From positions 2,651,218 through 2,715,217 of the forward strand of contig NZ_CP073695.1 in NCBI RefSeq assembly GCF_018228765.1: a stretch of DNA of 64,000 nucleotides, read 5' to 3'. Below the pieces are notes generated by a model. The model saw only the letters and a program-made list of their open reading frames with translations. It made no database searches and had not been told where the DNA came from. The DNA is from Halorubrum ruber (lineage in GTDB: Archaea > Halobacteriota > Halobacteria > Halobacteriales > Haloferacaceae). The position numbers and the translations under genes are program-made. Positions within the stretch are counted from its first letter, which is position 1. Each line of letters begins with the position of its first letter. Positions 1-64,000 of this stretch are shown here, piece after piece.

Positions 1-503
1 ACGTACGCCTTCCCGCGGTCGACGATCGAGACGCCGTCGAGATCCGTCAGGTAGCCGACCTCGTTCTTCGTCGCGGCGACGACGTGCCGCGCCCGGATTC
101 GGTCCCCGCCGTCGGTCGCGACGACGAAGCGGTCACTGTCGGCCGCGTCGGCGGGGGCGTCGGCCGCGTCTGCGCCTCCGTCGGGATCGACGAGCGAGAC
201 CCGCGTGACGCGGGCGTCAAGGCGGTCCGCGCCGGCGGTCTCGGCCTGCTCCGTGAGCAGGTCCAGCAGGCGGCGCGCGTCGACGCCGAGCGGGAAGCCG
301 GGGAAGTTCTCCAGACGCGCGTTGCGCCGGAGGATCGAGCCGCCGGGGTCGACGACGAGCGTATCGAGGCCCTGCCGGGCAGTGTAGACGGCCGCCGAGA
401 GGCCGGCGACCCCGCCGCCGACGACCACCACGTCGCGCGCGGCGGGTGCCTCGGTTCCCGGGGCGGTCGATCCCTCGAGCGCACCCGTCGTCTCCTCGGT
501 CAT
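1..503 (-). CDS. FAD-dependent oxidoreductase, thioredoxin reductase-like (3' end cut by window)
   Basis: The reverse strand reads from an ATG at 503 and runs off the window edge, giving about 167 N-terminal residues. After a short acidic leader there is a Rossmann dinucleotide-binding motif VVVGGGVAGLSAA, then VDPGG and the segment RLENFPGF, which together are typical of the thioredoxin reductase branch of FAD/NAD(P)H pyridine nucleotide oxidoreductases. The redox-active Cys pair, if present, lies outside the window, so a true thioredoxin reductase cannot be told from a related flavoprotein. It is transcribed away from the less GC-rich region that follows. Confidence 0.8.
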   Translation of the reverse strand, partial: MTEETTGALEGSTAPGTEAPAARDVVVVGGGVAGLSAAVYTARQGLDTLVVDPGGSILRRNARLENFPGFPLGVDARRLLDLLTEQAETAGADRLDARVTRVSLVDPDGGADAADAPADAADSDRFVVATDGGDRIRARHVVAATKNEVGYLTDLDGVSIVDRGKAY

Positions 504-1021
504 CGGTCGATCACCCGGCGGCGTCGTCGCGGGCCGTCTCCGGCCCGGTCGCGGTTCGGGTCCATACCGGTCGATGCGGCCGAGACGAGATACGGGCGTC
601 GGTCCCGGGCCGCGTCGGTCGCGCCGGACCGAGGGAGCGGGAGCGGAATCGGTCGGGGACGCCCGGTCAGCGGCGCACCCGAACTGGACGGTCCGCGGCG
701 ATGAACGGCTCGTCCCGGTCGGCCGCTGCGAACGCGATCTCGCCGGCCTCCCCGCGCTCGACGCGCGCTGGCGGTGTCTGAGCGTGCGGCCCGCGATGGA
801 GACCTGTCGGAGCGGCCGACGAGGCGATAAGTGCCGCGCGGGAGCGAGACGCGCTCGGAGGGTGACAGAAGCCGAACGCGCAACACCTCCGACCGCCCAC
901 GATCTCGGAGGATGGTATCGATGTGTGCCTTCTATTTTTTACTTAAAAATGTGAAATAATATACATACGCCGGCTTCGCTAACTGTTGTAATTATTCTAT
1001 TCCGTAGAAACAGGGTCACCG
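504..1021. other. Intergenic region, no convincing gene
   Basis: The first 400 bases are GC-rich with no frame I trust. One reverse-strand frame ending at 667 looks codon-biased over its last 30 or so residues (it ends DEPFIAADRPVRVRR), but no suitable start codon precedes that part, so it may be the remains of a small gene. From about 925 to 1000 the DNA becomes abruptly AT-rich, marking the left edge of the less GC-rich cydAB segment. Confidence 0.5.
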
Positions 1022-1318
1022 TCACTCGTCGGCGAGAACGACTCGACAGCACTCGATCGCTGCTTCGATGTGGCGGTCGGCGACGGCGTCGCCCGTTTCG
1101 TCGGCCGACTCAAGCAGTGTGGCGACTTGGCGGACCCGTTTCCGTCTGGTTTGCGTGTCAAGGTCGTCACTGGTGGCATCGCGGGCGACGGCTTCAGCCT
1201 CTCCGAGCCATCGGTTCGTCGCTGGCGGGACTGGGCGGTCTGCGGTCGCAGTCAGATGGGCCGCCAGTGCGTCGACCGCAGCCCGCGGCTCGGTTGGGAT
1301 ATCGATTTCGTCCGTCAT
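1022..1318 (-). CDS. Small conserved-looking acidic protein of unknown function
   Basis: A 98-residue protein starting MTDEIDIPTEPR at 1318. It is soluble, acidic and predicted largely helical, with a basic patch TQTRRKRVRQVATLLESA in the middle and a Cys near the C-terminus. I recognise no domain. The frame stays open for several hundred bases upstream, but that part is antisense to the membrane protein beginning at 1502 and is not credible. It is divergent from the TauE/SafE gene and shares the intergenic region with it, so it may belong to the same respiratory island. Confidence 0.6.
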   Translation of the reverse strand: MTDEIDIPTEPRAAVDALAAHLTATADRPVPPATNRWLGEAEAVARDATSDDLDTQTRRKRVRQVATLLESADETGDAVADRHIEAAIECCRVVLADE

Positions 1319-1501
1319 CGTCTGTGTATTGGCGCCTACTGTGAAGAATTGTTCCGCCAAGAGCCACACTCCAGATGCTTTCGAACGTCTCCAGCCGAGT
1401 GCGACCTCTTTTAGCCTCCCGTGACACGTCCTCGGTATCTGTCCGGGCTCGTTCGAGAGACACACCAGACGACACAAATCCGTACGCAACCGAGAACGAC
1501 T

Positions 1502-2326
1502 ATGATCGAGTCGCTCCTCCGGATTGACGTCGTCCTCTTCGTTCTCATCGGCGTGCTGGGCGGCGCACACTGTATCGGGATGTGCGGTCCACTTGTGACG
1601 ATGTACTCGAAGCAGATGACGCCGCAGCCAGACGGCGGGACGGTGACAGCCGACGACGGGCGTGCCGGTCATCTCACGACCTACGAGGTTCGCCAGCACT
1701 TCCTGTTCAACGTCGGCCGGGCGACGACGTACGCGATTCTCGGGGCCGTCTTCGGCGCTCTCGGAAGCGTCGTGTTCGTCACCGCTGACCAGTTGACACC
1801 GATCGCCGACCTCCTGCGAGGTGTTGTCGGTCTCGCGGTCGGAGGGTTCATCGTGGCGACCGGCGTTCGGTACGTCATCGGCGGAAGCGGAGGAGATATT
1901 CGAATACCCGGCGTCCAGCGCGTTACGTCGTGGCTCGCAACGAGAGTCCATCGGCACGTCAACAGCCCGAGTATTGTCGGGCTCGGCGCCGTCCACGCGT
2001 TTCTTCCCTGCCCGATGCTGTATCCCGCGTATCTGTTCGCCTTCGCGAGCGGCTCCCCGACCACCGGGGGAATTGCTCTCGGTGCCCTCGGCATTGGGAC
2101 GATCCCGGCTGTCTTCCTCTATGGAACGATTATCCAGTCGATCGACGTTGCCCACCGGCGTCGCATTCATCGGCTGCTCGGCGTGGTGTTCGTCGTACTG
2201 GGGTACGTGCTGTTCGCGCACGGATTGATGGCGCTCGGTGTTCACCTTCCACACCCGATGTTCCCGCATTACCAGCCCCTCGGGGCGCGATGGGGCACTG
2301 AACTCCGCCTCCGGCGCTACCCGTGA
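1502..2326 (+). CDS. TauE/SafE-type membrane protein (DsbD/CcdA-like)
   Basis: A 274-residue polytopic membrane protein. The ATG at 1502 was chosen because upstream codons are not membrane-like. The first helix ends in GGAHCIGMCGP and a later helix carries LPCPMLYPAY. These paired Cys/Pro motifs mark the SafE/UreH-like (COG2836) group related to CcdA and DsbD, usually linked to transport of sulfite, metals or reducing equivalents across the membrane. About six hydrophobic helices are visible, with a His-rich tail (HLPHPMFPH). It lies directly upstream of cytochrome bd genes on the same strand, so a role in oxidase maturation or copper/thiol handling is plausible but is inference. Confidence 0.8.
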   Translation: MIESLLRIDVVLFVLIGVLGGAHCIGMCGPLVTMYSKQMTPQPDGGTVTADDGRAGHLTTYEVRQHFLFNVGRATTYAILGAVFGALGSVVFVTADQLTPIADLLRGVVGLAVGGFIVATGVRYVIGGSGGDIRIPGVQRVTSWLATRVHRHVNSPSIVGLGAVHAFLPCPMLYPAYLFAFASGSPTTGGIALGALGIGTIPAVFLYGTIIQSIDVAHRRRIHRLLGVVFVVLGYVLFAHGLMALGVHLPHPMFPHYQPLGARWGTELRLRRYP

Positions 2327-2410
2327 CCGTCTCGTATTGACTACAGAAGCTACGGCTCTGCGGATATAAGCTACCGTAGTACAGTCCTCGAACGGGGGAA
2401 TTACACAACT

Positions 2411-2440
2411 TCTCTTTTATTTCCGTGAGAAAATATATCT
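2411..2440 (+). promoter_or_regulatory. Probable promoter of cydAB
   Basis: The 114-base gap before cydA is AT-rich. A TTTTATTT box lies about 20-28 bases before the ATG and an AAATATAT run abuts it, fitting an archaeal TATA element driving a leaderless or nearly leaderless transcript. Which of the two is the true TATA box cannot be decided from sequence. Confidence 0.5.
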
Positions 2441-3889
2441 ATGTTCTCGACGGTGCTCCCCGACGTCTTGATTCAGGGATGGGCGCTACAGCTCTCGCCG
2501 GAGCTTGCGAGCCGTGCGCAGTTCGGCTGGACGATCAGCGTTCACATAATTTTCGCCTCGCTCTCGGTTGGGTTAGCGCCGTTCATCGTCTACTTCACTT
2601 GGAAGGACGTTCGGACCGACGACGAACGGTTCACACGGCTGCGATCATTCTGGGTCAAGGTGTTCGCCGCCGGATTCGTCATGGGAACGGTCACCGGCAT
2701 CCCGATGAGCTTCCAGTTCGGAACGAACTTCCCGCAGTTCGCCGAGGTGGCTGGCGAGCTGATCGGTGGGCCGCTCGCATTCGAAGCGAAGATGGCGTTC
2801 TTCCTTGAGGCTGTTTTCCTCGGGGTACTGCTGTTCGGTCAGGAACGCGTCAGCGATCGGACCTACATTCTCTCGTCGGTACTGGTGGGTGTCGGGGCGT
2901 GGCTGTCGGCCTTCTGGATCCTGATCGTCAACGCTTGGATGCAGACTCCACAGGGCTTCGAGATGATCACGCGTAACGGTATGGAGGTCGCGAAGCTAAC
3001 CGACCCGCTGGCTGCGTTCTTCACGCCCCGGATGCCGTGGATGTATGTACACATGGTCAACGCGTCGGTCATTTCCGTCGCGCTGCTGGTCGCCGGGGTC
3101 TCGGCGTACATCGTCTGGAAGAAGCGAGACGCCGCTGCGTGGAACACTGCGTTGAAACTCGCGGTTATCATCCTGCTCGTCACCGCTCCTCTGCAGGCAG
3201 TCCACGGTGACGCGTATGGGCGTCACGTCGCAGATACACAGCCACAGAAGTTCGCAGCCATGGAAGCTCACTACGAGACCGGCACGGCGGACTTACACCT
3301 GCTCGCGTTCCCGAAGAGCATTGACGCGATCACCGATCCGAAAGCCGAGAACCTCTTTACCGTGAGTCTCCCGGGCGTCGGGTCGTTCCTCGCTAGCGGT
3401 GGTGACTTCGACGCCGAAGTGCTCGGATTAAACGAGTACGAGGAGAACCCGCCCGTAGCGATGGTGTTCTGGTCGTTCCGGTTCATGGTCGGACTCGGAT
3501 TCCTGTTCATCGGGCTGGCGCTGTGGGGCGGGTATCTCATCTACAACGGACGCCTCTCGGAGAGCAATCGATTCCTGAAGACGATGATCGCTGCGTCGCC
3601 GCTCGGCTACGCGGCGCTTCTCACGGGGTGGTACGTCACAGAGATCGGTCGACAACCGTGGGTCATCCAGGGCGAACTCAGAACTAGTGAGGCCGTTTCC
3701 TCGACATTGAGCGGAACCGAAGCGACTCTGACGCTCGTCGGCTTCGTCGTTATCTATATCGGATTGATCTTGGTAGCTCTTCATGTGCTGCGGTGGCTGG
3801 TCGAAGACGAGCTTCGGGAACTCGGAGCGAAGGTATCGGACGACGATCGATGGTACGGTCCGGTCCCGAAGGTGAGCGACGATGACTGA
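2441..3889 (+). CDS. cydA: Cytochrome bd ubiquinol oxidase subunit I
   Basis: A 482-residue membrane protein matching CydA, the subunit that binds quinol and hemes b558, b595 and d and reduces O2 to water. Visible signatures are the N-terminal SVHIIFAS helix with the heme-ligand His, YVHMVNAS with the second ligand His, GDAYGRHVADTQPQKFAAME, FRFMVGLG with the axial Met region, and GRQPWVIQGELRT, the conserved quinol-side motif. The Q-loop is of the short type. It overlaps cydB by 8 bases, indicating co-translation. No cydX or cydDC is seen here. Composition is less GC-rich than the flanking chromosome. Confidence 0.96.
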   Translation: MFSTVLPDVLIQGWALQLSPELASRAQFGWTISVHIIFASLSVGLAPFIVYFTWKDVRTDDERFTRLRSFWVKVFAAGFVMGTVTGIPMSFQFGTNFPQFAEVAGELIGGPLAFEAKMAFFLEAVFLGVLLFGQERVSDRTYILSSVLVGVGAWLSAFWILIVNAWMQTPQGFEMITRNGMEVAKLTDPLAAFFTPRMPWMYVHMVNASVISVALLVAGVSAYIVWKKRDAAAWNTALKLAVIILLVTAPLQAVHGDAYGRHVADTQPQKFAAMEAHYETGTADLHLLAFPKSIDAITDPKAENLFTVSLPGVGSFLASGGDFDAEVLGLNEYEENPPVAMVFWSFRFMVGLGFLFIGLALWGGYLIYNGRLSESNRFLKTMIAASPLGYAALLTGWYVTEIGRQPWVIQGELRTSEAVSSTLSGTEATLTLVGFVVIYIGLILVALHVLRWLVEDELRELGAKVSDDDRWYGPVPKVSDDD

Positions 3890-4883
3890 GCTCGTGTTGC
3901 TCGTCGACGCGTATCTTGTCGACGCGCTCCCCGAGATCTGGTTCGGTGCCGTCATGTTTGCGCTGGCGATGTACGTAGTCCTCGACGGGTTCGACTTCGG
4001 AATCGGAATGCTGTACGCGACTCGCGACGACGAACGCGAGAAGGAGACACTCTTGACGGCGTTCGGTCCGGTTTGGGACGCAAACGAGGTGTGGGTCGTC
4101 GCCTTCGGAACGATGCTGCTAGCGGCGTTCCCGCGAGTGTACTCGCGAGTCTTGGCCGATCACTACCTGCTCGCGCTCGGGTTCGTGCTCGCGCTGCTGT
4201 TCCGCGGGCTCGGCCCAGAAATGCGTGAACAGCGCGACGACGAGCGCTGGAAGCGGTACTGGGATTACTCCTTTATCGGAGGGAGCTTTCTCGCGCCGCT
4301 GCTGTTCGGGACGCTCGCCGGTCGGTGGATCTTCGACGCGCCGACGCTGTCGCTACCGGCACTGCTGACTGGTGTCGGCCTCGTAACTGTCTCGGTCGCC
4401 ACCGGCGCGGCCTTTCTGACAGCTAAAACCAGGCCACGGTTAGCGTCAGACCTGCGCACGTACGGAATCGTCGCGACGCTGGTATACTTGATCGGAGTCG
4501 TCGCTCTGCTGACGACGGTTGTCGTAACTGATGCCGGAGGTGCTGCCGAAACCGTTCTTTCGCTTCCCGTAGGTGCGATTGTCCTCTTGTCGGTCGTTGC
4601 GGGAGGAGGGGGAAGTGTTCTCGCTCTGCGCGGCAAGTACCGTGCTTGGCTGGTGAGCGCACTCGGGCTTCCTGCGCTACTGAGCCTGCTGGTCGCGCTC
4701 CTGCTGTATCCGACGATCTATCCGCCAACCGGCTTGACGGTTCGAGAAGCGGTTGTCTCACCGTTAGCGCTGAATCTCGTGACGATTCTCGGATTTCCGG
4801 CGCTTCTCCTCGTACTGTGGTACTTCAAATTCCTCTATGGGGTGTTTAGCGGTCCGATCGAGGGTGAGGGATACAAAAGTTGA
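3882..4883 (+). CDS. cydB: Cytochrome bd ubiquinol oxidase subunit II
   Basis: A 333-residue membrane protein with the CydB hallmarks DGFDFGIGML near the N-terminus and GPVWDANEVWVVAFGTM with AAFPRVYS shortly after. About eight or nine hydrophobic helices follow. It pairs with CydA to form the terminal oxidase; its helices mirror those of CydA but carry no heme. The ATG at 3882 lies inside the last codons of cydA. The gene ends 38 bases before the convergent Rio2 gene, where the composition returns to the GC-rich background. Confidence 0.95.
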   Translation: MTELVLLVDAYLVDALPEIWFGAVMFALAMYVVLDGFDFGIGMLYATRDDEREKETLLTAFGPVWDANEVWVVAFGTMLLAAFPRVYSRVLADHYLLALGFVLALLFRGLGPEMREQRDDERWKRYWDYSFIGGSFLAPLLFGTLAGRWIFDAPTLSLPALLTGVGLVTVSVATGAAFLTAKTRPRLASDLRTYGIVATLVYLIGVVALLTTVVVTDAGGAAETVLSLPVGAIVLLSVVAGGGGSVLALRGKYRAWLVSALGLPALLSLLVALLLYPTIYPPTGLTVREAVVSPLALNLVTILGFPALLLVLWYFKFLYGVFSGPIEGEGYKS

Positions 4884-4921
4884 CCACCGGCGAAGTCGGA
4901 TTTCGTATCGCGCTATGTGAT

Positions 4922-5836
4922 TTATTCGGCGCCGAACGCCCGAACGCTCTCGAACGAGCCGTCGGCGATAGCGGCGGCGACTCCGTCGGTATCGGCGTCT
5001 CTGGGCACCTCGTGGGGGTATTTCCGAGCGAAGTACCGCAAGAGGTTCTCGACGTCGCGTTCGAGGAACTCCCGGGCGTTCTCGTGGTCGACGGACACCG
5101 CCTGCGGCCAGTCGAAGATCGTGATCCCGCTCTCGGCGACCGCGACGTTGTGCTCGGAGGCGTCGGCGTGGACCCAGCCGAGCTCGTACGCGGTCGCGAG
5201 CTCGCGCAGGATCAGATCGAGGACGCCGACCGCTTGCTCGGGGTCGAGCTTCGCGCGCGACAGCTCCACCCCGGCGAACTTCTCCATCACGATGGCGTGC
5301 CGGTTGTGATCGACCGGTCGCGGGACGCTCACGTCGGGGTACAGCTCCTCCATCGCCTCGTACTCGCGCTCGGCCGCCTTGCGCGCGGTGTAGAGCCACG
5401 AGACGTGGTCTCGGTCGGCGGTGTACTCGCGCTCGCGGTTCACCTCGCGGAAGTTGGTGTACCCCTCGCGGTGGTACTTTAAGGCGAGCGGCCGGAACGA
5501 CTGCGCCTCGTACACGTCGCCCTCCTTCCCGAGCCCCAGCGGCGAGCCCACGCCGTCGATCGTCTCGCGCTCGGCGAACGTCCGGAGAGCCAGGGCGTCG
5601 TACCCCTCGAAGGTGAGCTGATACCCCTCGTACTGGATCGTCTTCCGCTCGATCAGCTCGCGGTCGAGACACCGATCGATCCGGTAGTCGACCTCCTCGC
5701 GCGTGAGGTCGGCGTACTCCGGGAGCTTGTCGCGGCGCACCCACTCCGAGAAGCGCATCCCCTGCTCGACGCCCGAGAGGAGGTAGAAGTCCTCGGGGTC
5801 GAGCTCCGCCATGTCGCCGGCGACGTTTCGCACCAT
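4922..5836 (-). CDS. rio2: RIO2 family serine/threonine protein kinase/ATPase
   Basis: A 304-residue protein. Residues 1 to about 90 form the winged-helix domain specific to Rio2, followed by the RIO kinase domain: nucleotide loop GLGKEGDVYEA, catalytic loop HADASEHNV and metal-binding IFDWPQ. Rio2 acts in late maturation of the small ribosomal subunit. A TATA-like box (CCTTTTAGG in the sense strand) sits 27 bases before the ATG at 5836, supporting that start. It is convergent with cydB and divergent from the lipoate ligase gene. Confidence 0.95.
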   Translation of the reverse strand: MVRNVAGDMAELDPEDFYLLSGVEQGMRFSEWVRRDKLPEYADLTREEVDYRIDRCLDRELIERKTIQYEGYQLTFEGYDALALRTFAERETIDGVGSPLGLGKEGDVYEAQSFRPLALKYHREGYTNFREVNREREYTADRDHVSWLYTARKAAEREYEAMEELYPDVSVPRPVDHNRHAIVMEKFAGVELSRAKLDPEQAVGVLDLILRELATAYELGWVHADASEHNVAVAESGITIFDWPQAVSVDHENAREFLERDVENLLRYFARKYPHEVPRDADTDGVAAAIADGSFESVRAFGAE

Positions 5837-5981
5837 ACGCGCCCCTACTCCGGCGATTCCTAAAAGGGACGCGCGTTCGGCAGGCGGGCCCGATATAGCG
5901 TATACCGCGATAGCAAATCTGTTTCGGGTCGGTCGGACACCGAGCGCAACCGCTTTCGGAGCGGCGCCCGAGGAGGGCGGT

Positions 5982-6833
5982 ATGACCGTGCCCGCCGTCG
6001 ACTGGCGGCTGATCCGCGAGGAGGCCCGCCCCGGCCCGATACAGATGGCGCTCGACGAGGTCGCCGCCGAGACCGCCGCGGCCGGGGGACCGGCGACAGT
6101 CCGGACCTACCGCTGGGAGCCGAGCTGTCTCACCCTCGGTCGCCACCAGGAGCCGGAAACGGTCGACTGGGCGTTCTGCGAGCGCGAGGGGATCGACGTG
6201 ACCCGCCGACAGACAGGCGGCGGCGGGATCTACCACGACGGTCGGGGGGACGTCGCGTACTCGATCGCGGTTCCTGCGGAGACGGTACCGGGCGAACTGC
6301 TCGACTGCTACCACCTCCTCTGTGAACCCGTCCTCGACGCGTTCGACCGGCTCGGGGTCGACGCCGACTACGTCGACGAGCCGATGCCGGAGCTGTACCA
6401 CCCGGCCTGCTACCTCCGGGAACTCCACCCGGCGCACGACGTGGTGGCCCGGGGGCCCGAGGGCGATCGACGCCGCAAGATCGCTGGCAACGCCCAGTAC
6501 CGCAAGCGGGAGGCGGTGATCCAGCACGGGTCGCTGACGTACGCGGTCGACGCGGACCGCCACCTCGGCGTGTTCGCCGAGCCGCCGGTGACGCCCGAGG
6601 CGTTCCGCGAGCGCGTCGTCGGGATGGACGAACTGGTCGACGTCGACCGCGCGGACGCGGTGGCGGCCGTCGAAGCGGCGCTTTCCGACTGGGCCGGAGC
6701 GGCGCCCGAGGCGACCGTGGACCTCAACGGGTCGTGGACGGCGGCGGAGCTGGAGCGCGCCGAGGAGCTCGTCGCGGAGAAGTACCGCGACGAGGAGTGG
6801 ATCCGGACGCGACCCGGGAGCGGCGGGAAGTAG
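5982..6833 (+). CDS. Lipoate-protein ligase A family protein
   Basis: A 283-residue enzyme of the biotin/lipoate ligase fold. Visible motifs are RRQTGGGGIYHD (substrate and ATP loop), GDVAYSI, and RRKIAGNAQYRK with the catalytic Lys in the K-x-x-G-x-A-Q signature. Members transfer lipoate or octanoate to E2 and GcvH proteins. The ATG at 5982 fits the domain start; the frame is open further upstream but that part crosses the Rio2 promoter and lacks domain sequence. Whether it activates free lipoate or is an octanoyltransferase-like paralogue cannot be judged here. Confidence 0.92.
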   Translation: MTVPAVDWRLIREEARPGPIQMALDEVAAETAAAGGPATVRTYRWEPSCLTLGRHQEPETVDWAFCEREGIDVTRRQTGGGGIYHDGRGDVAYSIAVPAETVPGELLDCYHLLCEPVLDAFDRLGVDADYVDEPMPELYHPACYLRELHPAHDVVARGPEGDRRRKIAGNAQYRKREAVIQHGSLTYAVDADRHLGVFAEPPVTPEAFRERVVGMDELVDVDRADAVAAVEAALSDWAGAAPEATVDLNGSWTAAELERAEELVAEKYRDEEWIRTRPGSGGK

Positions 6834-6911
6834 GGAGAGACGGGCTCGTCGGCGTCGTCGGGATCCGCCCGGTTCCGAAGGGGCTTTTTCGACCGCCCCC
6901 CAGTGTCCGGT

Positions 6912-7748
6912 ATGAGTCTCAAGGTCGGCGCGCACGTCTCCATCGCCGGCGGCGTGGACAACGCCGTGGAAAATCAGGTCGAGGTCGGCGGCAACTGCGG
7001 ACAGATATTCACCCACTCGCCGCAGGTGTGGCAGGACCCGAACATCGACGACGACGAGGCCGCGCGGTTCCGCGAGGGGACGGAGCGCGACATGGAGGGG
7101 CCGTGGGTGATCCACACCTCCTACCTCGTGAACCTCTGTACGCCGAAAGAGGGGCTCCGCGAGAAGTCGCTCGACTCGATGCAAAAAGAGGTCGACGCGG
7201 CCGACAAGCTGGGAATCCCGTACGTGAACGTCCACCTCGGCGCGCACACGGGCGCCGGCGTCGAGGGCGGTCTCGACAACGCCGCGTCGGTGATCGACGA
7301 CCTCGACGTGCCCGACGGCGTGACGATCCTGATCGAGAGCGACGCCGGCGCGGGGACGAAGCTCGGCGGCGAGTTCGAGCACCTCGCGGGGGTCATCGAC
7401 CGCACGGAGACGGACATCGACGTCTGCGTCGACACCGCCCACGCGTTCGCTGCGGGCTACGACCTCTCGACGCCCGCGGCGGTCGACCAGACGATCGGAG
7501 AGTTCGACGACGTGGTCGGGCTGGAACACTTGGAGTACGTCCACCTCAACGACTCGAAACACGAGTGCGGCACGAACAAGGACGAGCACGCCCACATCGG
7601 CGAGGGGCACATCGGCGAGGCGGGGATGGAGCGGTTCCTCAACCACCCGGACCTGACGGACGTGCCGCTCGCGCTGGAGACACCGACCGAGGACGGGAAG
7701 AGCTTCGCGTGGAACATCGATCGGGTGCGCGAGCTCCGCCGCGACTGA
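6912..7748 (+). CDS. nfo: Deoxyribonuclease IV (AP endonuclease)
   Basis: A 278-residue TIM-barrel endonuclease IV, which incises DNA 5' to abasic sites in base excision repair using a trinuclear zinc centre. Motifs in order: [49 protein letters not shown] and [10 protein letters not shown] with DEHAHIGEG, together supplying the expected His/Asp/Glu metal ligands. A GTG three codons upstream is an alternative start, but the ATG at 6912 lies about 27 bases after a CTTTTTCG TATA-like box. Confidence 0.95.
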
Positions 7749-7844
7749 GGCGGCCTCGCTCCCGGTGGCGCCGGGTCGCCGTCGTTCCCGGGGACGCCGT
7801 CCGTCCGACGCGGATTTAAGTGATCCCGTGAGCGATCCACGGAC

Positions 7845-8303
7845 ATGCCCACCACGAAGGCGTTGCTGTTCGGACGCCGCCGCGACCGCGCGGTCGGGCT
7901 GGTGGTCGGGTTCGCCGGCGTCGTGACGCTCGCGCTCGTCGCCGCGTTCGCCGCCGAGTCCGCGGGCGCAACGACGGCGACGGCGCTGACCGACCGGCTC
8001 CTGCCGCTCTTAGTGTTCTACGCTCCCGGGCCCCTCGCGGCCGCCGGGGCGTACGCGCGCTGCGGCGGGCCGGCGTGTATAGCCGTCGGCGTCGTGCCGG
8101 CGCTCGTCCTCGGGGGGTTCGTCCTCCTCGGGACGCTCGTCGGCGTCCCCGGCGTCAACGGCGGGAACCCGGCGATCGGCGACGTGACGGTGAGCTTCGC
8201 CGCGATCGGGGTGACCAGCGCGTTCGTCGGCTACTGCGCCGGCGTGACCGCCGTCCTCGCCGCCGACGTGCTGGGGTTCGGGAGCGCCGACAGCGACGAG
8301 TGA
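7845..8303 (+). CDS. Small polytopic membrane protein of unknown function
   Basis: A 152-residue protein with four clear hydrophobic segments (around residues 17-38, 50-70, 78-100 and 115-142) and short acidic ends, starting MPTTKALLFGRRR. The segment ARCGGPACIAVG contains a Cys pair. I recognise no family. A TTTAAG box centred about 28 bases upstream supports the ATG at 7845 and independent transcription from nfo. Confidence 0.72.
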   Translation: MPTTKALLFGRRRDRAVGLVVGFAGVVTLALVAAFAAESAGATTATALTDRLLPLLVFYAPGPLAAAGAYARCGGPACIAVGVVPALVLGGFVLLGTLVGVPGVNGGNPAIGDVTVSFAAIGVTSAFVGYCAGVTAVLAADVLGFGSADSDE

Positions 8304-8372
8304 GGGACGCGCGGCGAGACCGAGCCCGACCGATCTCCGGACGTTTATTTTCGCCCGCCGCGAAGCGGGCCC

Positions 8373-9182
8373 GTGCGACGCTTCTCCGCTGAGTACCTCG
8401 AACACACCCGCCGCGGGATGTGGGAGGACGGCCGCGACGCGCTCGCGGACCTTGAGCTGTCGAGCCGCGAGCGCGTCCTCGACGTCGGCTGCGGTACCGG
8501 CGAGCTGACACGCGTGCTGGCCGCGGAGGCCGAGGGCGCGTCCGTGTACGGCGTCGACGCGGACCGCGACCTGTTGGCTGTCGCCCGTGACGAGGGCGAC
8601 GATCGGACCGAGTTCCTCGCGGGCGACGCGACCCGGCTCCCGGTCGGCGACGACGCGGTCGATCTCGCGGTGTGTCAGGCGCTTTTGATCAACCTCCCGG
8701 ACCCGACCGCGGCGGTCCGGGAACTCGCCCGCGTTTCTTCGGACCTCGTCGCCGCGGTCGAGCCGGACAACGCCGACGTGCGGGTGGCCTCGACGGTCGA
8801 CGCCGAGGAGCGCTTAGAGCGCGAGGCGCGCGAGGCGTACGTCGATGGGGTGGACACGGACGTCGCGCTCGGCGACCGCGTGCGCGAGGCGTTCGACGCG
8901 GCCGGGCTCGTCGACGTGCGCACGCGGCGCTACGTCCACGAGAAGCGGACCGAGCCGCCGTACGACGAGGCCGCGCTGCGGTCGGCGGCGCGGAAGGCCT
9001 CCGGCGCGGGGCTGGCCGACCACCGCGAAGAGCTGGTGGCCGCGACCTCGGAGGCCGCCTACGACGACCTCCGCGGGCGCTGGCGCGAGATGGGCCGCGA
9101 GGTCGCGGCGGCAATCGACGCCGGCGAGTACGAGCGCGTCGAGTACGTCCCCTTCGACGTGACCGTGGGACGGGTGGCGTGA
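8373..9182 (+). CDS. Class I SAM-dependent methyltransferase
   Basis: A 269-residue protein with a Rossmann methyltransferase core: motif I VLDVGCGTGELTRVL, acidic loop VYGVDADRDLLA, motif II FLAGDATRLPVGDD and motif IV DLAVCQALLINLPDP. This places it in the UbiE/Methyltransf_11 group; the substrate is unknown. The start is a GTG at 8373, favoured by a TTTATTTT box about 28 bases upstream, giving a leaderless message. It ends just before repeat copy A. Confidence 0.88.
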   Translation: MRRFSAEYLEHTRRGMWEDGRDALADLELSSRERVLDVGCGTGELTRVLAAEAEGASVYGVDADRDLLAVARDEGDDRTEFLAGDATRLPVGDDAVDLAVCQALLINLPDPTAAVRELARVSSDLVAAVEPDNADVRVASTVDAEERLEREAREAYVDGVDTDVALGDRVREAFDAAGLVDVRTRRYVHEKRTEPPYDEAALRSAARKASGAGLADHREELVAATSEAAYDDLRGRWREMGREVAAAIDAGEYERVEYVPFDVTVGRVA

Positions 9183-9216
9183 GAGAGGAGGCCTAAATTT
9201 GGGCATCCGCGTGGTC

Positions 9217-9644
9217 GTTTATAAATAACGAGCGGTAGCGTCCGAATCTGTTTATAAATAGACGACGGCGCTGCGACGAACACCGTCAAAGCCCCAGCCG
9301 CGAGGACGCCGCACACTCGCTGCGCTCCTCAGTCGCTCACTCCGTTCGCTCCCTGCGGTGCTTACGTCGTCTGCGGCGCCCTCGCGGCTGCCCCTTTGAG
9401 TCCCGCCCCGCACAGCAACCGCCGGAAGACGGTCCTGCTCGCTCGCTTCGCTCGCTGCGCGGGCTGCGACTTCCGTGCTCCCGCTCGCTCCCTTCGGTCG
9501 CTCGTGGGACCGCACCTCACGCCTCCCCAGCCTCGTCAGTCGCCGTCGCTTCGCTCCGGCGACTGACTCCCTCGCGCGGTGCTGCTCGGCCGCAGGGCGG
9601 CCTCGCAGGCACGCGCCACCGCTCCCCGTTCTACTTATAAATAG
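9217..9644 (-). repeat. Structured intergenic repeat, copy A
   Basis: Fills the gap between two convergent genes, in reverse orientation. Read on the minus strand it has in order: a TTATAAGT box, GGTGGCGCGTGCCTGCGAG, a GGCCGC/GCGGCC hairpin, GCACCGCGCGAGGGAG, a long GTCAGTCGCC/GGCGACTGAC hairpin, GAGGCTGGGGAGGCGTGAGG, an extra inserted hairpin region of about 90 bases, GGACTCAAAGGGGCAG, a long helix closed by GGCTGGGGCTTTG, and two TATTTATAAA boxes 33 bases apart. No gene is visible inside. The family is described further under copies D, F and G. Confidence 0.85.
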
Positions 9645-9663
9645 TGACGGCAGCGCGTCCGAA

Positions 9664-10308
9664 TCAAACCATGTCTCCGCGGACGGACGCCCCCTCCTGC
9701 TCGGCGCGCTGTTGTTTGAGCACGTCGGCCGCCTCGGTCGCGGCCTCCTCGTCAGCGCCGAGCATCCCGAGCGCGGCGGGCAGCGTCGGCATCGCAAGCG
9801 AGGCCTCGCGGAGGCGGTCGAACGCCTCGTCGTCGCGCTCGCCGTCGACCCACAGGCAGACGCCGCGGGGGTCGAGCACCTCCTCGTAGGCGTCGCGGGC
9901 GAGCGCCCCTTTCAGGCGCTGGCGGACGTTATCCTCGAAGCCCGCGTTACACACTTCGAGGTGGATCGGCTCGTCGTCCTCGACGAGTTCGGCCGCGAGG
10001 CACTTCTCGGGCGCCGCGTACCCGTTGTCGCTCGTCCGCACGCGGTCCGGGTGGGCCTCCGCCCACGCGGCGTCGACCGTGGTGCCGACGCCCTTCACGC
10101 CGTACTCGGCCTCGAAGTCGGCGGCCGCGTCGCTGTCGCCGCCCATGATCACGTCCTTCGTCAGGTAGACGTCGAGCCGGTCGACCGGGTCGAGCCCGAG
10201 CGCGACGTCGCCGAACGCCCACACCTCGCGGACGGGCACCGGCATCGGCTCGCTTGCGACGCGGTCGACGAGCGTCTCCAGGCGGTCGACGGCCCGTTCG
10301 CGTTCCAT
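9664..10308 (-). CDS. Haloarchaeal protein of unknown function
   Basis: A 214-residue soluble acidic protein starting MERERAVDRLETLVDRV. The N-terminal part contains VWAFGDVALGLDPVDRLDVYLTKD, which resembles the beginning of a nucleotidyltransferase-like fold but lacks a complete GS-x-D-x-D signature. A single conserved-looking Cys lies in HLEVCNAGFEDN. The C-terminal third is helical and rich in Ala and Glu. I cannot assign a function. Its stop codon lies 20 bases from repeat copy A. The Mut7-C gene lies 39 bases upstream on the same strand and may be co-transcribed. Confidence 0.75.
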   Translation of the reverse strand: MERERAVDRLETLVDRVASEPMPVPVREVWAFGDVALGLDPVDRLDVYLTKDVIMGGDSDAAADFEAEYGVKGVGTTVDAAWAEAHPDRVRTSDNGYAAPEKCLAAELVEDDEPIHLEVCNAGFEDNVRQRLKGALARDAYEEVLDPRGVCLWVDGERDDEAFDRLREASLAMPTLPAALGMLGADEEAATEAADVLKQQRAEQEGASVRGDMV

Positions 10309-10347
10309 TGGCGAGGCGTAGGCGGCGGGCGGGCAAACCGGTTACGC

Positions 10348-10908
10348 TCACAGGTCGTCCAGCCGCGCTGCGACGTCGTTCCAGTGCCCGCCCTTCCAGA
10401 ACCACTGACCGCAGTCAGCGCAGCGCCACCCGGGCCGGCCCGGACCCACATCGTCCGGGACGTAGTCGGGTCGGTCGACCGGGGAGCCGTCCGTTTCGGG
10501 GGACGCGACGCGCTCGACGGGCCCGTTACAGGCGCCGCACCGCGTCGGCTCGTCGGCGAGTTCGACCGGGAGGCCGGCCGCGTCGAGCTCGCGGAGCTGG
10601 TCGAGCACGTCGCGCTCGGTGAGCGGGACGGCGTCGACCGCGGGATCGGCGCTCGGGGCCCTGTCCGCGAGTTCGCGGTCCCGGGTGAGGAGGACGCGCC
10701 CCTCCGCGGCCGCGAGCGAGAGGAGCCGGTCGTCGGCCTCGATCCCGCGGTCGAGCGCGTAGGCGGCGTCGTAGCCGCAGATCCGGAGGTAGGTCGCGAG
10801 CTTGCCGCACATGACGTCAAGGAGGACGGGCGGCCGGTCCCTCGTCGACGGGTCGGCGTCGTCAGGCGGTGTGTCACCATCTCCGCCGTCACCCTCCCGG
10901 TTCGGCAT
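10348..10908 (-). CDS. Mut7-C family RNase (PIN-like) with zinc ribbon
   Basis: A 186-residue protein. After a low-complexity acidic leader, LLDVMCGKLATYLRICGYD, then EADDRLLSLA and LLTRDREL give the acidic residues of the Mut7-C (DUF82, COG1656) PIN-like nuclease domain. The C-terminus has two Cys pairs (CGAC and CADC) forming a zinc ribbon, followed by WFWKGGHWNDV, which is standard for the family. These proteins are thought to act in RNA processing or decay. The ATG follows the stop codon of polX directly with no gap, so the two are translationally coupled. Confidence 0.9.
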   Translation of the reverse strand: MPNREGDGGDGDTPPDDADPSTRDRPPVLLDVMCGKLATYLRICGYDAAYALDRGIEADDRLLSLAAAEGRVLLTRDRELADRAPSADPAVDAVPLTERDVLDQLRELDAAGLPVELADEPTRCGACNGPVERVASPETDGSPVDRPDYVPDDVGPGRPGWRCADCGQWFWKGGHWNDVAARLDDL

Positions 10909-12696
10909 CTACAGGATGAACGAACGGAGCCCGTCGAGCGAGCGCGCGTTGAGCACGTTCGATGTCTCCGCCCAGCCCCGCCGCGCCGTGTGGACCCCGT
11001 ACCGCGCGTTGTCGAGTTCTCTGGGGGCGTGCGCGTCGGTGTTGACGGCGATCGTCGCCCCCGCCTCGATCGCGGCCCGAACGAACTCGCCGTCGGCGTC
11101 GAGCCGTGCGGGGTTCGCGTTCACCTCGATCGCGGTCCCGTTCGCGGTGGCCGCCTCGGCGATCACCTCGACGTCCGGGTCGAGGCCGGGGCGCTCGTTG
11201 ATGAGACGGCCGGTCGGGTGGCCGAGGACGTCGACGTGCGGGTGTTCGACCGCGCGGACCAGCCGCTCGGTGGCTTCCTCCCGGTCCTGCCCGAGCGCGG
11301 CGTGGGGTGACGCGACGACCAGATCGAGGGCCGCGAGCGTCTCGTCGTCTGTCGCGAGGCCGCCGTCGGCGTCAATGTTGGCCTCGATCCCGTGGAGGAT
11401 CGGGATGTCGACCTCGTCGGCCGCCTCGGCGACCGCCGCGGCCTGCTCCTCGATGTCGGACTCGTCGAGGCCGACCCCGCCGACCATCCCCGGCCCGGTC
11501 GCGTGGTCGGTGACGACGTGGTAGTCGTAGCCGCGCTCCTCGGCCGCCCGCGCCATCTCGGCGATCGAGAAGCCGCCGTCGGACCAGTCCGTGTGCGTGT
11601 GGAGGTCGCCGCGGAGGTCGCCCTCGCCGACGAGGACGGGGAGCCGGTCCTCGGCGGCGGCCTCGACCTCGCCGCGATCCTCGCGCAGCTCGGGCGGGAC
11701 CGGGTCCATGTCGAGCGCGCGGTACACCTCGTCCTCGCTCTCGCCCGCGACGCGCTCGCCGGCGCGAGTGGCGTCCGGCTCCTCGCTGTCGTCTCCGGCG
11801 TCTTCGGCGTCGGCGCCCTCGCCCTCCACGTCGCTCACGTCGAAGAGCCCGTACTCGTTCAGCTTGAGCCCGCGGTCGATCGCCCGGTTCCGGACGGCGA
11901 CGTTGTGCGCCCGCGACCCGGTGAAGTACTGGAGCGCGGCCCCGAACTCGTCGGGGTCGACGATCCGGAGGTCGACGCGGGTGCCGTCCGCGCGCACGCT
12001 CGCCTTCCCCGTGCCCGCCTCGATCGTCGCGTCCGCGGTCTCCCAGTCGGTGAACGCCTCGACGATCGGCTCGCGCGCCTCGCTCGCGACGAGCAGGTCG
12101 ACGTCGCCGATGGTGGGCTTCCACCGCCGGATCGACCCGCACACCTCGGCGGACTCGACGGGGTCGAGATCGGCGAGGGACGCGAGCGCGTCGTCCGCGA
12201 GCGGCCGGGCGTCGCCGAGGCGGGTGCGCTCGCGGGACTCCCGGGCGAACGGAATGTTGTCGAGGATGTTCTGCTCGGTCTTCGCGCCGAAGCCGGACAC
12301 CTCCTGGATCTCGCCCGCCTCGGCGGCGGCCTCTAACTCGTCGAGGTCAGCGATTCCGAGCGCGTCGTACAGCGACCCGACCGTCTTCGGGCCGACGCCC
12401 TCGACCGCGGTCAGGCCCGCCATGTCGACGGGCAGCTCCTCGCGGAGCTCGTCCAGCTCCTCGATCTCGCCGGTCTCGACGTACTCGACGATCTTCGCCG
12501 CGATCGCGTCGCCGACGCGGTCGATCTCGGCGACCGCCTCTTCCCCCTCCGCCGCGAGCCCCTCGATCGGCGCAGGGTGGTCGCGGACGTTCTCGGCCGC
12601 CCGTCGGTAGGCGGTCGGCTTGTACTCGACGCCCGTCGCCTCGAGGAGGTCGGCGAACTCCTCCAAGCGCGTCGCGACCTCGTCGTTCCGGCTCAT
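10909..12696 (-). CDS. polX: Family X DNA polymerase/3'-5' exonuclease with PHP domain
   Basis: A 595-residue protein of the PolX-PHP type used in short-patch repair. Order of parts: N-terminal 8-kDa-like helical domain (RLEEFADLLEATG), helix-hairpin-helix segments (LTAVEGVGPKTVGSLYDALG and IQEVSGFGAKTE), nucleotidyltransferase centre CGSIRRWKPTIGDVDLLV with its paired Asp, a highly acidic linker, then the C-terminal PHP domain GDLHTHTDWSDGG with metal-binding His and Asp plus HGIEANI and HPTGRL. The ATG at 12696 is supported by a GGTATAAGTG box 27 bases upstream; longer upstream reading is non-coding. Confidence 0.95.
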   Translation of the reverse strand: MSRNDEVATRLEEFADLLEATGVEYKPTAYRRAAENVRDHPAPIEGLAAEGEEAVAEIDRVGDAIAAKIVEYVETGEIEELDELREELPVDMAGLTAVEGVGPKTVGSLYDALGIADLDELEAAAEAGEIQEVSGFGAKTEQNILDNIPFARESRERTRLGDARPLADDALASLADLDPVESAEVCGSIRRWKPTIGDVDLLVASEAREPIVEAFTDWETADATIEAGTGKASVRADGTRVDLRIVDPDEFGAALQYFTGSRAHNVAVRNRAIDRGLKLNEYGLFDVSDVEGEGADAEDAGDDSEEPDATRAGERVAGESEDEVYRALDMDPVPPELREDRGEVEAAAEDRLPVLVGEGDLRGDLHTHTDWSDGGFSIAEMARAAEERGYDYHVVTDHATGPGMVGGVGLDESDIEEQAAAVAEAADEVDIPILHGIEANIDADGGLATDDETLAALDLVVASPHAALGQDREEATERLVRAVEHPHVDVLGHPTGRLINERPGLDPDVEVIAEAATANGTAIEVNANPARLDADGEFVRAAIEAGATIAVNTDAHAPRELDNARYGVHTARRGWAETSNVLNARSLDGLRSFIL

Positions 12697-12804
12697 GACG
12701 CGACCGTTCGACGGCGCGGCACTTATACCGCCGGCCGAACGCCCGACGGCCGACGCGCGGCGACCCGCCGGTCGCTTATGCCGTCGGCGACCGGACCCCG
12801 TCCC

Positions 12805-13263
12805 ATGTCGACCGACGACCGTGACGATCCCGACGACCGCGACGATCCCGACGACCGCGACGACCGCGATCCCGGCGACCGAAACGTGTTCGGCGGCGAA
12901 CTCGCCCCCTGCGGGGGCGACCCGACGACCGGCTACCTCCGCGACGGCCACTGCCGCGACGTCGACGGCGACGTCGGCGAGCACACGCTCTGTGCGGTCG
13001 TCACCGCCGAGTTTCTCGAGTACAGCCGCGAGCGCGGCAACGACCTGATCACGCCGCGGCCCGAGTTCGACTTCCCCGGGCTGGAGCCGGGCGACAGCTG
13101 GTGTCTCTGCGTCGGCCGGTGGGTGGAGGCGGCCGAGGCGGGCGTCGCCCCGCCGGTCGTCCTCGAAGCGACGAACGAGTCCGTGCTGCGGGCGGTCGAC
13201 GCCGACCGCCTCCGAGAGCACGAGTACGACCCGGAGGCGTTCGAGCCCGAGAGCCTCGACTGA
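12805..13263 (+). CDS. DUF2237 family protein
   Basis: A 152-residue protein whose residues from about 28 onward match DUF2237 (COG3651): NVFGGELAPCG, TGYLRDGHC, GEHTLCAVVT, FLEYSRERGNDL, FPGLEPGDSWCLCVGRW and EAGVAPPVVLEAT. The family is widespread and uncharacterised; its conserved Cys residues suggest metal or redox chemistry. The N-terminal leader is a tandem DDRDDP repeat encoded by near-identical DNA units, probably a species-specific acidic extension. A CTTATG box lies 28 bases before the ATG. It is divergent from polX. Confidence 0.9.
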   Translation: MSTDDRDDPDDRDDPDDRDDRDPGDRNVFGGELAPCGGDPTTGYLRDGHCRDVDGDVGEHTLCAVVTAEFLEYSRERGNDLITPRPEFDFPGLEPGDSWCLCVGRWVEAAEAGVAPPVVLEATNESVLRAVDADRLREHEYDPEAFEPESLD

Positions 13264-13296
13264 ACGCCGACGCCCGCGGAGCGCCGAGAACGGCCC

Positions 13297-14523
13297 TCAC
13301 TCCGTCACCCAGAGCCCGGCGGCGACCGCGGCCGCGAGCCCCATCGAGCCGGCGAGCAGCGCGAACGCGGGCCGGAAGCCGACCGCGTCGGCGACGATCC
13401 CGACGGCGCTCGGCGCGAGCGCGCCGGCGCCCATGAGCAGCGTTCGGACGACGCCGAGGCCCCCGCCCGCGAGCCGCTCCGGAAGCAGCTCCATCAGGTA
13501 GGCGCTGCGCACAGGCTGGAACCCGTGGGAGCCGAGGCCGAAGAGTGCGACGACGACAGCGGCCGCGACGGCGCCGAGGCCGAAGCTCGGGAGCGAGACG
13601 AGCGCGACGAGCGCGGCCGCCGCTAAGCCGAGCGTTCCGACCATCACGGGGAACCGCCCGACGCGGTCGGAGAGGTCGCCGGTGACGAGCTGGACGAACG
13701 TCACCGCGAACACGAGTGAGTAGAGCAGGTTCGCGGTCGACGTCGCGAGGTCGCCGGCCTCAGAGAGGTACAGCGGGAGGAACGCGACGAGGCCGTTGTG
13801 CGCGAACGAGAATCCGACGGTCACCAGCACGAACGCCGAGAACCGGGGGTTCCGGAACAGCCGGAGGTACTCGCGCGTGTCCGGGTCGCTCCCGTCGTCG
13901 TCGGTCGGCCCGGCCGCCGCGGGCGAGCCGGACAGGCGGACTGCGGTCGCGATCGCGAGGCCGACCGCGAGGGCGCCGGTGAGGAGGAACGGGGCGCGCC
14001 AGTCGGCGCCGGGGAGCCGCGCGAGGACGGCTGCGAGGGCGGGCGGCGCCGAGAGGACGGCGACGACGACCGCGGGCGCGGCGACCCCGCCCATCGCGCC
14101 GAGCGTGTCGTGCGCGCCGAGCATCCGCCCGGTGCGGGCGGGGTAGACGCGCGCGATCAGCCGCACCGAGACGGTCTTGTGGACGCCGGTGCCCGCCCCG
14201 ATGACGAGCATCGCGGCGACGAGCGCGGCGAAGGGCGCGTCGAAGACGACGGCGAGCGACCCCGCGCCGGCGACGAGCGCGCCCGCGACGATCACCCGGA
14301 CCGGCCCGAGCCGGTCCGCGACCGCACCGCTCGGGAACTGTAGCAACGCGTACACGATCATGAACCCGGTGAACGCGGTCCCGACGACGGCGTTGCTCAC
14401 GCCGTAGGCGTCCTGAATCGACTCGAACAGCGGGGGGAAGAGGTAGCGGACGAACTTCCCGAGGAACCAGACGAGCGAGACGAGCACCAGGGCGTCGTAC
14501 TCGCCGATCCGGTCTCGGTTCAT
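13297..14523 (-). CDS. Major facilitator superfamily transporter
   Basis: A 408-residue membrane protein with twelve hydrophobic segments. The loop between helices 2 and 3 reads GAVADRLGPVRV and its second-half counterpart is GDLSDRVGRFPV, the duplicated MFS signature. The central linker is acidic (TDDDGSDPDTREY). The substrate cannot be deduced. It ends 33 bases after the convergent DUF2237 gene. Repeat copy B separates its start from the srp54 stop. Confidence 0.9.
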   Translation of the reverse strand: MNRDRIGEYDALVLVSLVWFLGKFVRYLFPPLFESIQDAYGVSNAVVGTAFTGFMIVYALLQFPSGAVADRLGPVRVIVAGALVAGAGSLAVVFDAPFAALVAAMLVIGAGTGVHKTVSVRLIARVYPARTGRMLGAHDTLGAMGGVAAPAVVVAVLSAPPALAAVLARLPGADWRAPFLLTGALAVGLAIATAVRLSGSPAAAGPTDDDGSDPDTREYLRLFRNPRFSAFVLVTVGFSFAHNGLVAFLPLYLSEAGDLATSTANLLYSLVFAVTFVQLVTGDLSDRVGRFPVMVGTLGLAAAALVALVSLPSFGLGAVAAAVVVALFGLGSHGFQPVRSAYLMELLPERLAGGGLGVVRTLLMGAGALAPSAVGIVADAVGFRPAFALLAGSMGLAAAVAAGLWVTE

Positions 14524-14612
14524 CGCCGGAGCGTAGCCCGGTCACCCGTATAAAGGGCCTGAAGCGCTCGGCGGCTGCCGGTAGGGACCAGTTTTGGCTA
14601 TCTCGGGGGTTC

Positions 14613-14952
14613 CGCGGTGGCGCGTGCCTGCGAGCGGCCGGAGCGAAGCGGAGGCCGCGAGTCAGCACGCGCGAGGGACGCCGCGAGCGATGTGGGCGAC
14701 CGAAGGGAGCCCCGAGCGAGCGGCGAGGCTGGGGAGGCGTGAGGCTGCGGTTGCGGTGCTGTGCGGGGTGGGACTCAAAGGGGCAGCGGCGAGGCGGTCG
14801 CAGGCGACGTAAGCACTGTAAGGAGCGAACGAAGTAAGCGACTGAAGCGCGCAGTGAGCGTGCGACCGCCTCGCGGCTGGGGCTTTGGAGGTAGTCCCCA
14901 TCGCCCGCGAGGGCGACGACTTGTGATCAGTTCGCGAACGAGATACTATTTA
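14613..14952 (+). repeat. Structured intergenic repeat, copy B
   Basis: Lies between the start of the MFS gene and the end of srp54. It carries the family blocks GGTGGCGCGTGCCTGCGAG, CAGCACGCGCGAGGGACGC, GAGGCTGGGGAGGCGTGAGG, GGGACTCAAAGGGGCAG, GACGTAAGCAC and GGCTGGGGCTTTGGAGG. The long helix arms here are GCGAGGCGGTCGCA and its exact complement TGCGACCGCCTCGC, different in sequence from other copies. The tail is degenerate and ends ACTATTTAAAAC, inside which the TAA stop codon of srp54 falls. Confidence 0.8.
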
Positions 14953-16341
14953 AAACGGCCCTTTGCCGCCGCCCATCATGTCGCCGAGGCCGCCGCCCTC
15001 GCCGCCCATCTTCTTCATCATGCGCTGCATGTCGCCCTCGCCCATCCCCTGGAACTGGCCGATCGTCTCCTCCATCATCGAGTGCTGCTCTAAGAGCTGC
15101 CGGACGGTCTCCTCGTCGGTGCCGGAGCCGCGGGCGATCCGCTCCGTGCGCGACTGACCGACGACGCGGGGGTTCTCTAACTCCTCCTCCGTCATCGAGT
15201 CCATGATGCGCTCGAAGCGGCGCATCCGGTCTTGGGTGACGTCCATCGCGTCGTCCGGGAGCTCGTCCATCATCCCGCCGCCGAGCCCGGGGATCATGTC
15301 CATCACCTGGTCGAGCGGCCCCATCTTGTTCATCGCGTCCATCTGCCGCTTCATGTCCTTCAGGGTGAACTCGCCCTGAAGCATGTCCTCCGGGTCCCAG
15401 TCTTCGTCCTCCTCTTGGGTCTCCTGCATCGCGCGCTCGACGCGCTCGGAGAGCTGCTTGAGGTCGCCCATCCCGAGCAGCCGCGAGATGAACCCCGAGG
15501 GCTCGAACCGCTCGATGTCCTGGACCGTCTCGCCGGTGCCGAGGAAGGCGATAGAGGAGTCGGTCTCGTTGACGGCGGTGAGCGCACCCCCACCTTTCGC
15601 GGTCCCGTCGAGCTTGGTGATCATCACGCCCTCGATGCCGATCGACTCCTCGAACTGTTTGGCCTGCTCCTTGGCGCCCTGGCCGATCGCGGCGTCCAAG
15701 ACGAGCAGCGAGCGGTCGGGGTCGACGACGCCCTCGATCTCTTCGATCTCCGCGATCAGGTCGTCTTCGAGCGCGTGACGCCCCGCCGTGTCGACGATGT
15801 GAACGTCGGCGTCCTCGGTCTCTTCGAGACCGGTGCGCGCGATGTCGACCGGGTCGTCGTTGTCGGGGTTCCCGTAGAAGTCGACCTCGGCGCGCTCGCA
15901 CATCTGCTTCGCCTGGTCGTACGCGCCCGGCCGGAAGGTGTCCGTCTGGATCACCGCGGGGCGGAGCCCCTTCTTCGAGAACCACCACGCCATCTTCGCC
16001 GCGGAGGTGGTCTTCCCCGACCCCTGGAGGCCGGCCAGCAGGATCGTCTGGTTTTCGAGGGGGAGCTCCGTCGAGTCGCCGACCAGCTCGACCATCTCCT
16101 CGTAGACGATCTTGAGGACGTGGTCTTTCGCGGTGGTGCCGCCCGGCGGCTCCTCTTCGAGCGCGCGGGACTTGATCGAGTCCGACAGCTCCATCACGAG
16201 GGAGACATCGACGTCGGCGGAGAGGAGGGAGCGCTGGATCTCCTTGACGATCTCCTCGACGTCGCTCTCGGAGAGTCGGGACTTCCCCTGGAGCTTGTCG
16301 AGGCTGCTCCGCAGGGACGTGCCGAGGTCGTCGAGTACCAT
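14950..16341 (-). CDS. srp54: Signal recognition particle 54 kDa protein
   Basis: A 463-residue GTPase that binds signal peptides and 7S RNA during co-translational targeting. The N domain (residues 1 to about 95) leads into the G domain with P-loop [32 protein letters not shown] and [11 protein letters not shown]. The methionine-rich M domain follows ([14 protein letters not shown] and a Met/Gly-rich end). It is full length for archaeal SRP54. Its TAA stop codon sits in an AT-rich box at the end of repeat copy B, and repeat copy C lies upstream of its start. Confidence 0.97.
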
Positions 16342-16449
16342 TTGCCGGAGATAGGCGGGCGACGCGGTAAAGCTTTGTTCGTCGGCGGGCGCAGAGTACG
16401 TTTCGAGAGTGTAGTCAGTGGGGAGTGCTTTCTACACGCTCGTCGCCCG

Positions 16450-16906
16450 CTTATAAATGGCTGCTGCTGGATCGGTGGGGAACACCTCCAAAGCCCCAGC
16501 CGTTTACGTATCAAGGATTGCTGGCAGATTGGCGGCGAACACCGCCAAAGCCCCAGCCGCTCGGTTATACGTGGTCGATTGTGAACCGGCGCCGAACGCC
16601 CTCAAAGCCCCAGCCGCGAGGGCTCGGGGGCCTCGTTGCGCTCCTCGTCGCTCGCTTCGCTCGCTCCTGCGGTGCTTACTTCGGCCGCCTTCGCCCTCGC
16701 GGCTGCCCCTTTGAGTCCCACCCCGCACCGCTCCGCACAGCACCTCACGCCTCCCCAGCCTCGTCGGCCTCCCTGCGGTCGGCCGACTCCCTCGCGCGTG
16801 CTGTCGCCGGCGCTTCGCGCCGGCTTCCAGAGGGACCTTCGGTCCCTCGCGGCTCGGCCGCAAGGCGGCCTCGCAGGCACGCGCCACCGCGAAACAGGTA
16901 TAAATC
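16450..16906 (-). repeat. Structured intergenic repeat, copy C
   Basis: Reverse-oriented copy between srp54 and the DICT gene. On the minus strand it begins with a GATTTATACC box, then GGTGGCGCGTGCCTGCGAG and the GGCCGC hairpin. Two additional perfect hairpins (around 16801-16855) are inserted before the CACGCGCGAGGGAG block. The long helix has diverged and keeps only the GCGAGGGC/GCCCTCGC part. Three tail units of about 57 bases follow, each with GGCTGGGGCTTTG and a TATA-like or degenerate AT box. No gene is visible inside. Confidence 0.83.
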
Positions 16907-16952
16907 ACAGATTCGCCGCCTCGATCCAACGGTTCTCCCCTAACCGCCCGCC

Positions 16953-17720
16953 TCAGACCTCTTCCGCGATGTACCGCTCGATCCGCGTCACCAGCTCCGG
17001 GCGGAACGTCCAGAACCCGTCCCAGACGTTCGGCTCGTCTTCGAGCGCGAGCAGCGCGACGTGGTCGCCGTCGGCGCCCTCCGGCGGCGTGAACACGACG
17101 AACCACGACCGCTGATACGGGTACGAGGTCCCGGTGTGGACGGTGAGCGGGAGCCCCGAGAGCGAGTCCGCTTCCCCGACGCCGTACACGTGGACGTCGA
17201 CGCCGCTCCCGGCGACCCGCTCGTACACGTCCCGGGTGCCGCGCTCGTCGTCGATCCGCGAGAGTCGCTGGAAGGAGGCGCGCAGCGTTCCGGCACCGTA
17301 TTCGGCCGCGATCCGCTCTATCACGCGCGAGACGACGATGAGGAGGAGCTTCTCTTTGTTCGACGCGGGGTAGCCGCGCACCCGAAACGGGACCTCGTCG
17401 AGCCCCTCGAACACGGCCGGGAGCGCGACCTCGTCGAGTTCGATCCCGCCGGACTTGTACAGGTCCGAGTTGATGAGCAGCACCGATTCGAGCAGTTCGT
17501 CGAGCGTCGAGCGCGCGACGACTGACCCGTCCTCGACGAGCGCGACCACGTCGTCGTCCGCCGCGGAGTCCGACTCCTCCTCGCTGACCGAGACGGGCTG
17601 GCCGTCGAGCAGCGAGTCCAGCAGGTTTCGGACCGGGTCCGGCGACGACCGGTTCAGGAGGACGAGGTGCCGGTCCGACGCTTCGAGCTCGTCGAAGAAC
17701 GAACGGAGCGATTCGGCCAT
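16953..17720 (-). CDS. DICT sensory domain protein
   Basis: A 255-residue protein starting MAESLRSFFDELEASDRHL. The middle and C-terminal part (VFEGLDEVPFRVRGYPASNKEKLL through SYPYQRSWFVVFTPP and a C-terminal VALLALEDEPNVWDGFWTF) matches the DICT sensory domain common in haloarchaeal regulators and in bacterial diguanylate cyclases. No catalytic or DNA-binding domain is attached, so it probably senses an unknown signal and acts through a partner. A nearby in-frame ATG at 17747 is less likely, because it would place the start just before the pantoate kinase stop. Confidence 0.78.
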   Translation of the reverse strand: MAESLRSFFDELEASDRHLVLLNRSSPDPVRNLLDSLLDGQPVSVSEEESDSAADDDVVALVEDGSVVARSTLDELLESVLLINSDLYKSGGIELDEVALPAVFEGLDEVPFRVRGYPASNKEKLLLIVVSRVIERIAAEYGAGTLRASFQRLSRIDDERGTRDVYERVAGSGVDVHVYGVGEADSLSGLPLTVHTGTSYPYQRSWFVVFTPPEGADGDHVALLALEDEPNVWDGFWTFRPELVTRIERYIAEEV

Positions 17721-17752
17721 GGGCGTTACTCCGGCCAAGCGAGACAAAATCC

Positions 17753-18748
17753 TTACTCCCGGCTGCGCTCGTCGACGAGCCGCGCGCCCGCGGCGTCGAT
17801 CCGACAGACATCCGGGTCGTAGCCCGCGTCCGAGAGTCCGGTCCCGAGCGCGAAGACGGTACGGCCGAGCATCGCCATAGCGGCGCCGAGGTCGTCGGGC
17901 GACCCGGACGATTCGGGCGAGCCGCCGTCAGCGTCGACCGCCACGATCGCCTCGGCCGCCTCGGGGACGAGCAGGTCCGCCTCGCGGGCGAACCGCCGGG
18001 CCGCGTCCATCAGCGTCGGGAGTCGAGGGTCCGCGCGGAGGCGGTCCAAGGCGTCCTCGCCCGCCGCCGTGAGTGCGTCGGTGTCGCCGCCCAACACCGC
18101 CTCCGTCGACAGTTCGCCGAACGTGACGTACTCGACGCGCGCGGTCGCCGGGACGCCGTCGAGCTCGCCGACGCCGGGCGCGCCCGGTTCGAGCCGGACC
18201 GGGACCCCGCCGCGCGCCTGCGCGACCACGTCGCCGAGGCCGGTCCCGCGGCCGACCTCCGCGGCGTGGGCGATCCGGACGAGCTCGTTCTCGGACCGGC
18301 CGCGGTCGAACGCGTCGTTCGCGGCGAGCGCGGCCCCCAGCGCCGCGGCGCCCGAGACGCCGAAGCCGGCGCCGATCGGGAGGTCGGTCTCGACGGCCAC
18401 GTCGGCGCCGCGCGCGCCCAGTTCGGCGAGGACGTCGTCGACCGCGCCGATCGATCCGGGCTCGCCGTCGATAGTGCGAGATCCGGGTCCGTCGCTCGCG
18501 GCGTCGCCGTCCGCGCCGCCGTCGCCGTCCGCGCCGTCGCCCGTCGCCGCACCGGTCTCGCCGTCCGCGCCGTCGCCCGTCGCCGCACCGGTCTCGCCGG
18601 CCGGCGCCGACACCCGGACGGTCACGCCGTCGGTGAGCGTCACGCCCGCGCCGCGCGAGCCGGCGACCGCCGGGTCGTCCGCGGGGTGCGCGCTGAAGAA
18701 GGCGGTGACGTGGCCCGGGACGAACGCGGTCGCCCGCTGGCTGCTCAT
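17753..18748 (-). CDS. Pantoate kinase (GHMP superfamily)
   Basis: A 331-residue GHMP kinase. Archaea make 4'-phosphopantothenate through pantoate kinase and phosphopantothenate synthetase instead of the bacterial PanC/CoaA route. Seen here: N-terminal ATAFVPGHVTAFFSAHP, the ATP loop LPIGAGFGVSGAAALG, GRGTGLGDVVAQARGG, and a C-terminal Gly-rich region. An inserted Gly/Asp/Ala stretch (residues about 50-90) contains two exact 36-base DNA repeats near 18525-18596 and is likely a recent, tolerated expansion. TTAAT about 27 bases upstream of the ATG supports this start. Confidence 0.88.
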   Translation of the reverse strand: MSSQRATAFVPGHVTAFFSAHPADDPAVAGSRGAGVTLTDGVTVRVSAPAGETGAATGDGADGETGAATGDGADGDGGADGDAASDGPGSRTIDGEPGSIGAVDDVLAELGARGADVAVETDLPIGAGFGVSGAAALGAALAANDAFDRGRSENELVRIAHAAEVGRGTGLGDVVAQARGGVPVRLEPGAPGVGELDGVPATARVEYVTFGELSTEAVLGGDTDALTAAGEDALDRLRADPRLPTLMDAARRFAREADLLVPEAAEAIVAVDADGGSPESSGSPDDLGAAMAMLGRTVFALGTGLSDAGYDPDVCRIDAAGARLVDERSRE

Positions 18749-18873
18749 GTGGCGGCCGACGAGCGGGCCGCGATTAACGGTTGTTATCCGGACCGAGTCG
18801 GTCGGGGAGGCGACCGCCGCGCGACGGCGACGACACCGCAGGCCTAAGTACCGGCCGGCCGAACCGCGGCCGT

Positions 18874-19392
18874 ATGCGAAGCCAGTTGCGCCCCGTCCTC
18901 GCCGCCCTGCTCGCGCTGGTGTTCCCGGGGCTCGGCCACCTATCGTTGCGCCGATGGGGGCGGGCGCTGCTGTGGCACCTGACGATCGTCGGCGGCGGGG
19001 TCGCGCTGTTCACGCTGTACGACGTCGAACCGGTCGACCCCCTCGCCGACCCCGCGGCGGTGTCGGCCGCGGTCCCCACCGACGTGGCGCTCCCCATCGT
19101 CCTCCTGTCCGCGCTGTCGGCGCTCGACGCGTACCTCGTCGGGCGGGCGGACGCCGCCGAGCGCGACCGCATCGACGCCGCCACCGAGGCGATGCGGCGG
19201 CGGGCCGCGAACGCGGACGGCGACGACGGACCGGGAGGGGGTCGGTCCCCGCCGGCCGCGGCCGGCGACGGCGAGGACGGGGAGACGCTGGAGGTCACCT
19301 GTCCCAGCTGCGGCAAGGAGGTCGACGCCGACCTCGACTTCTGTCACTGGTGTACCGAACCCCTCCCGTGGGCCGAGTCGGACGACCGGTGA
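18874..19392 (+). CDS. Membrane protein with C-terminal zinc ribbon
   Basis: A 172-residue protein starting MRSQLRPVLAALLALVFPGLGHL. The PGLGH motif followed by RRWGRALLWHL is common in small prokaryotic membrane proteins of unknown role. Two or three hydrophobic segments precede an Ala/Arg-rich cytoplasmic helix and a zinc ribbon with CPSCGKEVDADLDFCHWC at the C-terminus. The combination suggests a membrane-anchored scaffold, but no function is known. Longer upstream reading is rejected because it runs into the divergent pantoate kinase promoter. Confidence 0.82.
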   Translation: MRSQLRPVLAALLALVFPGLGHLSLRRWGRALLWHLTIVGGGVALFTLYDVEPVDPLADPAAVSAAVPTDVALPIVLLSALSALDAYLVGRADAAERDRIDAATEAMRRRAANADGDDGPGGGRSPPAAAGDGEDGETLEVTCPSCGKEVDADLDFCHWCTEPLPWAESDDR

Positions 19393-19521
19393 CGCGGACG
19401 GCCCCACCGGTACCGGGACAGCGTCACCCGCGGTAGTTTCTCACCGCTGATAACTGAGAGCCAACTATCATATAACCCCGCCGAGAGGGTTCGGGTACGG
19501 ACGCGAACGACGGACGGAAAC

Positions 19522-20007
19522 ATGAGTCTGAATCCACGACGATACGACGTACGGGAGCTGCGCCGGATCGCGGACGCCCCGCGAGACGGTGCGGACGGAG
19601 CGCCTCGGGAGCGGGCGCTCCGGCGGCCGAACCAGAACCGAGCCGAGCAGGCGGCGCGCTCGGCCGCGTTCACGGAGCTGCTCCAGCGTCAGCGTGGTGC
19701 GCGGCTGAACGGGGGCGGGACCGCGGATCGACCGTACCTGACGGCGATCCCGGCGTCGCCCGCGGCGGAACGCGAGATCGGCGAGTGGCTCGGCTACCTC
19801 GTCGACGTCGGCGGCCACGTGCGGAGCCGGGACGCGCTGTCCTACTACGGCGAGATCGACTGGGTCGGCGACGACGCGGTCGCGGCGCTTTCGCGCCGGC
19901 TGGAAGGGTTCGACGCCCCGACGCGCGACCGGCCGTTCACCCCCGCGGACCACCGGATCAGCCTCGTCTCCATCGTCCGGATCGCTTCGTGTGCGAGTGA
20001 CCAATGA
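19522..20007 (+). CDS. FlaD/FlaE (archaellum motor-switch) domain protein
   Basis: A 161-residue protein. The first 70 residues are basic and apparently disordered. Residues about 73-155 (RPYLTAIPASPAAEREIGEW, LGYLVDVGGHVRSRDAL, YYGEIDWVGDDA and the Leu-rich RLEGF helix) match the Arch_fla_DE domain of FlaD/FlaE, which links the archaellum motor to chemotaxis signalling. No other archaellum gene is in the window, so this is a detached family member. Its last codons overlap the actin-like gene by ATGA, implying coupled translation. Confidence 0.8.
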   Translation: MSLNPRRYDVRELRRIADAPRDGADGAPRERALRRPNQNRAEQAARSAAFTELLQRQRGARLNGGGTADRPYLTAIPASPAAEREIGEWLGYLVDVGGHVRSRDALSYYGEIDWVGDDAVAALSRRLEGFDAPTRDRPFTPADHRISLVSIVRIASCASDQ

Positions 20008-21056
20008 GCGACGACGAATCCACGGACATCAACGAATCGGACGAATCGGCGGCGGTCGGCGTGAAACTCGGCAGCACCCGGACGGTACTCGACATTCCCG
20101 ACGGCCGGGGCGGCCGCGAGCGCCACTCGATACTGACCTGCCTCGCGACCTACGAGGACGCCATCACCGGCGAGGAGAAGGTGCTGTTCGGCGAGGAAGC
20201 CGCGGTGGAGTACCCCGACCGCGTGCGCTTCATGCTGCGCTCGGGCCTCCCCGAGGACGACGACAGCGTGGCGGACGCCGAGCGCTTCTTCGAGGCGGTC
20301 GTGGACGCCCACGACGTGCCCGAGGACAGCGCGGTCGTCTACGCGGTGCCGACCATCGACAACGAGGCGGGCGTCGAGAACCTCAAGTCGGTGATCGAGG
20401 GCTCCTCGATCGGGCAGGTCGAGACGCGGAGCTACCCCGAGTCGCTGTGCGGGGCGATCCCCGCCTACGGCGACGGGCTCGACGCGATCGACGAGGTGTT
20501 CGTCTCGGTGAACCTCGGCTCGACGACGATGGAGGCGTGCGCCTACCGGCGCGGCGAGCAGCTCTCGCCGTTCTCGACCGGCTCGGTGACCGGCAACGAG
20601 GTCGACCGCCGGATCGTCGCCGCCGTCGAGGAGGAGACCCAGGGCCGGGTCCACATCGACCGGACGACCGCCCGGGAGTACAAAGAGCAGCACGGCGACG
20701 TGTACGACTTCGAGCCGTTCACCGACGTGGTCCAGCAGCCGGGCGGCGGGAGCCACGAGTTCACCGTCGACCGCGGCGTCCAGGAGCCGATCGACCGCTA
20801 CATCGACGAGGCGGTCGACGTCGTCGCCAACGAGTTCCTCCCCGAGCTCGCGAACGACCACATGAAGCCCTACCAGCTGGCGCTCGGGCGCCCGCTCGCC
20901 GTCACCGGCGGCATGGCGTGCATCCCCGGCCTCACCGAGGAGTTCGAGAAGCGCCTCAGCGAGGAGCTCGACCGCGAGGTCGAGGTCGTCTCGCCCGACG
21001 AGCCCGCGCTCGCGGCCGCTGACGGCGCGGCGCGCATCGCGGCGCGGCTCGTCTGA
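20004..21056 (+). CDS. Actin/MreB-like ATPase (salactin-like)
   Basis: A 350-residue protein of the actin/Hsp70 ATPase fold. Phosphate-1 loop VGVKLGSTRTVL, phosphate-2 loop VSVNLGSTTMEACAY and adenosine motif LAVTGGMACIPGL are in the right order, with an acidic leader of about 20 residues. It resembles the haloarchaeal actin homologue known as salactin, a dynamically unstable filament former in Halobacterium; that identification is from memory of the family and is not certain. The coupled FlaD/E-domain gene upstream suggests a partner that could connect the filament to a polar or motility structure. Confidence 0.78.
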   Translation: MSDDESTDINESDESAAVGVKLGSTRTVLDIPDGRGGRERHSILTCLATYEDAITGEEKVLFGEEAAVEYPDRVRFMLRSGLPEDDDSVADAERFFEAVVDAHDVPEDSAVVYAVPTIDNEAGVENLKSVIEGSSIGQVETRSYPESLCGAIPAYGDGLDAIDEVFVSVNLGSTTMEACAYRRGEQLSPFSTGSVTGNEVDRRIVAAVEEETQGRVHIDRTTAREYKEQHGDVYDFEPFTDVVQQPGGGSHEFTVDRGVQEPIDRYIDEAVDVVANEFLPELANDHMKPYQLALGRPLAVTGGMACIPGLTEEFEKRLSEELDREVEVVSPDEPALAAADGAARIAARLV

Positions 21057-21134
21057 GCGGCGCGCGAGCGGTTCGGCGTTTTATTATTTTTAAATCCAAC
21101 AGCGGCCGATCCGCGCTACGCATATCGGGATCGA

Positions 21135-21522
21135 TGCGGTGGCGCGTGCCTGCGAGCGGCCGGCAGGCCGCGAGCAGCACCGCGCGAGGGAGTCGCTGGC
21201 GGCGCCAGCCGCCAGCGACGAGGCTGGGGAGGCGTGAGGTGCTGTGCGGTCGCGGTCGGGTGGGACTCAAAGGGGCAGTCGGGAGGCCGCAGTAGGCGAC
21301 GTAAGCACCGCAGCGAGCGAAGCGAGCGAGGAGCGCAACGAGCGTACTGCGGCCTCCCGGCTGGGACTTTGGCGGTGGTCACCGCCGATCTGCTCGTAGT
21401 TATTTATAAGCGAACGGCTGGAACTTTGGAGGCGTTCTCCGCCGATCCACAATCAGCTATTTATAAACGACCGGCCGCCACGTTGGCGACGCTTACCCCC
21501 GATCCACTGCCCAGTATTTATA
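21135..21522 (+). repeat. Structured intergenic repeat, copy D
   Basis: Fills the space between two convergent genes. Blocks: GGTGGCGCGTGCCTGCGAG, hairpin CGGCC/GGCCG, CACCGCGCGAGGGAG, a perfect GTCGCTGGCGGC hairpin, GAGGCTGGGGAGGCGTGAGG, GGGACTCAAAGGGGCAG. The long helix arms are GGGAGGCCGCAGTA and TACTGCGGCCTCCC, fully complementary and different from other copies. The tail has ATTTATAA boxes at 21402, 21459 and 21516, exactly 57 bases apart. The last box contains the TAA stop of the gene at 21518. Confidence 0.85.
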
Positions 21523-22021
21523 CGTCGAAGAGGCGTTCGGCGTCGTCCGCCTGCCGGCGGTAGATGCCGCGGCCCTTCAGCCGCGGCACCTCGTGGCGGT
21601 GGAGCCGCTCCGCTTCGGCGTCGTACACGAGCGGGAAGACGTTCGTCCGCCGCTTCGCGACCGTGAACCCGTTCATCGCGGCGAGCAGCGACGCGTCGGG
21701 GTCCGAGGTCGCGAACGTCATGTAGCCGATCGGCGTCGGCGCCTCGCCGCCGTCCGCGCGTCCGGGTTGGGGGTCGATCCGGTCGGCGAGCACGTCGCGG
21801 AACGCCGCCGCGGTGTCCGCGAGCGTCTCAGCGTCGCTCCCGTCTCCCTCAGTTTCGTCCGCCTCGACGAGCGTCGCCAACACCGCCACGTCGCCGAGCG
21901 TGTCGTCCGTCTCGCGGGTCATCCACATGCGCTCGAACTCCTCCGCCCCCGCCTCGACCGCCTCGAAGCCGTGGTCGCGCCGGTTCGCCGCGACCGCGTC
22001 CCGGTAATCGCTGATCTCCAT
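21518..22021 (-). CDS. Haloarchaeal protein of unknown function
   Basis: A 167-residue soluble protein starting MEISDYRDAVAANRRDHGFE. It has an acidic N-terminal half and a C-terminal half with GYMTFATSDPDASLLAAMNGF and FPLVYDAEAERLHRHEVPRLKGRG. I recognise no characterised domain. A TATTTTTTAGC box 20-31 bases before the ATG supports the start. The stop codon is provided by the last ATTTATA box of repeat copy D. Confidence 0.75.
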   Translation of the reverse strand: MEISDYRDAVAANRRDHGFEAVEAGAEEFERMWMTRETDDTLGDVAVLATLVEADETEGDGSDAETLADTAAAFRDVLADRIDPQPGRADGGEAPTPIGYMTFATSDPDASLLAAMNGFTVAKRRTNVFPLVYDAEAERLHRHEVPRLKGRGIYRRQADDAERLFDV

Positions 22022-22119
22022 AGGACCCCCACGACCTACATGCTAAAAAATAACACACATGATCTGCGGGGGAGCGCCCCCGGCAGTAAGGCTATACGTG
22101 CGCCGGTGCTGTCGGACCC

Positions 22120-22755
22120 ATGACACCGACGCGACGGCGCTACCTCCGCGGGGTCGGCGGCGCGAGCGCCGGCGGGCTGCTCGCGCTCGCCGGCTGTACG
22201 TCGACTCCCGACGGTAGCGACGGCAACGGCATCGACAGCGGCAACGGCACCGACATCGGCGGCACGCGCCCCGAGGGAACCGGCGGGCCGGGCGTCTCGA
22301 TCGTCTCCGTCGACGACGAGGTCGAGCTCCCGATTCGGCCGGCCGTCGAGATCGCTCGCGAGGCCGCGACGGAGGACCACCCGCCGCAGCTCCGCACGAG
22401 GCTGACGAACGCGGGCGACGAGCGGATTCGCGTCGGCGAGGGGCGGGCCGCGCACTTCGAGTACGTCTCCGACGCGGACGACGCGCTCGTGCTGCTCCCG
22501 GCGGGCGGCGAGTATCCCGCCGAACCCGGCTGCTGGCGGCTGACCGACACCATCGCGATCACCGAGGAGTACCGGACGTTCGCGCTCGACCCCGGCGAGT
22601 CCAGCGAGCGCCTCGTCGACCTGTACGCGACGCCCGGCGAGGACGCCTGCCTCCCGGTCGGCGAGTACCGGTTCGAGACGACGGTTTCCGTCGTGTCCGA
22701 CGACGCCGAACCGCAGTCGTCGGCGACGTGGGGCTTCTCCGTCGTGCTGGAGTGA
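22120..22755 (+). CDS. Tat-exported lipoprotein, function unknown
   Basis: A 211-residue secreted protein. The N-terminus has a twin-arginine signal RRRYLRGVGG, a short hydrophobic run and a lipobox ending LALAGC, so the mature protein should be a membrane-anchored lipoprotein. A Ser/Gly/Asp linker follows, then a beta-rich domain of about 150 residues with two Cys (EPGCWRL and GEDACLPVG) that may form a disulfide, resembling the small immunoglobulin-like folds of haloarchaeal surface lipoproteins. A GCTATACG box 27 bases upstream supports the ATG. Confidence 0.82.
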   Translation: MTPTRRRYLRGVGGASAGGLLALAGCTSTPDGSDGNGIDSGNGTDIGGTRPEGTGGPGVSIVSVDDEVELPIRPAVEIAREAATEDHPPQLRTRLTNAGDERIRVGEGRAAHFEYVSDADDALVLLPAGGEYPAEPGCWRLTDTIAITEEYRTFALDPGESSERLVDLYATPGEDACLPVGEYRFETTVSVVSDDAEPQSSATWGFSVVLE

Positions 22756-22859
22756 GCGGCGGTCGCCGGACCCCCGCCCGTCGGCCTCGCCGCGCGAAAT
22801 ACATACTGCTCTATAGCCCTCTTAGGAACGGTTAATCCGGCGCGCCGAGACGCACGAGT

Positions 22860-23282
22860 ATGAACGACGACGTCGTCACGTTCGGGTTCGTCTGCGTCCA
22901 GAACGCCGGCCGCAGCCAGATGTCGGCGGCGTTCGCGGAGCGCGAGCGCCGCGAGCGCGGCCTCGACGACCGCGTCGAGATCGTGACCGGCGGGACGCAC
23001 CCGGCCGACGAGGTCCACCCCGAGGTCGTGGAAGCGATGCGGGAACTCGACATCGACCTCGCCGACCGCGTCCCCCGGGAGGTTTCGACCGCCGAGCTCG
23101 ACGCGTGCGACGTGGTCGCCACCATGGGATGTTCGACGCTGACGCTGGCCGACGGCGTCGAGGGGCGCGACTGGGCGCTCGACGACCCGCACGGACAGGA
23201 CCTCGAGCGCGTCCGCGAGATCCGCGACGAGATCGAAGGACGCGTCCGAGGTCTCTTCGACGAGTTCTTCGACGAGGCGTAG
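22860..23282 (+). CDS. Low-molecular-weight phosphatase / arsenate reductase family
   Basis: A 140-residue protein starting with the phosphate-binding loop FVCVQNAGRSQMSAA, the C-x5-R-S signature of low-molecular-weight tyrosine phosphatases and thioredoxin-type arsenate reductases. ALDDPHGQD near residue 105 supplies the conserved catalytic Asp. The second resolving Cys pair typical of ArsC is not complete, though CDVVATMGC holds two Cys, so either phosphatase or arsenate reductase is possible. A TTAATC box about 26 bases upstream supports leaderless translation. Confidence 0.85.
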   Translation: MNDDVVTFGFVCVQNAGRSQMSAAFAERERRERGLDDRVEIVTGGTHPADEVHPEVVEAMRELDIDLADRVPREVSTAELDACDVVATMGCSTLTLADGVEGRDWALDDPHGQDLERVREIRDEIEGRVRGLFDEFFDEA

Positions 23283-23325
23283 GCGGCGGACAACGGACTC
23301 CGCGGTTTACTGGATCGCTGAAAAG

Positions 23326-23399
23326 TAGTCCCGGGCGGATTCGAACCGCGGTCACTCCGCTTCGCTCCGTTCCCTGCTTCGAATCCGTAATCGGGACTA
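23326..23399. repeat. Palindrome built from the 3' end of tRNA-Gln
   Basis: Positions 23326-23349 repeat exactly the 24 bases that form the 3' acceptor and T-arm of the adjacent tRNA-Gln. The opposite end (about 23376-23399) carries an imperfect inverted copy, so both strands read TAGTCCCG followed by CGGATTCGAA. From 23398 to 23326 the reverse strand is 73 bases, the same as the mature tRNA-Gln, with acceptor and T-arm intact but D- and anticodon-arms replaced. It may be a tRNA relic, a remnant attachment site or a processing signal. Confidence 0.7.
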
Positions 23400-23423
23400 T
23401 TCGTCCTCACTTCGTTCGGAGAA

Positions 23424-23574
23424 TAGTCCCGGGCGGATTCGAACCGCCGTCAATGGCTGACTTCGGGTATCCGACGGGCGTTCTTACCGGAACGCCCAAC
23501 AACCGCGTTTGAGTCGCAGACGCGGACGGATTCCCTCCAAAGGCCATTATGATTGGCCACTACACCACGGGACT
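23424..23574 (-). tRNA. tRNA-Gln (anticodon UUG) with a 78-base intron
   Basis: The reverse strand folds as a tRNA: acceptor arms AGTCCCG and CGGGACT, T-arm GCGGTTCGAATCCGC, and anticodon stem ATGGC/GCCAT around loop CTTTGGA with anticodon TTG at 23538-23540. The loop is interrupted after position 37 by an intron at 23459-23536. Around the splice sites a four-base-pair central helix (CTTT with GAAG) is flanked by three-base bulges GGA and TCA, the archaeal bulge-helix-bulge recognised by the splicing endonuclease. The mature tRNA is 73 bases; CCA is not encoded. Confidence 0.93.
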
Positions 23575-23644
23575 GCGACTCCGGCTAACCGGCGGGCACT
23601 CAAGTACGTTACTCTCCGCGGCGCGTCCAGAGACCGTCTCCCGA

Positions 23645-24235
23645 CTACGCCCCCTCCTCGATCCGGTCGTACCGCTCCTCGAAGTTCTCCCGGCAGGAGC
23701 CGCAACAGAAGTGGTACAGCGTCCCGTCGATCCGGGCCGACTCCCCCTCGGCGGTGACCGTGTTGCCGCACTCGACGCAGTCGACCGCGAGGTCCGCGTC
23801 CCCGACCGCGGGCGACCACTCGTGGGCGTCGAGCGGGCGCACCGACAGCTCGGTTACGCTCTCTAACCCGACCGCCTCGTCGACGAGGTCGCGGGCGGTC
23901 CCCTCCTCGACGCGCGCGGCGACCGTCACCTCGCCGTCCGCGGTGAGGAACGCGTGCTCGACGCGCTCGTGGGCCGCGACCGCCTCGTGGACGCGCTCGG
24001 CGTCCGCGGGGTCGACGGCGAGCGTCGCGAGGACCCGCAGCCCGTCGGAGAGCGCGTCGCCGTCGATCTGGAGCGTGAACCCCTCGATCACGCCCACCTC
24101 GCGGAGCCGGTCCACGCGGTCGGACACCGCGGGCGCCGACAGGTCCACCCGCTCGGCGATATCGCTGTACGGCCGCCGCGCGTCGGCCAGCAGCAGCCGG
24201 ATGATCTCTCGGTCCGTCTCGTCGAGCGTGCGCAT
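23645..24235 (-). CDS. Lrp/AsnC-type regulator with C-terminal TRASH metal-binding domain
   Basis: A 196-residue regulator. Residues 1-60 are an AsnC-type winged helix (LDETDREIIRLLLADARRPY, SAPAVSDRVDRLREVGVI), the middle is an Lrp-like ligand domain, and the C-terminus is a TRASH domain with CVECGNTV and FCCGSCRENFEERY that binds soft metals. This architecture matches haloarchaeal copper-responsive regulators of copper efflux. A TATA-like CTTTTGCC box 28 bases upstream supports the ATG at 24235. It is divergent from a CopZ-like gene, the expected target. Confidence 0.9.
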   Translation of the reverse strand: MRTLDETDREIIRLLLADARRPYSDIAERVDLSAPAVSDRVDRLREVGVIEGFTLQIDGDALSDGLRVLATLAVDPADAERVHEAVAAHERVEHAFLTADGEVTVAARVEEGTARDLVDEAVGLESVTELSVRPLDAHEWSPAVGDADLAVDCVECGNTVTAEGESARIDGTLYHFCCGSCRENFEERYDRIEEGA

Positions 24236-24362
24236 GACCGGGCGTTCGACCGGCGCGGGCAAAAGCAGTCCGGCGATCGAAGGACGCGAAAACGATCCCG
24301 AGAACCGGTCGCCCACGGGGGCGACGGAAAGGCAGTTGTGCCCGCGGCGCAAACCGGCGCGC

Positions 24363-24557
24363 ATGACGACGATAGACGTCGACGGCATGTCGTGTACTGG
24401 CTGCGAGGACAACGTGACCGACGCGCTCGGCGAGCTGCCGGGCGTCGAGTCCGCGAGCGCCGACCACGAGGCGGGCACCGCGACCGTCGAGGGCGACGTC
24501 GACGTCGACGCGGTCGTGGCCGCCATCGAGGAGGCCGGCTACGAAGCGTCCGCGTAA
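24363..24557 (+). CDS. Heavy-metal-associated (CopZ-like) copper chaperone
   Basis: A 64-residue single HMA domain with the metal-binding motif GMSCTGCEDNV near the N-terminus and a ferredoxin-like beta-alpha-beta pattern ending EEAGYEASA. Such proteins shuttle Cu(I) to P-type ATPases. It faces the TRASH-domain regulator across a 127-base divergent promoter. No copper ATPase is in the window, which is unusual for this pair; the pump may lie elsewhere on the genome. Confidence 0.92.
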   Translation: MTTIDVDGMSCTGCEDNVTDALGELPGVESASADHEAGTATVEGDVDVDAVVAAIEEAGYEASA

Positions 24558-24600
24558 GCGAATCGCTGCCCCTTTTCCGCCCGAGCGCGCTCGCGGGGAC

Positions 24601-25491
24601 ATGGACACGGTACTGATCACCGGAAGCGCCGGCGGCGTCGGCGCGTGGACCGTCGACGCGCTCTCCGACGCGGGCCGCGAGGTGGTCGCCGTCGACCGCG
24701 AAACGCCGCCGACGGACGACCGCCGAGACGACGTCGACTACGTGGCGGCGGACCTCACCGACTACGGCGAGACGCGCCAGGTGGTCGACGCCGCCGCGCC
24801 CGACGCGGTCGTCCACCTCGCCGCGATCCCGCACCCAGAGGACCACGCCGGCTCGCGGGTGTTCGCGAACAACGTCGAGAGCGCGTACAACGTCTTCGAC
24901 GCGGCCGGCGCCGCTGGCGCCCGCATCGTTTGGGCGTCGAGCGAGAGCCTCTACGGCACCGTCTTCGCCGAAGACGACTGGCTCCCCGACAGCCTCCCGA
25001 TCGACGAGGAGACGCCGACCGAACCCGAGGACCCGTACGGGCTCTCGAAGGTCGTCGGCGAGGAGGTCGCGGCCGCCGCCGCCCGCCGGCACGGCGTCCC
25101 CGCAGTCTCGCTGCGCCTCTCGTGGGTCACGCTCCCGGGCGACGAGCGGCGCCGCGAGGCCCGGGAGACGTTCGACCCCGCGACCGCGGAGCCGAGCGGC
25201 AACTGCTGGTCCTCCGTCGACGTGCGCGATGTCGTCTCCGCGATCGAGGCCGCGATCGACCCCGAGACCGAGGTCGACGGCCACGAGGCGGTGCTGATCG
25301 TCTCTGCGGAGAATTTCCTCGGCCGCGACACCGCCGCGACGATCGAGGCGGTTCACGGCGACCGCCCCGCCGACTGCGACCTCGACGGCGACGAGTCCGT
25401 CTTCGACTGCTCGAAGGCGAAGCGGCTGCTCGGGTGGGAGCCGGCACACTCGTGGCGCGACGAGGTCGAAACGGACGGCGAGAGCGACTAA
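24601..25491 (+). CDS. NAD-dependent epimerase/dehydratase (extended SDR)
   Basis: A 296-residue extended short-chain dehydrogenase. The N-terminal ITGSAGGVGAWTVDAL is the NAD-binding glycine motif; DPYGLSKVVGEEVA holds the catalytic Tyr and Lys, and SSESLYGTVF the preceding Ser. It resembles haloarchaeal sugar-nucleotide or sugar dehydrogenase-like SDRs, including the group of NAD-dependent glucose-6-phosphate dehydrogenase, but substrate residues cannot be assigned. A CCTTTTCC box about 25 bases upstream of the ATG suggests its own promoter. Confidence 0.88.
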   Translation: MDTVLITGSAGGVGAWTVDALSDAGREVVAVDRETPPTDDRRDDVDYVAADLTDYGETRQVVDAAAPDAVVHLAAIPHPEDHAGSRVFANNVESAYNVFDAAGAAGARIVWASSESLYGTVFAEDDWLPDSLPIDEETPTEPEDPYGLSKVVGEEVAAAAARRHGVPAVSLRLSWVTLPGDERRREARETFDPATAEPSGNCWSSVDVRDVVSAIEAAIDPETEVDGHEAVLIVSAENFLGRDTAATIEAVHGDRPADCDLDGDESVFDCSKAKRLLGWEPAHSWRDEVETDGESD

Positions 25492-25524
25492 AGTAGGGGT
25501 CGAGGTCGCGGTCGCGACCGGGGG

Positions 25525-26859
25525 TCAGACCTCCTCGTCCCGTTCGTCCGAGTCCTCCGCGTCGGCGTCGGTCGGACGTGAGTCCGTGTCCCAGACGTCC
25601 CCTTCGTTCGGTACGTCGACATCGGGGGCGTCGAGGTCGGCGGCGTCGACCCCGCGGTCCGGCGAGTCGCCGTCCTCGGCGGGAGCCGAGGGGCTCGCGG
25701 CCGAGTCCGGACTCGCCGCCGCCGTCGGGCCGGGGTCCGCGTCGGTGACCGCATCGGCGTCGGCGGGGCCCTCTCCGTCCCCCTCGACCGCCGGCGCGGG
25801 CGGGCGGTAGGTGTAGACGAACTCGCCGGAGACGGCGTGGAACGCGCCGGTCTCGGGGTCCTCCACGACGCCGGTGTCGTTGTCGATCGCGAAGTCGACG
25901 AGGTCCCGCAGCGACCCCGCTTCGGCGGTCGGCCGCTCGTGGACCGACGCCGGGAGCCGGAACGTCGTGATCCACTCGGCGAACTCCGAGCGGTCGTCGC
26001 GGTAGGAGAGGTACTCCCGCTCCGCGTCGGTGAGCGCGAGGTCGTACTCCCGCGTCGCGTACCCGATCCCGCCGGCGCCGACGAGGCCGACGAGCAGGAG
26101 GAGCGGCCCGCCGAACGAGCGGAGCACGCCGTACTCCCGCTCCACGGTCATCTGCTCGGTCCGCTCAGTCGTGTCGGACTGGACGCCGGGCTCGTCGACG
26201 GAGTACGTGTCGCCGCCGTGGGTGATCGTCATGTCGAGCGTCTGCGTCGACGCCGTCGGGACGCCGCCGATCGACCCGTCGACGGCCACGTCGGTCGTGA
26301 CGAACGTCTCCGTCTCGCCGGGCGAGGCGCCGAGCTCCTCCTCGATCGACGCCACCCGCCCGTCTATCGCGGTGCTGTTGAGCGCGAACGAGGCGTTCAC
26401 CGTCTCGCCGGGCGAGACGCCGGAGACGGTCTCCGACGCGAGCGGCTCCGTCTCGCGCCAGTAGACGGTCCCCTCCTCGCCGACGTTGCGGATCACGAGC
26501 GTGGAGCCGACCTCGACGGTGACGTTCTCGGCGGTCGACGCCGCGTAGCTCGTCGCCACGTCCACGTCGAGCTCCGGCGCGATCCGCGTGAAGTACGTGT
26601 CGCGCCCGTCGAGCTCCGTGCCGGTCTCGAAGACGGCGTTCGGCTCCGTCACCGTCGCGCTGTGGCGGTACTCGCTCTCGACGGTGAGAGACGAAACCGT
26701 CCGGCTCTCCGTCTCCGTGCCGGGGTCGACGTGCGTCGTGTACGCGAGCCCCGCCCCGACCGCGACGAGGAGGAGACAGACGACGAGGATCGCGGTGGAC
26801 TGTGCGTTCAGGACGGCGCGGAGCCGGAGTCGACGTTCGTTGGGAGCGTCTTCGGACAT
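25525..26859 (-). CDS. DUF5305-type membrane protein of a surface-protein cluster
   Basis: A 444-residue protein: an N-terminal transmembrane helix after an Arg-rich start, an extracellular beta-rich region of about 220 residues, a second helix (FGGPLLLLVGLVGAGGIGY), a cytoplasmic domain, and an acidic Pro/Ala/Asp-rich tail. This layout matches haloarchaeal DUF5305 proteins, which regularly sit next to type I signal peptidases and SipW-type exported proteins. Its start lies three bases after the signal peptidase stop, indicating one operon. A role in handling or anchoring the exported partner proteins is inference. Confidence 0.8.
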   Translation of the reverse strand: MSEDAPNERRLRLRAVLNAQSTAILVVCLLLVAVGAGLAYTTHVDPGTETESRTVSSLTVESEYRHSATVTEPNAVFETGTELDGRDTYFTRIAPELDVDVATSYAASTAENVTVEVGSTLVIRNVGEEGTVYWRETEPLASETVSGVSPGETVNASFALNSTAIDGRVASIEEELGASPGETETFVTTDVAVDGSIGGVPTASTQTLDMTITHGGDTYSVDEPGVQSDTTERTEQMTVEREYGVLRSFGGPLLLLVGLVGAGGIGYATREYDLALTDAEREYLSYRDDRSEFAEWITTFRLPASVHERPTAEAGSLRDLVDFAIDNDTGVVEDPETGAFHAVSGEFVYTYRPPAPAVEGDGEGPADADAVTDADPGPTAAASPDSAASPSAPAEDGDSPDRGVDAADLDAPDVDVPNEGDVWDTDSRPTDADAEDSDERDEEV

Positions 26860-26862
26860 GTG

Positions 26863-28026
26863 TTACCTGTAGAACTCGCGGAGGAGTCGCTTGTAGAGCG
26901 GGGGGCGCTCCCGGGAGCCGCGCGACCGGATCCGGGCGGGCTCGCCGCGCAACAGCAGCAGCCCGATCGAGACGATTCCGCCGCCGAGCAGGCCGTTTAT
27001 CGCGACGAGCGGCGCCCACGGGTGGACCCCGTACAGCTCGTCGACGATGCCGGGCGGCAGCACGGCGAGGTAGCGGTGTTCGACGACGAACAGGCGGTAG
27101 TACCCCGTCTCGTCGGGCGCCGACAGCGTCACCGTCGTCGACGCCTCGCCGCGACTGCCGACCGAGAGCCGCTGCGGGTCGACGTCGACACCCGGGCTCG
27201 CCGGCGTGACGTACGCGTACACGGGGACCAGCCCGGCGTTGGGGACGACGTACTCGAGCTCCTGGCTCGTGCCGCTCTCGATGACGGTCGGGTTCTCCGA
27301 CTCGAACTCGGCGCTCACGACGCCGTACTCCTGTGTCCCGGCGGGGACGACCATCGCGGCCGTCGCGGTGGCCATCAACACGAGCGCCAGCACGCCGAGG
27401 ATCGCGAACACAGAGGTGCCATCGTCGCGCGACCGGTCCCGGGAGTCGCGGTCGCGCGTGCCGGCGTTGAGGTACCAGTCGACCGCGTAGGCGACGACCG
27501 ACAGCCCGAAGACGATGTACGCGAGCCCCTGCGTCCCCTGGAACGAGCGGACGCCGAACGTCACCGCGAGCCACGTCTGGACGGACTGGAGCGCGGACTG
27601 GAACCCCATCGCGACGGTGCCCAAGTGCGGTATCACGACGACGCCGCCGCCGACCTGAAGCGCCTTCGCGACGATGTCGGCGTCTTGGACGATCGGTTCA
27701 CCCCCGTCCTGGTCGGTGAAGGGGTTGTTGTCGCCGCGGGTGACGTACCCGCGCTCGGTCTCCTCGACGACGCGGTGGGTCGTCAGGCCGCCGCCCTGGA
27801 TCTCTTGGGCGTCGAACGTCACGACGTCTCCCGGGCCGATCCCGCCCGCGATCTGCGCGGGGATCGCCACGAACCCGTCGCCGGGGGAGAGCGTCGGCTG
27901 CATGCTCCCGGTCTCGACGTAGCTGAGGAGTATCGGCTGTCCGAGGAACTGGCCGACGACGAGCGAGACGACGACCAGCACCGCGGCCGCCTGAAGGGCC
28001 ACGGACAGCGTTCGTTTGATGGACAT
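26863..28026 (-). CDS. Archaeal type I signal peptidase (SipW/Sec11-like) with C-terminal extension
   Basis: A 387-residue protein. Residues 1 to about 165 form an ER/archaeal-type signal peptidase: membrane helix, catalytic Ser in VETGSMQPTL (about residue 41), PGDVVTF, the catalytic His in LTTHRVVEE replacing the bacterial Lys, and RGDNNPFTD. The second half contains more helices and a beta-rich exterior segment (SVGSRGEASTTVTLSAP), an extension seen in haloarchaeal SipW-like enzymes. With DUF5305 immediately downstream and DUF1102 substrates about 4 kb away, it is probably the dedicated peptidase of this cluster. Confidence 0.88.
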   Translation of the reverse strand: MSIKRTLSVALQAAAVLVVVSLVVGQFLGQPILLSYVETGSMQPTLSPGDGFVAIPAQIAGGIGPGDVVTFDAQEIQGGGLTTHRVVEETERGYVTRGDNNPFTDQDGGEPIVQDADIVAKALQVGGGVVVIPHLGTVAMGFQSALQSVQTWLAVTFGVRSFQGTQGLAYIVFGLSVVAYAVDWYLNAGTRDRDSRDRSRDDGTSVFAILGVLALVLMATATAAMVVPAGTQEYGVVSAEFESENPTVIESGTSQELEYVVPNAGLVPVYAYVTPASPGVDVDPQRLSVGSRGEASTTVTLSAPDETGYYRLFVVEHRYLAVLPPGIVDELYGVHPWAPLVAINGLLGGGIVSIGLLLLRGEPARIRSRGSRERPPLYKRLLREFYR

Positions 28027-28229
28027 GGTGTCGGTCTCTGGTCGGGGGCAGTCTCGGATCGAAGGCGGTCTCGGCGCAGCGGCGATCTCGGGGCGCCGGC
28101 GATCTCGGGGCGGCTCCCGCCGCGAAGCGGTTCCTGTCGTCAGAGCGTCAGGTAGCCGTCGATCGCTGAACGGCGGCGTGTCCTAATAAGTTCGTGGGTG
28201 GAGGCGAGTCCGGACGGTTGCGGACGGCC

Positions 28230-29174
28230 TTATTCGTCGAAGACGCCGCCCGCAAGCAGCGCGAACGGGCCGATGAAGCCCAGACAGAACCCGAGCAGGT
28301 GGACGTAGAGGTTCACGACGCTGTCGGCGCCCGCGGGGTCGGACGGGAACCCGACGACGGGGTAGCCGACGGCGACCGCCGCACCGACGGCGAGTAGGTC
28401 ACCGTAGCCGGGGCGCGAGGCGATCGACTTCGCGTGCGCCCGGAGCGACCGCGGGAGCCGCACCCCGCTGCTGGCCGCGTACAGCAGCGCGAGGAGCGCG
28501 CCCGCGACGCCGATCGACAGCCCCGCCAGCCCGATTCCCTCCGTCGAGACGGGCAGCGCGAGGAGCGCGATCCACCCGACGAGCGCGAAGAAGACCGCCG
28601 GTAGCGCGGCGACGGAGGCCCCGGGCGCGAACTGCTCGCGGGCGTAGTAGTACCACACGATGGGAAGCAGGCCGGCCAGCGCCATGTTGACCCCGGAGAA
28701 GCCGAAGCCGATCGCGTTCCGCGGGACCGCGAGGTTCAGCGCGGACAGCGCGAAGGGGAAGGCTGCGAGGTAGGTGACGAACGCCGTGAAGAAGAGGCGC
28801 CGGCGCCCGCTCAGGACCGCGAGCGCGTAGTCGGTCCCGGCGAGCAGCCCGTACCCGGCGAGGTTCCCGAGCAGGTGGTCGGCGCCGAGGTGGACGTAGT
28901 GCGCCGTGAACGCCGACAGCAGCGTGGGGTCGGTGTACGCGAACGCGAGCGACCGGCGGGTCACTCGGGGGAGCGCGAACACGGCGACGAGGACTGTCGG
29001 CGGGAGGCAGAGCGCGACGAGGTCGATGAGGCGAGTGCGGGCGGACAGCTCGTCGAGGAACGCCGCGTACCCCGACCGACCGCGCGCGTCGCGGTCGCGG
29101 ACGGCACCGTCGCTCCCGTCTCTGCCCGGGGCCGAACGGTCAGTCTCCGACGAGAGGTCGCTCACGGGAATCAC
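28230..29174 (-). CDS. Rhomboid-like intramembrane serine protease
   Basis: A 314-residue membrane protein. After a polar leader of about 45 residues come roughly seven hydrophobic segments. The early loop HYVHLGADHLLGNLAG holds the conserved rhomboid His and Asn, GFGFSGVNMALAG holds the GxSG catalytic Ser, and VHLLGFCLGF near the C-terminus carries the catalytic His. All key residues are therefore present. It sits between the signal peptidase and a large surface protein on the same strand and could process cluster proteins. Confidence 0.85.
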   Translation of the reverse strand: MIPVSDLSSETDRSAPGRDGSDGAVRDRDARGRSGYAAFLDELSARTRLIDLVALCLPPTVLVAVFALPRVTRRSLAFAYTDPTLLSAFTAHYVHLGADHLLGNLAGYGLLAGTDYALAVLSGRRRLFFTAFVTYLAAFPFALSALNLAVPRNAIGFGFSGVNMALAGLLPIVWYYYAREQFAPGASVAALPAVFFALVGWIALLALPVSTEGIGLAGLSIGVAGALLALLYAASSGVRLPRSLRAHAKSIASRPGYGDLLAVGAAVAVGYPVVGFPSDPAGADSVVNLYVHLLGFCLGFIGPFALLAGGVFDE

Positions 29175-29262
29175 TTCCGCGACGCTCGGTTAATCTCTGT
29201 GGTCCCGGGATCCAACGGCGATACCCGTCGACCGGCGTCCGCGCCACCGACGCGAGCGGGTG

Positions 29263-30816
29263 TCACGACCGCGGCATCCGCCGCACGAGCGCGACGCTCG
29301 CCAAGGCGATGACGAGGAACACGGCGAGTCCGACGAGGTTCGACGGGCCGATCCCGCTCGGCTCCTCGGTGGGCGGATCGGACGCGTCGCCGTCGGGCGC
29401 CGCCGTGCCGCCGTCGTCCGTTCCTCCCTCGACAGACGCGGTGTCGTCCTCGTCGCCGTCACCGGCCGGGTCGCCGACCGCGAGCGTCCCCGCCGAGGCG
29501 TCGTCGACCGCGATGTCGTACTCGCCGGGGTCGTCGAACGCCGGTTCGAACGCGACGGCCGCGCTCTCTCCGGGGTCGAGTTCGACCCGCTGCGTCGCGA
29601 GCGGCTCGCCGTCCGCGGTGAGCGTCACGTCGCGCGCGCCGTCGTCGCGCCCCTCGTTCGCGACCGTTGCGCGGACGACGGCCGACTCGCCGGCGTCGAC
29701 GGCCTCGCGGTCGAGCGAGGCGTCGGTCGCGCGGATGCGGGCCCGGTCGGTCGCCACGGCGAACACCGAGAACTCGTCGGTCGACGCCGTGACGTGGACC
29801 CGGTCCTCGGGCAGGTCGAGCAGGCGGCGGACGGCCGGGTCGACGCGCTCCGTCTCCAGCCGTTCCCAGCCGCCGGGCGCCGACTCGGACCGGCGGTACA
29901 GCGAGATGTCGTCGGGGTCGCCGCCCGTCTCGTTGAGGTAGTCGCGGTCGACGCTCATAGAGAACCGGACGCGAGACACCTCATCGCCGGCGAACGAGTG
30001 GTCGAACTCGAAGTAGCCGTTCGGCGCCGCGCCCCGGGTGTCGTTCAGCGGCCCCGCCGACGGGAACGGGTCCGGTCGCCCGACCGTCTCGAAGTTGACG
30101 TCGCGGCCGTTCTCGCTCGTGATCCGCACGCGGTCGAGGGTGACGTCGCCACCTGCGATCTCCATCGCGCCCGCGTCGAACGTGACGCCGTCGCCCGGAG
30201 AGAGCTCGCGGCCCTCGAACTCTCGGCGGTCGGGCTCGGGGCGACGAACGGTCGTCGCGGCGCCGCCGTCGGCGTCCTCCTCCTCGCCGTCCGCGTTCGA
30301 CGACATCGACTCCGGTTCCGCGACCTCGGCGCGGATGTCGAAGTCGTCCCCGCCCAGCTGCGTGCCGGCGACGGCGCCGCGCGCGTCCACTTCGAGCCCG
30401 ATCGCGACCGTCTCGTCGGGACCGAGCGTGACATTGTTCGCCTCGCCCTCGATCGACTCGCCGTCGGCGACGAAGGTGACGTTCTCCTCGGGGTGTTCGA
30501 TCCACACGCGGGCGTACTCGTCGGCGCTGTAGGTGATCGTGAACACGCCCTCGGCCGAGGCGAGGGTTCCCGGGTTGACCCCCTCGAAGTCGCTCGGGAG
30601 CTTCGGGTTCGACCCCGAGACGTCGACGACGATCTCGTCGTCGTCGTTCAGGTACGCGTAGGCGCCGTTGGGGCCGTCCACGGGGTGAACGGCGAGGCGC
30701 TCCTCCGCGAACGTGTCCCCCGGCCCGTCGACCACCGCTGCCCCCGTCGCGAAGGCGAGGCCTCCCGCGGCGGCGACGAGGACAGCGAGGAGGAGGGTCC
30801 GGCGGACGGTGGACAT
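29263..30816 (-). CDS. Large secreted surface protein with CARDB-like and PGF-pre-PGF-like domains
   Basis: A 517-residue protein with a Sec-type signal peptide (RRTLLLAVLVAAAGGLAFATGAA). The N-terminal beta-rich region resembles DUF1102, the middle segment (YFEFDHSFAGDEVSRVRFSM, LDLPEDRVHVTAS, EFSVFAVATD) resembles a PGF-pre-PGF domain, and a CARDB-like repeat follows (RATVANEGRDDGARDVTLTA). A Gly/Asp/Thr-rich stalk leads to a single C-terminal membrane helix and RRMPRS tail. It is probably a cell-surface protein anchored by its C-terminus. Confidence 0.78.
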   Translation of the reverse strand: MSTVRRTLLLAVLVAAAGGLAFATGAAVVDGPGDTFAEERLAVHPVDGPNGAYAYLNDDDEIVVDVSGSNPKLPSDFEGVNPGTLASAEGVFTITYSADEYARVWIEHPEENVTFVADGESIEGEANNVTLGPDETVAIGLEVDARGAVAGTQLGGDDFDIRAEVAEPESMSSNADGEEEDADGGAATTVRRPEPDRREFEGRELSPGDGVTFDAGAMEIAGGDVTLDRVRITSENGRDVNFETVGRPDPFPSAGPLNDTRGAAPNGYFEFDHSFAGDEVSRVRFSMSVDRDYLNETGGDPDDISLYRRSESAPGGWERLETERVDPAVRRLLDLPEDRVHVTASTDEFSVFAVATDRARIRATDASLDREAVDAGESAVVRATVANEGRDDGARDVTLTADGEPLATQRVELDPGESAAVAFEPAFDDPGEYDIAVDDASAGTLAVGDPAGDGDEDDTASVEGGTDDGGTAAPDGDASDPPTEEPSGIGPSNLVGLAVFLVIALASVALVRRMPRS

Positions 30817-31137
30817 GTATATCGGGTCGACCCTTGCGGCCGGAAGCCCTTGGTTATGCGGTGCTTGAAGTTCCGAAGGGGTTCGTCAACGTGTCCGAGA
30901 GCCGCGCGGGACCGCGGAGTCACCGCCCCAAAAAGTGATTCGGAATGTGATAATTTCATATATCGAATCGCGATCAAATAGGTTGTTCGTCAGTTGAGAT
31001 GCCGAAGGAATCACTCAAACCCCGCAGAACAGGCGTATCAGGCCCATTCGCGGAGACGATCGTGAACGCAAATAAACGTTGTCGAGTTATCACAACCTGT
31101 GGTTTTATGTTGGTGTGTTCATATTTGTCTGACGTAA
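30817..31137. other. Divergent intergenic promoter region of the surface cluster
   Basis: A 321-base gap between the reverse-strand surface protein and the forward DUF7344 gene. It is distinctly AT-rich compared with its flanks, with runs such as TGATAATTTCATATATCG around 30947-30966 and GGTTTTATGTTGG shortly before the DUF7344 start, giving candidate TATA boxes for both directions. No gene or RNA structure is evident. Confidence 0.5.
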
Positions 31138-31725
31138 ATGGCGTCGGCACAGCAGATCGAGACGGGAGGGGCAGAGCCGGCGGCGGAGATCTCCGAAGAC
31201 GATCTGTTCGACGTTCTGGCCAACCAGCGGCGGCGGTTCGCGGTACACCTGCTGAAACGCGAGCCGGACGACGCGGTCGAGATCGGCGAGATGGCGGAGC
31301 AGATCGCGGCCTGGGAGAACGGGATCGACACCGCCGAGATATCGAGCAGCGAGCGGAAGCGAGTGTACACGGCGCTCCAGCAGTCGCACCTGCCGAAGAT
31401 GGACGACGCGGGGGTCGTGGAGTTCAACAAGGCGCGCGGTGTCGTCGAGCCGACGCCGGCGCTGACGGACGTGGACGTCTACCTCGACGTCGTGGAGGGC
31501 CGAGAGATACCGTGGAGCGAGTACTACCTCGGGCTCTCCGGCGTCGCCGCCGCGCTCGTCTCGGCGGTGTGGATCGGGGTGTGGCCGTTCACGCTCCTCC
31601 CCGAGATGGCGTGGACGCTGGCTATCGTCGTCGCGTTCGCGTTCTCGGCGCTGGCGCACAAGTACTACACCGCGGAGATGGAGGTCGGCCGCGGCGAGGA
31701 GCCGCCCGAAGTGGGCGGCGAGTGA
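31138..31725 (+). CDS. DUF7344 winged-helix membrane protein
   Basis: A 195-residue protein. Residues 20 to about 105 match the haloarchaeal DUF7344 winged helix: DLFDVLANQRRRFAVHLLK, EIGEMAEQIAAWENG, SSERKRVYTALQQSHLPKMD. Two hydrophobic helices follow near the C-terminus (GVAAALVSAVWIGVWPF and TLAIVVAFAFSAL). Membrane-tethered helix-turn-helix proteins of this type often sit beside exported-protein genes and are presumed regulators. It lies just upstream of the first DUF1102 gene. Confidence 0.82.
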   Translation: MASAQQIETGGAEPAAEISEDDLFDVLANQRRRFAVHLLKREPDDAVEIGEMAEQIAAWENGIDTAEISSSERKRVYTALQQSHLPKMDDAGVVEFNKARGVVEPTPALTDVDVYLDVVEGREIPWSEYYLGLSGVAAALVSAVWIGVWPFTLLPEMAWTLAIVVAFAFSALAHKYYTAEMEVGRGEEPPEVGGE

Positions 31726-31788
31726 GCGACCGGGGATCGGATCGGAGCGCGGGCGGACAGGGAGTCGGGGTCGGCGGCGAGAACGGGG

Positions 31789-31850
31789 TTCAGGCCGATG
31801 TCACTGAGGTTCAGGCCGATGTCACGGGCGTTCAAGCCGAGCGATACCCG
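31789..31850 (+). repeat. Short tandem repeat upstream of the first DUF1102 gene
   Basis: Two exact copies of GTTCAGGCCGATGTCAC in 21-base units and a partial third (GTTCAAGCCGA) lie between the DUF7344 stop and the DUF1102 start, just before a CTCATAACCTTAAG promoter-like segment. The position and phasing of two helical turns suggest operator sites, but this is inference. Confidence 0.55.
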
Positions 31851-31925
31851 CTTCCGATGGCTCATAACCTTAAGTGCGCGACACGTGTTGTCACCCAGTA
31901 AGCGAGTGTCGGACCCACGCACACC

Positions 31926-32729
31926 ATGAAACGACGCAACCTCATCCTCCTGCTCGGCGGCGGCGGATCGGCGGCGCTGAGCACCGGGACCGGCGCGTTC
32001 AGCAGCATGGAGGCTGAGCGGGGCGTGGAAGTGAACGTCGTCGACGACGATGTGGCGTACGTGGGGTACAGCGAGTCGGACAAAACGATCCCGTCGGACC
32101 TGAAAAACGACGGGGCTCTTCACCTGGTCACGATCACGAACCGTTTCTCGGAGAAAATTCGTATCACGGATGTCTCGATCGACGACGACGACACGGGAGT
32201 GGTAGCGGACGTGTCGTACGACCCCGTAATCGAGACCGGGCACGCAGAGGACATCGTCGGTCACGTCGAGGGACTCGCACCTGACGACAGCGTCGATGTC
32301 GAGATTACGGTGACCGTCGAGGGCACGGGAGTCACGGCGCAGCTGTTCGGCGATACGGAGACGCGACGGTTCACGATCGAACGGAGCGACCAGGATGTCG
32401 TTCCCGTCGACAGGGAAGTGGAGTACTTCGGCAACGGTAACGCGGAGATCCTCCGAGACAACGAGAACCTGAGCGTCGATGTCTACCTCTTCGACAAGAA
32501 TCCGGGCCAAGGCGACGAGATTGTGACGAAGAACGTGAAGATTGACACAGATAAGAACCTTAGAGGCCAGTTGTCCGGAGCCGGTGGTGACCGGATCATC
32601 GGCGTCACTCTCAACGGCACCACCTACGTCCATCCGCAGTGGAACTCAGGGACCTGTAGCTTCGAAAAGCCGAACAACGGTGGCTTCGGTGTACCCTCTG
32701 ATAGCGCCCCTAGTTGCGGCTCCGAGTAG
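31926..32729 (+). CDS. DUF1102 exported protein with SipW-type signal peptide (1 of 2)
   Basis: A 267-residue exported protein. The N-terminus MKRRNLILLLGGGGS followed by STGTGAFSSMEAERG fits the SipW-dependent signal peptide pattern (charged start, Gly-rich core, TGTGAFS before the cleavage region). The mature part is beta-rich and acidic like DUF1102 proteins: VNVVDDDVAYVGY, HLVTITNRFSEKIRITDVSI. Two Cys near the C-terminus (GTCSF and SCGSE) may form a disulfide. It is the first of two related exported proteins, likely substrates of the clustered signal peptidase; similarity to TasA/camelysin-type fibre subunits is by architecture only. Confidence 0.82.
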   Translation: MKRRNLILLLGGGGSAALSTGTGAFSSMEAERGVEVNVVDDDVAYVGYSESDKTIPSDLKNDGALHLVTITNRFSEKIRITDVSIDDDDTGVVADVSYDPVIETGHAEDIVGHVEGLAPDDSVDVEITVTVEGTGVTAQLFGDTETRRFTIERSDQDVVPVDREVEYFGNGNAEILRDNENLSVDVYLFDKNPGQGDEIVTKNVKIDTDKNLRGQLSGAGGDRIIGVTLNGTTYVHPQWNSGTCSFEKPNNGGFGVPSDSAPSCGSE

Positions 32730-33075
32730 CTGACAGCTTTTGCGGTTCGGAGGTGTCTGTTCTATCGGAGCGAATTCAGCCGGTACCGAGCAGCGAGTAG
32801 TAATATAGTCTATTTCACACATGGGTTCTGAGATCACGAGCGTCGAACTGGTTTTGGGGCCAGATTTGGACTCGAAGGGGCGGCATGAATCGTGTTCAGG
32901 CGGTCTCATCTGCGTTTCAGACTCGAACGGAAAGGCATCTGTCGCCTACGGAAGATCTTCTGCTGACTCATAACGATATGGGATACACTCCATGGGTGTA
33001 GTAGAGCGACCCGGGGTGACACGGGATGTCTCGTGTCCCCGGCGGGTCGTGTGCGGTAACAGAGGTAGACAACCC
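32730..33075 (+). other. Intergenic region with promoter-like motif before the second DUF1102 gene
   Basis: A 346-base gap without a gene. It is less GC-rich than most of the window. A GACTCATAACGATATGG segment near 32966-32982 closely resembles the GGCTCATAACCTTAAG segment upstream of the first DUF1102 gene, suggesting a shared promoter or operator. A strong hairpin follows closer to the start codon. Confidence 0.5.
33011..33042 (+). promoter_or_regulatory. Inverted repeat in the leader of the second DUF1102 gene
   Basis: CCGGGG and CCCCGG flank ACACG and CGTGT around a short loop, giving an eleven-base-pair stem with a small two-base bulge. It ends 33 bases before the ATG at 33076. It could be an operator, an mRNA leader hairpin or a terminator for upstream transcription; the sequence does not decide. 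Confidence 0.5.
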
Positions 33076-33645
33076 ATGGAACGACGCAAATTTGTGGTCG
33101 GGCTGGGCGCATTGGCAACTGGAAGCGCGGCGGCGACGGGAACGGGCGCGTTCTCACAGGCAAGCGCATCACGTGGTGTGAGCGTTTCAGTCGTCTCGGA
33201 CAATAGTGCGTTCGCGACGCTGCTTGCGAATGATTCAGGCCTAGAGAACTCGGAGTACGCCGAACAGCAGAACGGTAAACTCGAGTTACGGTTTAATGAG
33301 AATGCGGATGTAAACAGTGGTGGCTTCCTTTCCGATGGGACGGGCCTCAGCACTGACTCGGAGTACTTCTTTGACAACGTGTTCGGATACGGCTCGCGGA
33401 TCGGCGACAGTGTGACGGCCGAGATCGACTGGAGTGGACTCGATAACCCAGAACACTTCGTATTCTACGATATACCCCAGCAGGGTCGACCAACTGAGGT
33501 CAACCCTGACGGGGACTACACTGAGGGATTCCCCGGTACCGGTAGCGGCTCGTACGTCGGAGTCGGAGTTGGTATAGATACGACCGGAGCCGACCTTGGA
33601 AGCGAATGGGAGACCGGAACGGTTGAAATCACGTTCGAGAACTAA
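33076..33645 (+). CDS. DUF1102 exported protein with SipW-type signal peptide (2 of 2)
   Basis: A 189-residue exported protein starting MERRKFVVGLGALATG followed by ATGTGAFSQASASRG, the same TGTGAFS signal pattern as its neighbour. The mature region (VSVVSDNSAFATLLAND, LELRFNENADVNSGG, FFDNVFGYGSRIGDSVTAEI, FVFYDIPQQG) is typical DUF1102, beta-rich and without Cys. Composition is noticeably less GC-rich than the surrounding genes. It is probably a paralogue co-regulated with the upstream copy and exported by the cluster peptidase. Confidence 0.82.
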   Translation: MERRKFVVGLGALATGSAAATGTGAFSQASASRGVSVSVVSDNSAFATLLANDSGLENSEYAEQQNGKLELRFNENADVNSGGFLSDGTGLSTDSEYFFDNVFGYGSRIGDSVTAEIDWSGLDNPEHFVFYDIPQQGRPTEVNPDGDYTEGFPGTGSGSYVGVGVGIDTTGADLGSEWETGTVEITFEN

Positions 33646-33650
33646 AATCC

Positions 33651-33755
33651 TACGAGCCGGACCCGGACACGCGCGTGACCGCTCTGATGTAGGAGTTCGG
33701 GGACCGCGAGGTCGGTATCGGCGCGACCGTCACCCTAATCGGACTGGTGACTTTT
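33651..33755 (+). pseudogene. Degenerate copy of the DUF7550-like small membrane protein
   Basis: Translated in one frame this reads EPDPDTRVTALM, then a TAG stop at 33690-33692, then EFGDREVGIGATVTLIGLV. The intact gene at 36922 reads EPDPDKRVTAPMQEFGSREVGIGAAVTLVGLL, so the stop replaces the Gln codon. The copy also lacks a start and loses similarity after the first half of the membrane helix. It begins five bases after the second DUF1102 gene. Confidence 0.82.
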
Positions 33756-33905
33756 TTGAAGATTATTAACAGAGAACCACCGACAGCGATACGTCTCGGT
33801 ATACTGCGAGGCTGTCGGCACCCCAAAACCCAGACCCGTCCCGAGCATCGAGTCGTTGGAGTCGTTTGAGTAACGACTATTACGGCTCGTGAGAGAGGCC
33901 TCGGT

Positions 33906-34019
33906 ATGGTATCGCCCCTCCCGCTATCAGAGCAACAAAAGGAACGAATGCGGCGCGGCCGAGTCAGTTCCGGGGTCGCGACCGACGAAGCGGACATCGA
34001 CGAGATGCTCTACGGCTGA
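33906..34019 (+). CDS. Possible 37-residue protein or gene remnant
   Basis: An ATG at 33906 opens a frame MVSPLPLSEQQKERMRRG ending in DEADIDEMLYG. The acidic C-terminus and codon choice look protein-like, and the ending resembles the tail of longer haloarchaeal proteins, so this may be the 3' remnant of a deleted gene. There is no clear TATA box. It is convergent with the nucleotidyltransferase module. Confidence 0.35.
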   Translation: MVSPLPLSEQQKERMRRGRVSSGVATDEADIDEMLYG

Positions 34020-34033
34020 GTTCGGGCGTCGAT

Positions 34034-34312
34034 CTACTCCTCGCTGTTATTTTTCTCGTCGGTCTCACCTTCGGCCCGCAACGTCTCGTCCGCGAACTCC
34101 CGGATTCGCTTCTTCTCCTCGGCGCTCACGTCGACCGCCTGCGCGCTCTCGATCTGGCCGTTCACGACCGCGTTCTGCTGCGGGCCCCACACCTCCGGCG
34201 GCTGCGCGTTGATGTACTCGGCCCACCGGATCACCTGCTCGTAGCGGGGCGGTCGCTCGGGACTGTCGTCACTTCCGGCCGAGCCCTCTTCAGGCGTTCG
34301 TGAGTCGCTCAT
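34034..34312 (-). CDS. Small partner protein of a nucleotidyltransferase module
   Basis: A 92-residue hydrophilic protein starting MSDSRTPEEGSAGSDD. The middle part YEQVIRWAEYINAQPPEVWGPQQNAVVNGQIESA looks like a folded helical core, and the C-terminus is a charged helix. It overlaps the upstream nucleotidyltransferase gene by 23 bases in another frame, which is typical of obligate partners. I recognise no family; antitoxin or toxin partner status is inferred only from this arrangement. Confidence 0.7.
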   Translation of the reverse strand: MSDSRTPEEGSAGSDDSPERPPRYEQVIRWAEYINAQPPEVWGPQQNAVVNGQIESAQAVDVSAEEKKRIREFADETLRAEGETDEKNNSEE

Positions 34313-34892
34313 AGCGGTCCTCGACGTCGAGTCGTTCGACCCACGTTTCGAGCCGGTCGCGGGAAAGCGTTGCTCCGAAGACGGTGTAGAGGTGTGCGGC
34401 GTCTTCGAGATCGGTGCGACCGCCGAGCGAGAGCTTGTACGCGATCTGGAGTTCGGGCGGCCCGATGGGGACCGTCTCGCCGCCGACGTGCGCGTCGATC
34501 GCGTTCGCAAGCGAGGCGCGGTCGAACTCGTCGTTCGGGAACTTCACTTCGAGATGTGGCGTCATTTCGCCGTCCGGCGCGACCCAGATGTTCGTCCCGC
34601 TGGCGAGGTTCTCGTACGTATTCGAGAGCGGCATCGCCGGTCCCCAGTACCCCTCGCGCTCCAGTTCGGCGACGAGGTCGTCGATCCGTTCCGATGAGCA
34701 GCGCTCGATGAACACGTCGACGTCTTCGGTCGAACGCGACCGCCCAGCAAGGATGGCCACGTAGCCCGCGACGAAGACGTGGCCGATGTCGAGTCGCGAG
34801 AGCACTTGAGAGAACTCGAGCGCGAGCTCGTCGAGGCGATTGGGCTCGCGGTCGACGACGAGTCCGCGATCGGTGAGGTCGACGCCGCCCAT
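34290..34892 (-). CDS. Nucleotidyltransferase-fold protein (AbiEii/DUF6036-like)
   Basis: A 200-residue protein with VAGYVAILAGRSRSTEDVDVFIE, the G-x-G/R-x-T-x-D-x-D pattern of minimal nucleotidyltransferases. LEVKFPNDEFDRASL with a later GPPELQIAYKLSLGGRTDLEDA matches the AbiEii-like and DUF6036 groups, in which a Lys and the RxKDxxD-like helix follow. Such proteins often form two-gene toxin-antitoxin or abortive infection modules, here with the overlapping 92-residue gene. A GGTTAAATC box about 27 bases upstream supports the start at 34892. Confidence 0.8.
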   Translation of the reverse strand: MGGVDLTDRGLVVDREPNRLDELALEFSQVLSRLDIGHVFVAGYVAILAGRSRSTEDVDVFIERCSSERIDDLVAELEREGYWGPAMPLSNTYENLASGTNIWVAPDGEMTPHLEVKFPNDEFDRASLANAIDAHVGGETVPIGPPELQIAYKLSLGGRTDLEDAAHLYTVFGATLSRDRLETWVERLDVEDRYERLTNA

Positions 34893-34997
34893 ACGCGGTC
34901 GTTGATTCGGCCCCGGTTAAATCTCCGCTTCGATCTGAAAGCTCTCAGAGTCCGAGCTTGAAACGAAACGTCCGGCCCCGAACCGACCCGTGCCGGG

Positions 34998-36710
34998 TCA
35001 GAACAGCCCGGGGACGAGGACGTAGCTCAGGAGCATCCCGAACAGCCCGGCGAACAGCGCGAACAGGGCCATCGGGACGATCGCCTTGCGGAGCAGGTCG
35101 CCCTCGCGGCCGGTGATTCCGACGACGCCGCAGATGGCGGCGACGTTCAGCACGGAGACCATGTTACCGAGGCCGCCGCCGACGTTCTGGAGGCTGACGA
35201 CGATCGTCCGCGAGAGCCCGACCGTCTCGGCGGCGTTGTACTGGAGCACGCTGAAGAGGATGTTCGAGGAGGTGTTGCTCCCGGTCATGAAGGAGCCGAT
35301 GGCGCCGATCCACGGCGAGATCATCGGGAGCAGGCCGCCCGCGCCGATCGCGAGCGCGCGGCTGAGCGCCTCCATCATGCCGAGGAGGCCCGCGGTGTTC
35401 GTCTGCGACTGGATCATCACCTGCGTCATCGACACGGCGATGATCAGCGTGAGCGCGGCGGGCGCGACCTGCTCGACCGACCGCCGCCACGCCGCCCCCA
35501 TCTCGTCGAGGTCCATCTTGTGGATGAGGCCCGTGAGGACGGCGATGGGGATGAACGGCATCGTTCCGGGGAGGTAGAGGTACTGGAGCGTGTAGCCGAG
35601 CTCCGTGCCGAGGATCGAGTCGATGCCGACGGTGAAGCTCTGGATCCACGCCAGCACCCCGGTCCCGGCGACGGTGAGGTCGGGCCACCGGGTGACCAGC
35701 AGGGCGAGCGCGACGAGCAGGTACGGCGTCCACGCCAGCAGCACCGACATCTCCTTATTCGGCTGGTCGCGGGAGATCTCGTCGAGGTCGAGCCCCCCGA
35801 GCCAGGTGTCGCTCCACTGGGAGTCGCTCGGGAAGTCCCACTCGCGGTCGGGGACGAGGATGTTGTTGTTCGCGAGCAGGAGCCCGACGCCGAGGACGAC
35901 GAACCCGGCCGCGATGTCGGGGAGCGCGGGGCCGACGAACCACGCTATCACCAGCTGCGTTCCGCCGGTGACGACGCCGAGCAGGAGCGCGAACGGGGCG
36001 ATCGGGAGCGTGTCGCGGACGGCGCCGCCGAGGCTCCGGCCCCCGTCGGCGTCGCCGAACCAGTACGTGAGGAAGAACACGCCGAGCAGGCCCCAGAACA
36101 CGTACGTCACCCCCGTGACGACGCCGGACCACGCGGAGACCATCGAGAGGAACTCGCCGACGCTCACCGAGCCCGACAGCGCCGGTTCGATGACCGCGCC
36201 GGTCCCGCCGATGACCGGCGTTCCGGCCGCGCCGAACGGCGGGTTCGGCGCGTTGAAGAAGAGGCCGAACACCGCGGCGGCCAGCGGCGGGAAGCCGAGG
36301 CCGATGAACAGCGGCGCGGCGAGCGCGCCCGGCGTCCCGAACCCGGCCGCGCCCTCGATGATGGTCATGAAGCCGAGCCCGATGAGCAGCACCTGAATGC
36401 GCCTGTCCTCCTCGATCTGCCCGAAGTACCACCGGATGGTGGCGATGGCGCCGCTCCCCTCGAGGTAGTTCATCAGGAGGATGGCACCGAAGACGATGAG
36501 GATGATGTCGACCGCCTGGAACGCGCCGTAGACGGCCGACGCGATCAGCCAGTCGAGCTCCATGCGCCAGTACGTGAGTCCGATTCCGCCCGCGAGCAGC
36601 CACCCGACTCCCATCGCGCGGGCGGCGGACCACCTGAGTCCGGCGAGCAGGACGAACGCGACGGCAATCGGAACCACGCCGACAAACGCCAGGGTGAGGA
36701 CACTTGTCAT
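34998..36710 (-). CDS. lldP: L-lactate permease
   Basis: A 570-residue membrane protein with about thirteen hydrophobic segments and the LctP family signatures GFMTIIEGAAGFGTPGALA, FNAPNPPFGAAGTPV and a C-terminal SPWIGAIGSFMTGSNTSSN. The family imports lactate or glycolate with protons. It stands alone; no lactate dehydrogenase gene is adjacent. The start region is followed upstream by an AT-rich stretch near 36750-36780 that likely holds the promoter. Confidence 0.95.
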   Translation of the reverse strand: MTSVLTLAFVGVVPIAVAFVLLAGLRWSAARAMGVGWLLAGGIGLTYWRMELDWLIASAVYGAFQAVDIILIVFGAILLMNYLEGSGAIATIRWYFGQIEEDRRIQVLLIGLGFMTIIEGAAGFGTPGALAAPLFIGLGFPPLAAAVFGLFFNAPNPPFGAAGTPVIGGTGAVIEPALSGSVSVGEFLSMVSAWSGVVTGVTYVFWGLLGVFFLTYWFGDADGGRSLGGAVRDTLPIAPFALLLGVVTGGTQLVIAWFVGPALPDIAAGFVVLGVGLLLANNNILVPDREWDFPSDSQWSDTWLGGLDLDEISRDQPNKEMSVLLAWTPYLLVALALLVTRWPDLTVAGTGVLAWIQSFTVGIDSILGTELGYTLQYLYLPGTMPFIPIAVLTGLIHKMDLDEMGAAWRRSVEQVAPAALTLIIAVSMTQVMIQSQTNTAGLLGMMEALSRALAIGAGGLLPMISPWIGAIGSFMTGSNTSSNILFSVLQYNAAETVGLSRTIVVSLQNVGGGLGNMVSVLNVAAICGVVGITGREGDLLRKAIVPMALFALFAGLFGMLLSYVLVPGLF

Positions 36711-36921
36711 AGGTATCTTCTTTGGGCGTACGTTTCCGTCCTACAACTGGCTATATGTAATTTTCTTTTTGACTGAGATTATCCACGGCGATCGGGACAC
36801 CGGAACGCGGTGTGCCGCGTGATCAGTGACAAGTCAATTCGGCGCTTCAACGCCGCGGCGAGGAGCGTCACCTCCGCCGGGTACAGGTGGGCTTATGTGT
36901 CCCCCGACCGGATCCGCGATT

Positions 36922-37071
36922 ATGGACGACCACTCGCACGAGCCCGACCCGGACAAGCGCGTGACCGCACCGATGCAGGAGTTCGGCAGCCGCGAGGTCG
37001 GTATCGGCGCGGCCGTCACGCTCGTCGGCCTGCTGATCGCGTACGCGGTTCCGTTCCTCGCGACGTTCTGA
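36922..37071 (+). CDS. Small single-helix membrane protein (DUF7550-like)
   Basis: A 49-residue protein starting MDDHSHEPDPDKRV, with a polar N-terminus, EFGSREVGIGAAV and one transmembrane helix ending AYAVPFLATF. A GGCTTATGTG box centred 27 bases upstream supports the ATG at 36922. A broken copy lies at 33651. The function is unknown; this short family is common in haloarchaea, to my knowledge. Confidence 0.78.
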   Translation: MDDHSHEPDPDKRVTAPMQEFGSREVGIGAAVTLVGLLIAYAVPFLATF

Positions 37072-37237
37072 GCCGCCGCTCGGCGACTTTTGAATCGGAC
37101 GGCGCCATTGAGATACCCAGCAGCTGGTAAATTTCCTCATCAGTACAGAGGTAGCGGCGAGCGATAGCGGGAGTGAGTATCGCAGATCGCCGGCCGCGAT
37201 GTCGTATTTAAATAACCGTGAGCGGCGGCGACGAGTG

Positions 37238-37565
37238 CTTATAAAAAAGGGGTGCGGTGGCGCGTGCCGACGAGCGCCCGGAGGGCGGGAGTCGCACGCG
37301 CGAGGGACGCCGCGAACGCCCGCAGGGCGTGAGCGGCGAGGTTGGGGAGGCGTGAGGTGCGGTCGCTGTGTGGGGCGGGACTCAAAGGGGCAGCCGTGAG
37401 GGCGTCGTAGGCGACGTAAGCACCGCAGGAACGAGCGAAGCGAGTGACGAGGAGCGCAGCGAGCGTACGACGCCCTCACGGCTGGGGCTTTGGAGACACT
37501 CGCCGCGGTGGCGTCAGTCACTTATAAACAGCCGACAGCAACACCGCTATCCGCGTTATAAATGG
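37238..37565 (+). repeat. Structured intergenic repeat, copy E
   Basis: Sits between the small membrane protein and the convergent ABC ATPase. It starts at a CTTATAAAA box, then GGTGGCGCGTGCC, hairpin GCCC/GGGC, CGCACGCGCGAGGGACGC, a nested GCCGC/GCGGC hairpin, GAGGTTGGGGAGGCGTGAGG, GGGACTCAAAGGGGCAGCC. The long helix arms GTGAGGGCGTCGTA and TACGACGCCCTCAC are exact complements. Two TTATAAA boxes 34 bases apart form the tail. The remaining bases to 37705 hold nothing recognisable. Confidence 0.85.
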
Positions 37566-37705
37566 CCTCACTCACGACGTACTACACCTACTCCCGCACT
37601 CGATCAAGAAGCACCGTTCAGCGAACAGCTGGTTCAGACGGTAATATGTCTGAAAAATAGGTGACAACCGAGCCAATCGTGCCCGACATCCCTACCGCGA
37701 CGCGC

Positions 37706-38893
37706 TTACCGGGGGTACCAAGCGAGCGGGTGGTCCGCGGTGAGTTCCAAGGAGACCGGCTCGTCGAGGTCGAACTCCTCGACGTGGTTGTGGAGGCAGT
37801 GGACCGCCTCGCCGGAGTCGAGTTCGACCCGGTAGACGAAGGAAGGGCCGACGTACTGCCGCGAGGTGACGACGCCGTCGGCGAGCTCGGGGCTCGCGGG
37901 CGTCGCGCGGAGGTCGTCGGGCCGGACGAGCACGTCGACGGGCGCCCCGTCGTAGACGGTGTCGTACCCCTCCAGCGTCACGGCGTCGAAGCGCCCGATG
38001 CCGGTGTCGACCTTCCCGTCGCGGAGCTCGCCTTCGAGGAACGAGGCCCGCCCGAGGAAGGAGGCGACGAATTTCGACTCGGGGCGCTCGAAGACGGACT
38101 CGGGGCGGCCCACCTGTTCGATTTTCCCGTCGTTCATCACGGCGACGCGGTCGGAGATGGAGAGCGCCTCCTCCTGGTCGTGGGTGACCGAGACCGCGGT
38201 GACGCCGGCCGCCTTCAGGATGCGGCGCACCTCCTCGCGCATCTCCACGCGGAGGCGCACGTCGAGGTTCGAGAACGGCTCGTCGAGGAGGAGCACCTCG
38301 GGCTCGGGCGCCAGCGAACGAGCGAGCGCGACGCGCTGTTTCTGCCCGCCGGAGAGCTGGTCGGGCGTCTTCTCGCCGTGGTCGGTCATCTCGACCAGCT
38401 CCAGCAGCTCGTCGACGCGGGCCTCGCTTTCCTCCGCGTCGGCGTCGCCGAGCCCGAACGCGATGTTCTCGCGGACGGTGAGGTGGGGGAATAAGGCGAA
38501 GTTCTGGAAGACGATGCCCACGTCGCGCCGCTCCGGCGGGACGAACGACCCGTCGCCGGCGACCACCTCGTCGCCGAGCGCGATCTCCCCTTCCGTGGGC
38601 TCTTCGAGGCCCGCGATGGTGCGCAGCGTCGTCGTCTTGCCGCACCCGGAGGGGCCGAGGAACGTCAGCAGTTCGCCGGAGCGAACGTCGAGCGAGACGT
38701 CGTCGACGGCGGTCTCGGGCCCGAACGCCTTCGTGACGTCCGACAGCGACAGGACGGGGTCCGCGCCGGCGCTCGACTCGTCGTCGGAGGCGGCGCTCGC
38801 CCGGTGTTCGACCGCCGAGTCCTCCGAGCCCTCGGCCGTCGCGTCGTCCGACTCGGCCGAGCGCGTCGTGCCGACTGGTTCCGTGGATGCCAT
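37706..38893 (-). CDS. ABC transporter ATP-binding protein (FbpC/PotA type)
   Basis: A 395-residue ATPase. After an acidic leader of about 45 residues: Walker A GPSGCGKTTTL, Q-loop FQNFALFPHL, signature LSGGQKQRVALARSL, Walker B VLLLDEPFSNLD, the H-loop in SVTHDQEEAL, then a C-terminal TOBE-like domain. This subclass energises iron(III), polyamine or sulfate importers. No permease or binding protein is adjacent. An ATG at 38944 is an alternative start, but it lies only two bases from a palindrome that probably covers the promoter, so 38893 is preferred. Confidence 0.88.
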   Translation of the reverse strand: MASTEPVGTTRSAESDDATAEGSEDSAVEHRASAASDDESSAGADPVLSLSDVTKAFGPETAVDDVSLDVRSGELLTFLGPSGCGKTTTLRTIAGLEEPTEGEIALGDEVVAGDGSFVPPERRDVGIVFQNFALFPHLTVRENIAFGLGDADAEESEARVDELLELVEMTDHGEKTPDQLSGGQKQRVALARSLAPEPEVLLLDEPFSNLDVRLRVEMREEVRRILKAAGVTAVSVTHDQEEALSISDRVAVMNDGKIEQVGRPESVFERPESKFVASFLGRASFLEGELRDGKVDTGIGRFDAVTLEGYDTVYDGAPVDVLVRPDDLRATPASPELADGVVTSRQYVGPSFVYRVELDSGEAVHCLHNHVEEFDLDEPVSLELTADHPLAWYPR

Positions 38894-38946
38894 CGATGGG
38901 GGGCGGGCGCCGGGCGGACCGGCGTCCCGCGGTTGCCACCTCATAC

Positions 38947-38962
38947 TTTAGGAGTACCTAAA
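38947..38962 (-). promoter_or_regulatory. Palindromic operator, DtxR/SirR-like
   Basis: TTTAGG and CCTAAA form a perfect inverted repeat around AGTA, 53 bases before the preferred start of the ABC ATPase. The half-site TTAGG/CCTAA is the core recognised by DtxR-family metal repressors, which control iron genes in haloarchaea, although the classical spacing is longer. The repeat may also serve as the TATA region, which would fit repression by occlusion. Confidence 0.5.
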
Positions 38963-39053
38963 AGCGTATCGCTCGCTCTCGCGGCATCGAAATCGGGAGA
39001 TCGTGGGCGGCCGGCGTGTGCGGCTCGCCGCTCGCCCACCGCGTCGCGCCGGT

Positions 39054-41327
39054 TCAGGCGAGTTCGCGTTCGATCACGTCGCGGCGGTCGCGGACCGCAT
39101 CGGCCGAGAGCGCGACCGACTCGTCGCCGACGGTGAGCGAGAGTGCCCCGTCCGTCGTCACGTCGCCGAGGCGGAAGACGGGGAGGTCGCCGACCGCGGC
39201 CGCGACCGCCTCGGGATCGGTCGTCTGGACGAGCAGGCGTCCGGGCGTCTCGTCGAAGGCCGCGACGCGGTCCGGAAGGGTCGTGTCGACGCCGGCGTCG
39301 TCGGTGATCAGCTCGGCGAGCGCGACCGCGAGCCCCCCCTCGCTCACGTCGTGGGCCGCGAGCGTCGACTCGTGGCGGGCGGCCGCCGCGAGCGACGCGA
39401 CGAGGCCGCCGAGGTCGTCGGCGGCGCCGGACTCGTCGGGCAGCGTCGGGAACCGGTCGCTCCCGCCGGCGTGCGCGAGGTACTCGGAGCCGCCGAGCGC
39501 GTCGCCCCCGGCGCCGACGAGCAGCAGTTCGGAGTCGGCCGCGCGGTCGGCGTCGAGCGCGGCGGGCGGCGCGTCGTACCCCCGCGTCGTGCCCAGCACC
39601 GCGAGCGTCGGCGTCGGCGGGATCGGCCCCTCGACGCTGTCGTTGTACAGCGAGACGTTGCCGCCGACGACGGGCGTGTCGAGCGCGGCGCAGGCGTCCG
39701 CGAGGCCGTCGACGATCCCCTCGAAGGCGCCGTACACGTCCGGCTTCTCCGGGTTGCCGCCGTTGAGGCAGTCGACCGCGGCGAGCGGGACCGCGCCGGT
39801 CGCGGCGAGGTTCGTCGCGTTCTCCACGGCGACCGCGCGGGCGCCTTCGTACGGCGCGACCGCGGTCCACTTCGGGTTCGCACCGGAGGCGAGCGCGAGG
39901 CCGACGCCGTCGGCGGAGTCGTCGCTACCGGCGTCGTCCGCTCCGCCGCCGTCTTCCGGCTCCGTCTCTCGGATCGCCAGCAGCGCGGCGTCGTCGCCTG
40001 GCTTCACGGCCGTGCGCGTCCCGACCTCGTGGTCGTACTGGCGGTACACCCAGCGCTTGCTCGCGGTCGAGGGGGCCGAGAGGACGGCCGCGACCGCCTC
40101 GTCGAGCGGGGGCTCGTCGTCGGGCAGATCCCTGTCGGGCTCGCTCGGCGGCTCGCTCGCGAGGTCGTTCATCGGCGCGCCGTCGGCGAGGAACTCGGCG
40201 GGCGCGTCGACGACGACCTCGCGGTCGGCCGGGTCGGCGTCCGCGTCGCCCGCGAACTCGCAGACGTAGTTCCCGTCGGTCACCTCGCCGATGACGGAGC
40301 AGCCGAGGTCGAACCGCTCGGCGAGGGCGGCGACGCGGTCGACGTCGTCCGGATCGACCTCGTAGCACATCCGCTCCTGGCTCTCGGCGAGCAGGATCTC
40401 CATCGCGTTCATGTTCGGCTCGCGCTGGTGGACCCGGTCGAGGTCGATCCGCGCGCCGAGTCCGCCCTTCGCGACGAGCTCGGAGGAGGCGCCGCCGAGG
40501 CCGGCCGCGCCGAGGTCACGGGCGGAGAGCACGAGGTCCTCGTCCACGAGCGCCTCGTTACACTCGATCAGCCGCTTCTCGGCGTAGGGGTCGCCGACCT
40601 GAACCGCCGGGCGGTCCTCGGTCTCTGCGTCCTCCGCGAGGTCCTCGCTCGCGAAGGAGGCGCCGCCGAGCCCGTCTCGGCCGGTGCCGTTGCCGACGAG
40701 GACCAGCTTGTTGCCCGGCTCCTGTGCGGTCGCCGTGACGAGTCGGTCCTCGTTCGTGACACCGACGCAGGCGACGTTGACCAGGGGGTTGCCCTCGTAG
40801 CCGCCGTGGAAGGCGACGCTGCCGCCGACCGTGGGAACGCCGATACAGTTGCCGTAGTGGGAGATGCCCTCGACGACGCCCTCGAAGAGGTAGCGGGAGC
40901 GCTCGCGGTCGAAGCCGCCGAAGTACAGCGAGTCGAGGAGGCCGATCGGGTACGCGCCCATGCTCATCGTGTCGCGGACGATGCCGCCGACGCCCGTCGC
41001 TGCGCCGTCGAACGGGTCGACGAAGGAGGGGTGGTTGTGGCTCTCGACGCCGAACGTGACGTAGGTGTCGCCGTAGTCGTCGGCGTCGCGCTCGGCCGCG
41101 GGGGCGTCGGCCGCGTCGGGCTCGGGCAGCGCGAGGACCGCGGCGTCGTCGCCGGGGCCGACCACGACCTGGTCGCCCTCGCTGTCGAACGCCGACAGCA
41201 GGGGCCGCGAGGAGCGGTACGCGCAGTGCTCGCTCCAGAGGTTCTCGAACAGCGCGGCCTCGGCCGCCGTCGGCTCCCGACCGAGCTCCGCGGTCACGAG
41301 CTCGTGGTCCGCATCGGACAGACTCAT
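39054..41327 (-). CDS. purL: Phosphoribosylformylglycinamidine synthase subunit PurL
   Basis: A 757-residue enzyme of the fourth step of purine synthesis, converting FGAR to FGAM with ATP and ammonia supplied by PurQ. Visible: [77 protein letters not shown], and the second repeat [10 protein letters not shown] with [12 protein letters not shown]. It is the expected length for the small archaeal/Bacillus-type PurL. purS and purQ are not adjacent. Repeat copy F lies about 100 bases upstream. Confidence 0.96.
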
Positions 41328-41434
41328 TCACTTACGTGGTTACCGAGCCGGTTCTAATGCTTTTCTATACGCACGTTCGTGTTCATCAACGCGACCGCAA
41401 CGCCGACGGGACGCGAGAGCGACCCGCGGTGTTG

Positions 41435-41925
41435 TGCGGTGGCGCGTGCCTGCGAGGCCGCCCCGCGGCCGAGCAGCACGCGCGAGGGACGCGGCGAACG
41501 CGAGCGGCGTAGCCGCGAAGCGTGAGCCGCGAGGCTGGGGAGGCGTGAGGCGCCGTGCGGAGCGGTGCGGGGTGGGACTCAAAGGGGCAGCCGTGAGGGC
41601 GTCGTAGGCGACGTAAGTAGCGTGGCGCTACGCGCCACGAAAAGCCGGCGGCGGAGCCGCCGGCGACACCGCAGGGAGCGAACGGAGTGAGCGACCGAGG
41701 AGCACAGCGAGCGTACGACGCCCTCACGGCTGGGGCTTTGGAGGAATTCGCCGCCGATCCGCTAGCAGTCATTTATAAACGAGCGGCTGGGTATTTGGCG
41801 GTGTTCGCCGCCAATCCACTGACAGTCATTTATAAACAGGCGGCTGGGGCTTTAGAGGAGTTCGCCGCCGATCCGTTAGCAGTCATTTATAAACGAACGC
41901 CTCGCGCCTCTGCGAGCATTTATAA
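41435..41925 (+). repeat. Structured intergenic repeat, copy F (longest tail)
   Basis: The most complete copy. Core blocks as in other copies, with long helix arms GTGAGGGCGTCGTA and TACGACGCCCTCAC. Two extra perfect hairpins (arms CGTGGCGC/GCGCCACG and GCCGGCGGC/GCCGCCGGC) are inserted within the loop at about 41618-41667. The tail has ATTTATAA boxes at 41771, 41828 and 41885, exactly 57 bases apart, then one at 41918, 33 bases later. The final box contains the TAA stop of the gene at 41920. Confidence 0.87.
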
Positions 41926-42297
41926 GAGATAGGTCACCGCAACGAACACGACGACCGTTCCGGCGACGCCGAGCGCCATCGCCTTCGCGTTGAGCCGGAC
42001 CGCCTTCTTCCGGTCGGCTGCGAGCGCCGCCTCGTTTTGAATCTCGTTCGCCCCGTCGCCCACGTCGAACACCCCCATCCCGGCGAAGCCGATACAGAAG
42101 CGCTCGCGGTACTGCAACGCCCCCATCGCCGCGCCGTACAACGGGACCACCGAGGCGATCAGCGCCCACCGCGGCCACGCGAGCGCGACGACCGCCGCGA
42201 CGTAGACCGCCGCGACCAGCAGCGACCCGACGCCGAGGAGAAGCCGCCGTCGCTGTTGGGTCGGTCCGATGTTACACACGCCCGGTTGGTACTCCAT
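41920..42297 (-). CDS. Small haloarchaeal membrane protein with Cys motifs
   Basis: A 125-residue protein starting MEYQPGVCNIGPTQQRRR. It has two closely spaced hydrophobic helices (LLLGVGSLLVAAVYVAAVV and WALIASVVPLYGAAMGALQY), then RERFCIGFAGMGVFD, a charged helix and a C-terminal helix. The paired motifs CNIGP and RFCIGF suggest metal or redox binding at one membrane face. I do not know a function. Its stop codon is part of the last ATTTATAA box of repeat F. A TATA-like CTTTTACTC box lies 27 bases upstream of the ATG. Confidence 0.75.
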   Translation of the reverse strand: MEYQPGVCNIGPTQQRRRLLLGVGSLLVAAVYVAAVVALAWPRWALIASVVPLYGAAMGALQYRERFCIGFAGMGVFDVGDGANEIQNEAALAADRKKAVRLNAKAMALGVAGTVVVFVAVTYLL

Positions 42298-42416
42298 ACC
42301 CGCGGTGAGGGACGCGCGAGTAAAAGCCCTCCCGACGGCGGAACTGAGAGACCGGTCGCGCCGGTCCACCTCGCCGCGGTGGTAACCCTCAAAAGGGTTC
42401 CCGACGACCGTGTCGT

Positions 42417-43466
42417 GTGAAACGGATCCAGCTCGGCAACACCGTCTTCGAGGGCGCGAACGACGTCTACCTGCTCGACGGCGAGGCGACCGCGCTCGTC
42501 GACACCGGCGTGGCGCTCCCGGACGTGCGCGAGGAGTTGGTCGACGGCCTCGCCGAGTACGGTCGCTCGTTCGCCGACATCGACGCGGTCGTGCTCACTC
42601 ACTGGCACCCGGACCACGCGGGGCTCGCCGGCGAGATTCAGGCCGAAGGCGGCGCCGACGTGTACGTCCACGAGGCCGACGCCGCACTCGTCGACGGGAC
42701 GGAGACGCCGCTGTTCGCCGACCGCGACCTCCAGCGCGAGACGTTCGAGCGGTGGGGGATGCCCGACGCCGACCGGGAGCGCCTGACCGATTTCTTCGCC
42801 GCGGTCAGCACGGACCTCTCCGGCGAGCCCGCGGACGTGACGACGTTCGAAGACGGCGACGCGATCGAGGCCGGCGGCGTCGAGCTCGAAGCCCTCCACC
42901 TGCCGGGCCACACCGCCGGTCTCACCGGATTCGCGTTCGACCCCCGAACCGTCCCCGATCACGACCCCGTCGCCGGCGCGGACGCGACGGAAGAGGCCTT
43001 CACCGGCGACGCGCTGCTCCCGAAGTACACCCCCAACGTCGGCGGCGCGGACGTGCGCGTCGAGGGCGCGCTCGCCGCCTACGCCGAGAGCCTCGCGCGG
43101 ATCGTCGCCCGCGACTTCGACGCGGCCCATCCCGGCCACCGGTGGCGGATCGACGAGCCGAGCCGGCGCGCGGCGACGATTCTCGACCACCACCGCCACC
43201 GGACCCGGCGAGTGATCGAGGTCCTCGCCGACCGAGAAGCCGCCACCGCGTGGGAGGTGTCGGCCGCGCTGTTCGGCTCGCTGGAGGATATCCACGTCCT
43301 CCACGGCCCCGGCGAGGCGTTCTCGCACCTCGACCACCTCGCGGACGCCGGCGTCGTCGAGCCCGACGGGACCGCGTACCGCCTCGTCGACCCCGACCCC
43401 GACGTCGACGCGCTGTTCCCGACGACGCCCCTCGACGACCTCGTGGACGGGAGCGACGACGCGTAG
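42417..43466 (+). CDS. Metallo-beta-lactamase fold hydrolase
   Basis: A 349-residue MBL-fold protein. The metal motif VLTHWHPDHAGLAG supplies the H-x-H-x-D-H ligands, HLPGHTAG the next His, and FTGDALLPKY the bridging Asp. A C-terminal helical domain (RRVIEVLADREAATAWEV) resembles the winged-helix extension of the LACTB2-like group of hydrolases. The substrate is unknown. It starts with GTG at 42417, about 24 bases after a CAAAAGG box, fitting leaderless translation. Confidence 0.88.
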   Translation: MKRIQLGNTVFEGANDVYLLDGEATALVDTGVALPDVREELVDGLAEYGRSFADIDAVVLTHWHPDHAGLAGEIQAEGGADVYVHEADAALVDGTETPLFADRDLQRETFERWGMPDADRERLTDFFAAVSTDLSGEPADVTTFEDGDAIEAGGVELEALHLPGHTAGLTGFAFDPRTVPDHDPVAGADATEEAFTGDALLPKYTPNVGGADVRVEGALAAYAESLARIVARDFDAAHPGHRWRIDEPSRRAATILDHHRHRTRRVIEVLADREAATAWEVSAALFGSLEDIHVLHGPGEAFSHLDHLADAGVVEPDGTAYRLVDPDPDVDALFPTTPLDDLVDGSDDA

Positions 43467-43548
43467 GGGAGCGGTCCGAGCCCCCTCGACGCGGCGCCGG
43501 GACCGCCCTCGCCGAAAGCTATTCCCGGCGGCCGGCGTATTCGGGGAC

Positions 43549-44493
43549 GTGAAGCGGGACGCCATGGTCGCCGTCGCGGTCGCCCTCCTCGCCCTCGTCG
43601 CGCTCGGCGTCGCAGCGGCGACGCTGGACACCGCCGTCGACACGGGCAGCGGCGGGTTCGGCGGGGGCGGCGGCGACGCCCCGAGCGTCGGATCGGACAC
43701 CGGAGACCCCGGAGTGCTCTCCCCGACGGGCGAGGCCGGCGAGTTCTCCGCGTCGGGGCTCTGTTTCCCGTCTCTGCGGGAGCCGCCGGCCGTGTTCGCG
43801 CTGCTCGTCGGACTGGCGCTGATGGCGGGGATCACCTATCGCGACACGGCGTCGGCGTTCGCGAGCGTCGCCGTCGCCGGCGTGATGGGCGCCCCGATCG
43901 CGGTCCTCTTCTGGGTGCTGTCGACGTGCCGCTCGGTGGCGCAGAGCATCTCCATCTCGCTCGGCACCGGCGGCAACGAGACGGGGATACTGCCGGGCGG
44001 CGCGGCCGGCGGGGGGTTCGGCAGCGGAGAGGGCGCGGCGTCGGCGCCGCAGATCCTGTTCGCGGTCGTCGTCGTCGCCGCGGTGATCGCGAGCGTCGCC
44101 GCGCTCCTCCTCGCCGGCGGCGACGACGAGGCGGACGGGGACGCGGGCGGTCGGCCCGACGAGGCGGACGAGGAGCCGCCGTCGCTCGACGCGATCGGCC
44201 GGACCGCCGGCGAGGCCGCCGACCGGATCGAGTCGTCGAACGCGGACAACGAGGTGTACCGGGCGTGGCGGGACATGACCGACGTGCTCGATGTCGACCG
44301 ACCGGCCTCCTCGACGCCGGCGGAGTTCGCGACCGCCGCAGTCGACGCCGGCGTCGACGAGGAGCCGGTGACCGCGCTCACCGAGGTCTTCGAACGCGTG
44401 CGCTACGGCGGCGAGGACGCGACCGACGACCGCGAGCGCCGCGCCGTCGAGGCGCTGCGCCGGATCGAGGAACGGCACGGGGGCGACTCGTGA
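43549..44493 (+). CDS. DUF4129 domain membrane protein
   Basis: A 314-residue protein starting with GTG at 43549. It has an N-terminal helix, a Gly/Ser-rich exterior loop, two central helices, another helix (VVVVAAVIASVAALLLAGG) and a cytoplasmic DUF4129 domain near the C-terminus (EVYRAWRDMTDVLDVDRP, SSTPAEFATAAVDAG, VFERVRYGG). DUF4129 proteins accompany DUF58 and MoxR-type AAA ATPases in clusters thought to act as metal-insertion or surface-assembly chaperones. It is first in a tightly overlapping set that runs to 47195; no MoxR gene is in the window. Confidence 0.83.
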   Translation: MKRDAMVAVAVALLALVALGVAAATLDTAVDTGSGGFGGGGGDAPSVGSDTGDPGVLSPTGEAGEFSASGLCFPSLREPPAVFALLVGLALMAGITYRDTASAFASVAVAGVMGAPIAVLFWVLSTCRSVAQSISISLGTGGNETGILPGGAAGGGFGSGEGAASAPQILFAVVVVAAVIASVAALLLAGGDDEADGDAGGRPDEADEEPPSLDAIGRTAGEAADRIESSNADNEVYRAWRDMTDVLDVDRPASSTPAEFATAAVDAGVDEEPVTALTEVFERVRYGGEDATDDRERRAVEALRRIEERHGGDS

Positions 44494-44561
44494 GCCGCAA
44501 ACCGACCGGCGTCGCGGCCGCGGTCGAGCGCCGCGCCGAGCCCGACGGAGGTGACGCGTAG
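44490..44561 (+). CDS. Possible 23-codon coupled small protein
   Basis: The GTG overlaps the stop of the DUF4129 gene (GTGA) and the TAG overlaps the GTG start of the next gene (TAGTG). It would encode MSRKPTGVAAAVERRAEPDG plus three residues. Such exact chaining at both ends is unusual for a spacer and suggests translation runs through it, either as a real peptide or as a reinitiation bridge. No homology is recognised. Confidence 0.35.
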   Translation: MSRKPTGVAAAVERRAEPDGGDA

Positions 44562-45112
44562 TGCGCCCGCTCGCGGTCGTCGGGGTGTTGGCGGTCGTCG
44601 TCGGCCTCCTCGCGGCGCTCGACCGCGGCATCGCGGCCGCAATCTCTCCGACCTCGGCCGTCGTCACGCTGATCGGCGTCCTCGGCGTGGTCCAGGGGGT
44701 CCGCTACGCGAACGCGCGCCGCGACCGCCGGCGACTGCTGACCGACCCCGGCGAGCCGGAGCGGCGCGCGCCGGCGGCGGTGCCCGGGTCCGACCTCGAC
44801 GAGCGAATCGCGCGGGTCGCCAGCCCGGCGCCGGGCGGCTACCGCGACCGCAGGGACCTCCGCGACCGGGTCCGGGAGGTCGCGGTCGACGCCGTGGCTC
44901 GCGATCGCAACTGCTCGCCGGAGGCCGCGGCGACCGCCGTCGACGACGGGACGTGGTCGGACGACCCCGTCGCAACCGCGTTCTTCGACACGGGGACCGC
45001 GTACCCGCTCCGGGTCCGCCTGTCGGCCGGGGTCCGGGGGCGCTCGAACTACTGGTACGGCCTCCGGGCCGCGATCGACGAGATCGAGCGGGTCGAGGGG
45101 GGAGAGCCGTGA
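44561..45112 (+). CDS. Membrane protein of the DUF58 cluster (DUF7269-like)
   Basis: A 183-residue protein starting with GTG. It has two N-terminal helices (VGVLAVVVGLLAALD and TSAVVTLIGVLGVVQGV) and a cytoplasmic part with LDERIARVASPAPGGYRDRRDLRDRVREVAVDAV and SAGVRGRSNYWYGL. This matches the small membrane protein regularly placed between DUF4129 and DUF58 genes in haloarchaea. It overlaps the DUF58 gene by four bases (GTGA). The function is unknown; a scaffold role in a membrane complex is inferred from conserved order. Confidence 0.78.
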   Translation: MRPLAVVGVLAVVVGLLAALDRGIAAAISPTSAVVTLIGVLGVVQGVRYANARRDRRRLLTDPGEPERRAPAAVPGSDLDERIARVASPAPGGYRDRRDLRDRVREVAVDAVARDRNCSPEAAATAVDDGTWSDDPVATAFFDTGTAYPLRVRLSAGVRGRSNYWYGLRAAIDEIERVEGGEP

Positions 45113-46647
45113 GCGATCCCGGGAACGCAGCGGTCGCGTCCGAATCGGACGCGTCGACGCTCGATGAGGCCGAGACGGGCGAGCCGGATCAGGGCGAGGG
45201 AGGCGAACCGGATCGGGACGAGGGAGGCGAACCGGATCGGGACGAGGGAGGCGAACCGAACGCGGACGACGCCGACGCGGCCGAAGGCGCAGGCGACGCG
45301 GCAGAAGGCGCAGGCGACGCGGCAGAAGGCGCAGACGACGCGGCCGAAGGAGCTTCCGAGACCCCGACCGATCGCGAGCGCCGGCGCGAGGTCGCGACCG
45401 ACCGCTGGCTGGGGATCGCGGGCGCGGCGCTGGCGCTGGTCGGCCTCGGGGTGCTCGTCCGGCAGCCGTCGCTGGTGCTCGCCGGCGCGGTCGGCGTCGG
45501 CTACGCCGTGTACGCGCGGGCGGGCGACGCGCCGACGCCGACGCTCTCGGTGACGCGGTCCGTGAGCAACGAGGCGCCGGCCCCCGGCGACGAGGTGCGC
45601 GTGACCGTCCGCGCCGAGAACGTCGGGGAGACGGCGGTCCCGGACCTCCGCCTCGTCGACGGCGTCCCGCCCGGGTTAGCGGTCGTCGACGGCCCGGCGC
45701 GGGTCGCGACGGCGCTGCGGCCCGGGACCGCGGTGACGTTCGAGTACACCGTGCGCGCGGCGCGGGGCGACCACGAGTGGGAGCCGCTGACCGCGATCAC
45801 GCGCGACGCGGCCGGGGCGCGCGAGCGCGAGACGACGCTCGACGCGCCGACCGCGATCGCCTGTACCCCCGAGCTGTCGGCAGGCGGGGATCTCCCCCTG
45901 CGCGGGCTGACGACCGTCCACCACGGGCGGGTGCCGACCGACGTGGGCGGGGCGGGCGTCGAGTTCCACGCCACCCGGGAGTATCGCCGCGGCGATCCGT
46001 TGAAGCGGATCGACTGGAACCGGCGGGCCCGGACGGGCGAGCTGTCGACCGTCGAGCTGCGCGAGGAGCGCGCCGCCACCGTCGTGCTGCTCGTCGACGC
46101 CCGCGAGTCCGCGTACGTCGCGGCCGACCCCGACGCGGAGACGGCGGTGGAGGCGAGCGTCGCGGCCGCCGGCCAGGCGTTCTCCGCGCTCCTCGACGGC
46201 GGCGACCGCGTCGGGATCGCGGCGCTGTCGCCGCTGGACTGCTGGCTCCCGCCCGGCAGCGGGACCGTCCACGCCGCCCGCGGGCGCGAGACGCTGGCGA
46301 CCGACCCGGCGCTCGCGCCGACGCCGAGCGACGAGCGGTTCTACCGGTCGCTGTGGCTCCGGCGGTTCCGGCGGCGGCTCCCGGCCGACGCGCAGGTGCT
46401 GTTTTTCACCCCCTTGGTGGACGACACTGCGGCGACGCTCGCGCGCCGGATCGACGCGCACGGTCACCTCGTGACGGTGCTCTCGCCGGACCCGACGACG
46501 ACCGAGACCGCTGGCCAGCGGCTGACGACCTTCGAGCGACGCCAGCGGCTGCGGTCGCTGCGGTCGGCGGGGATCCGCGCGCTGGAGTGGGGCGACGACT
46601 CCTTCCCGGTCGCCGTCGCGGCCGCGACGAGGCGGTGGTCGCGATGA
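45109..46647 (+). CDS. DUF58 domain protein
   Basis: A 512-residue protein. An acidic leader of about 85 residues contains two tandem peptide repeats (GEPDRDEG and AEGAGDA) from repeated 24-base DNA units. Two membrane helices follow, then a CARDB-like beta domain (EVRVTVRAENVGETAVPDLRL), then the DUF58 region with HATREYRRGDPLKRIDWN and a VWA-like fold (ATVVLLVDARES). DUF58 proteins work with MoxR AAA ATPases. It is coupled at both ends by four-base overlaps, so stoichiometric expression of the cluster is likely. Confidence 0.87.
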   Translation: MSDPGNAAVASESDASTLDEAETGEPDQGEGGEPDRDEGGEPDRDEGGEPNADDADAAEGAGDAAEGAGDAAEGADDAAEGASETPTDRERRREVATDRWLGIAGAALALVGLGVLVRQPSLVLAGAVGVGYAVYARAGDAPTPTLSVTRSVSNEAPAPGDEVRVTVRAENVGETAVPDLRLVDGVPPGLAVVDGPARVATALRPGTAVTFEYTVRAARGDHEWEPLTAITRDAAGARERETTLDAPTAIACTPELSAGGDLPLRGLTTVHHGRVPTDVGGAGVEFHATREYRRGDPLKRIDWNRRARTGELSTVELREERAATVVLLVDARESAYVAADPDAETAVEASVAAAGQAFSALLDGGDRVGIAALSPLDCWLPPGSGTVHAARGRETLATDPALAPTPSDERFYRSLWLRRFRRRLPADAQVLFFTPLVDDTAATLARRIDAHGHLVTVLSPDPTTTETAGQRLTTFERRQRLRSLRSAGIRALEWGDDSFPVAVAAATRRWSR

Positions 46648-47195
46648 GCGGGGAAGATGCGGAGAGCAGAGCGAGCGACGGCGACGACGCGCTCGTCGAC
46701 TTCCACGAGACCGACGCGCGGCCGCCGACGGTCGCGATCGTCGCGAGCCTCGCGGCCGCGGGCGTCGCGGCGACCGCCGCGCTGGTCGCGAGCCCGATCG
46801 GCGGCGCGCTGCTCGGCGCCGCCGCGCTCGGTTTCCTCGCCGGATCGCTCCGGAGCTCGACCCGGGTCCTGACGTGGGGCGCGGCGGTCGGCGTGGTCGG
46901 CCTCGCGCTGGCGGGGTACCGCGGCGCGGCCGCCGAGCCGCTGCTCGTCGCCGCCGTCGGGCTCGCGGTCGCGTGGGACGTCGCCGACCACGGCGTCGGC
47001 CTCGGCGAGCAGGTGGGTCGGGGTGCCCGCGTTCGGCGCAACGTCGCGGTCCACGCCGGGTCGAGCCTGCTCGTCGGCGCGCTCGCCGCCGGCCTCGTCT
47101 ACGGCGTCTCGCTCGCGGTCGGCGGCGGCCAGCCGGTGGCCGCGCTCGCACTGCTTCTCGCGGGCGGTATCGCGCTGATCTCGGCGCTGCGGTGA
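46644..47195 (+). CDS. Polytopic membrane protein closing the DUF58 cluster (DUF7519-like)
   Basis: A 183-residue protein starting MSGEDAESRASDGDDAL. It has five or six hydrophobic segments rich in Ala, Gly and Val. Its start overlaps the DUF58 stop by ATGA. Position and layout match the last gene of haloarchaeal DUF58 clusters. No catalytic motif is visible. Confidence 0.78.
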   Translation: MSGEDAESRASDGDDALVDFHETDARPPTVAIVASLAAAGVAATAALVASPIGGALLGAAALGFLAGSLRSSTRVLTWGAAVGVVGLALAGYRGAAAEPLLVAAVGLAVAWDVADHGVGLGEQVGRGARVRRNVAVHAGSSLLVGALAAGLVYGVSLAVGGGQPVAALALLLAGGIALISALR

Positions 47196-47318
47196 CGGCG
47201 TGGACGGCGAGACAGTGAGACGGCGAGGCGAGCGAGCGGCATCGATCGGGAGGGCGCGAACGCCCCGCGACGCCGGAGCTAAACCCTTATCAGCGCGCGG
47301 GTGGCAGGTACGCCCGTA

Positions 47319-48014
47319 ATGAGCGACCTCCCGGACGACTTCGACTGCACGCTCACCAACTGGGAGTACATCTACGGGCTCTGCCGCAACGTCTCCGACG
47401 CGGTGAAGCGGGCCGACTTCGAGCCGGACGTGGTCGTCGCCTTGGCCCGCGGCGGCTGGTTCGCGGGCCGGTGCGTCTGCGACTTCCTCGGGCTCAACGA
47501 CCTCACGAGCCTCAAGATGGAACACTACGTCGGCGCCGCGGAGAAGAGCGACGAACCCCAGATCCGCTACCCGATGCCCGAGGGGAGCGTGGAGGGGAAA
47601 AACGTCCTCATCATCGACGATATCGCGGACACCGGCGGCTCGATCCGCCGCGCCGAGGAGTACGTCGACGAGCGGAACGCCGCCGAGATCCGCACCGCGA
47701 CACTCCAGCTGCTCGGCACCTCCGAGTTCCAGCCCGACTTCGTGGGCGAGCGGCTCGAACAGTGGACGTGGGTCGTCTACCCGTGGAACTTCCTCGAGGA
47801 TATGGTCGACCTCACGGAGGGCGCGATGGAGCGCGCCGACGAGTCGGCGTTCTCGCGGGAGGACCTGCGCCACTACTTAGAGGAGTTCCACGGCATCGGC
47901 CGGATCGAGATGGAGGTCGCCCAGCCCGACCGCCTCGACGAGGTCATCGACGAGATGGTCCGGCGGGACGTCGCGGAGCCCGTCGGCGACGAGACCTGGG
48001 CGCTCGCCGAGTAG
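47319..48014 (+). CDS. Phosphoribosyltransferase family protein
   Basis: A 231-residue protein with a PRTase core: VVVALARGGWFAGRCVCDFLG, then the PRPP-binding loop NVLIIDDIADTGGSI. The C-terminal region after residue 140 is family specific (EQWTWVVYPWNFLEDMVDL). It resembles haloarchaeal proteins labelled as hypoxanthine or xanthine-guanine phosphoribosyltransferase-like; the base is unknown. The ATG at 47319 is preferred to a GTG six codons upstream. It is followed after 12 bases by an HD-domain nucleotidase, fitting purine salvage. Confidence 0.87.
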   Translation: MSDLPDDFDCTLTNWEYIYGLCRNVSDAVKRADFEPDVVVALARGGWFAGRCVCDFLGLNDLTSLKMEHYVGAAEKSDEPQIRYPMPEGSVEGKNVLIIDDIADTGGSIRRAEEYVDERNAAEIRTATLQLLGTSEFQPDFVGERLEQWTWVVYPWNFLEDMVDLTEGAMERADESAFSREDLRHYLEEFHGIGRIEMEVAQPDRLDEVIDEMVRRDVAEPVGDETWALAE

Positions 48015-48026
48015 CAGGCCAGAGCG

Positions 48027-48701
48027 ATGGCCGGGAAATCGGACGACGACGACGCCGGTGACGACGACCGCGACGCGGACGCCGACCGCGACGCGGCGCT
48101 CGACGCCGTCCTCGCCGCCTACGACCTCAAAGACGAGCGGCGCACCGGCTGGCAGCTCCGCGGCGTCGACGACCCCGAGTCCGTCGCCGCCCACTCGTGG
48201 GGGGTCGCGTACCTCGTGTTGGCGCTCGGCGAGCGGTTCCGCGAGGAGCTCCCGGGGGTCGATTTCGACCGTGCCCTTCGGCTCGCCGTCGTCCACGACG
48301 TCGCCGAGGCTGAGACCGGCGACGTGGCGGCCCGTGCCGATTCCACCGCCGAGGGAGTCGACCGCGAGGCGAAAGTCGCCGCCGAGCGCGAGGCGATGGC
48401 GGACCTCGCCGGCCCGCTCCCCGAGCGCGTGCGAGACGCGTGGGAGGCGTACGAGGCCCGCGACTCGCCGGAGGCGGTCCTCATCAAGGAGTGCGACCTG
48501 CTCGACACCTGCCTCCAAGCCCTGATGTACGAGCAGGACGACCGGTACGACCCGGAGCGGGGCGAGCCCGACGCGTTCCGCGAGTACGACGACTTAGACG
48601 AGTTCTTCGCGACGACCGAGCCCCGGCTCCGGACCGAGGCCGGGAGGGAACTGTTCGCGGAGGTCCGCGAGCGGTACCGGGCCGCGCGGGACGGGGCGTA
48701 A
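48027..48701 (+). CDS. HD-domain 5'-deoxynucleotidase-like hydrolase (YfbR/HDDC2 type)
   Basis: A 224-residue protein. After an acidic leader, the HD motifs are ESVAAHSWGVAYL (first His), LAVVHDVAEAETGD (His-Asp pair with the adjacent Glu) and KECDLLDTCLQAL (final Asp), the pattern of YfbR and HDDC2 nucleoside 5'-monophosphatases that use divalent metal ions. It probably forms a salvage operon with the upstream phosphoribosyltransferase gene. It ends two bases before the convergent nucleoside phosphorylase. Confidence 0.87.
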   Translation: MAGKSDDDDAGDDDRDADADRDAALDAVLAAYDLKDERRTGWQLRGVDDPESVAAHSWGVAYLVLALGERFREELPGVDFDRALRLAVVHDVAEAETGDVAARADSTAEGVDREAKVAAEREAMADLAGPLPERVRDAWEAYEARDSPEAVLIKECDLLDTCLQALMYEQDDRYDPERGEPDAFREYDDLDEFFATTEPRLRTEAGRELFAEVRERYRAARDGA

Positions 48702-48703
48702 GC

Positions 48704-49513
48704 TTAGTTCGACGCCCGCCACGCCGCCGCGGCCGCCTCGATCACTTCCAGCGCGTCGCGGGTGCCGTCCGCGTCCCCCTTCTCGAAGTCCTCCTCGGTC
48801 TGCCCCATCTGGTTCGTCACGTGCGCGAAGCAGACGACCGGCCGGTCCCGGACGGCCGCGAACGCGTACAGCGCCGCCGCCTCCATCTCGACCGCGAGGA
48901 TCCCCTCGGACCGGGCCCGTTCGATCGCGGTCTCCGTCTCGCGGAAGGGCGCGTCGGTCGTCCACGTCGCGCCCGCGTACACCGGACGTGACACCGATTC
49001 GCACGCGTCTTCGACCGAGGCGCGGAGGTTGTCGTCGAGCACCGCGTACCGACCCGCCGACCGGTAGTGGTGGCTCGTCCCCTCGTCGCGGAGCGCGCGT
49101 TCGATGAGCACGAAGTACGGCGGGTCGTCTTTCGGCACGATCCGCCCCGACGAGGTCACGCTCACGAGGAACTCGCAGCCGGCAGCGAACAGCTGCTCCG
49201 CGACGAGGACGGCGAACGACGCCCCCACCGCGCAGCCCACGATCCCGAACTCCTCGCCGTCTCGTTCGAACCGATAGAGGTCCGTGTGGTAGCCGGGCCA
49301 CGTCTCGTCTTTCCGCGCCGCGCCGGTGGCCGCCAGCTGGCGGACGACGTCCCCGTCCGGGTCGAGCACGCAGACGTCCGGGACCGAACGCTCCGGGAGG
49401 TCCTTCTGCCGCCGGGCGTTCTTCAGGAGGGCATCCGGATCGAAAACGGACGGCTCGTCGAACGCCTTCGCCTCGAAGAGCGGCGACGCGTCCGAGTCGG
49501 ACGGGTCGGTCAT
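48704..49513 (-). CDS. Nucleoside phosphorylase (uridine phosphorylase family)
   Basis: A 269-residue enzyme of nucleoside phosphorylase family I. Phosphate and ribose sites are suggested by GIVGCAVGASFAVLVAEQL and VSVTSSGRI, and the catalytic region by AVEMEAAALYAFA with VVCFAHVTNQM. It cleaves nucleosides with phosphate to a base and ribose-1-phosphate; base specificity cannot be set. An acidic leader of 20 residues precedes the fold. A CCTTTCC box about 28 bases upstream supports the ATG at 49513. Confidence 0.88.
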   Translation of the reverse strand: MTDPSDSDASPLFEAKAFDEPSVFDPDALLKNARRQKDLPERSVPDVCVLDPDGDVVRQLAATGAARKDETWPGYHTDLYRFERDGEEFGIVGCAVGASFAVLVAEQLFAAGCEFLVSVTSSGRIVPKDDPPYFVLIERALRDEGTSHHYRSAGRYAVLDDNLRASVEDACESVSRPVYAGATWTTDAPFRETETAIERARSEGILAVEMEAAALYAFAAVRDRPVVCFAHVTNQMGQTEEDFEKGDADGTRDALEVIEAAAAAWRASN

Positions 49514-49551
49514 GTCCCGGCGTTCGCGGAACCGAGGAAAGGGTGTTGCGG

Positions 49552-50157
49552 TCAGTCGACCGGCTCGCCGACGACCCCCGCGATCGCCGCGGTCTCCGGG
49601 TCGCTGCTCTCGAAGACCTCCTCGCCGGAGATCCCCAGAAAGTACTCCCGCTCGCCGTCGACGCGTTCCAGTATCCGCTCCGTCAGGGCCGCCGAGTCGC
49701 GGTGGACCATCCGCCGGAAGTACGAGCCCTCCCGCCGCAGGTTCGACCGGACGTACTCGGAGCGGGTATTCAACACGAGCGCGACGAGGGTCCCGTCCGA
49801 CGCGAGGACGCGGGTCGCCTCGCTCAGCGCCGCCTCGGCGTCCGGGAGGAACTCGAGCGTCGAGACGAAGACGACGGCGTCGACCGACCCGGTCGCGACC
49901 GGCAGCGCGGTCGCGTCACCGAGGACGAACGGCGCGTCGACCCGGTCCCGCGCCGTCTGGACCATCGCCGCCGACAGGTCGAGTCCGGTCATATCGCGGT
50001 CGGGGACGCGCTCCTCGAGCGACCCGATGCCGCACCCGACGTCCAGCGCCCGGTCGTCCGCGGCGACGTGTCGGCGCACGTACGCCGCCTCGCGGTCCAT
50101 GACTGCGCTCCCGAACTCGCTGTCGCAGAACCGGACGAAGCTCTCGGCGTCGCTCAC
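49552..50157 (-). CDS. Class I SAM-dependent methyltransferase
   Basis: A 201-residue methyltransferase: motif I ALDVGCGIGSLEERV, GLDLSAAMVQTARD, FVLGDATALPVATGS and DAVVFVSTLEFLPDAEAAL, a Methyltransf_11 pattern. The final third (RREGSYFRRMVHRDSAAL) is basic. The substrate is unknown. It lies between the nucleoside phosphorylase and the Bat-type regulator on the same strand, 38 bases from the former. Confidence 0.87.
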   Translation of the reverse strand: MSDAESFVRFCDSEFGSAVMDREAAYVRRHVAADDRALDVGCGIGSLEERVPDRDMTGLDLSAAMVQTARDRVDAPFVLGDATALPVATGSVDAVVFVSTLEFLPDAEAALSEATRVLASDGTLVALVLNTRSEYVRSNLRREGSYFRRMVHRDSAALTERILERVDGEREYFLGISGEEVFESSDPETAAIAGVVGEPVD

Positions 50158-50260
50158 GGCGCGGCCCCCTCGGAGACGCGCGTTCGTCGACGTTCGACGC
50201 GCCGAGCGGTCGCGAGACCGCGCTCCGGTGTGGCTCTCGTAGTCATCGGTCTAAGGCGGA

Positions 50261-50995
50261 CTAATCGGCGGCACGTTCGGCCCGTCGCGTCGCCTCCACC
50301 TCCAGCGGGTCGCCCGTCGACGTCGCGGTGACCAGTCGCAGGTACTGTCCCGCGCTCGTGAGCAACTTGTTCTCCGCCTTCCGGAGGTGTTCCTCGTACG
50401 TCGAGCGAGCGACCGCCGTCTGGTCGGCGAGTTCCCGCAGCGAGGTCTTCCGCGGCTGGGTGTAGTAGCCGCGCTCCAAGGCCAACTGGAGCGCCGCCAG
50501 CTGTCGGTCGGTGAGGTCCTCGAACAACTGGTTCGCCGGCGCCAGCATACTGTGCGGGACCTGGGTCTCCGAGATCTCGGTCTTCGAGAGCAGTTCGATC
50601 TCCCTGTCGGCGCGCAGGTCGCCGAGCAGCTCCCGGATGTCGGCGTCGTCGAACGCGACCACCGTGTAATGCTCCCAGCCCTGCCGGTAGATGGTCGGCG
50701 ACTGATACAGGCAGTTGTGCTGCTCGAAGCGGTCGATGACGGACGCCTCGAGCGAACAGAGACAGGACTGCGTGACGACGTGGTACCCGTCGTCGTCCGC
50801 GGACTCGTGGAGGACGGTTCCGAGCCGATCGATGTCGTCGAGCAGCGCGTCCGTCGGCGTCGTCTCCGCGGTGATCTCGAGCACCTGACAGTCGCTCAGC
50901 GGCCACTCGCGGATGGTGAGATCCGGATGTCGCTCGGAGATCTCGCGGTACGGACACTCGTGTTTCACTCGGATCGAGGCCTCGTACAGGCTCAT
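50261..50995 (-). CDS. Bacterio-opsin activator (Bat)-type HTH regulator
   Basis: A 244-residue regulator. The N-terminal 160 residues form the sensor-like beta region typical of haloarchaeal HTH_10 proteins, with CPYREISERHPDL and a Cys pair in TQSCLCSLEAS. The C-terminal HTH_10 domain reads LTDRQLAALQLALERGYYTQ then TSLRELADQTAVARSTYEEHLRKAENK. It is divergent from the rhodanese-MBL gene, with a GTTAATTCG box about 24 bases before its ATG, so it may regulate that operon in response to sulfur or redox state. The signal is inferred. Confidence 0.9.
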   Translation of the reverse strand: MSLYEASIRVKHECPYREISERHPDLTIREWPLSDCQVLEITAETTPTDALLDDIDRLGTVLHESADDDGYHVVTQSCLCSLEASVIDRFEQHNCLYQSPTIYRQGWEHYTVVAFDDADIRELLGDLRADREIELLSKTEISETQVPHSMLAPANQLFEDLTDRQLAALQLALERGYYTQPRKTSLRELADQTAVARSTYEEHLRKAENKLLTSAGQYLRLVTATSTGDPLEVEATRRAERAAD

Positions 50996-51082
50996 ACGGG
51001 ATCTTCGGACTGGCGCGAATTAACGGTGCCGGTCATGTCCGGCAGCGGCCGTATCCCCTTCTCCCCGCTATACCGGTGTACG

Positions 51083-52201
51083 ATGCAGGAGCTATCGCCG
51101 GACGCGCTCAGCGAACAGCTGCGAGACGACGAGAAGGGCCCGCTCGTCCTCGACGTCCGCCACGAGGCGGAGTTCGAGGACTGGCACATCCCGGGCAGCG
51201 TCAACGTCGACGTGTACGACGAACTGACCGACGACCCCGACAGCGCCAAGCCGGCCCTCTCCGATCTCCCCGACGACGCCGAGATCGTGACCGTCTGCGC
51301 CGCGGGGGTCGTCTCGCAGACGGCGACGGAGGTCCTCCGCGAACTGGGCTACGACGCCGTGACGCTCGCGGACGGGATGAACGGCTGGAGCCGCGTCCAT
51401 CGGCACGCGGAGGTCCCGGTCGACCTCGACGGCACGCTCATTCAGGTCGCGCGTCCGGGGAAGGGGTGTCTCTCGCACGTCCTTGTCTCGGAGGGCGAGG
51501 CCGCCGTCTTCGACCCGTCGCACTACCGCGGCGAGTACGAGGCGGTCCTCGACGAGTACGACGCCGACCCGGTCGGCGTCTTCGACACGCACGCCCACGC
51601 CGACCACGTCTCCGGCGCGGCGGAGCTCGCCGACCGCTACGGCGTCCCCTACTACCTCCATCCGAAGGACGCGCTCGCGGTCGACGCGACGCCGATCGAG
51701 GACGGGCAGATCGTGGCCGTCGGCGGGCTCGACGTCGAGGTCGTCCACACGCCCGGACACAGCGAGGGGAGCGTCTCGTTCGACGTCGACGGCGCGGCGC
51801 TACTCACCGGCGACACCCTCTTCCACGAGAGCGTCGGCCGCGTCGAGCTCGGCGTCGAGGCCGGGATCGAGGACGCCGACGTGGAGGGGAACGCCGCGAC
51901 GCTGTACGAGAGCCTCCGGCGGCTGCTGGACCGGCCGGACGACGCGGTCGTGCTCCCGGCGCACGACCCCGGCTCGCCCGAGCCGCCGGTGACCGCGACG
52001 CTCGGCGAAGTGAAGCGCCGGAACGCGGACCTCGACCGCGACCGCGAGTCCTTCGTCGCGGCGCTCGCGTCGGACGTCCCGGACCACCCCCGAACTTCGA
52101 GCGCGTCAAGCGCACGAACGTGGGGCGGGAGTCGGTTCCGGCGGACGAGCTGGCCGAGCTGGAGCTGGGGCCGAACAACTGCGCGGCCGAGTAACCGATG
52201 A
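51083..52201 (+). CDS. Rhodanese-metallo-beta-lactamase fusion protein, frameshifted at the C-terminus
   Basis: Residues 1 to about 105 are a rhodanese domain with VLDVRHEAEFEDWHIPGS and the active Cys in VTVCAAGV; the MBL domain follows with DTHAHADHVSG, HTPGHSEGS and LTGDTLFHESVG. This resembles persulfide dioxygenase-like sulfur metabolism enzymes. The literal frame ends in an improbable tail after ASDVPDHP. Shifting at the C-run 52087-52091, as if one C were missing, gives NFERVKRTNVGRESVPADEL and then AELELGPNNCAAE with a stop at 52194, the natural family ending. A real mutation or a sequencing error is possible. The MFS gene follows immediately. Confidence 0.85.
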   Translation: MQELSPDALSEQLRDDEKGPLVLDVRHEAEFEDWHIPGSVNVDVYDELTDDPDSAKPALSDLPDDAEIVTVCAAGVVSQTATEVLRELGYDAVTLADGMNGWSRVHRHAEVPVDLDGTLIQVARPGKGCLSHVLVSEGEAAVFDPSHYRGEYEAVLDEYDADPVGVFDTHAHADHVSGAAELADRYGVPYYLHPKDALAVDATPIEDGQIVAVGGLDVEVVHTPGHSEGSVSFDVDGAALLTGDTLFHESVGRVELGVEAGIEDADVEGNAATLYESLRRLLDRPDDAVVLPAHDPGSPEPPVTATLGEVKRRNADLDRDRESFVAALASDVPDHPRTSSASSARTWGGSRFRRTSWPSWSWGRTTARPSNR

Positions 52202-53487
52202 GCGCGACGACCGACGTCAAACAGGGAATCCGCGAACACCTCGGCCAGTTCTCGCTCCACGTCCTGCTGGTGTTCGCCACCGGCCTGACCATCGGGTCCG
52301 AGCGCACCGTCGTCCCCGCGCTGGGGGAGGACGTGCTCGGCGTCGAGTCGTTCCTCGTGATCGGCTCGTTCGTCGTCTCCTTCGGGGTCGTGAAGTCGAT
52401 CCTCAACCTCTACGCCGGGAAGTGGGGCGAGGAGTACGGCCGCAGGCCCGTGCTCGTCGCCGGGTGGGTCACGGCGCTCCCGCTCCCGGTCATCCTCATC
52501 TTCGCCCCGAGCTGGGGCTGGATCACCGTCGGGAACGTCCTGTTGGGGATCAATCAGGCGCTGACGTGGAGCATGGCGATAAACGCCAAGATCGACCTCG
52601 CGAGCCCCGACGAGCGCGGCCTCGCGGTCGGCATCGACGAGTCGTTCGGCTACACCGGCGTGGCCGTCGGCGCCTGGATCACGGGCGTCATCGCCAGCCG
52701 GTGGAGCCTCCGACCGGAGCCGTTCTACTTCCTCGCGGTCGTCGTGGTCCTGGCGTTCCTCATCTCGGTCTTCCTGATCAGAGAGACCGTCCAGTACGCG
52801 GAGGCCGAGGGAGACGACGACGATCGCGACGCGAACCTCCCGTTCAAGGAGGTCGTAAAGCGGGCGACCTACGGCGACCGGACGCTGTTCGCGGCGGCGC
52901 AGGCGGGCCACGTCGAGAACTTCGTCGACACGCTGTTCTGGATCGCCGTCCCGCTGTACCTGCTGAACCAGGGGCTCGACATCGCGGCGGTCGGGGCCGT
53001 GGTCGGCGTCCACAGCGCGATGTACTTCCTCCAGATCGGCACCGGCGGCCTCGCGGACCGGATCGGCCGGCGACCGCCGGTCGTCGCCGGGATGTTCCTG
53101 GCCGGCGCGGGCGTCCTCGGGATGGTCCTCGTCGAGGGATACCTCGCGTGGGCCGCGCTGGCCGGCGTCTCCGGGTTCGGGATGGCGCTTTTGTACCCGA
53201 ACCTGATGACCGTTCCGAGCGACGCGGCCCACCCGACATGGCGGTCGGCCGGGATGGGCGTCTACCGGATGTGGCGCGACTCGGGCTACGCCGTCGGCGC
53301 GATCCTGATCGGGCTCTCGATGGAGTTCGTCAGCGCCGAGGCGGCGTTCTACCTGACCGCCGCCCTGATGTTCCTCTCCGGGGCGGTCGTGGTCGTCTGG
53401 ATGGAGGAGACGCACCCCGAGTTCGGGACCCACGAGCCGCCCGCTCCGGCGCCGGAGTCGCCGACCGAGCCGGTCGCACGGGAGTAG
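52198..53487 (+). CDS. Major facilitator superfamily transporter
   Basis: A 429-residue membrane protein with about twelve helices. The early loop reads YAGKWGEEYGRRPVLVAGW and the matching second-half loop GGLADRIGRRPPVVAG. The central acidic loop is EAEGDDDDRDANLPF. It begins directly after the rhodanese-MBL gene, so a linked role in sulfur compound or anion transport is plausible, but the sequence does not show a substrate. Confidence 0.9.
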   Translation: MSATTDVKQGIREHLGQFSLHVLLVFATGLTIGSERTVVPALGEDVLGVESFLVIGSFVVSFGVVKSILNLYAGKWGEEYGRRPVLVAGWVTALPLPVILIFAPSWGWITVGNVLLGINQALTWSMAINAKIDLASPDERGLAVGIDESFGYTGVAVGAWITGVIASRWSLRPEPFYFLAVVVVLAFLISVFLIRETVQYAEAEGDDDDRDANLPFKEVVKRATYGDRTLFAAAQAGHVENFVDTLFWIAVPLYLLNQGLDIAAVGAVVGVHSAMYFLQIGTGGLADRIGRRPPVVAGMFLAGAGVLGMVLVEGYLAWAALAGVSGFGMALLYPNLMTVPSDAAHPTWRSAGMGVYRMWRDSGYAVGAILIGLSMEFVSAEAAFYLTAALMFLSGAVVVVWMEETHPEFGTHEPPAPAPESPTEPVARE

Positions 53488-53638
53488 CCGCCGGCGGCCG
53501 CGTTCGTGACCGACGAGATGTTCGACGATCGTCGTATTACCAATAGACGTTTGTAGGCCCTCTACCCGCCAAATTCGGGCGAGGATGGTAAAAGGGTTAA
53601 CGGGGGAGGTCGTCTCACCGGGTGAGCTTTCACCACGC

Positions 53639-55042
53639 ATGTCTGACACCGATCTCGTAATCATCGGCGGGGGGATAAGCGGGGCGTCGCTTCTGTACAC
53701 GGTCGCGAAGTTCACCGACGTCGACGACGTCACGCTGATCGAGAAGGAACGGGAGATCGCGGCGATCAACTCCCACCGGACGAACAACTCCCAGACGCTC
53801 CACTTCGGGGACATCGAGACGAACTACACCCTCGAAAAGGCCGAAGAGGTCAAGGAGGGCGCCGAGCTGCTCGCGGGCTACCTCGAGGGGGCGGACCCCG
53901 ACCGGGAGATGCACAGCAAGCGCAGCAAGATGGTGCTGGGCGTCGGTGACGAGGAGGTCGCCAAGTTAGAGGAGCGCTACCGCGAGAACGGGTTCGGCGA
54001 CCTGTTCCCGAAGCTGCGCGAGATCGGCCGCGAGGAGATCGCCGAGCTGGAGCCGAAGGTCGTCGAGGGGCGCGACCCCGGCACCGAGCTGAAGGCGCTC
54101 CAGACGCCCGACGGCTACGTCGTCGACTACGGCGCGGTCGCAGAGTCGTTCGTCGACGCCGCCCGCGAGGAAGCGGGCGTCTCCGTCCACCTCGGGACCA
54201 CGGTGACGGGCGTCGACGACCGGGGCGACGGGTTCCGCGTCGACACCGACGACGGCGAGTTCGACGCCGAGGCGGTCGTCGTCGCGGCCGGCTCGCACAG
54301 CCTCCAGTTCGCCAAGGAGATGGGGTACGGCGAAGGGATGTCGCTGCTGCCGGTCGCGGGGAGCTTCTTCCTCGCTGACGACCTGCTGAACGGGAAGGTG
54401 TACACGCTCCAGATGAAGAAGCTCCCGTTCGCGGCGGTCCACGGCGACGCCGACGTCCACGACGGGAGCGTCACCCGGTTCGGGCCGACGGCGAAGCTGG
54501 TGCCCGCGCTGGAGCGCGGCCACCTCTCGACGGTGAGCGACTTCGTCGACGTGTTCGGGTTCAACCCCGACTCCGTGCTGAGCTACGTCAACATCCTCTC
54601 CGACCGGATCCTCTTCCCGTACGTCGTGCGCAACCTCGTGTACGACCTCCCGGCGGTCGGGAAGCGGGCGTTCCTCCCGAACGTCCAGAAGGTCGTGCCG
54701 AGCGTCGACGTCGACGACATCGACCGCGCGAAGGGGTACGGCGGCGTGCGCCCCCAGATCGTCGACACCGAGAACAAGGAGCTCGACATGGGCGAGGCGA
54801 AGATCGTCGAGGACGGAATCTTATTCAACATCACGCCCTCGCCGGGCGCGTCGACCGCGCTGAAGAACGCGATGACGGACGTCGGGACTGTCCTCGACTT
54901 CTTCGAGGACGACTACGAGTTCGACGAGGCCGCCTTCCGCGACGCGACCATCGAGAACTTCCCGCGGGCCGACGAGGAGTCCGACGCCGAGTCGGCTGAC
55001 GCCGAAGCCGACGACCCCGTGCCCGCCGAGGCCGACGACTGA
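53639..55042 (+). CDS. mqo: Malate:quinone oxidoreductase-type FAD oxidoreductase
   Basis: A 467-residue FAD protein starting DLVIIGGGISGASLLYTVAKF, then LIEKEREIAAINSHRTNNSQTLHFGDIETNYTL's conserved core (SHRTNNSQTLH), and the C-terminal FAD loop FNITPSPGASTALKNA. These match malate:quinone oxidoreductase, a membrane-associated TCA enzyme passing electrons to quinone. An Asp/Glu/Ala-rich tail is added. An upstream GTG-or-ATG extension from 53585 lacks family sequence, so the ATG at 53639 is used. Electrons to quinone could feed the cytochrome bd oxidase seen earlier. Confidence 0.88.
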   Translation: MSDTDLVIIGGGISGASLLYTVAKFTDVDDVTLIEKEREIAAINSHRTNNSQTLHFGDIETNYTLEKAEEVKEGAELLAGYLEGADPDREMHSKRSKMVLGVGDEEVAKLEERYRENGFGDLFPKLREIGREEIAELEPKVVEGRDPGTELKALQTPDGYVVDYGAVAESFVDAAREEAGVSVHLGTTVTGVDDRGDGFRVDTDDGEFDAEAVVVAAGSHSLQFAKEMGYGEGMSLLPVAGSFFLADDLLNGKVYTLQMKKLPFAAVHGDADVHDGSVTRFGPTAKLVPALERGHLSTVSDFVDVFGFNPDSVLSYVNILSDRILFPYVVRNLVYDLPAVGKRAFLPNVQKVVPSVDVDDIDRAKGYGGVRPQIVDTENKELDMGEAKIVEDGILFNITPSPGASTALKNAMTDVGTVLDFFEDDYEFDEAAFRDATIENFPRADEESDAESADAEADDPVPAEADD

Positions 55043-55090
55043 TTCGGCCGACACCCGATCCGCTCTTCTGCCGATTCGTCTAACGCCGAC

Positions 55091-56515
55091 TTACGCGCGC
55101 GCTTCCTCCGTGACCTCCCGCTCGAACGCCTCTCTAAGCACGCGGATCGCCCGACGCTTCGTCCCGTCGGGGACGAACACGAAGGGGATCGGCACGTCGA
55201 ACGCGCGGTCGCCGTACAGCCCCCAGTCGGCGACCGACCGCGTCGTGCCGCCGTACGCGATGGGAATGTCCTCTAACTCGTCGGGGTCGTAGGCGGGGAC
55301 GTACGAGCGGTCGATCCACACCTCGTGGACCGGCACGTCGAGGGCGCCGGCGAGGAGTCGCTCTAAGCGGTCGTCGCCGGCGGTGAGCCACGCCGTGAAC
55401 TCGTCAAGGGGGTCGCCGTCCACGGGCAGGTCGTCGTCGAGGTCACCGCCGACCCGGTCGGCGAGCGCGATCCGGTGTTTCCAGCAGGTGGCGGGGAAGC
55501 GTCGCCCGCGAAAGCGGTCGTACATCGACGCGAGCGTCGAGTCGGGGTTCTCGCGGGCGGCGGTCCGGAGCCGTTCGAGCACCGCGTTGTCGTCGAGCTC
55601 GCGGTCGAGTATGCCGTCGACCGTGACGGGGCTCTCCCCGGTCTCCCGCTCGTACTCGCCCAACAGCGCCTGGAGGAGCCGGTTCGCGTACACCGACTTG
55701 TGGTGCTGGGTGACCCACATGTACAGCGCGATTCTCCCTTCGAGGTAGTTGCCGATGGTCGAGAGCGCCTTCTCCGAGAGCGCGAGCCCCGCCTCGGGGT
55801 GGGCGGTGTAGGCGTCGACCATGCGCTCGACGTCGAAGCTCAACACGCCCGCGCCCGTCATCTCGTTGTCGCGGGTGATGTAGTCCAGCCGGTCCACGTC
55901 GATGGGGGAGTGGAGCAGCTGGGCGCCGACGCCGTACTGCCACGGCTCGCCGCGCTCGTACGCGAGGCTGTAGCCGAGCACGTACGCGCACACCTCGAAG
56001 GGGTCCACGTCGAAATCGCGGAGGGCGTCGCCGTACTCCTCGACGATGATCACGCAGCCGAGCAGCTCGTGCGGGTTCGCCGAGCGGAGCGGCGCGCCGC
56101 CGACGCCGGCCGCGTCGAAGGCGTCGACCAGCCCGGTCTCCGCGACGCGCTCACGGAGAATCCCCTCGTCGAGGAACCCCTCGGAGAGGTGCGAGAAGGG
56201 CGGGTGGCCGACGTCGTGGAGCAGGCAGGCGCACTCCAGCGTGCGCTGGATCTCTTCGAGTTCGTCGACGGCGGCGTCCCGCGTGAAGTACGACTGCCGG
56301 CGGAGGCTCTCGAAGACGGTCCGCCCGAGGTGGTAGACGCCGAGCGAGTGCTCGAACCGGGTGTGGTTCGCGCCTGGGTACACGAGGTGGGTCGCCGAGA
56401 GCTGGCGGACGTACCGCAGCCGCTGGAACGGCCGCGTGTCGACGACCCCCTCGACGAGCGCGTCCGGCAGTTCGATGTAGCCGTGGACGGCGTCTTTGAT
56501 CTGGGTGGTGGACAT
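55091..56515 (-). CDS. HD superfamily phosphohydrolase (dGTPase/SAMHD1-like)
   Basis: A 474-residue protein starting MSTTQIKDAVHGYIELP. HD motifs: TRFEHSLGVYHLG (first His), CLLHDVGHPPFSH (His-Asp), and DRLDYITRDNEMTGAG (final Asp), matching COG1078 HD hydrolases related to dGTP triphosphohydrolase and SAMHD1. Most likely it acts on dNTPs or another nucleotide. The frame is open six codons further upstream, but MSTTQIKDAVHG is the usual family beginning. Confidence 0.9.
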   Translation of the reverse strand: MSTTQIKDAVHGYIELPDALVEGVVDTRPFQRLRYVRQLSATHLVYPGANHTRFEHSLGVYHLGRTVFESLRRQSYFTRDAAVDELEEIQRTLECACLLHDVGHPPFSHLSEGFLDEGILRERVAETGLVDAFDAAGVGGAPLRSANPHELLGCVIIVEEYGDALRDFDVDPFEVCAYVLGYSLAYERGEPWQYGVGAQLLHSPIDVDRLDYITRDNEMTGAGVLSFDVERMVDAYTAHPEAGLALSEKALSTIGNYLEGRIALYMWVTQHHKSVYANRLLQALLGEYERETGESPVTVDGILDRELDDNAVLERLRTAARENPDSTLASMYDRFRGRRFPATCWKHRIALADRVGGDLDDDLPVDGDPLDEFTAWLTAGDDRLERLLAGALDVPVHEVWIDRSYVPAYDPDELEDIPIAYGGTTRSVADWGLYGDRAFDVPIPFVFVPDGTKRRAIRVLREAFEREVTEEARA

Positions 56516-56642
56516 CGATTGTGGGCACCACACCCTCCCGCGTCCTGCCTCTTTCGGTCGTCAGCCGGCCGCCGTGCGCTCCCCGGAACCCGAGAACGCT
56601 CCGAGTCACACCGTATAAATGCGAGCGCGGCGAGGCACGCGT

Positions 56643-56834
56643 ATGGTATCGGACGCCGCCGACGGCGCGGACGCGCGGCCGGACGCTCCCGACGGGACGG
56701 GCCCGCAGTCGGACGCCGGCGACGCGGCCGGGCCCTCAATCGTCGACCGCTGGACCGCGCTCGACCGCGGCTGGCAGGCGCTCGCGCTGGGACTCGGGAT
56801 CGTCACCGCGCACCTCGTCGGACAGGCGCTGTGA
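56643..56834 (+). CDS. Small single-helix membrane protein coupled to YeiH
   Basis: A 63-residue protein: an acidic Ala/Gly/Asp-rich half, then DRWTALDRGWQALALGLGIVTAHLVGQAL with one hydrophobic helix. A CGTATAAATG box centred 27 bases upstream gives a leaderless start at 56643. Its last codons overlap the YeiH GTG start (GTGA). The helix could pack against the transporter, but the function is unknown. Confidence 0.75.
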   Translation: MVSDAADGADARPDAPDGTGPQSDAGDAAGPSIVDRWTALDRGWQALALGLGIVTAHLVGQAL

Positions 56835-57829
56835 CTGGCGTGATCGAGGCGGTCCGGGCGCACCTGCCCGGTCTCGCGCTGCTCGCGGGCGGCGCGGTCG
56901 CCGCGACGCTCGTCGCGGAGGCGGTCCCCGGCCTCCAGCCGCTCGTCGTCGCCGTGGCGATCGGCGTCGGGATCGGGAACACCGTCGGGATCCCCGACGT
57001 CGCGGAGCCGGGCGTCGGCGTCGACAAGCTGTTCTTGGAGACCGGGATCGTCCTGCTCGGCGCGGCGGTCGCGGTCGAGGAGTTCCTGACCGCCGGCCCG
57101 ACCGTCCTCGGCCTCGTGGTGGCGGTCGTCGCCGGCGGGCTCCTGTTCGCGGAGGTCGTCGCGCGCGGCCTCTTCCGGATCGGGTCGCCGACCTCGTCGC
57201 TGCTCGCGGCCGGGGCGAGCATCTGCGGCGTCTCGGCGGTCGTCGCGATCGGGCGGGTTCTCGACGCGCGCGGCGCCGCGATCACGTTCGCGGCCGCGAC
57301 GATCCTCCTCTTCGACGCCGTGACGCTCGTCGCGTTCCCGCTGGCGGGCGAGTGGCTCGGCCTGACGAGCCGGCAGTTCGGCGTCTGGGCGGGCGTGAGC
57401 ATGTTCTCGACCGGGCCCGTCGCGGCCGCGGGGTTCGCCTACTCCCCCGAGGCGGGCCAGTGGGCGACCGTGACGAAGCTGGCGCGAAACTCGCTGCTCG
57501 GCGGCGTCGCGGTCGCGTACTCGCTGGCGTACACGGCGCGATCGGCCGCGGAACCCGGCGTCCGGCGGCTGTGGGCGGAGTTCCCGAAGTTCCTGCTCGG
57601 GTTCCTGGTCGTCGCGGCGGTCGCCAACAGCGGGCTGCTCTCGCCGGCCGCGCTGGCGTCGATCGGCCGCGTCTCCGACGCGCTGTTCGCGCTGGCGTTC
57701 GTCGGCCTCGGGCTCTCGATCCGCGTCGACGACATGCGCGCGGTGGGCGCCGCGCCGGTCGGCGCGGTGTTGGTCCACCTGCTCGCCGTGAGCGCGGTCG
57801 CGCTCGCGGCGGTGCGCTGGCTGCTGTAG
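56831..57829 (+). CDS. YeiH family membrane transporter (putative sulfate exporter)
   Basis: A 332-residue polytopic membrane protein with nine to ten helices. Family motifs include AIGVGIGNTVG, LFLETGIVLLGAAV, LLAAGASICGVSAVVAIG and ATVTKLARNSLLG, matching PF03601 (Cons_hypoth698/YeiH), often called a putative sulfate exporter without firm evidence. Start is a GTG at 56831 overlapping the 63-residue gene, so the two are co-translated from the same promoter. Confidence 0.87.
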   Translation: MTGVIEAVRAHLPGLALLAGGAVAATLVAEAVPGLQPLVVAVAIGVGIGNTVGIPDVAEPGVGVDKLFLETGIVLLGAAVAVEEFLTAGPTVLGLVVAVVAGGLLFAEVVARGLFRIGSPTSSLLAAGASICGVSAVVAIGRVLDARGAAITFAAATILLFDAVTLVAFPLAGEWLGLTSRQFGVWAGVSMFSTGPVAAAGFAYSPEAGQWATVTKLARNSLLGGVAVAYSLAYTARSAAEPGVRRLWAEFPKFLLGFLVVAAVANSGLLSPAALASIGRVSDALFALAFVGLGLSIRVDDMRAVGAAPVGAVLVHLLAVSAVALAAVRWLL

Positions 57830-57862
57830 GCGGGCCGACGGCGCGCCGCGATCGGGTTCATT

Positions 57863-57872
57863 CCTTATAAGT
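57863..57872 (+). promoter_or_regulatory. TATA box of the MTA phosphorylase gene
   Basis: CCTTATAAGT centred 28 bases before the ATG at 57895. This is a clear example of the leaderless promoter geometry seen across the window. Confidence 0.65.
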
Positions 57873-57894
57873 AGCGAGCGGGCGCACTCCGAGT

Positions 57895-58761
57895 ATGGGA
57901 ACCATCGGATTCATCGGCGGCAGCGGCATCTACGACGCGCTCCCCCTGAACGACGTGCGCGAGGTCGAGTTCGACACGCCGTACGGCGAGCCGAGCGACG
58001 CCGTGACGATCGGCGAGTTCGGCGACACCGGAAAGGAAGTCGCGTTCCTCCCGCGCCACGGCTCGGACCACGGCGTCTCGCCGACCGACCTCCCGTACCG
58101 CGCGAACATGTACGCCTTAAAAAAGGCGGGCGTCACCCACATCTTCGCGTCGAACGCGGTCGGGAGCCTGAAAGAGGAGCTGGAGCCCGGAACGCTCGTC
58201 GTCCCCGACCAGATATACGACCGGACGAAGGGCCGCGACCTCTCCTTCTACGGCGACGGCGTCGTCGTCCACCAGCCGTTCGCGGACCCGTACAGCCCCG
58301 AGCTCGTCGACCACCTCACCGAGGCCGCGGAGTCGGCCGCGCCCGGCGACACGAAGGTCGTGAAGGGCGGCACCTACGTCTGCATCGAGGGCCCGCAGTA
58401 CTCGACGCGCGCGGAGTCGGAGTTTTATAAGAGCCAAGGCTGGGACCTCGTCGGGATGACCGCGATTCCGGAGGCGAAGTTGGCCCGCGAGGCCGAGATC
58501 GCGTACGCGACGATCGCCGGCGTCACCGACTACGACGTCTGGAAGGCGGACAGCGAGGTGACGCTCGAAGAGGTGCTCGAAAACGCCGAGAAGAACCAGA
58601 CGGCGATCAAGGCCGCCGTCGAGGCGGCCGTGCGGACGCTCCCCGAGGACTTAGAGTGCGACGCGCACACGTCGCTCGAAGGCACTGTCAACACGCCGAC
58701 CGAGGCGATTCCGGAAGAAACGCAGGAGCGCGTCGAGCCGCTTCTCGGCGATTACTTATAA
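57895..58761 (+). CDS. mtnP: S-methyl-5'-thioadenosine phosphorylase
   Basis: A 288-residue family-II nucleoside phosphorylase: FIGGSGIYDALPL, FLPRHGSDHGVSPTDLPYRA, IFASNAVGSLKEEL, VVPDQIYDRTKGRDLSFYG, YVCIEGPQYSTRAES and VGMTAIPEAKLAREAEIAYA. It releases adenine (or hypoxanthine) and methylthioribose-1-phosphate from MTA, a by-product of polyamine and related synthesis. Archaeal members can also accept other purine nucleosides. The TAA stop lies inside a CTTATAAATAA box that begins repeat copy G. Confidence 0.93.
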   Translation: MGTIGFIGGSGIYDALPLNDVREVEFDTPYGEPSDAVTIGEFGDTGKEVAFLPRHGSDHGVSPTDLPYRANMYALKKAGVTHIFASNAVGSLKEELEPGTLVVPDQIYDRTKGRDLSFYGDGVVVHQPFADPYSPELVDHLTEAAESAAPGDTKVVKGGTYVCIEGPQYSTRAESEFYKSQGWDLVGMTAIPEAKLAREAEIAYATIAGVTDYDVWKADSEVTLEEVLENAEKNQTAIKAAVEAAVRTLPEDLECDAHTSLEGTVNTPTEAIPEETQERVEPLLGDYL

Positions 58762-59090
58762 ATAAACGAGGCGATGCGGTGGCGCGTGCCTGCGAGGCCG
58801 CTTCGCGGCCGAGCAGCACGCGCGAGGGAGTCGGCTGACCGGAGCGAAGCGGAGGGAGGCCGACGAGGCTGGGGAGGTGTGAGGTGCGGGGCGGTCGCTG
58901 TCGGGCGGGGCTCAAAGGGGCAGTCGCGAGGACGCCGTAGGCGACGTAAGCACCGCAGGGAGCGAGTGAAACGAGCGACTGAGGAGCGCAGCGAGCGTAC
59001 GGCGTCCTCGCGACTGGGGCTTTGGAGGTGTTCGCCGTCGATCCGCTGCCAGTTATTTATAAGCGAGCGGCTGGGGCTTTGGAGACAGCT
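58755..59090 (+). repeat. Structured intergenic repeat, copy G
   Basis: Lies between the convergent mtnP and scpA genes, starting with the CTTATAAATAA box that holds the mtnP stop. Blocks: GGTGGCGCGTGCCTGCGAG, perfect hairpin GGCCGC/GCGGCC, GCACGCGCGAGGGAG, GTCGGC/GCCGAC hairpin, GAGGCTGGGGAGG, CTCAAAGGGGCAG. Long helix arms GCGAGGACGCCGTA and TACGGCGTCCTCGC are exact complements, extended by CAGTC/GACTG where other copies have CAGCC/GGCTG. One 57-base tail unit begins at 59055 and is cut short next to scpA. Confidence 0.86.
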
Positions 59091-59107
59091 ATCCTCTCAA
59101 ACGCGTA

Positions 59108-60094
59108 TCAGTCCGCGATCGCTTCCGACTCGCCGGTCATCGCGGTCGGGTCCTTCACCCACAGGTCGCCGAACAGGTCGTCCTGTTGGAGCCGGACCGA
59201 GCCGCGATGGGCCATGAACAGCAGCGCGAGGTAGGTCATGAACGGGCGGCCGCCCGCGGTCTCGATCTCGGCGAACAGCACCTCCGTGCGGCCGCGGTCG
59301 AAGTGCGTCCGGAGGGCGTTGTCGATCTCCACGATCACCTCCTCGATGTCCTCGTCGTGGGTGCGGTCGGTCGCCTCGCCCGCGGTCGGCTCTCCGTCCT
59401 GCCGGAACTCGTCGTCCGCGTGGTAGTCGAGCGTCTGCGTGCCGCGGGCGTGGCCGTGCGGCGACTCCGAGGTGTCGTACTCGCGGGAGTCCTTCCACCA
59501 CGAGCCGCGCTCGGCCTCGCGCAGCTCGCGGACCAGCTCGTCGAGCGTCTCCGGCGAGCCGCGGGTGTTCTTGCGGTCGAGCCGACGGTCGATCTCGTCT
59601 TCCAGCTCGTCGACCGGGTCGAAGTCGCCGTCGGCCGGGTCGGGCGCACCGCCCTCCATCGCCACCTCCCACGGCTCCGGCTCGGGCTCCTCCTCTTCGT
59701 CGTCGTCCGCCAGCATGCCGTCGCTTTTCATCCGGAGCAGGACGCTGGCGTAGAACAGCGCCCGCCCGGTCGTCCGGAGGTCCGTCTCGTCGAGCTTCTC
59801 CAAGAACGCGTCCGTCACCTGGACGATGTCGATGTCCCACGGCTCGATCTCGCCCTCCTCGGCGAGCTGGACGAGGAGCTCGACGGGCTCGACCTCGTCC
59901 TCGTCGGTCTCGTTCGGGGGCGAGACGTCGGGCACCGGGTCGGAGTCAGCCGCCGCCGACTCGGATCCGTCGGTCGAGTCGGCCCCGCCGTCGTCCGGAG
60001 CGTCCTCGGCGAACGGGTCCGCGCCGTCGCGCTCGCTCGTCAGGTCGAGGTCGGGGACGCCGCCGTCGGGGGCTCCGTCGCCGTCCTCAGTCAT
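59108..60094 (-). CDS. scpA: Segregation and condensation protein A (kleisin)
   Basis: A 328-residue kleisin. An acidic leader of about 75 residues (rich in Asp, Gly and Ser) precedes the ScpA domain: VELLVQLAEEGEIEPWDIDI, FLEKLDETDLRTTGRALFYASVLLRMKSD, and a C-terminal winged helix with GGRPFMTYLALLFMAHRGSVRLQQDDLFGDLWV. It bridges the heads of Smc to form a ring-shaped condensin that organises the chromosome. It overlaps the smc stop by eight bases, so the subunits are translationally coupled. No scpB is visible. Confidence 0.93.
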   Translation of the reverse strand: MTEDGDGAPDGGVPDLDLTSERDGADPFAEDAPDDGGADSTDGSESAAADSDPVPDVSPPNETDEDEVEPVELLVQLAEEGEIEPWDIDIVQVTDAFLEKLDETDLRTTGRALFYASVLLRMKSDGMLADDDEEEEPEPEPWEVAMEGGAPDPADGDFDPVDELEDEIDRRLDRKNTRGSPETLDELVRELREAERGSWWKDSREYDTSESPHGHARGTQTLDYHADDEFRQDGEPTAGEATDRTHDEDIEEVIVEIDNALRTHFDRGRTEVLFAEIETAGGRPFMTYLALLFMAHRGSVRLQQDDLFGDLWVKDPTAMTGESEAIAD

Positions 60095-63000
60095 CCGCGG
60101 TCACCTCCTCCTCGTCGGCGTCGTCGCCGAACTGCATGCCGGTCACCGCCGAGAGGTTGTCGCCCTGCATCGTGACGCCGATGGCGCGGTCGGAGCGCTC
60201 CAGCAGCGCCGAGCGGTGGCCGACGACGACGAACTGAGCCTCCTCGGCTAACTCCTCGATCATCTCGCCGACGCGCTCGGCGTTGACCGCGTCGAGGAAC
60301 GCGTCGATCTCGTCGAGCGCGTAGAACGGCGCCGGGTTGTGGCGCTGGACGGCGAAGATGAAGGAGAGGGCGGTGAGCGACTTCTCGCCGCCGCTCATCG
60401 CGTCGAGGCGCTGGACCGGCTTGTCCGCGGGCTGGGCCTTCATCGTCAATCCCTCCTCGAAGGGGTCCTCGGGGTTCTCCAAGACGAGTTCACCGGATCC
60501 CGCCGAGAGGCGCGCGAAGATGTCCTCGAAGTGGTCGTTGATCGACTCGAACGTCTCCATGAACGTCTCCTTCTTCGCCGCCTCGTACCCCTCGATGCGC
60601 TCCTCGATGGCGTCGCGCTCCTCGACGAGCACGTCGCGGCGCTCTTGGAGCTCGTCGAGCGCCTCCTGGACCTCCTCGTACTCGTCGATGGCGAGCATGT
60701 TCACCGGTTCGAGCGCCTCCATCTCCGATTCGAGCGCCTCGATCCGCGACTCCACCTCGTCGAGGTCGGGGATCTCGTCGGCGTCGTAGGCGCCGACCTG
60801 CGACTCCAGCTCGTCGATCTCCCACTCCAGCCGGTCGCGGCGGTCGGTGAGGTCCGAGAGGTCCGACTCGGCCTCCGAGACGAGCGACCGCTGCTCGTCG
60901 CGCTTCCGGGTCGCCTCGCGGATCTCCTCGCGGAGCTCCTCGCGTTGCTCTTTCAGCTCCGTGAGCTCTTCCTCGAGATCGGCGATCGCCTCCTTCTTCT
61001 CGGCGAGTTCCGCCTCCTTCTCCTCGATCGCGGCTTCGTGCTCGGCGATCGCCTCCTCGGCCTCCGCCTTCGCGTTCTGCGCCTCCTCGACGTCGTCGTG
61101 GAGGTCGTCGAGCGCGTCCTCGGCGTACCCCTTCTCCAACTCCAGCTCGTTGATCCGGCTGTCGAACGAGTCCATCCGCTCTTCGAGGTCGCCGATCTCA
61201 GACCGGATCTCGTCGGCGCGCTCGGAGAGCTCCGGGATCTTCGAGTCGGCCAACTCGGCTTCGATGTCGTCGATTTCGGCCGCGAGCTCGTCGATCTCCG
61301 CGTCGGTCGCCGCGATCTCCTCGTCGAGCGCCGTCATCTGCTCGTCGACGGACTCGCGTTCCGCCTCCAGCTCCTCCAGCTCGTCTTCCAGCTCCTCGAT
61401 CCGGGCTTCGGCCTCCGCGAGGTCGTCCTCGGCGCGCTCGACGTCAGCCTCCAGCGACCGGACGCGCTCGGCCGCGTCGGCCTTCCGGTCGCGCGCGTCC
61501 TCGATGTCGTCGTCGAGCGCGTCGATCTCCGACTGGACCGACTGCCGCTCGTCCTCGAGGTCGGAGATCTCCGTCGCGAGCCGCTCCAGTTTGCCGCCGC
61601 CGGACTTCGTAAAGGAGTAGCGGGAGCCGCCGCCGGAGCCGCCGGTCATCGCGCCCGACTTCTCGACGAGGTCGCCGTCGAGCGTCACCATTCGGTAGTC
61701 GCCCATCAGCTCGCGCGCGGTCGACATGTCCTCGACGACGAGCGTCGAGCCGAGGACGTACGAGAAGATCGACTCGTACTCGGCGTCGTACTCGACGAGG
61801 TTGCGCGCGAAGTCGACCACGCCCGGCAGCGAGGGCTTCCGCGGCAGGCTCCGGTCGTCCATCTTCGTGATGGGGAGGAACGTCGCCCGGCCCGCGTTGC
61901 GCTGTTTCAGGTAGTCGATACAGGTCGAGCCGACGCCGTCGTCGTCGACGACGACGTTCGCCAGCCGGCCGCCCGCGGCGGTCTCGCAGGCCTCGGCGTA
62001 CTCGGCCTCAACCGAGCCCAGCTCGCCGACCGCGCCGTGGACGCCGTCGATACCGCCGTTCTTCACCTCGGTGACCGCGCGGGGCCAGGAGGCGTCGCCG
62101 CGCTCGTCGGCCGCCGCCTCCAGCTTGGCGTACTCGTTCTGCTTCTCGCGGAGCGTCGACTCGATCTCCTCTAAGCGCTCCTCCTTCTCGGCCTTCTCCG
62201 CGAACAGGTCGGCGACCGCGTCCTCGATGGTCGCCTGGTTCTTCTCCGCCTTGTCGAGCTCGCTTTTCAGCTCGGAGATGCGCGCCTTGTGTTCCGGGAG
62301 CGACTCGCGGGCCTCCTCTAACTCCTCGCGGGCCTCGCTCACGGCGTTCGAGCGGCGGCGGGCCTCGTCGAGCAGCCGGTCCTTCTCGCGTTGCGTCTCG
62401 TTTTTCTCCTCGCGGAGCGCCTCGATCGCCTCCTTCTTCTCCGCGAGGTCGCTTTTCAGCTCGTCGAACTCCGTGTCCGCGCCCTCGATCTCGGCCTCGA
62501 CATCGGCCAGCTCGGAGCGCTTCGTCGCCAGCTCCGACTTCACCGACGCCTTCTCCACTTTCGTCTCGCGGATCTCGGCCTCCAGCTCCTCGACCTTCTC
62601 CTCTTTGCGATCGATCTGGACGAACGCCTGCCGCCGGTCGTTCTCGGCCGATTCGGCGCGCGACTCGGCGGACTCAATTTTGTCCTCTAACCGCGAGACC
62701 TCGCCTTTGATCTCCTCTATCTCCGAGCGGATCTGGATCTGTTCCTCCTCGCCTTTCGTCTCGATCTCGTGGTTGAGGTCCGCTAAGTCCTCCTCCAAGC
62801 GAGTGAGCTTCCCCTGTCTGGCGTCGAGCTCCTCGCGGAGCGATTCGAGGTCCGCCTCGGCCTCGTCGATGTCGCCCTCGACGTCCGCGAGTGCGTCGCG
62901 CTTCTCCTCTAACTCGGAGGCCTTCCGGAACCCGCGGTACTCCTCGAGCTCGTCGCGGAGCTCCTGGTACTCGAGGGCGGTCTCGCGCTCGTCGGCGAGC

Positions 63001-63671
63001 TGGTCGAGGCGGTCCTGCTTCTCGCCGATGCGGAGGTCGGCCTCGCCGATCCGGTCTTCGACCGTGTCGAGCTCCTCGTAGGCGGCCTCCTTCTTCTCGT
63101 CGAACTCCGCGACGCCCGCGATCTCGTCGATGATCCCCCGCCGCTGGTAGGGGGTCATGTTGATGATCTCGGTGACGTCGCCCTGCATCACCACGTTGTA
63201 CCCCTCCGGCGTGACGCCCGCCGCCGCGAGCAGGTCCTGGACGTCCGAGAGGTTCACCGAGCGTCCGTTGAGGTAGTAGTACGAGTAGTAGTTGTCCTCG
63301 GTCTCCTTCACGCGGCGCTTGATCGTGATCTCGGAGACGTCGCCGACGTTCTCCGTGCCGGCCGCGGAGACGACCTGCGACCGGTCGAGGGTGCCGTCCT
63401 CGTTGGAGAGTACGACCGTGACGGACGCCTCGTTCGGCCCGTCGGCGGCCTCGCCGTCGTCGTGGCCGGGGTTGTAGATGAGGTCGGTGAGCTTCTTGGC
63501 GCGGATCCCGCGGGTGCGGGCGAGCCCGAGCGCGAACAACACGCCGTCGATGATGTTCGACTTCCCGGAGCCGTTCGGGCCGGTGACGACGGTGAAGTCC
63601 TCGTAGAAGGGGATCCTCGTCGTTCGCCCGAAGCTCTTGAACCCGTCTAAGACCACTTCAGTGATGTGCAT
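60087..63671 (-). CDS. smc: Chromosome segregation protein Smc
   Basis: A 1194-residue SMC ATPase. Head: Walker A GPNGSGKSNIIDGVLF near the N-terminus and, at the C-terminus, DAMSGGEKSLTALSF and Walker B FYALDEIDAFLD. Two long Glu/Lys/Arg/Leu-rich coiled coils flank a hinge around residues 525-670 (DGVHGAVGELG, GGRLANVVVDDD, GAMTGGSGGGS). It forms a dimeric, ATP-driven DNA-organising ring with ScpA. Full length for the archaeal family. It lies in an operon between an acidic protein gene upstream and scpA downstream. Confidence 0.97.
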   Translation of the reverse strand: MHITEVVLDGFKSFGRTTRIPFYEDFTVVTGPNGSGKSNIIDGVLFALGLARTRGIRAKKLTDLIYNPGHDDGEAADGPNEASVTVVLSNEDGTLDRSQVVSAAGTENVGDVSEITIKRRVKETEDNYYSYYYLNGRSVNLSDVQDLLAAAGVTPEGYNVVMQGDVTEIINMTPYQRRGIIDEIAGVAEFDEKKEAAYEELDTVEDRIGEADLRIGEKQDRLDQLADERETALEYQELRDELEEYRGFRKASELEEKRDALADVEGDIDEAEADLESLREELDARQGKLTRLEEDLADLNHEIETKGEEEQIQIRSEIEEIKGEVSRLEDKIESAESRAESAENDRRQAFVQIDRKEEKVEELEAEIRETKVEKASVKSELATKRSELADVEAEIEGADTEFDELKSDLAEKKEAIEALREEKNETQREKDRLLDEARRRSNAVSEAREELEEARESLPEHKARISELKSELDKAEKNQATIEDAVADLFAEKAEKEERLEEIESTLREKQNEYAKLEAAADERGDASWPRAVTEVKNGGIDGVHGAVGELGSVEAEYAEACETAAGGRLANVVVDDDGVGSTCIDYLKQRNAGRATFLPITKMDDRSLPRKPSLPGVVDFARNLVEYDAEYESIFSYVLGSTLVVEDMSTARELMGDYRMVTLDGDLVEKSGAMTGGSGGGSRYSFTKSGGGKLERLATEISDLEDERQSVQSEIDALDDDIEDARDRKADAAERVRSLEADVERAEDDLAEAEARIEELEDELEELEAERESVDEQMTALDEEIAATDAEIDELAAEIDDIEAELADSKIPELSERADEIRSEIGDLEERMDSFDSRINELELEKGYAEDALDDLHDDVEEAQNAKAEAEEAIAEHEAAIEEKEAELAEKKEAIADLEEELTELKEQREELREEIREATRKRDEQRSLVSEAESDLSDLTDRRDRLEWEIDELESQVGAYDADEIPDLDEVESRIEALESEMEALEPVNMLAIDEYEEVQEALDELQERRDVLVEERDAIEERIEGYEAAKKETFMETFESINDHFEDIFARLSAGSGELVLENPEDPFEEGLTMKAQPADKPVQRLDAMSGGEKSLTALSFIFAVQRHNPAPFYALDEIDAFLDAVNAERVGEMIEELAEEAQFVVVGHRSALLERSDRAIGVTMQGDNLSAVTGMQFGDDADEEEVTADD

Positions 63672-63689
63672 GGGGTCGGAGGCGACCGC

Positions 63690-64000
63690 TTACGCGACGA
63701 TGATGTCGCTGTCGCTCGACTCGCCGTCGTCGTCGTCCTCGGCGGCCTCCTCGGCCTCCGCGTCGGCGTCGGGCGTCGTCGCCGACTGCTCGGGGACGAT
63801 GACATCGTCTCCCTCGCTCGCATCGTCCACGGTTGCCGCCTCGCCGTCGCCGCCGTCGGACGGCTCCTCGACCGACTCGAAGACGTCGACGTGGTCGTCG
63901 GAATGGGTCGTCCGCTCGCCCCCCGACACCTCTGACGCGTCGTCGGAGGCGGGCTCGTCGGTCGCGGGCTCGCCGGCCGCGGGCTCGCCGGCCGCGGCGT
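63690..64000 (-). CDS. Acidic low-complexity protein upstream of smc (5' end outside window)
   Basis: The reverse frame is open from the window edge to the stop at 63690. It encodes about 103 C-terminal residues: tandem GEPA units, then VSGGERTTHSDDHVDVFESV, and an Asp/Glu/Ala-rich tail ending SDSDIIVA. No domain is visible in this part. It stops 18 bases before smc on the same strand, and a gene in this position upstream of smc is common in haloarchaea as I recall, so a role with the condensin operon is possible. Confidence 0.65.
   Translation of the reverse strand, partial: AAAGEPAAGEPATDEPASDDASEVSGGERTTHSDDHVDVFESVEEPSDGGDGEAATVDDASEGDDVIVPEQSATTPDADAEAEEAAEDDDDGESSDSDIIVA

Follow-up and report, generated by a model that had tools for sequence, protein, structure and literature searches.

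The tafi system has been in print since 2025 (iScience 2025, 28, 111793), and a solved subunit is available as PDB entry 9p0a, entitled 'Structure of Natrinema sp. J7-2 Tafi pilus'. For rhombosortases, gene adjacency has been described as a sign of dedicated pairs (PMC3237569). We analyzed a window of 64,000 nucleotides from the genome of Halorubrum ruber, in which a TasA-like fibre or surface-filament export cluster had been predicted. The gene cluster is confirmed: an ORF check of the window found all seven predicted ORFs at their positions and on their strands, with the DUF5305, signal peptidase, rhomboid and CARDB genes on the minus strand and the DUF7344 gene and two GTGAFS genes (protA and protB) divergent from them on the plus strand (Table 1; for protB, the ATG at 33076 was preferred over a start at 32992). 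Judged from its genes, the locus very probably serves to make Tafi-type pili (Tat-fimbriae), thin fibres on the surface of a Halorubrum species, and 'Tafi-type pilus locus' is a better name than SipW-TasA-like cluster. This assigns a common but unnamed gene set to a fibre system whose structure has been solved.

Table 1. Features of the candidate pilus locus (positions in the window)
Feature	Position	Strand	Length or basis
DUF5305 membrane protein, putative signal-peptidase partner	25525..26859	-	444 aa; PF17231
Archaeal/Sec11-type signal peptidase	26863..28026	-	387 aa; TIGR02228 above cut-off
Rhomboid intramembrane protease, candidate anchor-tail processor	28230..29174	-	314 aa
TafF-like anchor: signal peptide, DUF1102-like pilin domain, CARDB, C-terminal transmembrane tail	29263..30816	-	517 aa
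EEPSGIG motif of anchor, residues 484-490, N-terminal to C-terminal transmembrane segment	29347..29367	-	tail sequence
Anchor C-terminal transmembrane segment, residues 493-511, then RRMPRS	29284..29340	-	hydrophobicity scan
DUF7344 winged-helix-type regulator, two C-terminal hydrophobic segments	31138..31725	+	195 aa; PF24035
protA: TafC-position GTGAFS protein, two Ig-like domains in model	31926..32729	+	267 aa
Conserved 5' block of protA, covering the signal peptide and the start of the mature part	31926..32069	+	homology to relatives collapses beyond
protB: candidate fibre subunit, DUF1102/TafE-like pilin	33076..33645	+	189 aa
Conserved block, protB upstream region and signal peptide; divergent mature part next	32955..33166	+	DNA comparison with relatives

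The signal peptidase had been assigned to a SipW/Sec11 type with all catalytic residues. It exceeded the cut-off of the archaeal signal peptidase I model TIGR02228 (55.3 versus 51.85 bits), its residues S41, H84, D99 and D105 were invariant in an alignment of 26 homologues, and SEC11 chains were its best PDB matches in a profile search; SipW membership was rejected, with 31 bits against a cut-off of 190. Its long C-terminal part is flanked by two further hydrophobic segments. The DUF5305 protein (187 bits versus a Pfam cut-off of 29) is encoded by a single-copy gene according to a genome search. In 61 of 63 loci with full flanks, a DUF5305 gene is found no more than 8 kb away from the signal peptidase. 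These loci were drawn from the best 80 of 264, and some of their species overlap the first set. A DUF7344 gene was found within 8 kb in 59 of the 63; that of the window, predicted as a divergent regulator, scored 106.5 bits (Pfam cut-off 27.8). The original prediction had proposed a survey of DUF1102 and peptidase co-occurrence, and pilin-like genes proved to be near the peptidase in 61/63 loci and in 74/80 of another set, which was picked from the matches listed, mostly by rank order, and whose loci also built the profiles; they were absent from 2/63 and 6/80, respectively, and from beside the other three signal-peptidase places in the Halorubrum ruber genome. These counts (61/63 and 74/80) indicate that the genes are grouped beyond chance. 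A plasmid search with the signal peptidase returned 12 records, every one with less than 60% identity.

We compared protB with solved structures. It matched Pfam DUF1102 (28.9 bits, cut-off 22.2), and the closest solved relative was the Tafi pilus subunit 9p0a, found both by a profile of 81 protB homologues (E = 5.5e-32) and by a single-sequence phmmer search (6e-9). The best solved Foldseek matches of the protB model, which is of middling quality (pLDDT 71.7), were 9p0a (2.1e-6), 7ueg (1.6e-4) and 7pnb (2.5e-3), and these three archaeal filaments outranked all other rows by E-value; the VIA-align Z values were 9.2, 9.3 and 7.7, respectively, with 21% identity to 9p0a in the structural alignment. 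The suggested link to fibres is thus supported, as is the likeness to bundling pili (7ueg); neither outcome named beforehand as refuting the prediction, an unrelated fold or missing co-occurrence with the peptidase, was observed. Profile-profile comparison of protB gave E-values of 2.4e-31 for the L148-type pilin set, 1.3e-22 for TafE and 8.3e-16 for TafA. The pilin of locus L148 is 92% identical to 9p0a over 172 aa, and its locus is laid out as DUF7344, then, divergently, pilin, CARDB-type anchor, signal peptidase and DUF5305. Within the genus Halorubrum, 51 of 52 genomes contain a match to the protB profile.

The companion protein protA, which had also been called a DUF1102 protein, had no Pfam match, and that part of the claim is rejected; both proteins do carry GTGAFS and are divergent, as predicted. 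Profile-profile comparison linked protA to the N-terminal part of TafC (E = 1.8e-14) and to protB (2e-18), and protA is tied to fibre proteins through profile matches alone. The fold check came out differently for the two proteins: the protA model (pLDDT 78.2) has a generic Ig/PapD-type fold, with Z up to 9.1 for N-domains of pilus chaperones and 8.6 for MSP domains. We read this as a common Ig arrangement, though a chaperone role is possible from the model. In neither structure search were TasA chains among the rows shown.

RR signal peptides were judged by the twin-arginine (Tat) consensus, under which, on their sequences, those of protB and protA are of the twin-arginine type. R3 and R4 were invariant in the 81 protB homologues; among 35 protA homologues, R4 was invariant and R3 occurred in at least 90%. 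The signal peptides of the GTGAFS proteins were weakly hydrophobic in a hydrophobicity scan, and the genome contains three TatC matches. In 9p0a, 188 of 215 residues are modelled, which is consistent with a mature protein beginning at the F of GTGA/FSS.

Counting against the Tafi assignment, none of the window proteins reached the Taf equivalog cut-offs (TafA 31.5, TafC 35.6 and TafE 36.4 bits versus 190, 410 and 155) or the NCBIfam cut-off for TafF. The tested stretch of 9p0a itself also fell below the Taf cut-offs, so the models cover less than the structural name Tafi does. The signal peptidase, DUF7344 and DUF5305 also recur in loci with TafA above the cut-off. We rejected the possibility that the window is the TafA locus itself: the Halorubrum ruber genome has no TafA above the cut-off, and in the signal-peptidase tree, which is midpoint-rooted and weak at its deeper forks, TafA-type loci (L131-L134, L104, L106 and L115) form one group (support 100/99) apart from the window clade. 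A plasmid search with the 9p0a stretch gave no match.

The predicted CARDB/PGF-type surface protein kept the first half of its description (CARDB, 26.1 bits in Pfam) and lost the second, since its PGF_pre_PGF match was under the cut-off (20.5 versus 28 bits) and its tail contains no PGF. PGF/archaeosortase anchoring was accordingly rejected: the tail reads EEPSGIG ahead of the C-terminal helix. Its N-terminal domain is DUF1102-like (21.6 bits in the Pfam scan; 24.4 bits, above the cut-off, in the genome search), and the locus therefore has three pilin-like proteins. The anchor matched that of the Natrinema-type locus (profile-profile E = 5.9e-38) and TafF (6.3e-17). The predicted rhomboid is present, albeit under the Pfam cut-off (15.9 versus 22.6 bits). 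It contains GFSG at 158, an H at 292 towards its C-terminus and seven hydrophobic segments, and is the sole copy of its kind in the genome at E ≤ 0.001.

Taken together, the genes suggest the following pathway. The DUF7344 protein would regulate the locus. The candidate repeating subunit protB, and protA, which is perhaps a tip or adaptor, would probably be exported via Tat. A dedicated signal peptidase, partnered in the membrane by DUF5305, would cut after GTGA. The cut would free an N-terminal strand that completes the beta-sandwich of the next subunit, so that the subunits polymerize by strand exchange. The TafF-like protein, which itself contains a pilin-like domain and ends in a transmembrane tail, may hold the fibre base, and in the window variant the rhomboid may cut or transfer the anchor tail.

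The system could be the right one and the subunit the wrong one, with protB a minor, TafE-like adaptor and another pilin as the major subunit. A candidate for the latter is an orphan pilin at 716.1-716.7 kb of the same genome, a full-length family member flanked by two DUF7344 genes. The 19 kb examined around it yielded no signal peptidase; the pilin profile fits this orphan slightly better than protB (E = 2.7e-49 versus 1.5e-47), and the best Taf score of protB is for TafE, which is annotated as an adapter. However, the solved subunit 9p0a is also more TafE-like than TafA-like (74.3 versus 54.8 bits) and has a near-identical homologue inside a cluster, and we consider this reading unlikely. 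It is far less probable still that the pilin-like proteins are non-polymerizing surface antigens, with the signal peptidase and DUF5305 as their secretion unit. Beta-sandwich folds are common, and the protA model fits PapD-type and MSP domains equally; against this, protB matches the three solved filaments ahead of all other Foldseek rows by E-value, and the window has the same layout as the locus of the gene for a solved fibre subunit.

The role of the rhomboid is more evenly balanced. Its subfamily pairs with anchors ending in E-P-x-G-[FI], a transmembrane segment and basic residues; in the window, the secreted protein next to the rhomboid ends in such a three-part tail, and the rhomboid bears the active site. 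Among distinct tails, the motif occurred in 56/61 of those from rhomboid-bearing versus 6/23 of those from rhomboid-lacking loci, after exclusion of 15 of the 99 scored that had no hydrophobic tail (3 with and 12 without rhomboid). The regular expression was composed after the tails had been inspected, and we therefore scored new loci, omitting L258, L265 and L266, which had been seen earlier. The rhomboid might nevertheless be a cell-surface protease whose presence in the operon reflects common descent and which is not specifically connected with the anchor, a reading to which we give somewhat less than an even chance. Six rhomboid-lacking loci also bear the motif, the anchors of three rhomboid-bearing loci (L250, L254 and L255) lack a transmembrane tail, the sampled loci are related by descent, and the rhombosortase model TIGR03902 was not reached (18.1 versus 84 bits; 16.8 for another rhomboid of the kind). 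On the other hand, 15 of 22 new loci with this kind of rhomboid had a neighbour with a transmembrane tail and 11 matched the motif, compared with 0/15 for generic rhomboids, and such pairs also exist outside fibre loci (L249, L256 and L259).

Mature pilins shared about 33% identity regardless of how closely the export genes were related, and homology to relatives at the DNA level collapsed directly behind the signal peptide in both protA and protB. From these sequences, close relatives seem to have exchanged their fibre proteins but kept the same assembly genes. Such uncoupled evolution of pilins and machinery suggests that the fibre surface is under strong diversifying pressure. We tentatively propose, as a possibility that falls well short of probable, that the rhomboid subfamily is sortase-like, recognizes the E-P-x-G-[FI]/transmembrane/basic signal, processes the TafF-like anchor in this tafi variant and thereby sets fibre retention, and that mature pilins are exchanged among strains through recombination right after the conserved signal peptide, giving a changing fibre surface on a fixed machine, perhaps under pressure from viruses. 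DUF5305, DUF7344, DUF1102 and the rhomboid subfamily thus gain testable roles, and a candidate archaeal rhomboid-dependent sorting signal is named; in the parts of the literature consulted, we found no rhombosortase-like rhomboid/tail pair in archaea.

With the Natrinema sp. J7-2 Tafi pilus and L148, the window shares a homologous subunit, a Tat-like GTGAF signal peptide and the order of DUF7344, pilin, anchor, signal peptidase and DUF5305; it differs in its added rhomboid, in the E-P-x-G-I tail on a longer anchor, and in protB, which lies on the DUF7344 strand and is distant from 9p0a. The Haloarcula Tat-fimbriae (tafA, tafC, tafE and tafF) are assembled from the same set of parts, among them a signal peptidase, DUF7344 and DUF5305, whereas the window has no TafA above the cut-off and protA lacks the Laminin_G_3 domain of TafC. 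The window type and the TafA type of locus occur together in the genomes of two congeners (G013 and G081). The bundling pili of Pyrobaculum calidifontis (7ueg) and the Sulfolobus 0406/thread filament (7pnb), compared by fold alone, resemble the predicted protB. In Bacillus TapA-SipW-TasA, too, small secreted proteins rich in beta structure are accompanied by a signal peptidase of their own, but the window has Tat-type rather than Sec-type signals, does not match the SipW model, and adds DUF5305, DUF7344, an anchor and a rhomboid. The rhombosortase/GlyGly-CTERM system also sets a rhomboid beside a protein with a motif, a transmembrane helix and a basic end; the window pair is archaeal, far under the model cut-off, and has the motif E-P-x-G-[FI]. 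The rhomboid/anchor pairing and the pilin divergence go beyond the known tafi system, as far as the literature consulted describes it.

The seven genes grouped by the original prediction as a TasA-like fibre or surface-filament export cluster are genuine ORFs at the positions tabulated below, in a Halorubrum-type host genome of 3.02 Mb on one contig. The signal peptidase is 98% identical to its counterpart in Halorubrum distributum JCM 10118. Two genes adjoin the cluster. One encodes, as judged by eye, an apparent Lrp/AsnC-like HTH regulator with a TRASH-like Cys motif, and the other an NAD-dependent sugar epimerase-type protein (Pfam Epimerase, 119 bits); a link to surface glycosylation is possible. 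Rfam placed a tRNA over 151 bases, where ARAGORN gave none; it probably contains an intron. A dispersed repeat of ~200–450 bases occurs at six places, includes 57-base tandem units at two positions, is also present in four relatives (L151, L039, L040 and L041), and had no Rfam match at the gathering threshold.

Coordinates of features (window positions unless prefixed; G000, genome of the window; other G numbers, related genomes; L numbers, fetched loci)
Feature	Position	Strand
DUF5305 protein	25525-26859	-
Signal peptidase	26863-28026	-
Rhomboid	28230-29174	-
Anchor (CARDB, TafF-like)	29263-30816	-
DUF7344 regulator	31138-31725	+
protA (GTGAFS protein, TafC position)	31926-32729	+
protB (DUF1102, candidate fibre subunit)	33076-33645	+
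Lrp/AsnC-like regulator	23645-24526	
Epimerase-type gene	24601-25491	
tRNA (Rfam)	23424-23574	-
Dispersed repeat	9.28-9.62 kb; 14.61-14.90 kb; 16.44-16.89 kb; 37.25-37.51 kb; 41.43-41.90 kb; 58.77-59.08 kb	both orientations
57-base tandem units	16444-16616; 41727-41902	
Orphan pilin	G000:C1:716139-716732 (L142:9139-9732)	-
Pilin-family arrays	G190:C16:63-14266; G233:C26:77035-87657	
TafC with Laminin_G_3	L131:10043-11182; L106:6687-7973	

Across the family, 96 of 119 genomes contain a homologue of the signal peptidase, and the named genome collection yielded 264 related stretches. From the best 80 of these 264 loci, we took the 63 whose flanks each spanned 6 kb or more and scored genes up to 8 kb away. 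DUF5305 was present in 61/63 loci, DUF7344 in 59/63, protA-like and protB-like genes in 58/63 each, at least one pilin-like gene in 61/63, a CARDB-type anchor in 47/63 and a rhomboid in 39/63. In a further sample of 80 loci that partly overlaps the first, DUF5305 was present in 68, DUF7344 in 62 and a pilin-like gene of any type in 74. At the other three signal peptidase places in the window's own genome, pilin-like genes and DUF5305 were absent from the vicinity, and DUF7344 was near one of the three. Most often, protA and DUF7344 share one strand, and the opposite strand carries one to four copies of protB followed by anchor, rhomboid, signal peptidase and DUF5305; the window and some of its close relatives differ in having protB after protA. 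Elsewhere in this genome, a full-length orphan pilin of the protB family (197 aa) lies between two DUF7344 genes. No signal peptidase was detected near it in the fetched 19 kb, and it may use that of the window in trans.

Where a rhomboid is present, the C-terminus of the anchor usually consists of E-[P/L]-x-G-[F/I], then a hydrophobic helix and finally a basic stretch. Among hydrophobic-tailed anchors, the motif was found in 56/61 with a rhomboid versus 6/23 without, by an expression written after inspecting the tails. To test this, we searched 145 genomes of the class for the rhomboid, found matches in 72, and took 22 new loci carrying the window kind of rhomboid. Fifteen had a transmembrane-tailed neighbour and 11 the unchanged motif, including one tail closer to PGF (L260), whereas 15 generic-rhomboid loci had neither. 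Two loci were near misses (L252, L262), and three with rhomboid and anchor lacked such a tail (L250, L254, L255), which counts against the pairing. One new anchor beside a rhomboid (L257) scored 172 bits with TafF (cut-off 420). At L249, L256 and L259, a rhomboid of this kind adjoins a secreted protein (550, 2179 and 2176 aa, respectively) whose tail is of the EP[F/G]GF type; these loci have no signal peptidase/pilin cluster, so the pairing is broader than fibres. The layout resembles dedicated rhombosortase pairs (PMC3237569), but the window-kind rhomboid scored below the cut-off of the rhombosortase model. In Haloferax, rhomboid mutants are altered in motility, adhesion and shape, and the natural substrates are given as unknown (PMC11985538). 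In literature on rhombosortase with archaea or haloarchaea, we found no description of the pairing.

We compared pilin divergence in 533 locus pairs whose signal peptidases were at least 80% identical. Median identity of mature protA was 0.33–0.34 in every signal peptidase identity band, without correlation (Spearman –0.01), and that of protB was 0.30–0.34 (Spearman 0.17), compared with a Spearman coefficient of 0.83 for DUF5305. Such divergence could reflect mere fast drift. However, L151 has a signal peptidase 98% identical to the window's, and its aligned DNA, at ~92% identity, stops at base 32069, within protA just after the signal peptide; for L039 and L040 the aligned blocks stop at 32069 and 32070. 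Past this point, identity to L151 is 0.30–0.57 per 30 bases, whereas L151 and L039 mostly share 0.77–0.97 (first 30 bases, 0.30), although L151 is elsewhere nearer to the window. In protB, identity to L151 and L040 likewise falls once the signal peptide is passed, whereas 89% DNA identity to L039 persists across the gene's drop point. Third-position GC is 0.92–0.95 in the five machinery genes, 0.78 in protA and 0.62 in protB. These breaks and the low GC favor replacement by recombination over drift. Side-by-side arrays of many pilin-family matches occur in two congeners and are possible donors for such exchange.

The subunits are predicted to bear RR signal peptides with GTGA|F at the end; 81 protB homologues share R3, R4, A25 and R33 without exception, and D42 is nearly invariant among them. 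The 81-homologue profile had a single strong PDB match, chain C of 9p0a ('Structure of Natrinema sp. J7-2 Tafi pilus'; E = 5.5e-32), in which 188 of 215 residues are modelled, fitting a mature start at the F of GTGAF provided that all other residues were modelled. The AlphaFold model of protB (pLDDT 71.7, pTM 0.64) had 9p0a, the Pyrobaculum bundling pilus and the Sulfolobus 0406 filament as top Foldseek matches. VIA-align gave Z 9.3 for the bundling pilus (133 residues, 4.5 Å), 9.2 for 9p0a (141 residues, 3.8 Å) and 7.7 for the Sulfolobus filament (7pnb), with the next, unrelated row at 7.3. The first modelled strand begins only at residue 47, and pLDDT is <50 at residues 9–26; the model is compatible with, but no proof of, donation of the N-terminal strand to a neighbouring subunit. 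Donor-strand assembly has been described for TasA, and archaeal fibres, among them a TasA-like one, are stated to assemble likewise (PMC9674648). In the anchor, a hydrophobic N-terminal signal precedes pilin-like and CARDB domains and a transmembrane tail at the C-terminus, an architecture that would suit a base subunit.

The Natrinema-type locus L148, whose pilin is 92% identical to the 9p0a chain over 172 residues, is laid out as DUF7344 / pilin, anchor, signal peptidase, DUF5305. This layout, the profile and fold matches of protB, and the co-occurrence of the genes support the fibre inference of the original prediction. By profile–profile comparison, protB matched Natrinema-type pilins at E = 2.4e-31 and protA matched the N-terminal part of TafC at 1.8e-14; the anchor matched Natrinema-type anchors at 5.9e-38 and TafF at 6.3e-17. 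In Tafi loci with TafA over the cut-off, TafA, TafC, TafE and TafF lie beside a signal peptidase, DUF7344 and DUF5305 of the window kinds; congeners G013 and G081 carry both locus types, with the TafA type of G081 on its second replicon. Two TafC proteins have a C-terminal lectin-like Laminin_G_3 domain, which suggests a tip adhesin and which the window protA lacks. The locus is genuine and conserved, most likely encodes a Tafi-type pilus, and has a counterpart already in print.

Follow-up and report, generated by a model that had tools for sequence, protein, structure and literature searches.

The long covarying helix at positions 58911-59026 of the window (the whole 64,000-nt stretch of Halorubrum ruber DNA analysed here) belongs to a non-coding element of ~270 nt, in which this helix, P3, is accompanied by two further hairpin domains (P1/P1a and P2) and by fixed unpaired motifs. 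The element occurs in ~190 copies in the 3.02 Mb single-contig genome, of which it makes up ~1.7%, and the pairing in P3 covaries above phylogenetic expectation. We give a probability of about 0.5 to the reading that it is a non-autonomous mobile interspersed repeat, recognition of which requires folding of its sense strand. The first-pass annotation had placed the helix correctly and covered P3 alone, the element reaching from ~58776 to ~59043.

Architecture of the element and its copies in the window

We use copy G, one of seven copies (A-G) in the window, as the reference for the element, which starts with GCGGTGGCGCGTGCC and ends with CTGGGGCTTTGGAGG(TGTTCGCCGCCGATC). From 5′ to 3′, it consists of P1 with the nested hairpin P1a, the variable hairpin P2, the motif GAGGCTGGGGAGGYGTGAGG, GGG-N-GGG and then P3, which itself reads CTCAAAG-GGG-CAG, a long hairpin, and CTG-GGG-CTTTG, with a tandem GA and a triloop in the inner hairpin. 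The features of copy G are as follows.

58757..58765, + strand: TATA-like stretch TTATAAATA, overlapping the stop codon of the gene upstream
58776..59043 (both approximate), + strand: whole conserved unit (GCGGTGG...GGAGGTGTTCGCCGTCGATC), delimited by copy alignment, 3′ base frequencies and orthologous loci
58782..58823, + strand: P1 helix, GCGCGTGC (58782-58789) with GCACGCGC (58816-58823), in RNA and DNA folds
58791-58815, + strand: hairpin P1a with a tandem GA/GA motif, inside P1, in RNA and DNA folds
58830..58864, + strand: P2, variable hairpin, in the RNA fold
58865..58884, + strand: GAGGCTGGGGAGGYGTGAGG, conserved unpaired motif, ~96% identity among all copies compared
58903..58920, + strand: G tracts GGG-N-GGG...GGG, with GGG-N-GGG conserved before CTCAAAG
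58913..59024, + strand: P3, with outer CAAAG/CTTTG, GGG/GGG internal loop and long covarying helix from CAG (58921) to CTG (59016)
59056..59082, + strand: 3′ tandem unit, TTTATAA and then a second GGCTGGGGCTTTGG, read from the sequence

For the 273-nt copy G, the minimum-energy fold as RNA contains P1, P1a, P2 and P3 (z = -4.1) and that as DNA contains P1, P1a and P3 (z = -4.7); the antisense strand also folds well (z = -4.2). The outer arms of P2 comprise many unrelated sequences, each mostly matched by its own complement. GGG-N-GGG lies immediately 5′ of CTCAAAG in 152 of 163 copies, the bases farther upstream being variable, and we speculate that the four G3 tracts (GGG-N-GGG...GGG together with 59017-59019) may form a quadruplex with P3 as its loop.

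The other six copies in the window are distributed over both strands.

9286..9617, - strand: copy A, with ~90 nt of additional hairpin segment between linker and P3; same site and strand in relatives G228 and G120 (truncated in G120)
14619..14888, + strand: copy B; same site and strand in relatives G228, G120, G313 and G257; site empty in G004
16602..16885, - strand: copy C, with P3 of the second type and an insert of two hairpins in the P1 region
21141..21372, + strand: copy D; occupied in six of seven relatives compared, empty in G257
37259..37493, + strand: copy E, the only one of the seven for which no relative read has an occupied orthologous site
41441..41741, + strand: copy F, two-hairpin insert of ~49 nt in the P3 loop; site occupied in five relatives

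Inserts of this kind are ~50-60 nt long, contain two small hairpins each and lie at a few fixed points within the hairpins of the element; we observed them in the window (41578-41741 and 16602-16885), at other loci (L006, L032, L034, L047, L050 and L056) and at the same points in other species. Many copies are followed by tandem 3′ units of ~57-62 nt with a phased TATA, the phasing being present in 91 of 149 copies, and the number of units varies between orthologues. Many of these units (window 59056-59082; L007, L024, L045 and L053) contain TTTATAA and GGCTGGGGCTTTGG, and their sequence is locus-specific. A second repeated stretch (CACTCACGACGTACTACACCTACTCCCG...) lies 3′ of a subset of copies (window ~37500-37660; L011, L026, L027, L032, L044, L047, L056, L058, L060, L063, L064 and L069); in some its end is GTTTCAACAGAGCC, a sequence that reads ATTTGGCTCTGTTGAAAC directly after other copies (L005, L027 and L070), and the stretch is possibly the end of another mobile element.

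Pairing and covariation

The first-pass annotation had described the arms of the long P3 stem as exact complements within each copy that differ between copies. The arms quoted for copies B, D, E, F and G are present and pair as described, copy A does keep its pairing through a G·T, and CAAAG/CTTTG pairs across the GGG/GGG loop in all seven copies (copy D reads GGA-CTTTG). The change from CAGCC/GGCTG to CAGTC/GACTG in copy G is likewise in the sequence, with exceptions that had been overlooked: copy D has CAGTC/GGCTG with a T·G pair, copy B has a G·G mismatch next to the long arm (CAGCG/CGGCTG), in copy C tandem GA/GA mismatches take the place of part of the helix, and copy F has its two-hairpin insert in the loop.

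To extend this beyond the window, we aligned 54 copies from several species, whose consensus fold has 36 pairs and is recovered by RNAalifold. Across these pairs, 98.9% of cells are paired, compared with 87.9 +/- 0.4 in shuffles (0 of 500 reach the observed value), and sliding the partner strand by 1-3 positions leaves only 29-46% of cells paired. Double compensatory changes occur in 21 of the 36 pairs and in 200 cells, against shuffled means of 12.5 and 41.8, neither of which any of the 500 shuffles raised to the observed number. Helices 3-5, which are short, inner and split by conserved mismatches, also covary in this alignment. Outside P3, the P1a arms that flank the tandem GA/GA are complementary in 77% of distinct hairpins compared with 40% in shuffles (shuffle maximum 56%).

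A covariation test on many copies had been proposed as the check on the helix, and we carried one out on 170 copies with our own R-scape-like implementation (not R-scape itself), in which substitutions are re-placed along a tree, a null whose assumption is violated by recombination between copies. The six highest-scoring column pairs are all true pairs, and four of them reach E<0.05 with zero false pairs. The outer CAAAG/CTTTG pair ranks eighth and is not significant alone, and the remaining true pairs are individually non-significant under this strict null.

Copy number, distribution and turnover at fixed sites

Searching the genome for CTCAAAGGGGCAG with at most one mismatch returned 189 matches (89 and 100 on the two strands), compared with 2 and 3 for reversed controls, and the GAGGCTGGGGAGG motif, within the unpaired motif GAGGCTGGGGAGGYGTGAGG, returned 194 compared with 0 for its reversed control. 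The 156 exact copies lie in both orientations with even spacing and no strand runs; a series of + copies over the first 210 kb hinted at a replication-strand or clustering bias, and the whole-genome test shows none. All 19 Halorubrum genomes in an order-wide search carry the element, with copy numbers from 14 to 194. Genomes of a second genus (f17 g35) have between none and 103, and a few other genera have some, patchily; named records with the element include Halorubrum, Halorussus, Haloparvum, Halobellus and Halosimplex. Most copies examined outside Halorubrum share the 5′ module only and have different 3′ parts. In Halorussus-type copies (L180, L077 and L079), inverted GCTAGC-containing stretches (CAGTAGCTAGCTTC...GAAGCTAGCTACTG) follow the 5′ module and replace P3. 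A Halosimplex copy (L122) has a CTGAAAGGG...CTTTCAG helix at the position of Halorubrum P3 and a Haloparvum copy (L105) begins alike, which suggests that 3′ domains may be exchangeable.

Four haloarchaeal plasmids in the plasmid collection match the element, with no annotated feature under the copies, and the phage collection gave zero matches. The window has no relevant Rfam (15) match at the gathering threshold and a single chance-level one at a relaxed threshold. GCGGTGGCGCGTGCCTG resembles the Alu domain of SRP RNA, a likeness treated as chance since the Rfam SRP models gave no match. We found no description of the family in the literature searched, where subscription papers were thinly covered.

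To follow individual sites, we compared seven relatives as longer syntenic blocks and as stretches around the copies. At six of the seven sites in the window (A, B, C, D, F and G), two to seven relatives carry the element at the same position, and on the same strand wherever the flanking genes gave a consistent orientation. The 5′ flanks of sites B and D can be aligned as far as the start of the element, and these are therefore inherited insertions. Flanking DNA at orthologous sites is ~76-97% identical and the fixed motifs are 94-96% identical everywhere, yet hairpin arms that share a site resemble each other no more than those of random copies do (0.66 vs 0.66 for P1a, 0.60 vs 0.61 for P2 and 0.73 vs 0.73 for P3). 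In the closest pair examined (site D, where the gene is 97.5% identical), the P3 arms are nearly shared and P2 differs; it is the only such pair. Occupied and empty sites are both found between species, with flanks too diverged to show precise insertion, and in some more distant relatives the element downstream of the gene of copy G is reversed or absent. Core-deleted and truncated copies also exist, the core-deleted ones occurring at orthologous sites. A search for an autonomous long copy with an open reading frame between the two halves found none among the loci examined, where the core-less copies were truncated or came from other genera.

Given that sharing a site does not make hairpins more similar than random ones, most double changes look like replacement of whole hairpins rather than stepwise repair in place, and the most economical interpretation is that recombination with other copies swaps hairpins in whole blocks. 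Two copies from one genome are no closer to each other than two from different genomes, which argues against ordinary homogenisation and means that the source pool must be broad. The first-pass annotation had taken arms that change together between fixed flanks as a sign of selection on the fold. Preservation of the structure is borne out by the tree null, the shuffles, the slid registers and a strand asymmetry described below; compensation step by step in place mostly is not. These sites constitute an unusually clean natural experiment, with structure kept at fixed positions and sequence memory erased, that allows testing of how structured repeats are maintained, and they serve as a warning that covariation in multicopy elements can arise by swaps of whole hairpins rather than by stepwise compensatory mutation.

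A proposed mobile repeat and its alternatives

The reading as a mobile repeat draws on the evenly spread copies in both orientations, the occupied and empty sites and the truncated copies, on the palindromic inserts, the covariation with its strand bias and the sharing of sites without sharing of hairpin sequence, and on a copy number that varies widely across Halorubrum and is patchy in other genera. Under this reading, the element would have dispersed across Halorubrum by mobility and would now mostly be passed on at fixed positions. Whenever its sense strand is single-stranded (as DNA in transposition or recombination, or as a transcript), that strand would fold into P1/P1a, P2 and P3, with the fixed G-rich unpaired motifs holding the hairpin domains and some enzyme or protein recognising the fold. 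Recombination between copies would overwrite the hairpins, using the fixed motifs as anchors, and selection on the fold would act through mobility, not through a function in the cell.

Several observations count against it. Among the one TnpA and 21 TnpB loci of the genome, none has element-like ends, so that no transposase with matching ends was found; where the motif matched near some of the IS605-type loci, the match was either a distinct copy next to the locus or a lone short hit. A test for target duplication, which compared flank similarity within and between copies, gave no significant signal (p = 0.1). The six occupied sites are strikingly stable in position between species, which resembles retained loci more than active transposons, and the equal likeness of copies within and between genomes is unexpected under simple homogenisation within a genome. 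A search for an autonomous long copy with an open reading frame between the two halves found none among the loci examined, where the core-less copies were truncated or came from other genera.

Foremost among the rivals is a structured non-coding RNA present in many copies and having a cellular function, perhaps a large ornate RNA or scaffold, each copy being transcribed and each locus kept by selection; we regard this as unlikely, if worth serious thought. Large structured RNAs such as HEARO, OLE and GOLLD are several hundred nucleotides long, with multiple domains and strong covariation, features that the element shares; it differs from them in its ~190 copies, in the lack of an Rfam match even at a relaxed threshold and in that no associated protein gene was found. 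The conservation of position across species and the strict fixation of the unpaired motifs would suit such an RNA, and so would a preference on the sense strand for G·U over A·C, which amounts to 40 vs 7 cells in the alignment and is exemplified by one pair that is CG in 55 copies, TG in 55, TA in 24 and CA in 2. Counted as tree-inferred events, the preference is 32 vs 15 (p = 0.019). Its strength varies with how independence is counted, since distinct local contexts alone give a non-significant 19 vs 10, and a sense-strand C-to-T mutation bias could mimic it or add to it. The bias favours the fold of one particular strand, whether RNA or single-stranded DNA, over a symmetric cruciform.

The loops at the hairpin tips are less suited to an RNA. 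Most have 3 nt (at the tip of P3, 134 against 14 with 4 nt); the former are mostly GNA and the latter are GNYA rather than GNRA, which is nearly absent. GNRA tetraloops are typical of structured RNA, and the pattern seen fits stable hairpin loops of DNA better than the usual tetraloops of RNA. The folding molecule may be RNA or single-stranded DNA; the DNA-type loops (GNA and GNYA) are counted in favour of the mobile repeat. In 90 of 153 copies, a TATA-like box precedes the element by ~14 nt, which would speak for transcription, yet this spacing would place the start within P1, too close for a usual promoter of a transcript that contains P1. The wide range of copy number within one genus (and from none to many in a second) is also at odds with a cellular RNA, as is the free orientation to neighbouring genes in tandem contexts. 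With context genes called by a simple codon-composition rule, 32 copies lie in convergent and 9 in divergent contexts and the tandem contexts are evenly split by orientation; this led us to reject a role as a 5′ leader, and a context rich in convergent genes points to tolerated insertion instead. Strong transcription, which would suit an RNA, is on record for a repeat classed as PATE (palindrome-associated transposable element) that occurs in Halorubrum lacusprofundi and in its virus (PMC10544981).

A broader proposal, which we put forward as speculative and doubtful, is that the element represents a new family of large structured RNAs, or of folded single-stranded DNAs, in Halobacteria. Each Halorubrum genome would then carry ~190 gene-like copies, the 5′ module would be common to several genera and the 3′ domains would be specific to lineages. 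A quadruplex with P3 as its duplex loop might underlie the fold, and the loci would be retained between species as their hairpins are continually reshuffled.

The structure could also be maintained at the DNA level only, by template switching at extruded hairpins (quasi-palindrome correction) and with no selection on the fold, which we hold to be improbable. The stable-DNA-type loops, the similar fold z-scores of both strands and the change of hairpins as whole units would all be expected from it. Copying of one arm from the other, which had been named as what would undermine the case for selection, would by itself predict equal G·T and A·C and not the excess of G·U seen both in cells and in tree-inferred events, although the non-significant count of distinct contexts and the possible C-to-T bias soften this argument. 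It also does not readily account for the preservation of helices 3-5 between their conserved mismatches, or of the pairing across GGG/GGG.

The mobile repeat finds its closest likeness in the PATEs of Haloquadratum walsbyi (Dyall-Smith et al. 2011), which number 177-194 copies per genome in total, vary in sequence, can lack their core, are attacked by small palindromic repeats and include 'switch repeats' at identical positions (PMC3119063). The element is likewise haloarchaeal and non-coding, similar in copy number, heterogeneous, core-deleted, hit by small palindromic repeats and with 'switch repeats' at identical positions. At ~270 nt it is too short to encode a transposase, its ends (5′ GCGGTGG.., 3′ ..CTTTGGAGG) show no terminal inverted repeat, and near-terminal palindromes are formed by P1 on the 5′ side and P3 on the 3′ side. 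It differs from PATEs in its three-domain covarying fold with fixed G-rich motifs, in positions conserved across species and in a 5′ module common to several haloarchaeal genera. Its ends are unlike the palindromes and terminal sequences of the IS605-type elements of this genome; because this defining relation is lacking here, membership is not established and we do not file the element as a PATE, even if it works like one. That it is a solitary guide-type RNA or an end fragment of IS605/TnpB transposons, and in this strict sense a PATE, is very unlikely, with none of 22 IS605-type loci in this genome having element-like ends. This holds despite the 21 TnpB genes and a partial fit to PATEs, which are non-coding, lack terminal inverted repeats, have near-terminal palindromes and a conserved short terminal oligonucleotide and serve as targets for small palindromic repeats (PMC3119063).

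The element is not a MITE in the sense of terminal inverted repeats matching a transposon, as its ends are not inverted copies. A bacterial analogue is provided by the BOX elements of Streptococcus pneumoniae, which are modular, non-autonomous, structured, present in many copies and proposed to be parasitic and slow-moving (PMC3049150). The element shows the same modularity in its optional two-hairpin inserts, the variable number of 3′ units and a 5′ module joined to different 3′ parts; it differs in being archaeal, very GC-rich and unrelated in sequence, and in the full turnover of hairpin content at fixed sites. The two-hairpin inserts resemble, by description alone, the SMR-A small mobile repeats that target palindromes of larger repeats, which are ~110 bp long (PMC3119063) compared with ~50-60 nt for the inserts. 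Elsewhere in the window, 23424-23574 on the - strand has an Rfam tRNA match that spans 151 nt against a 71-position model and was missed by ARAGORN, and is probably an intron-containing tRNA.
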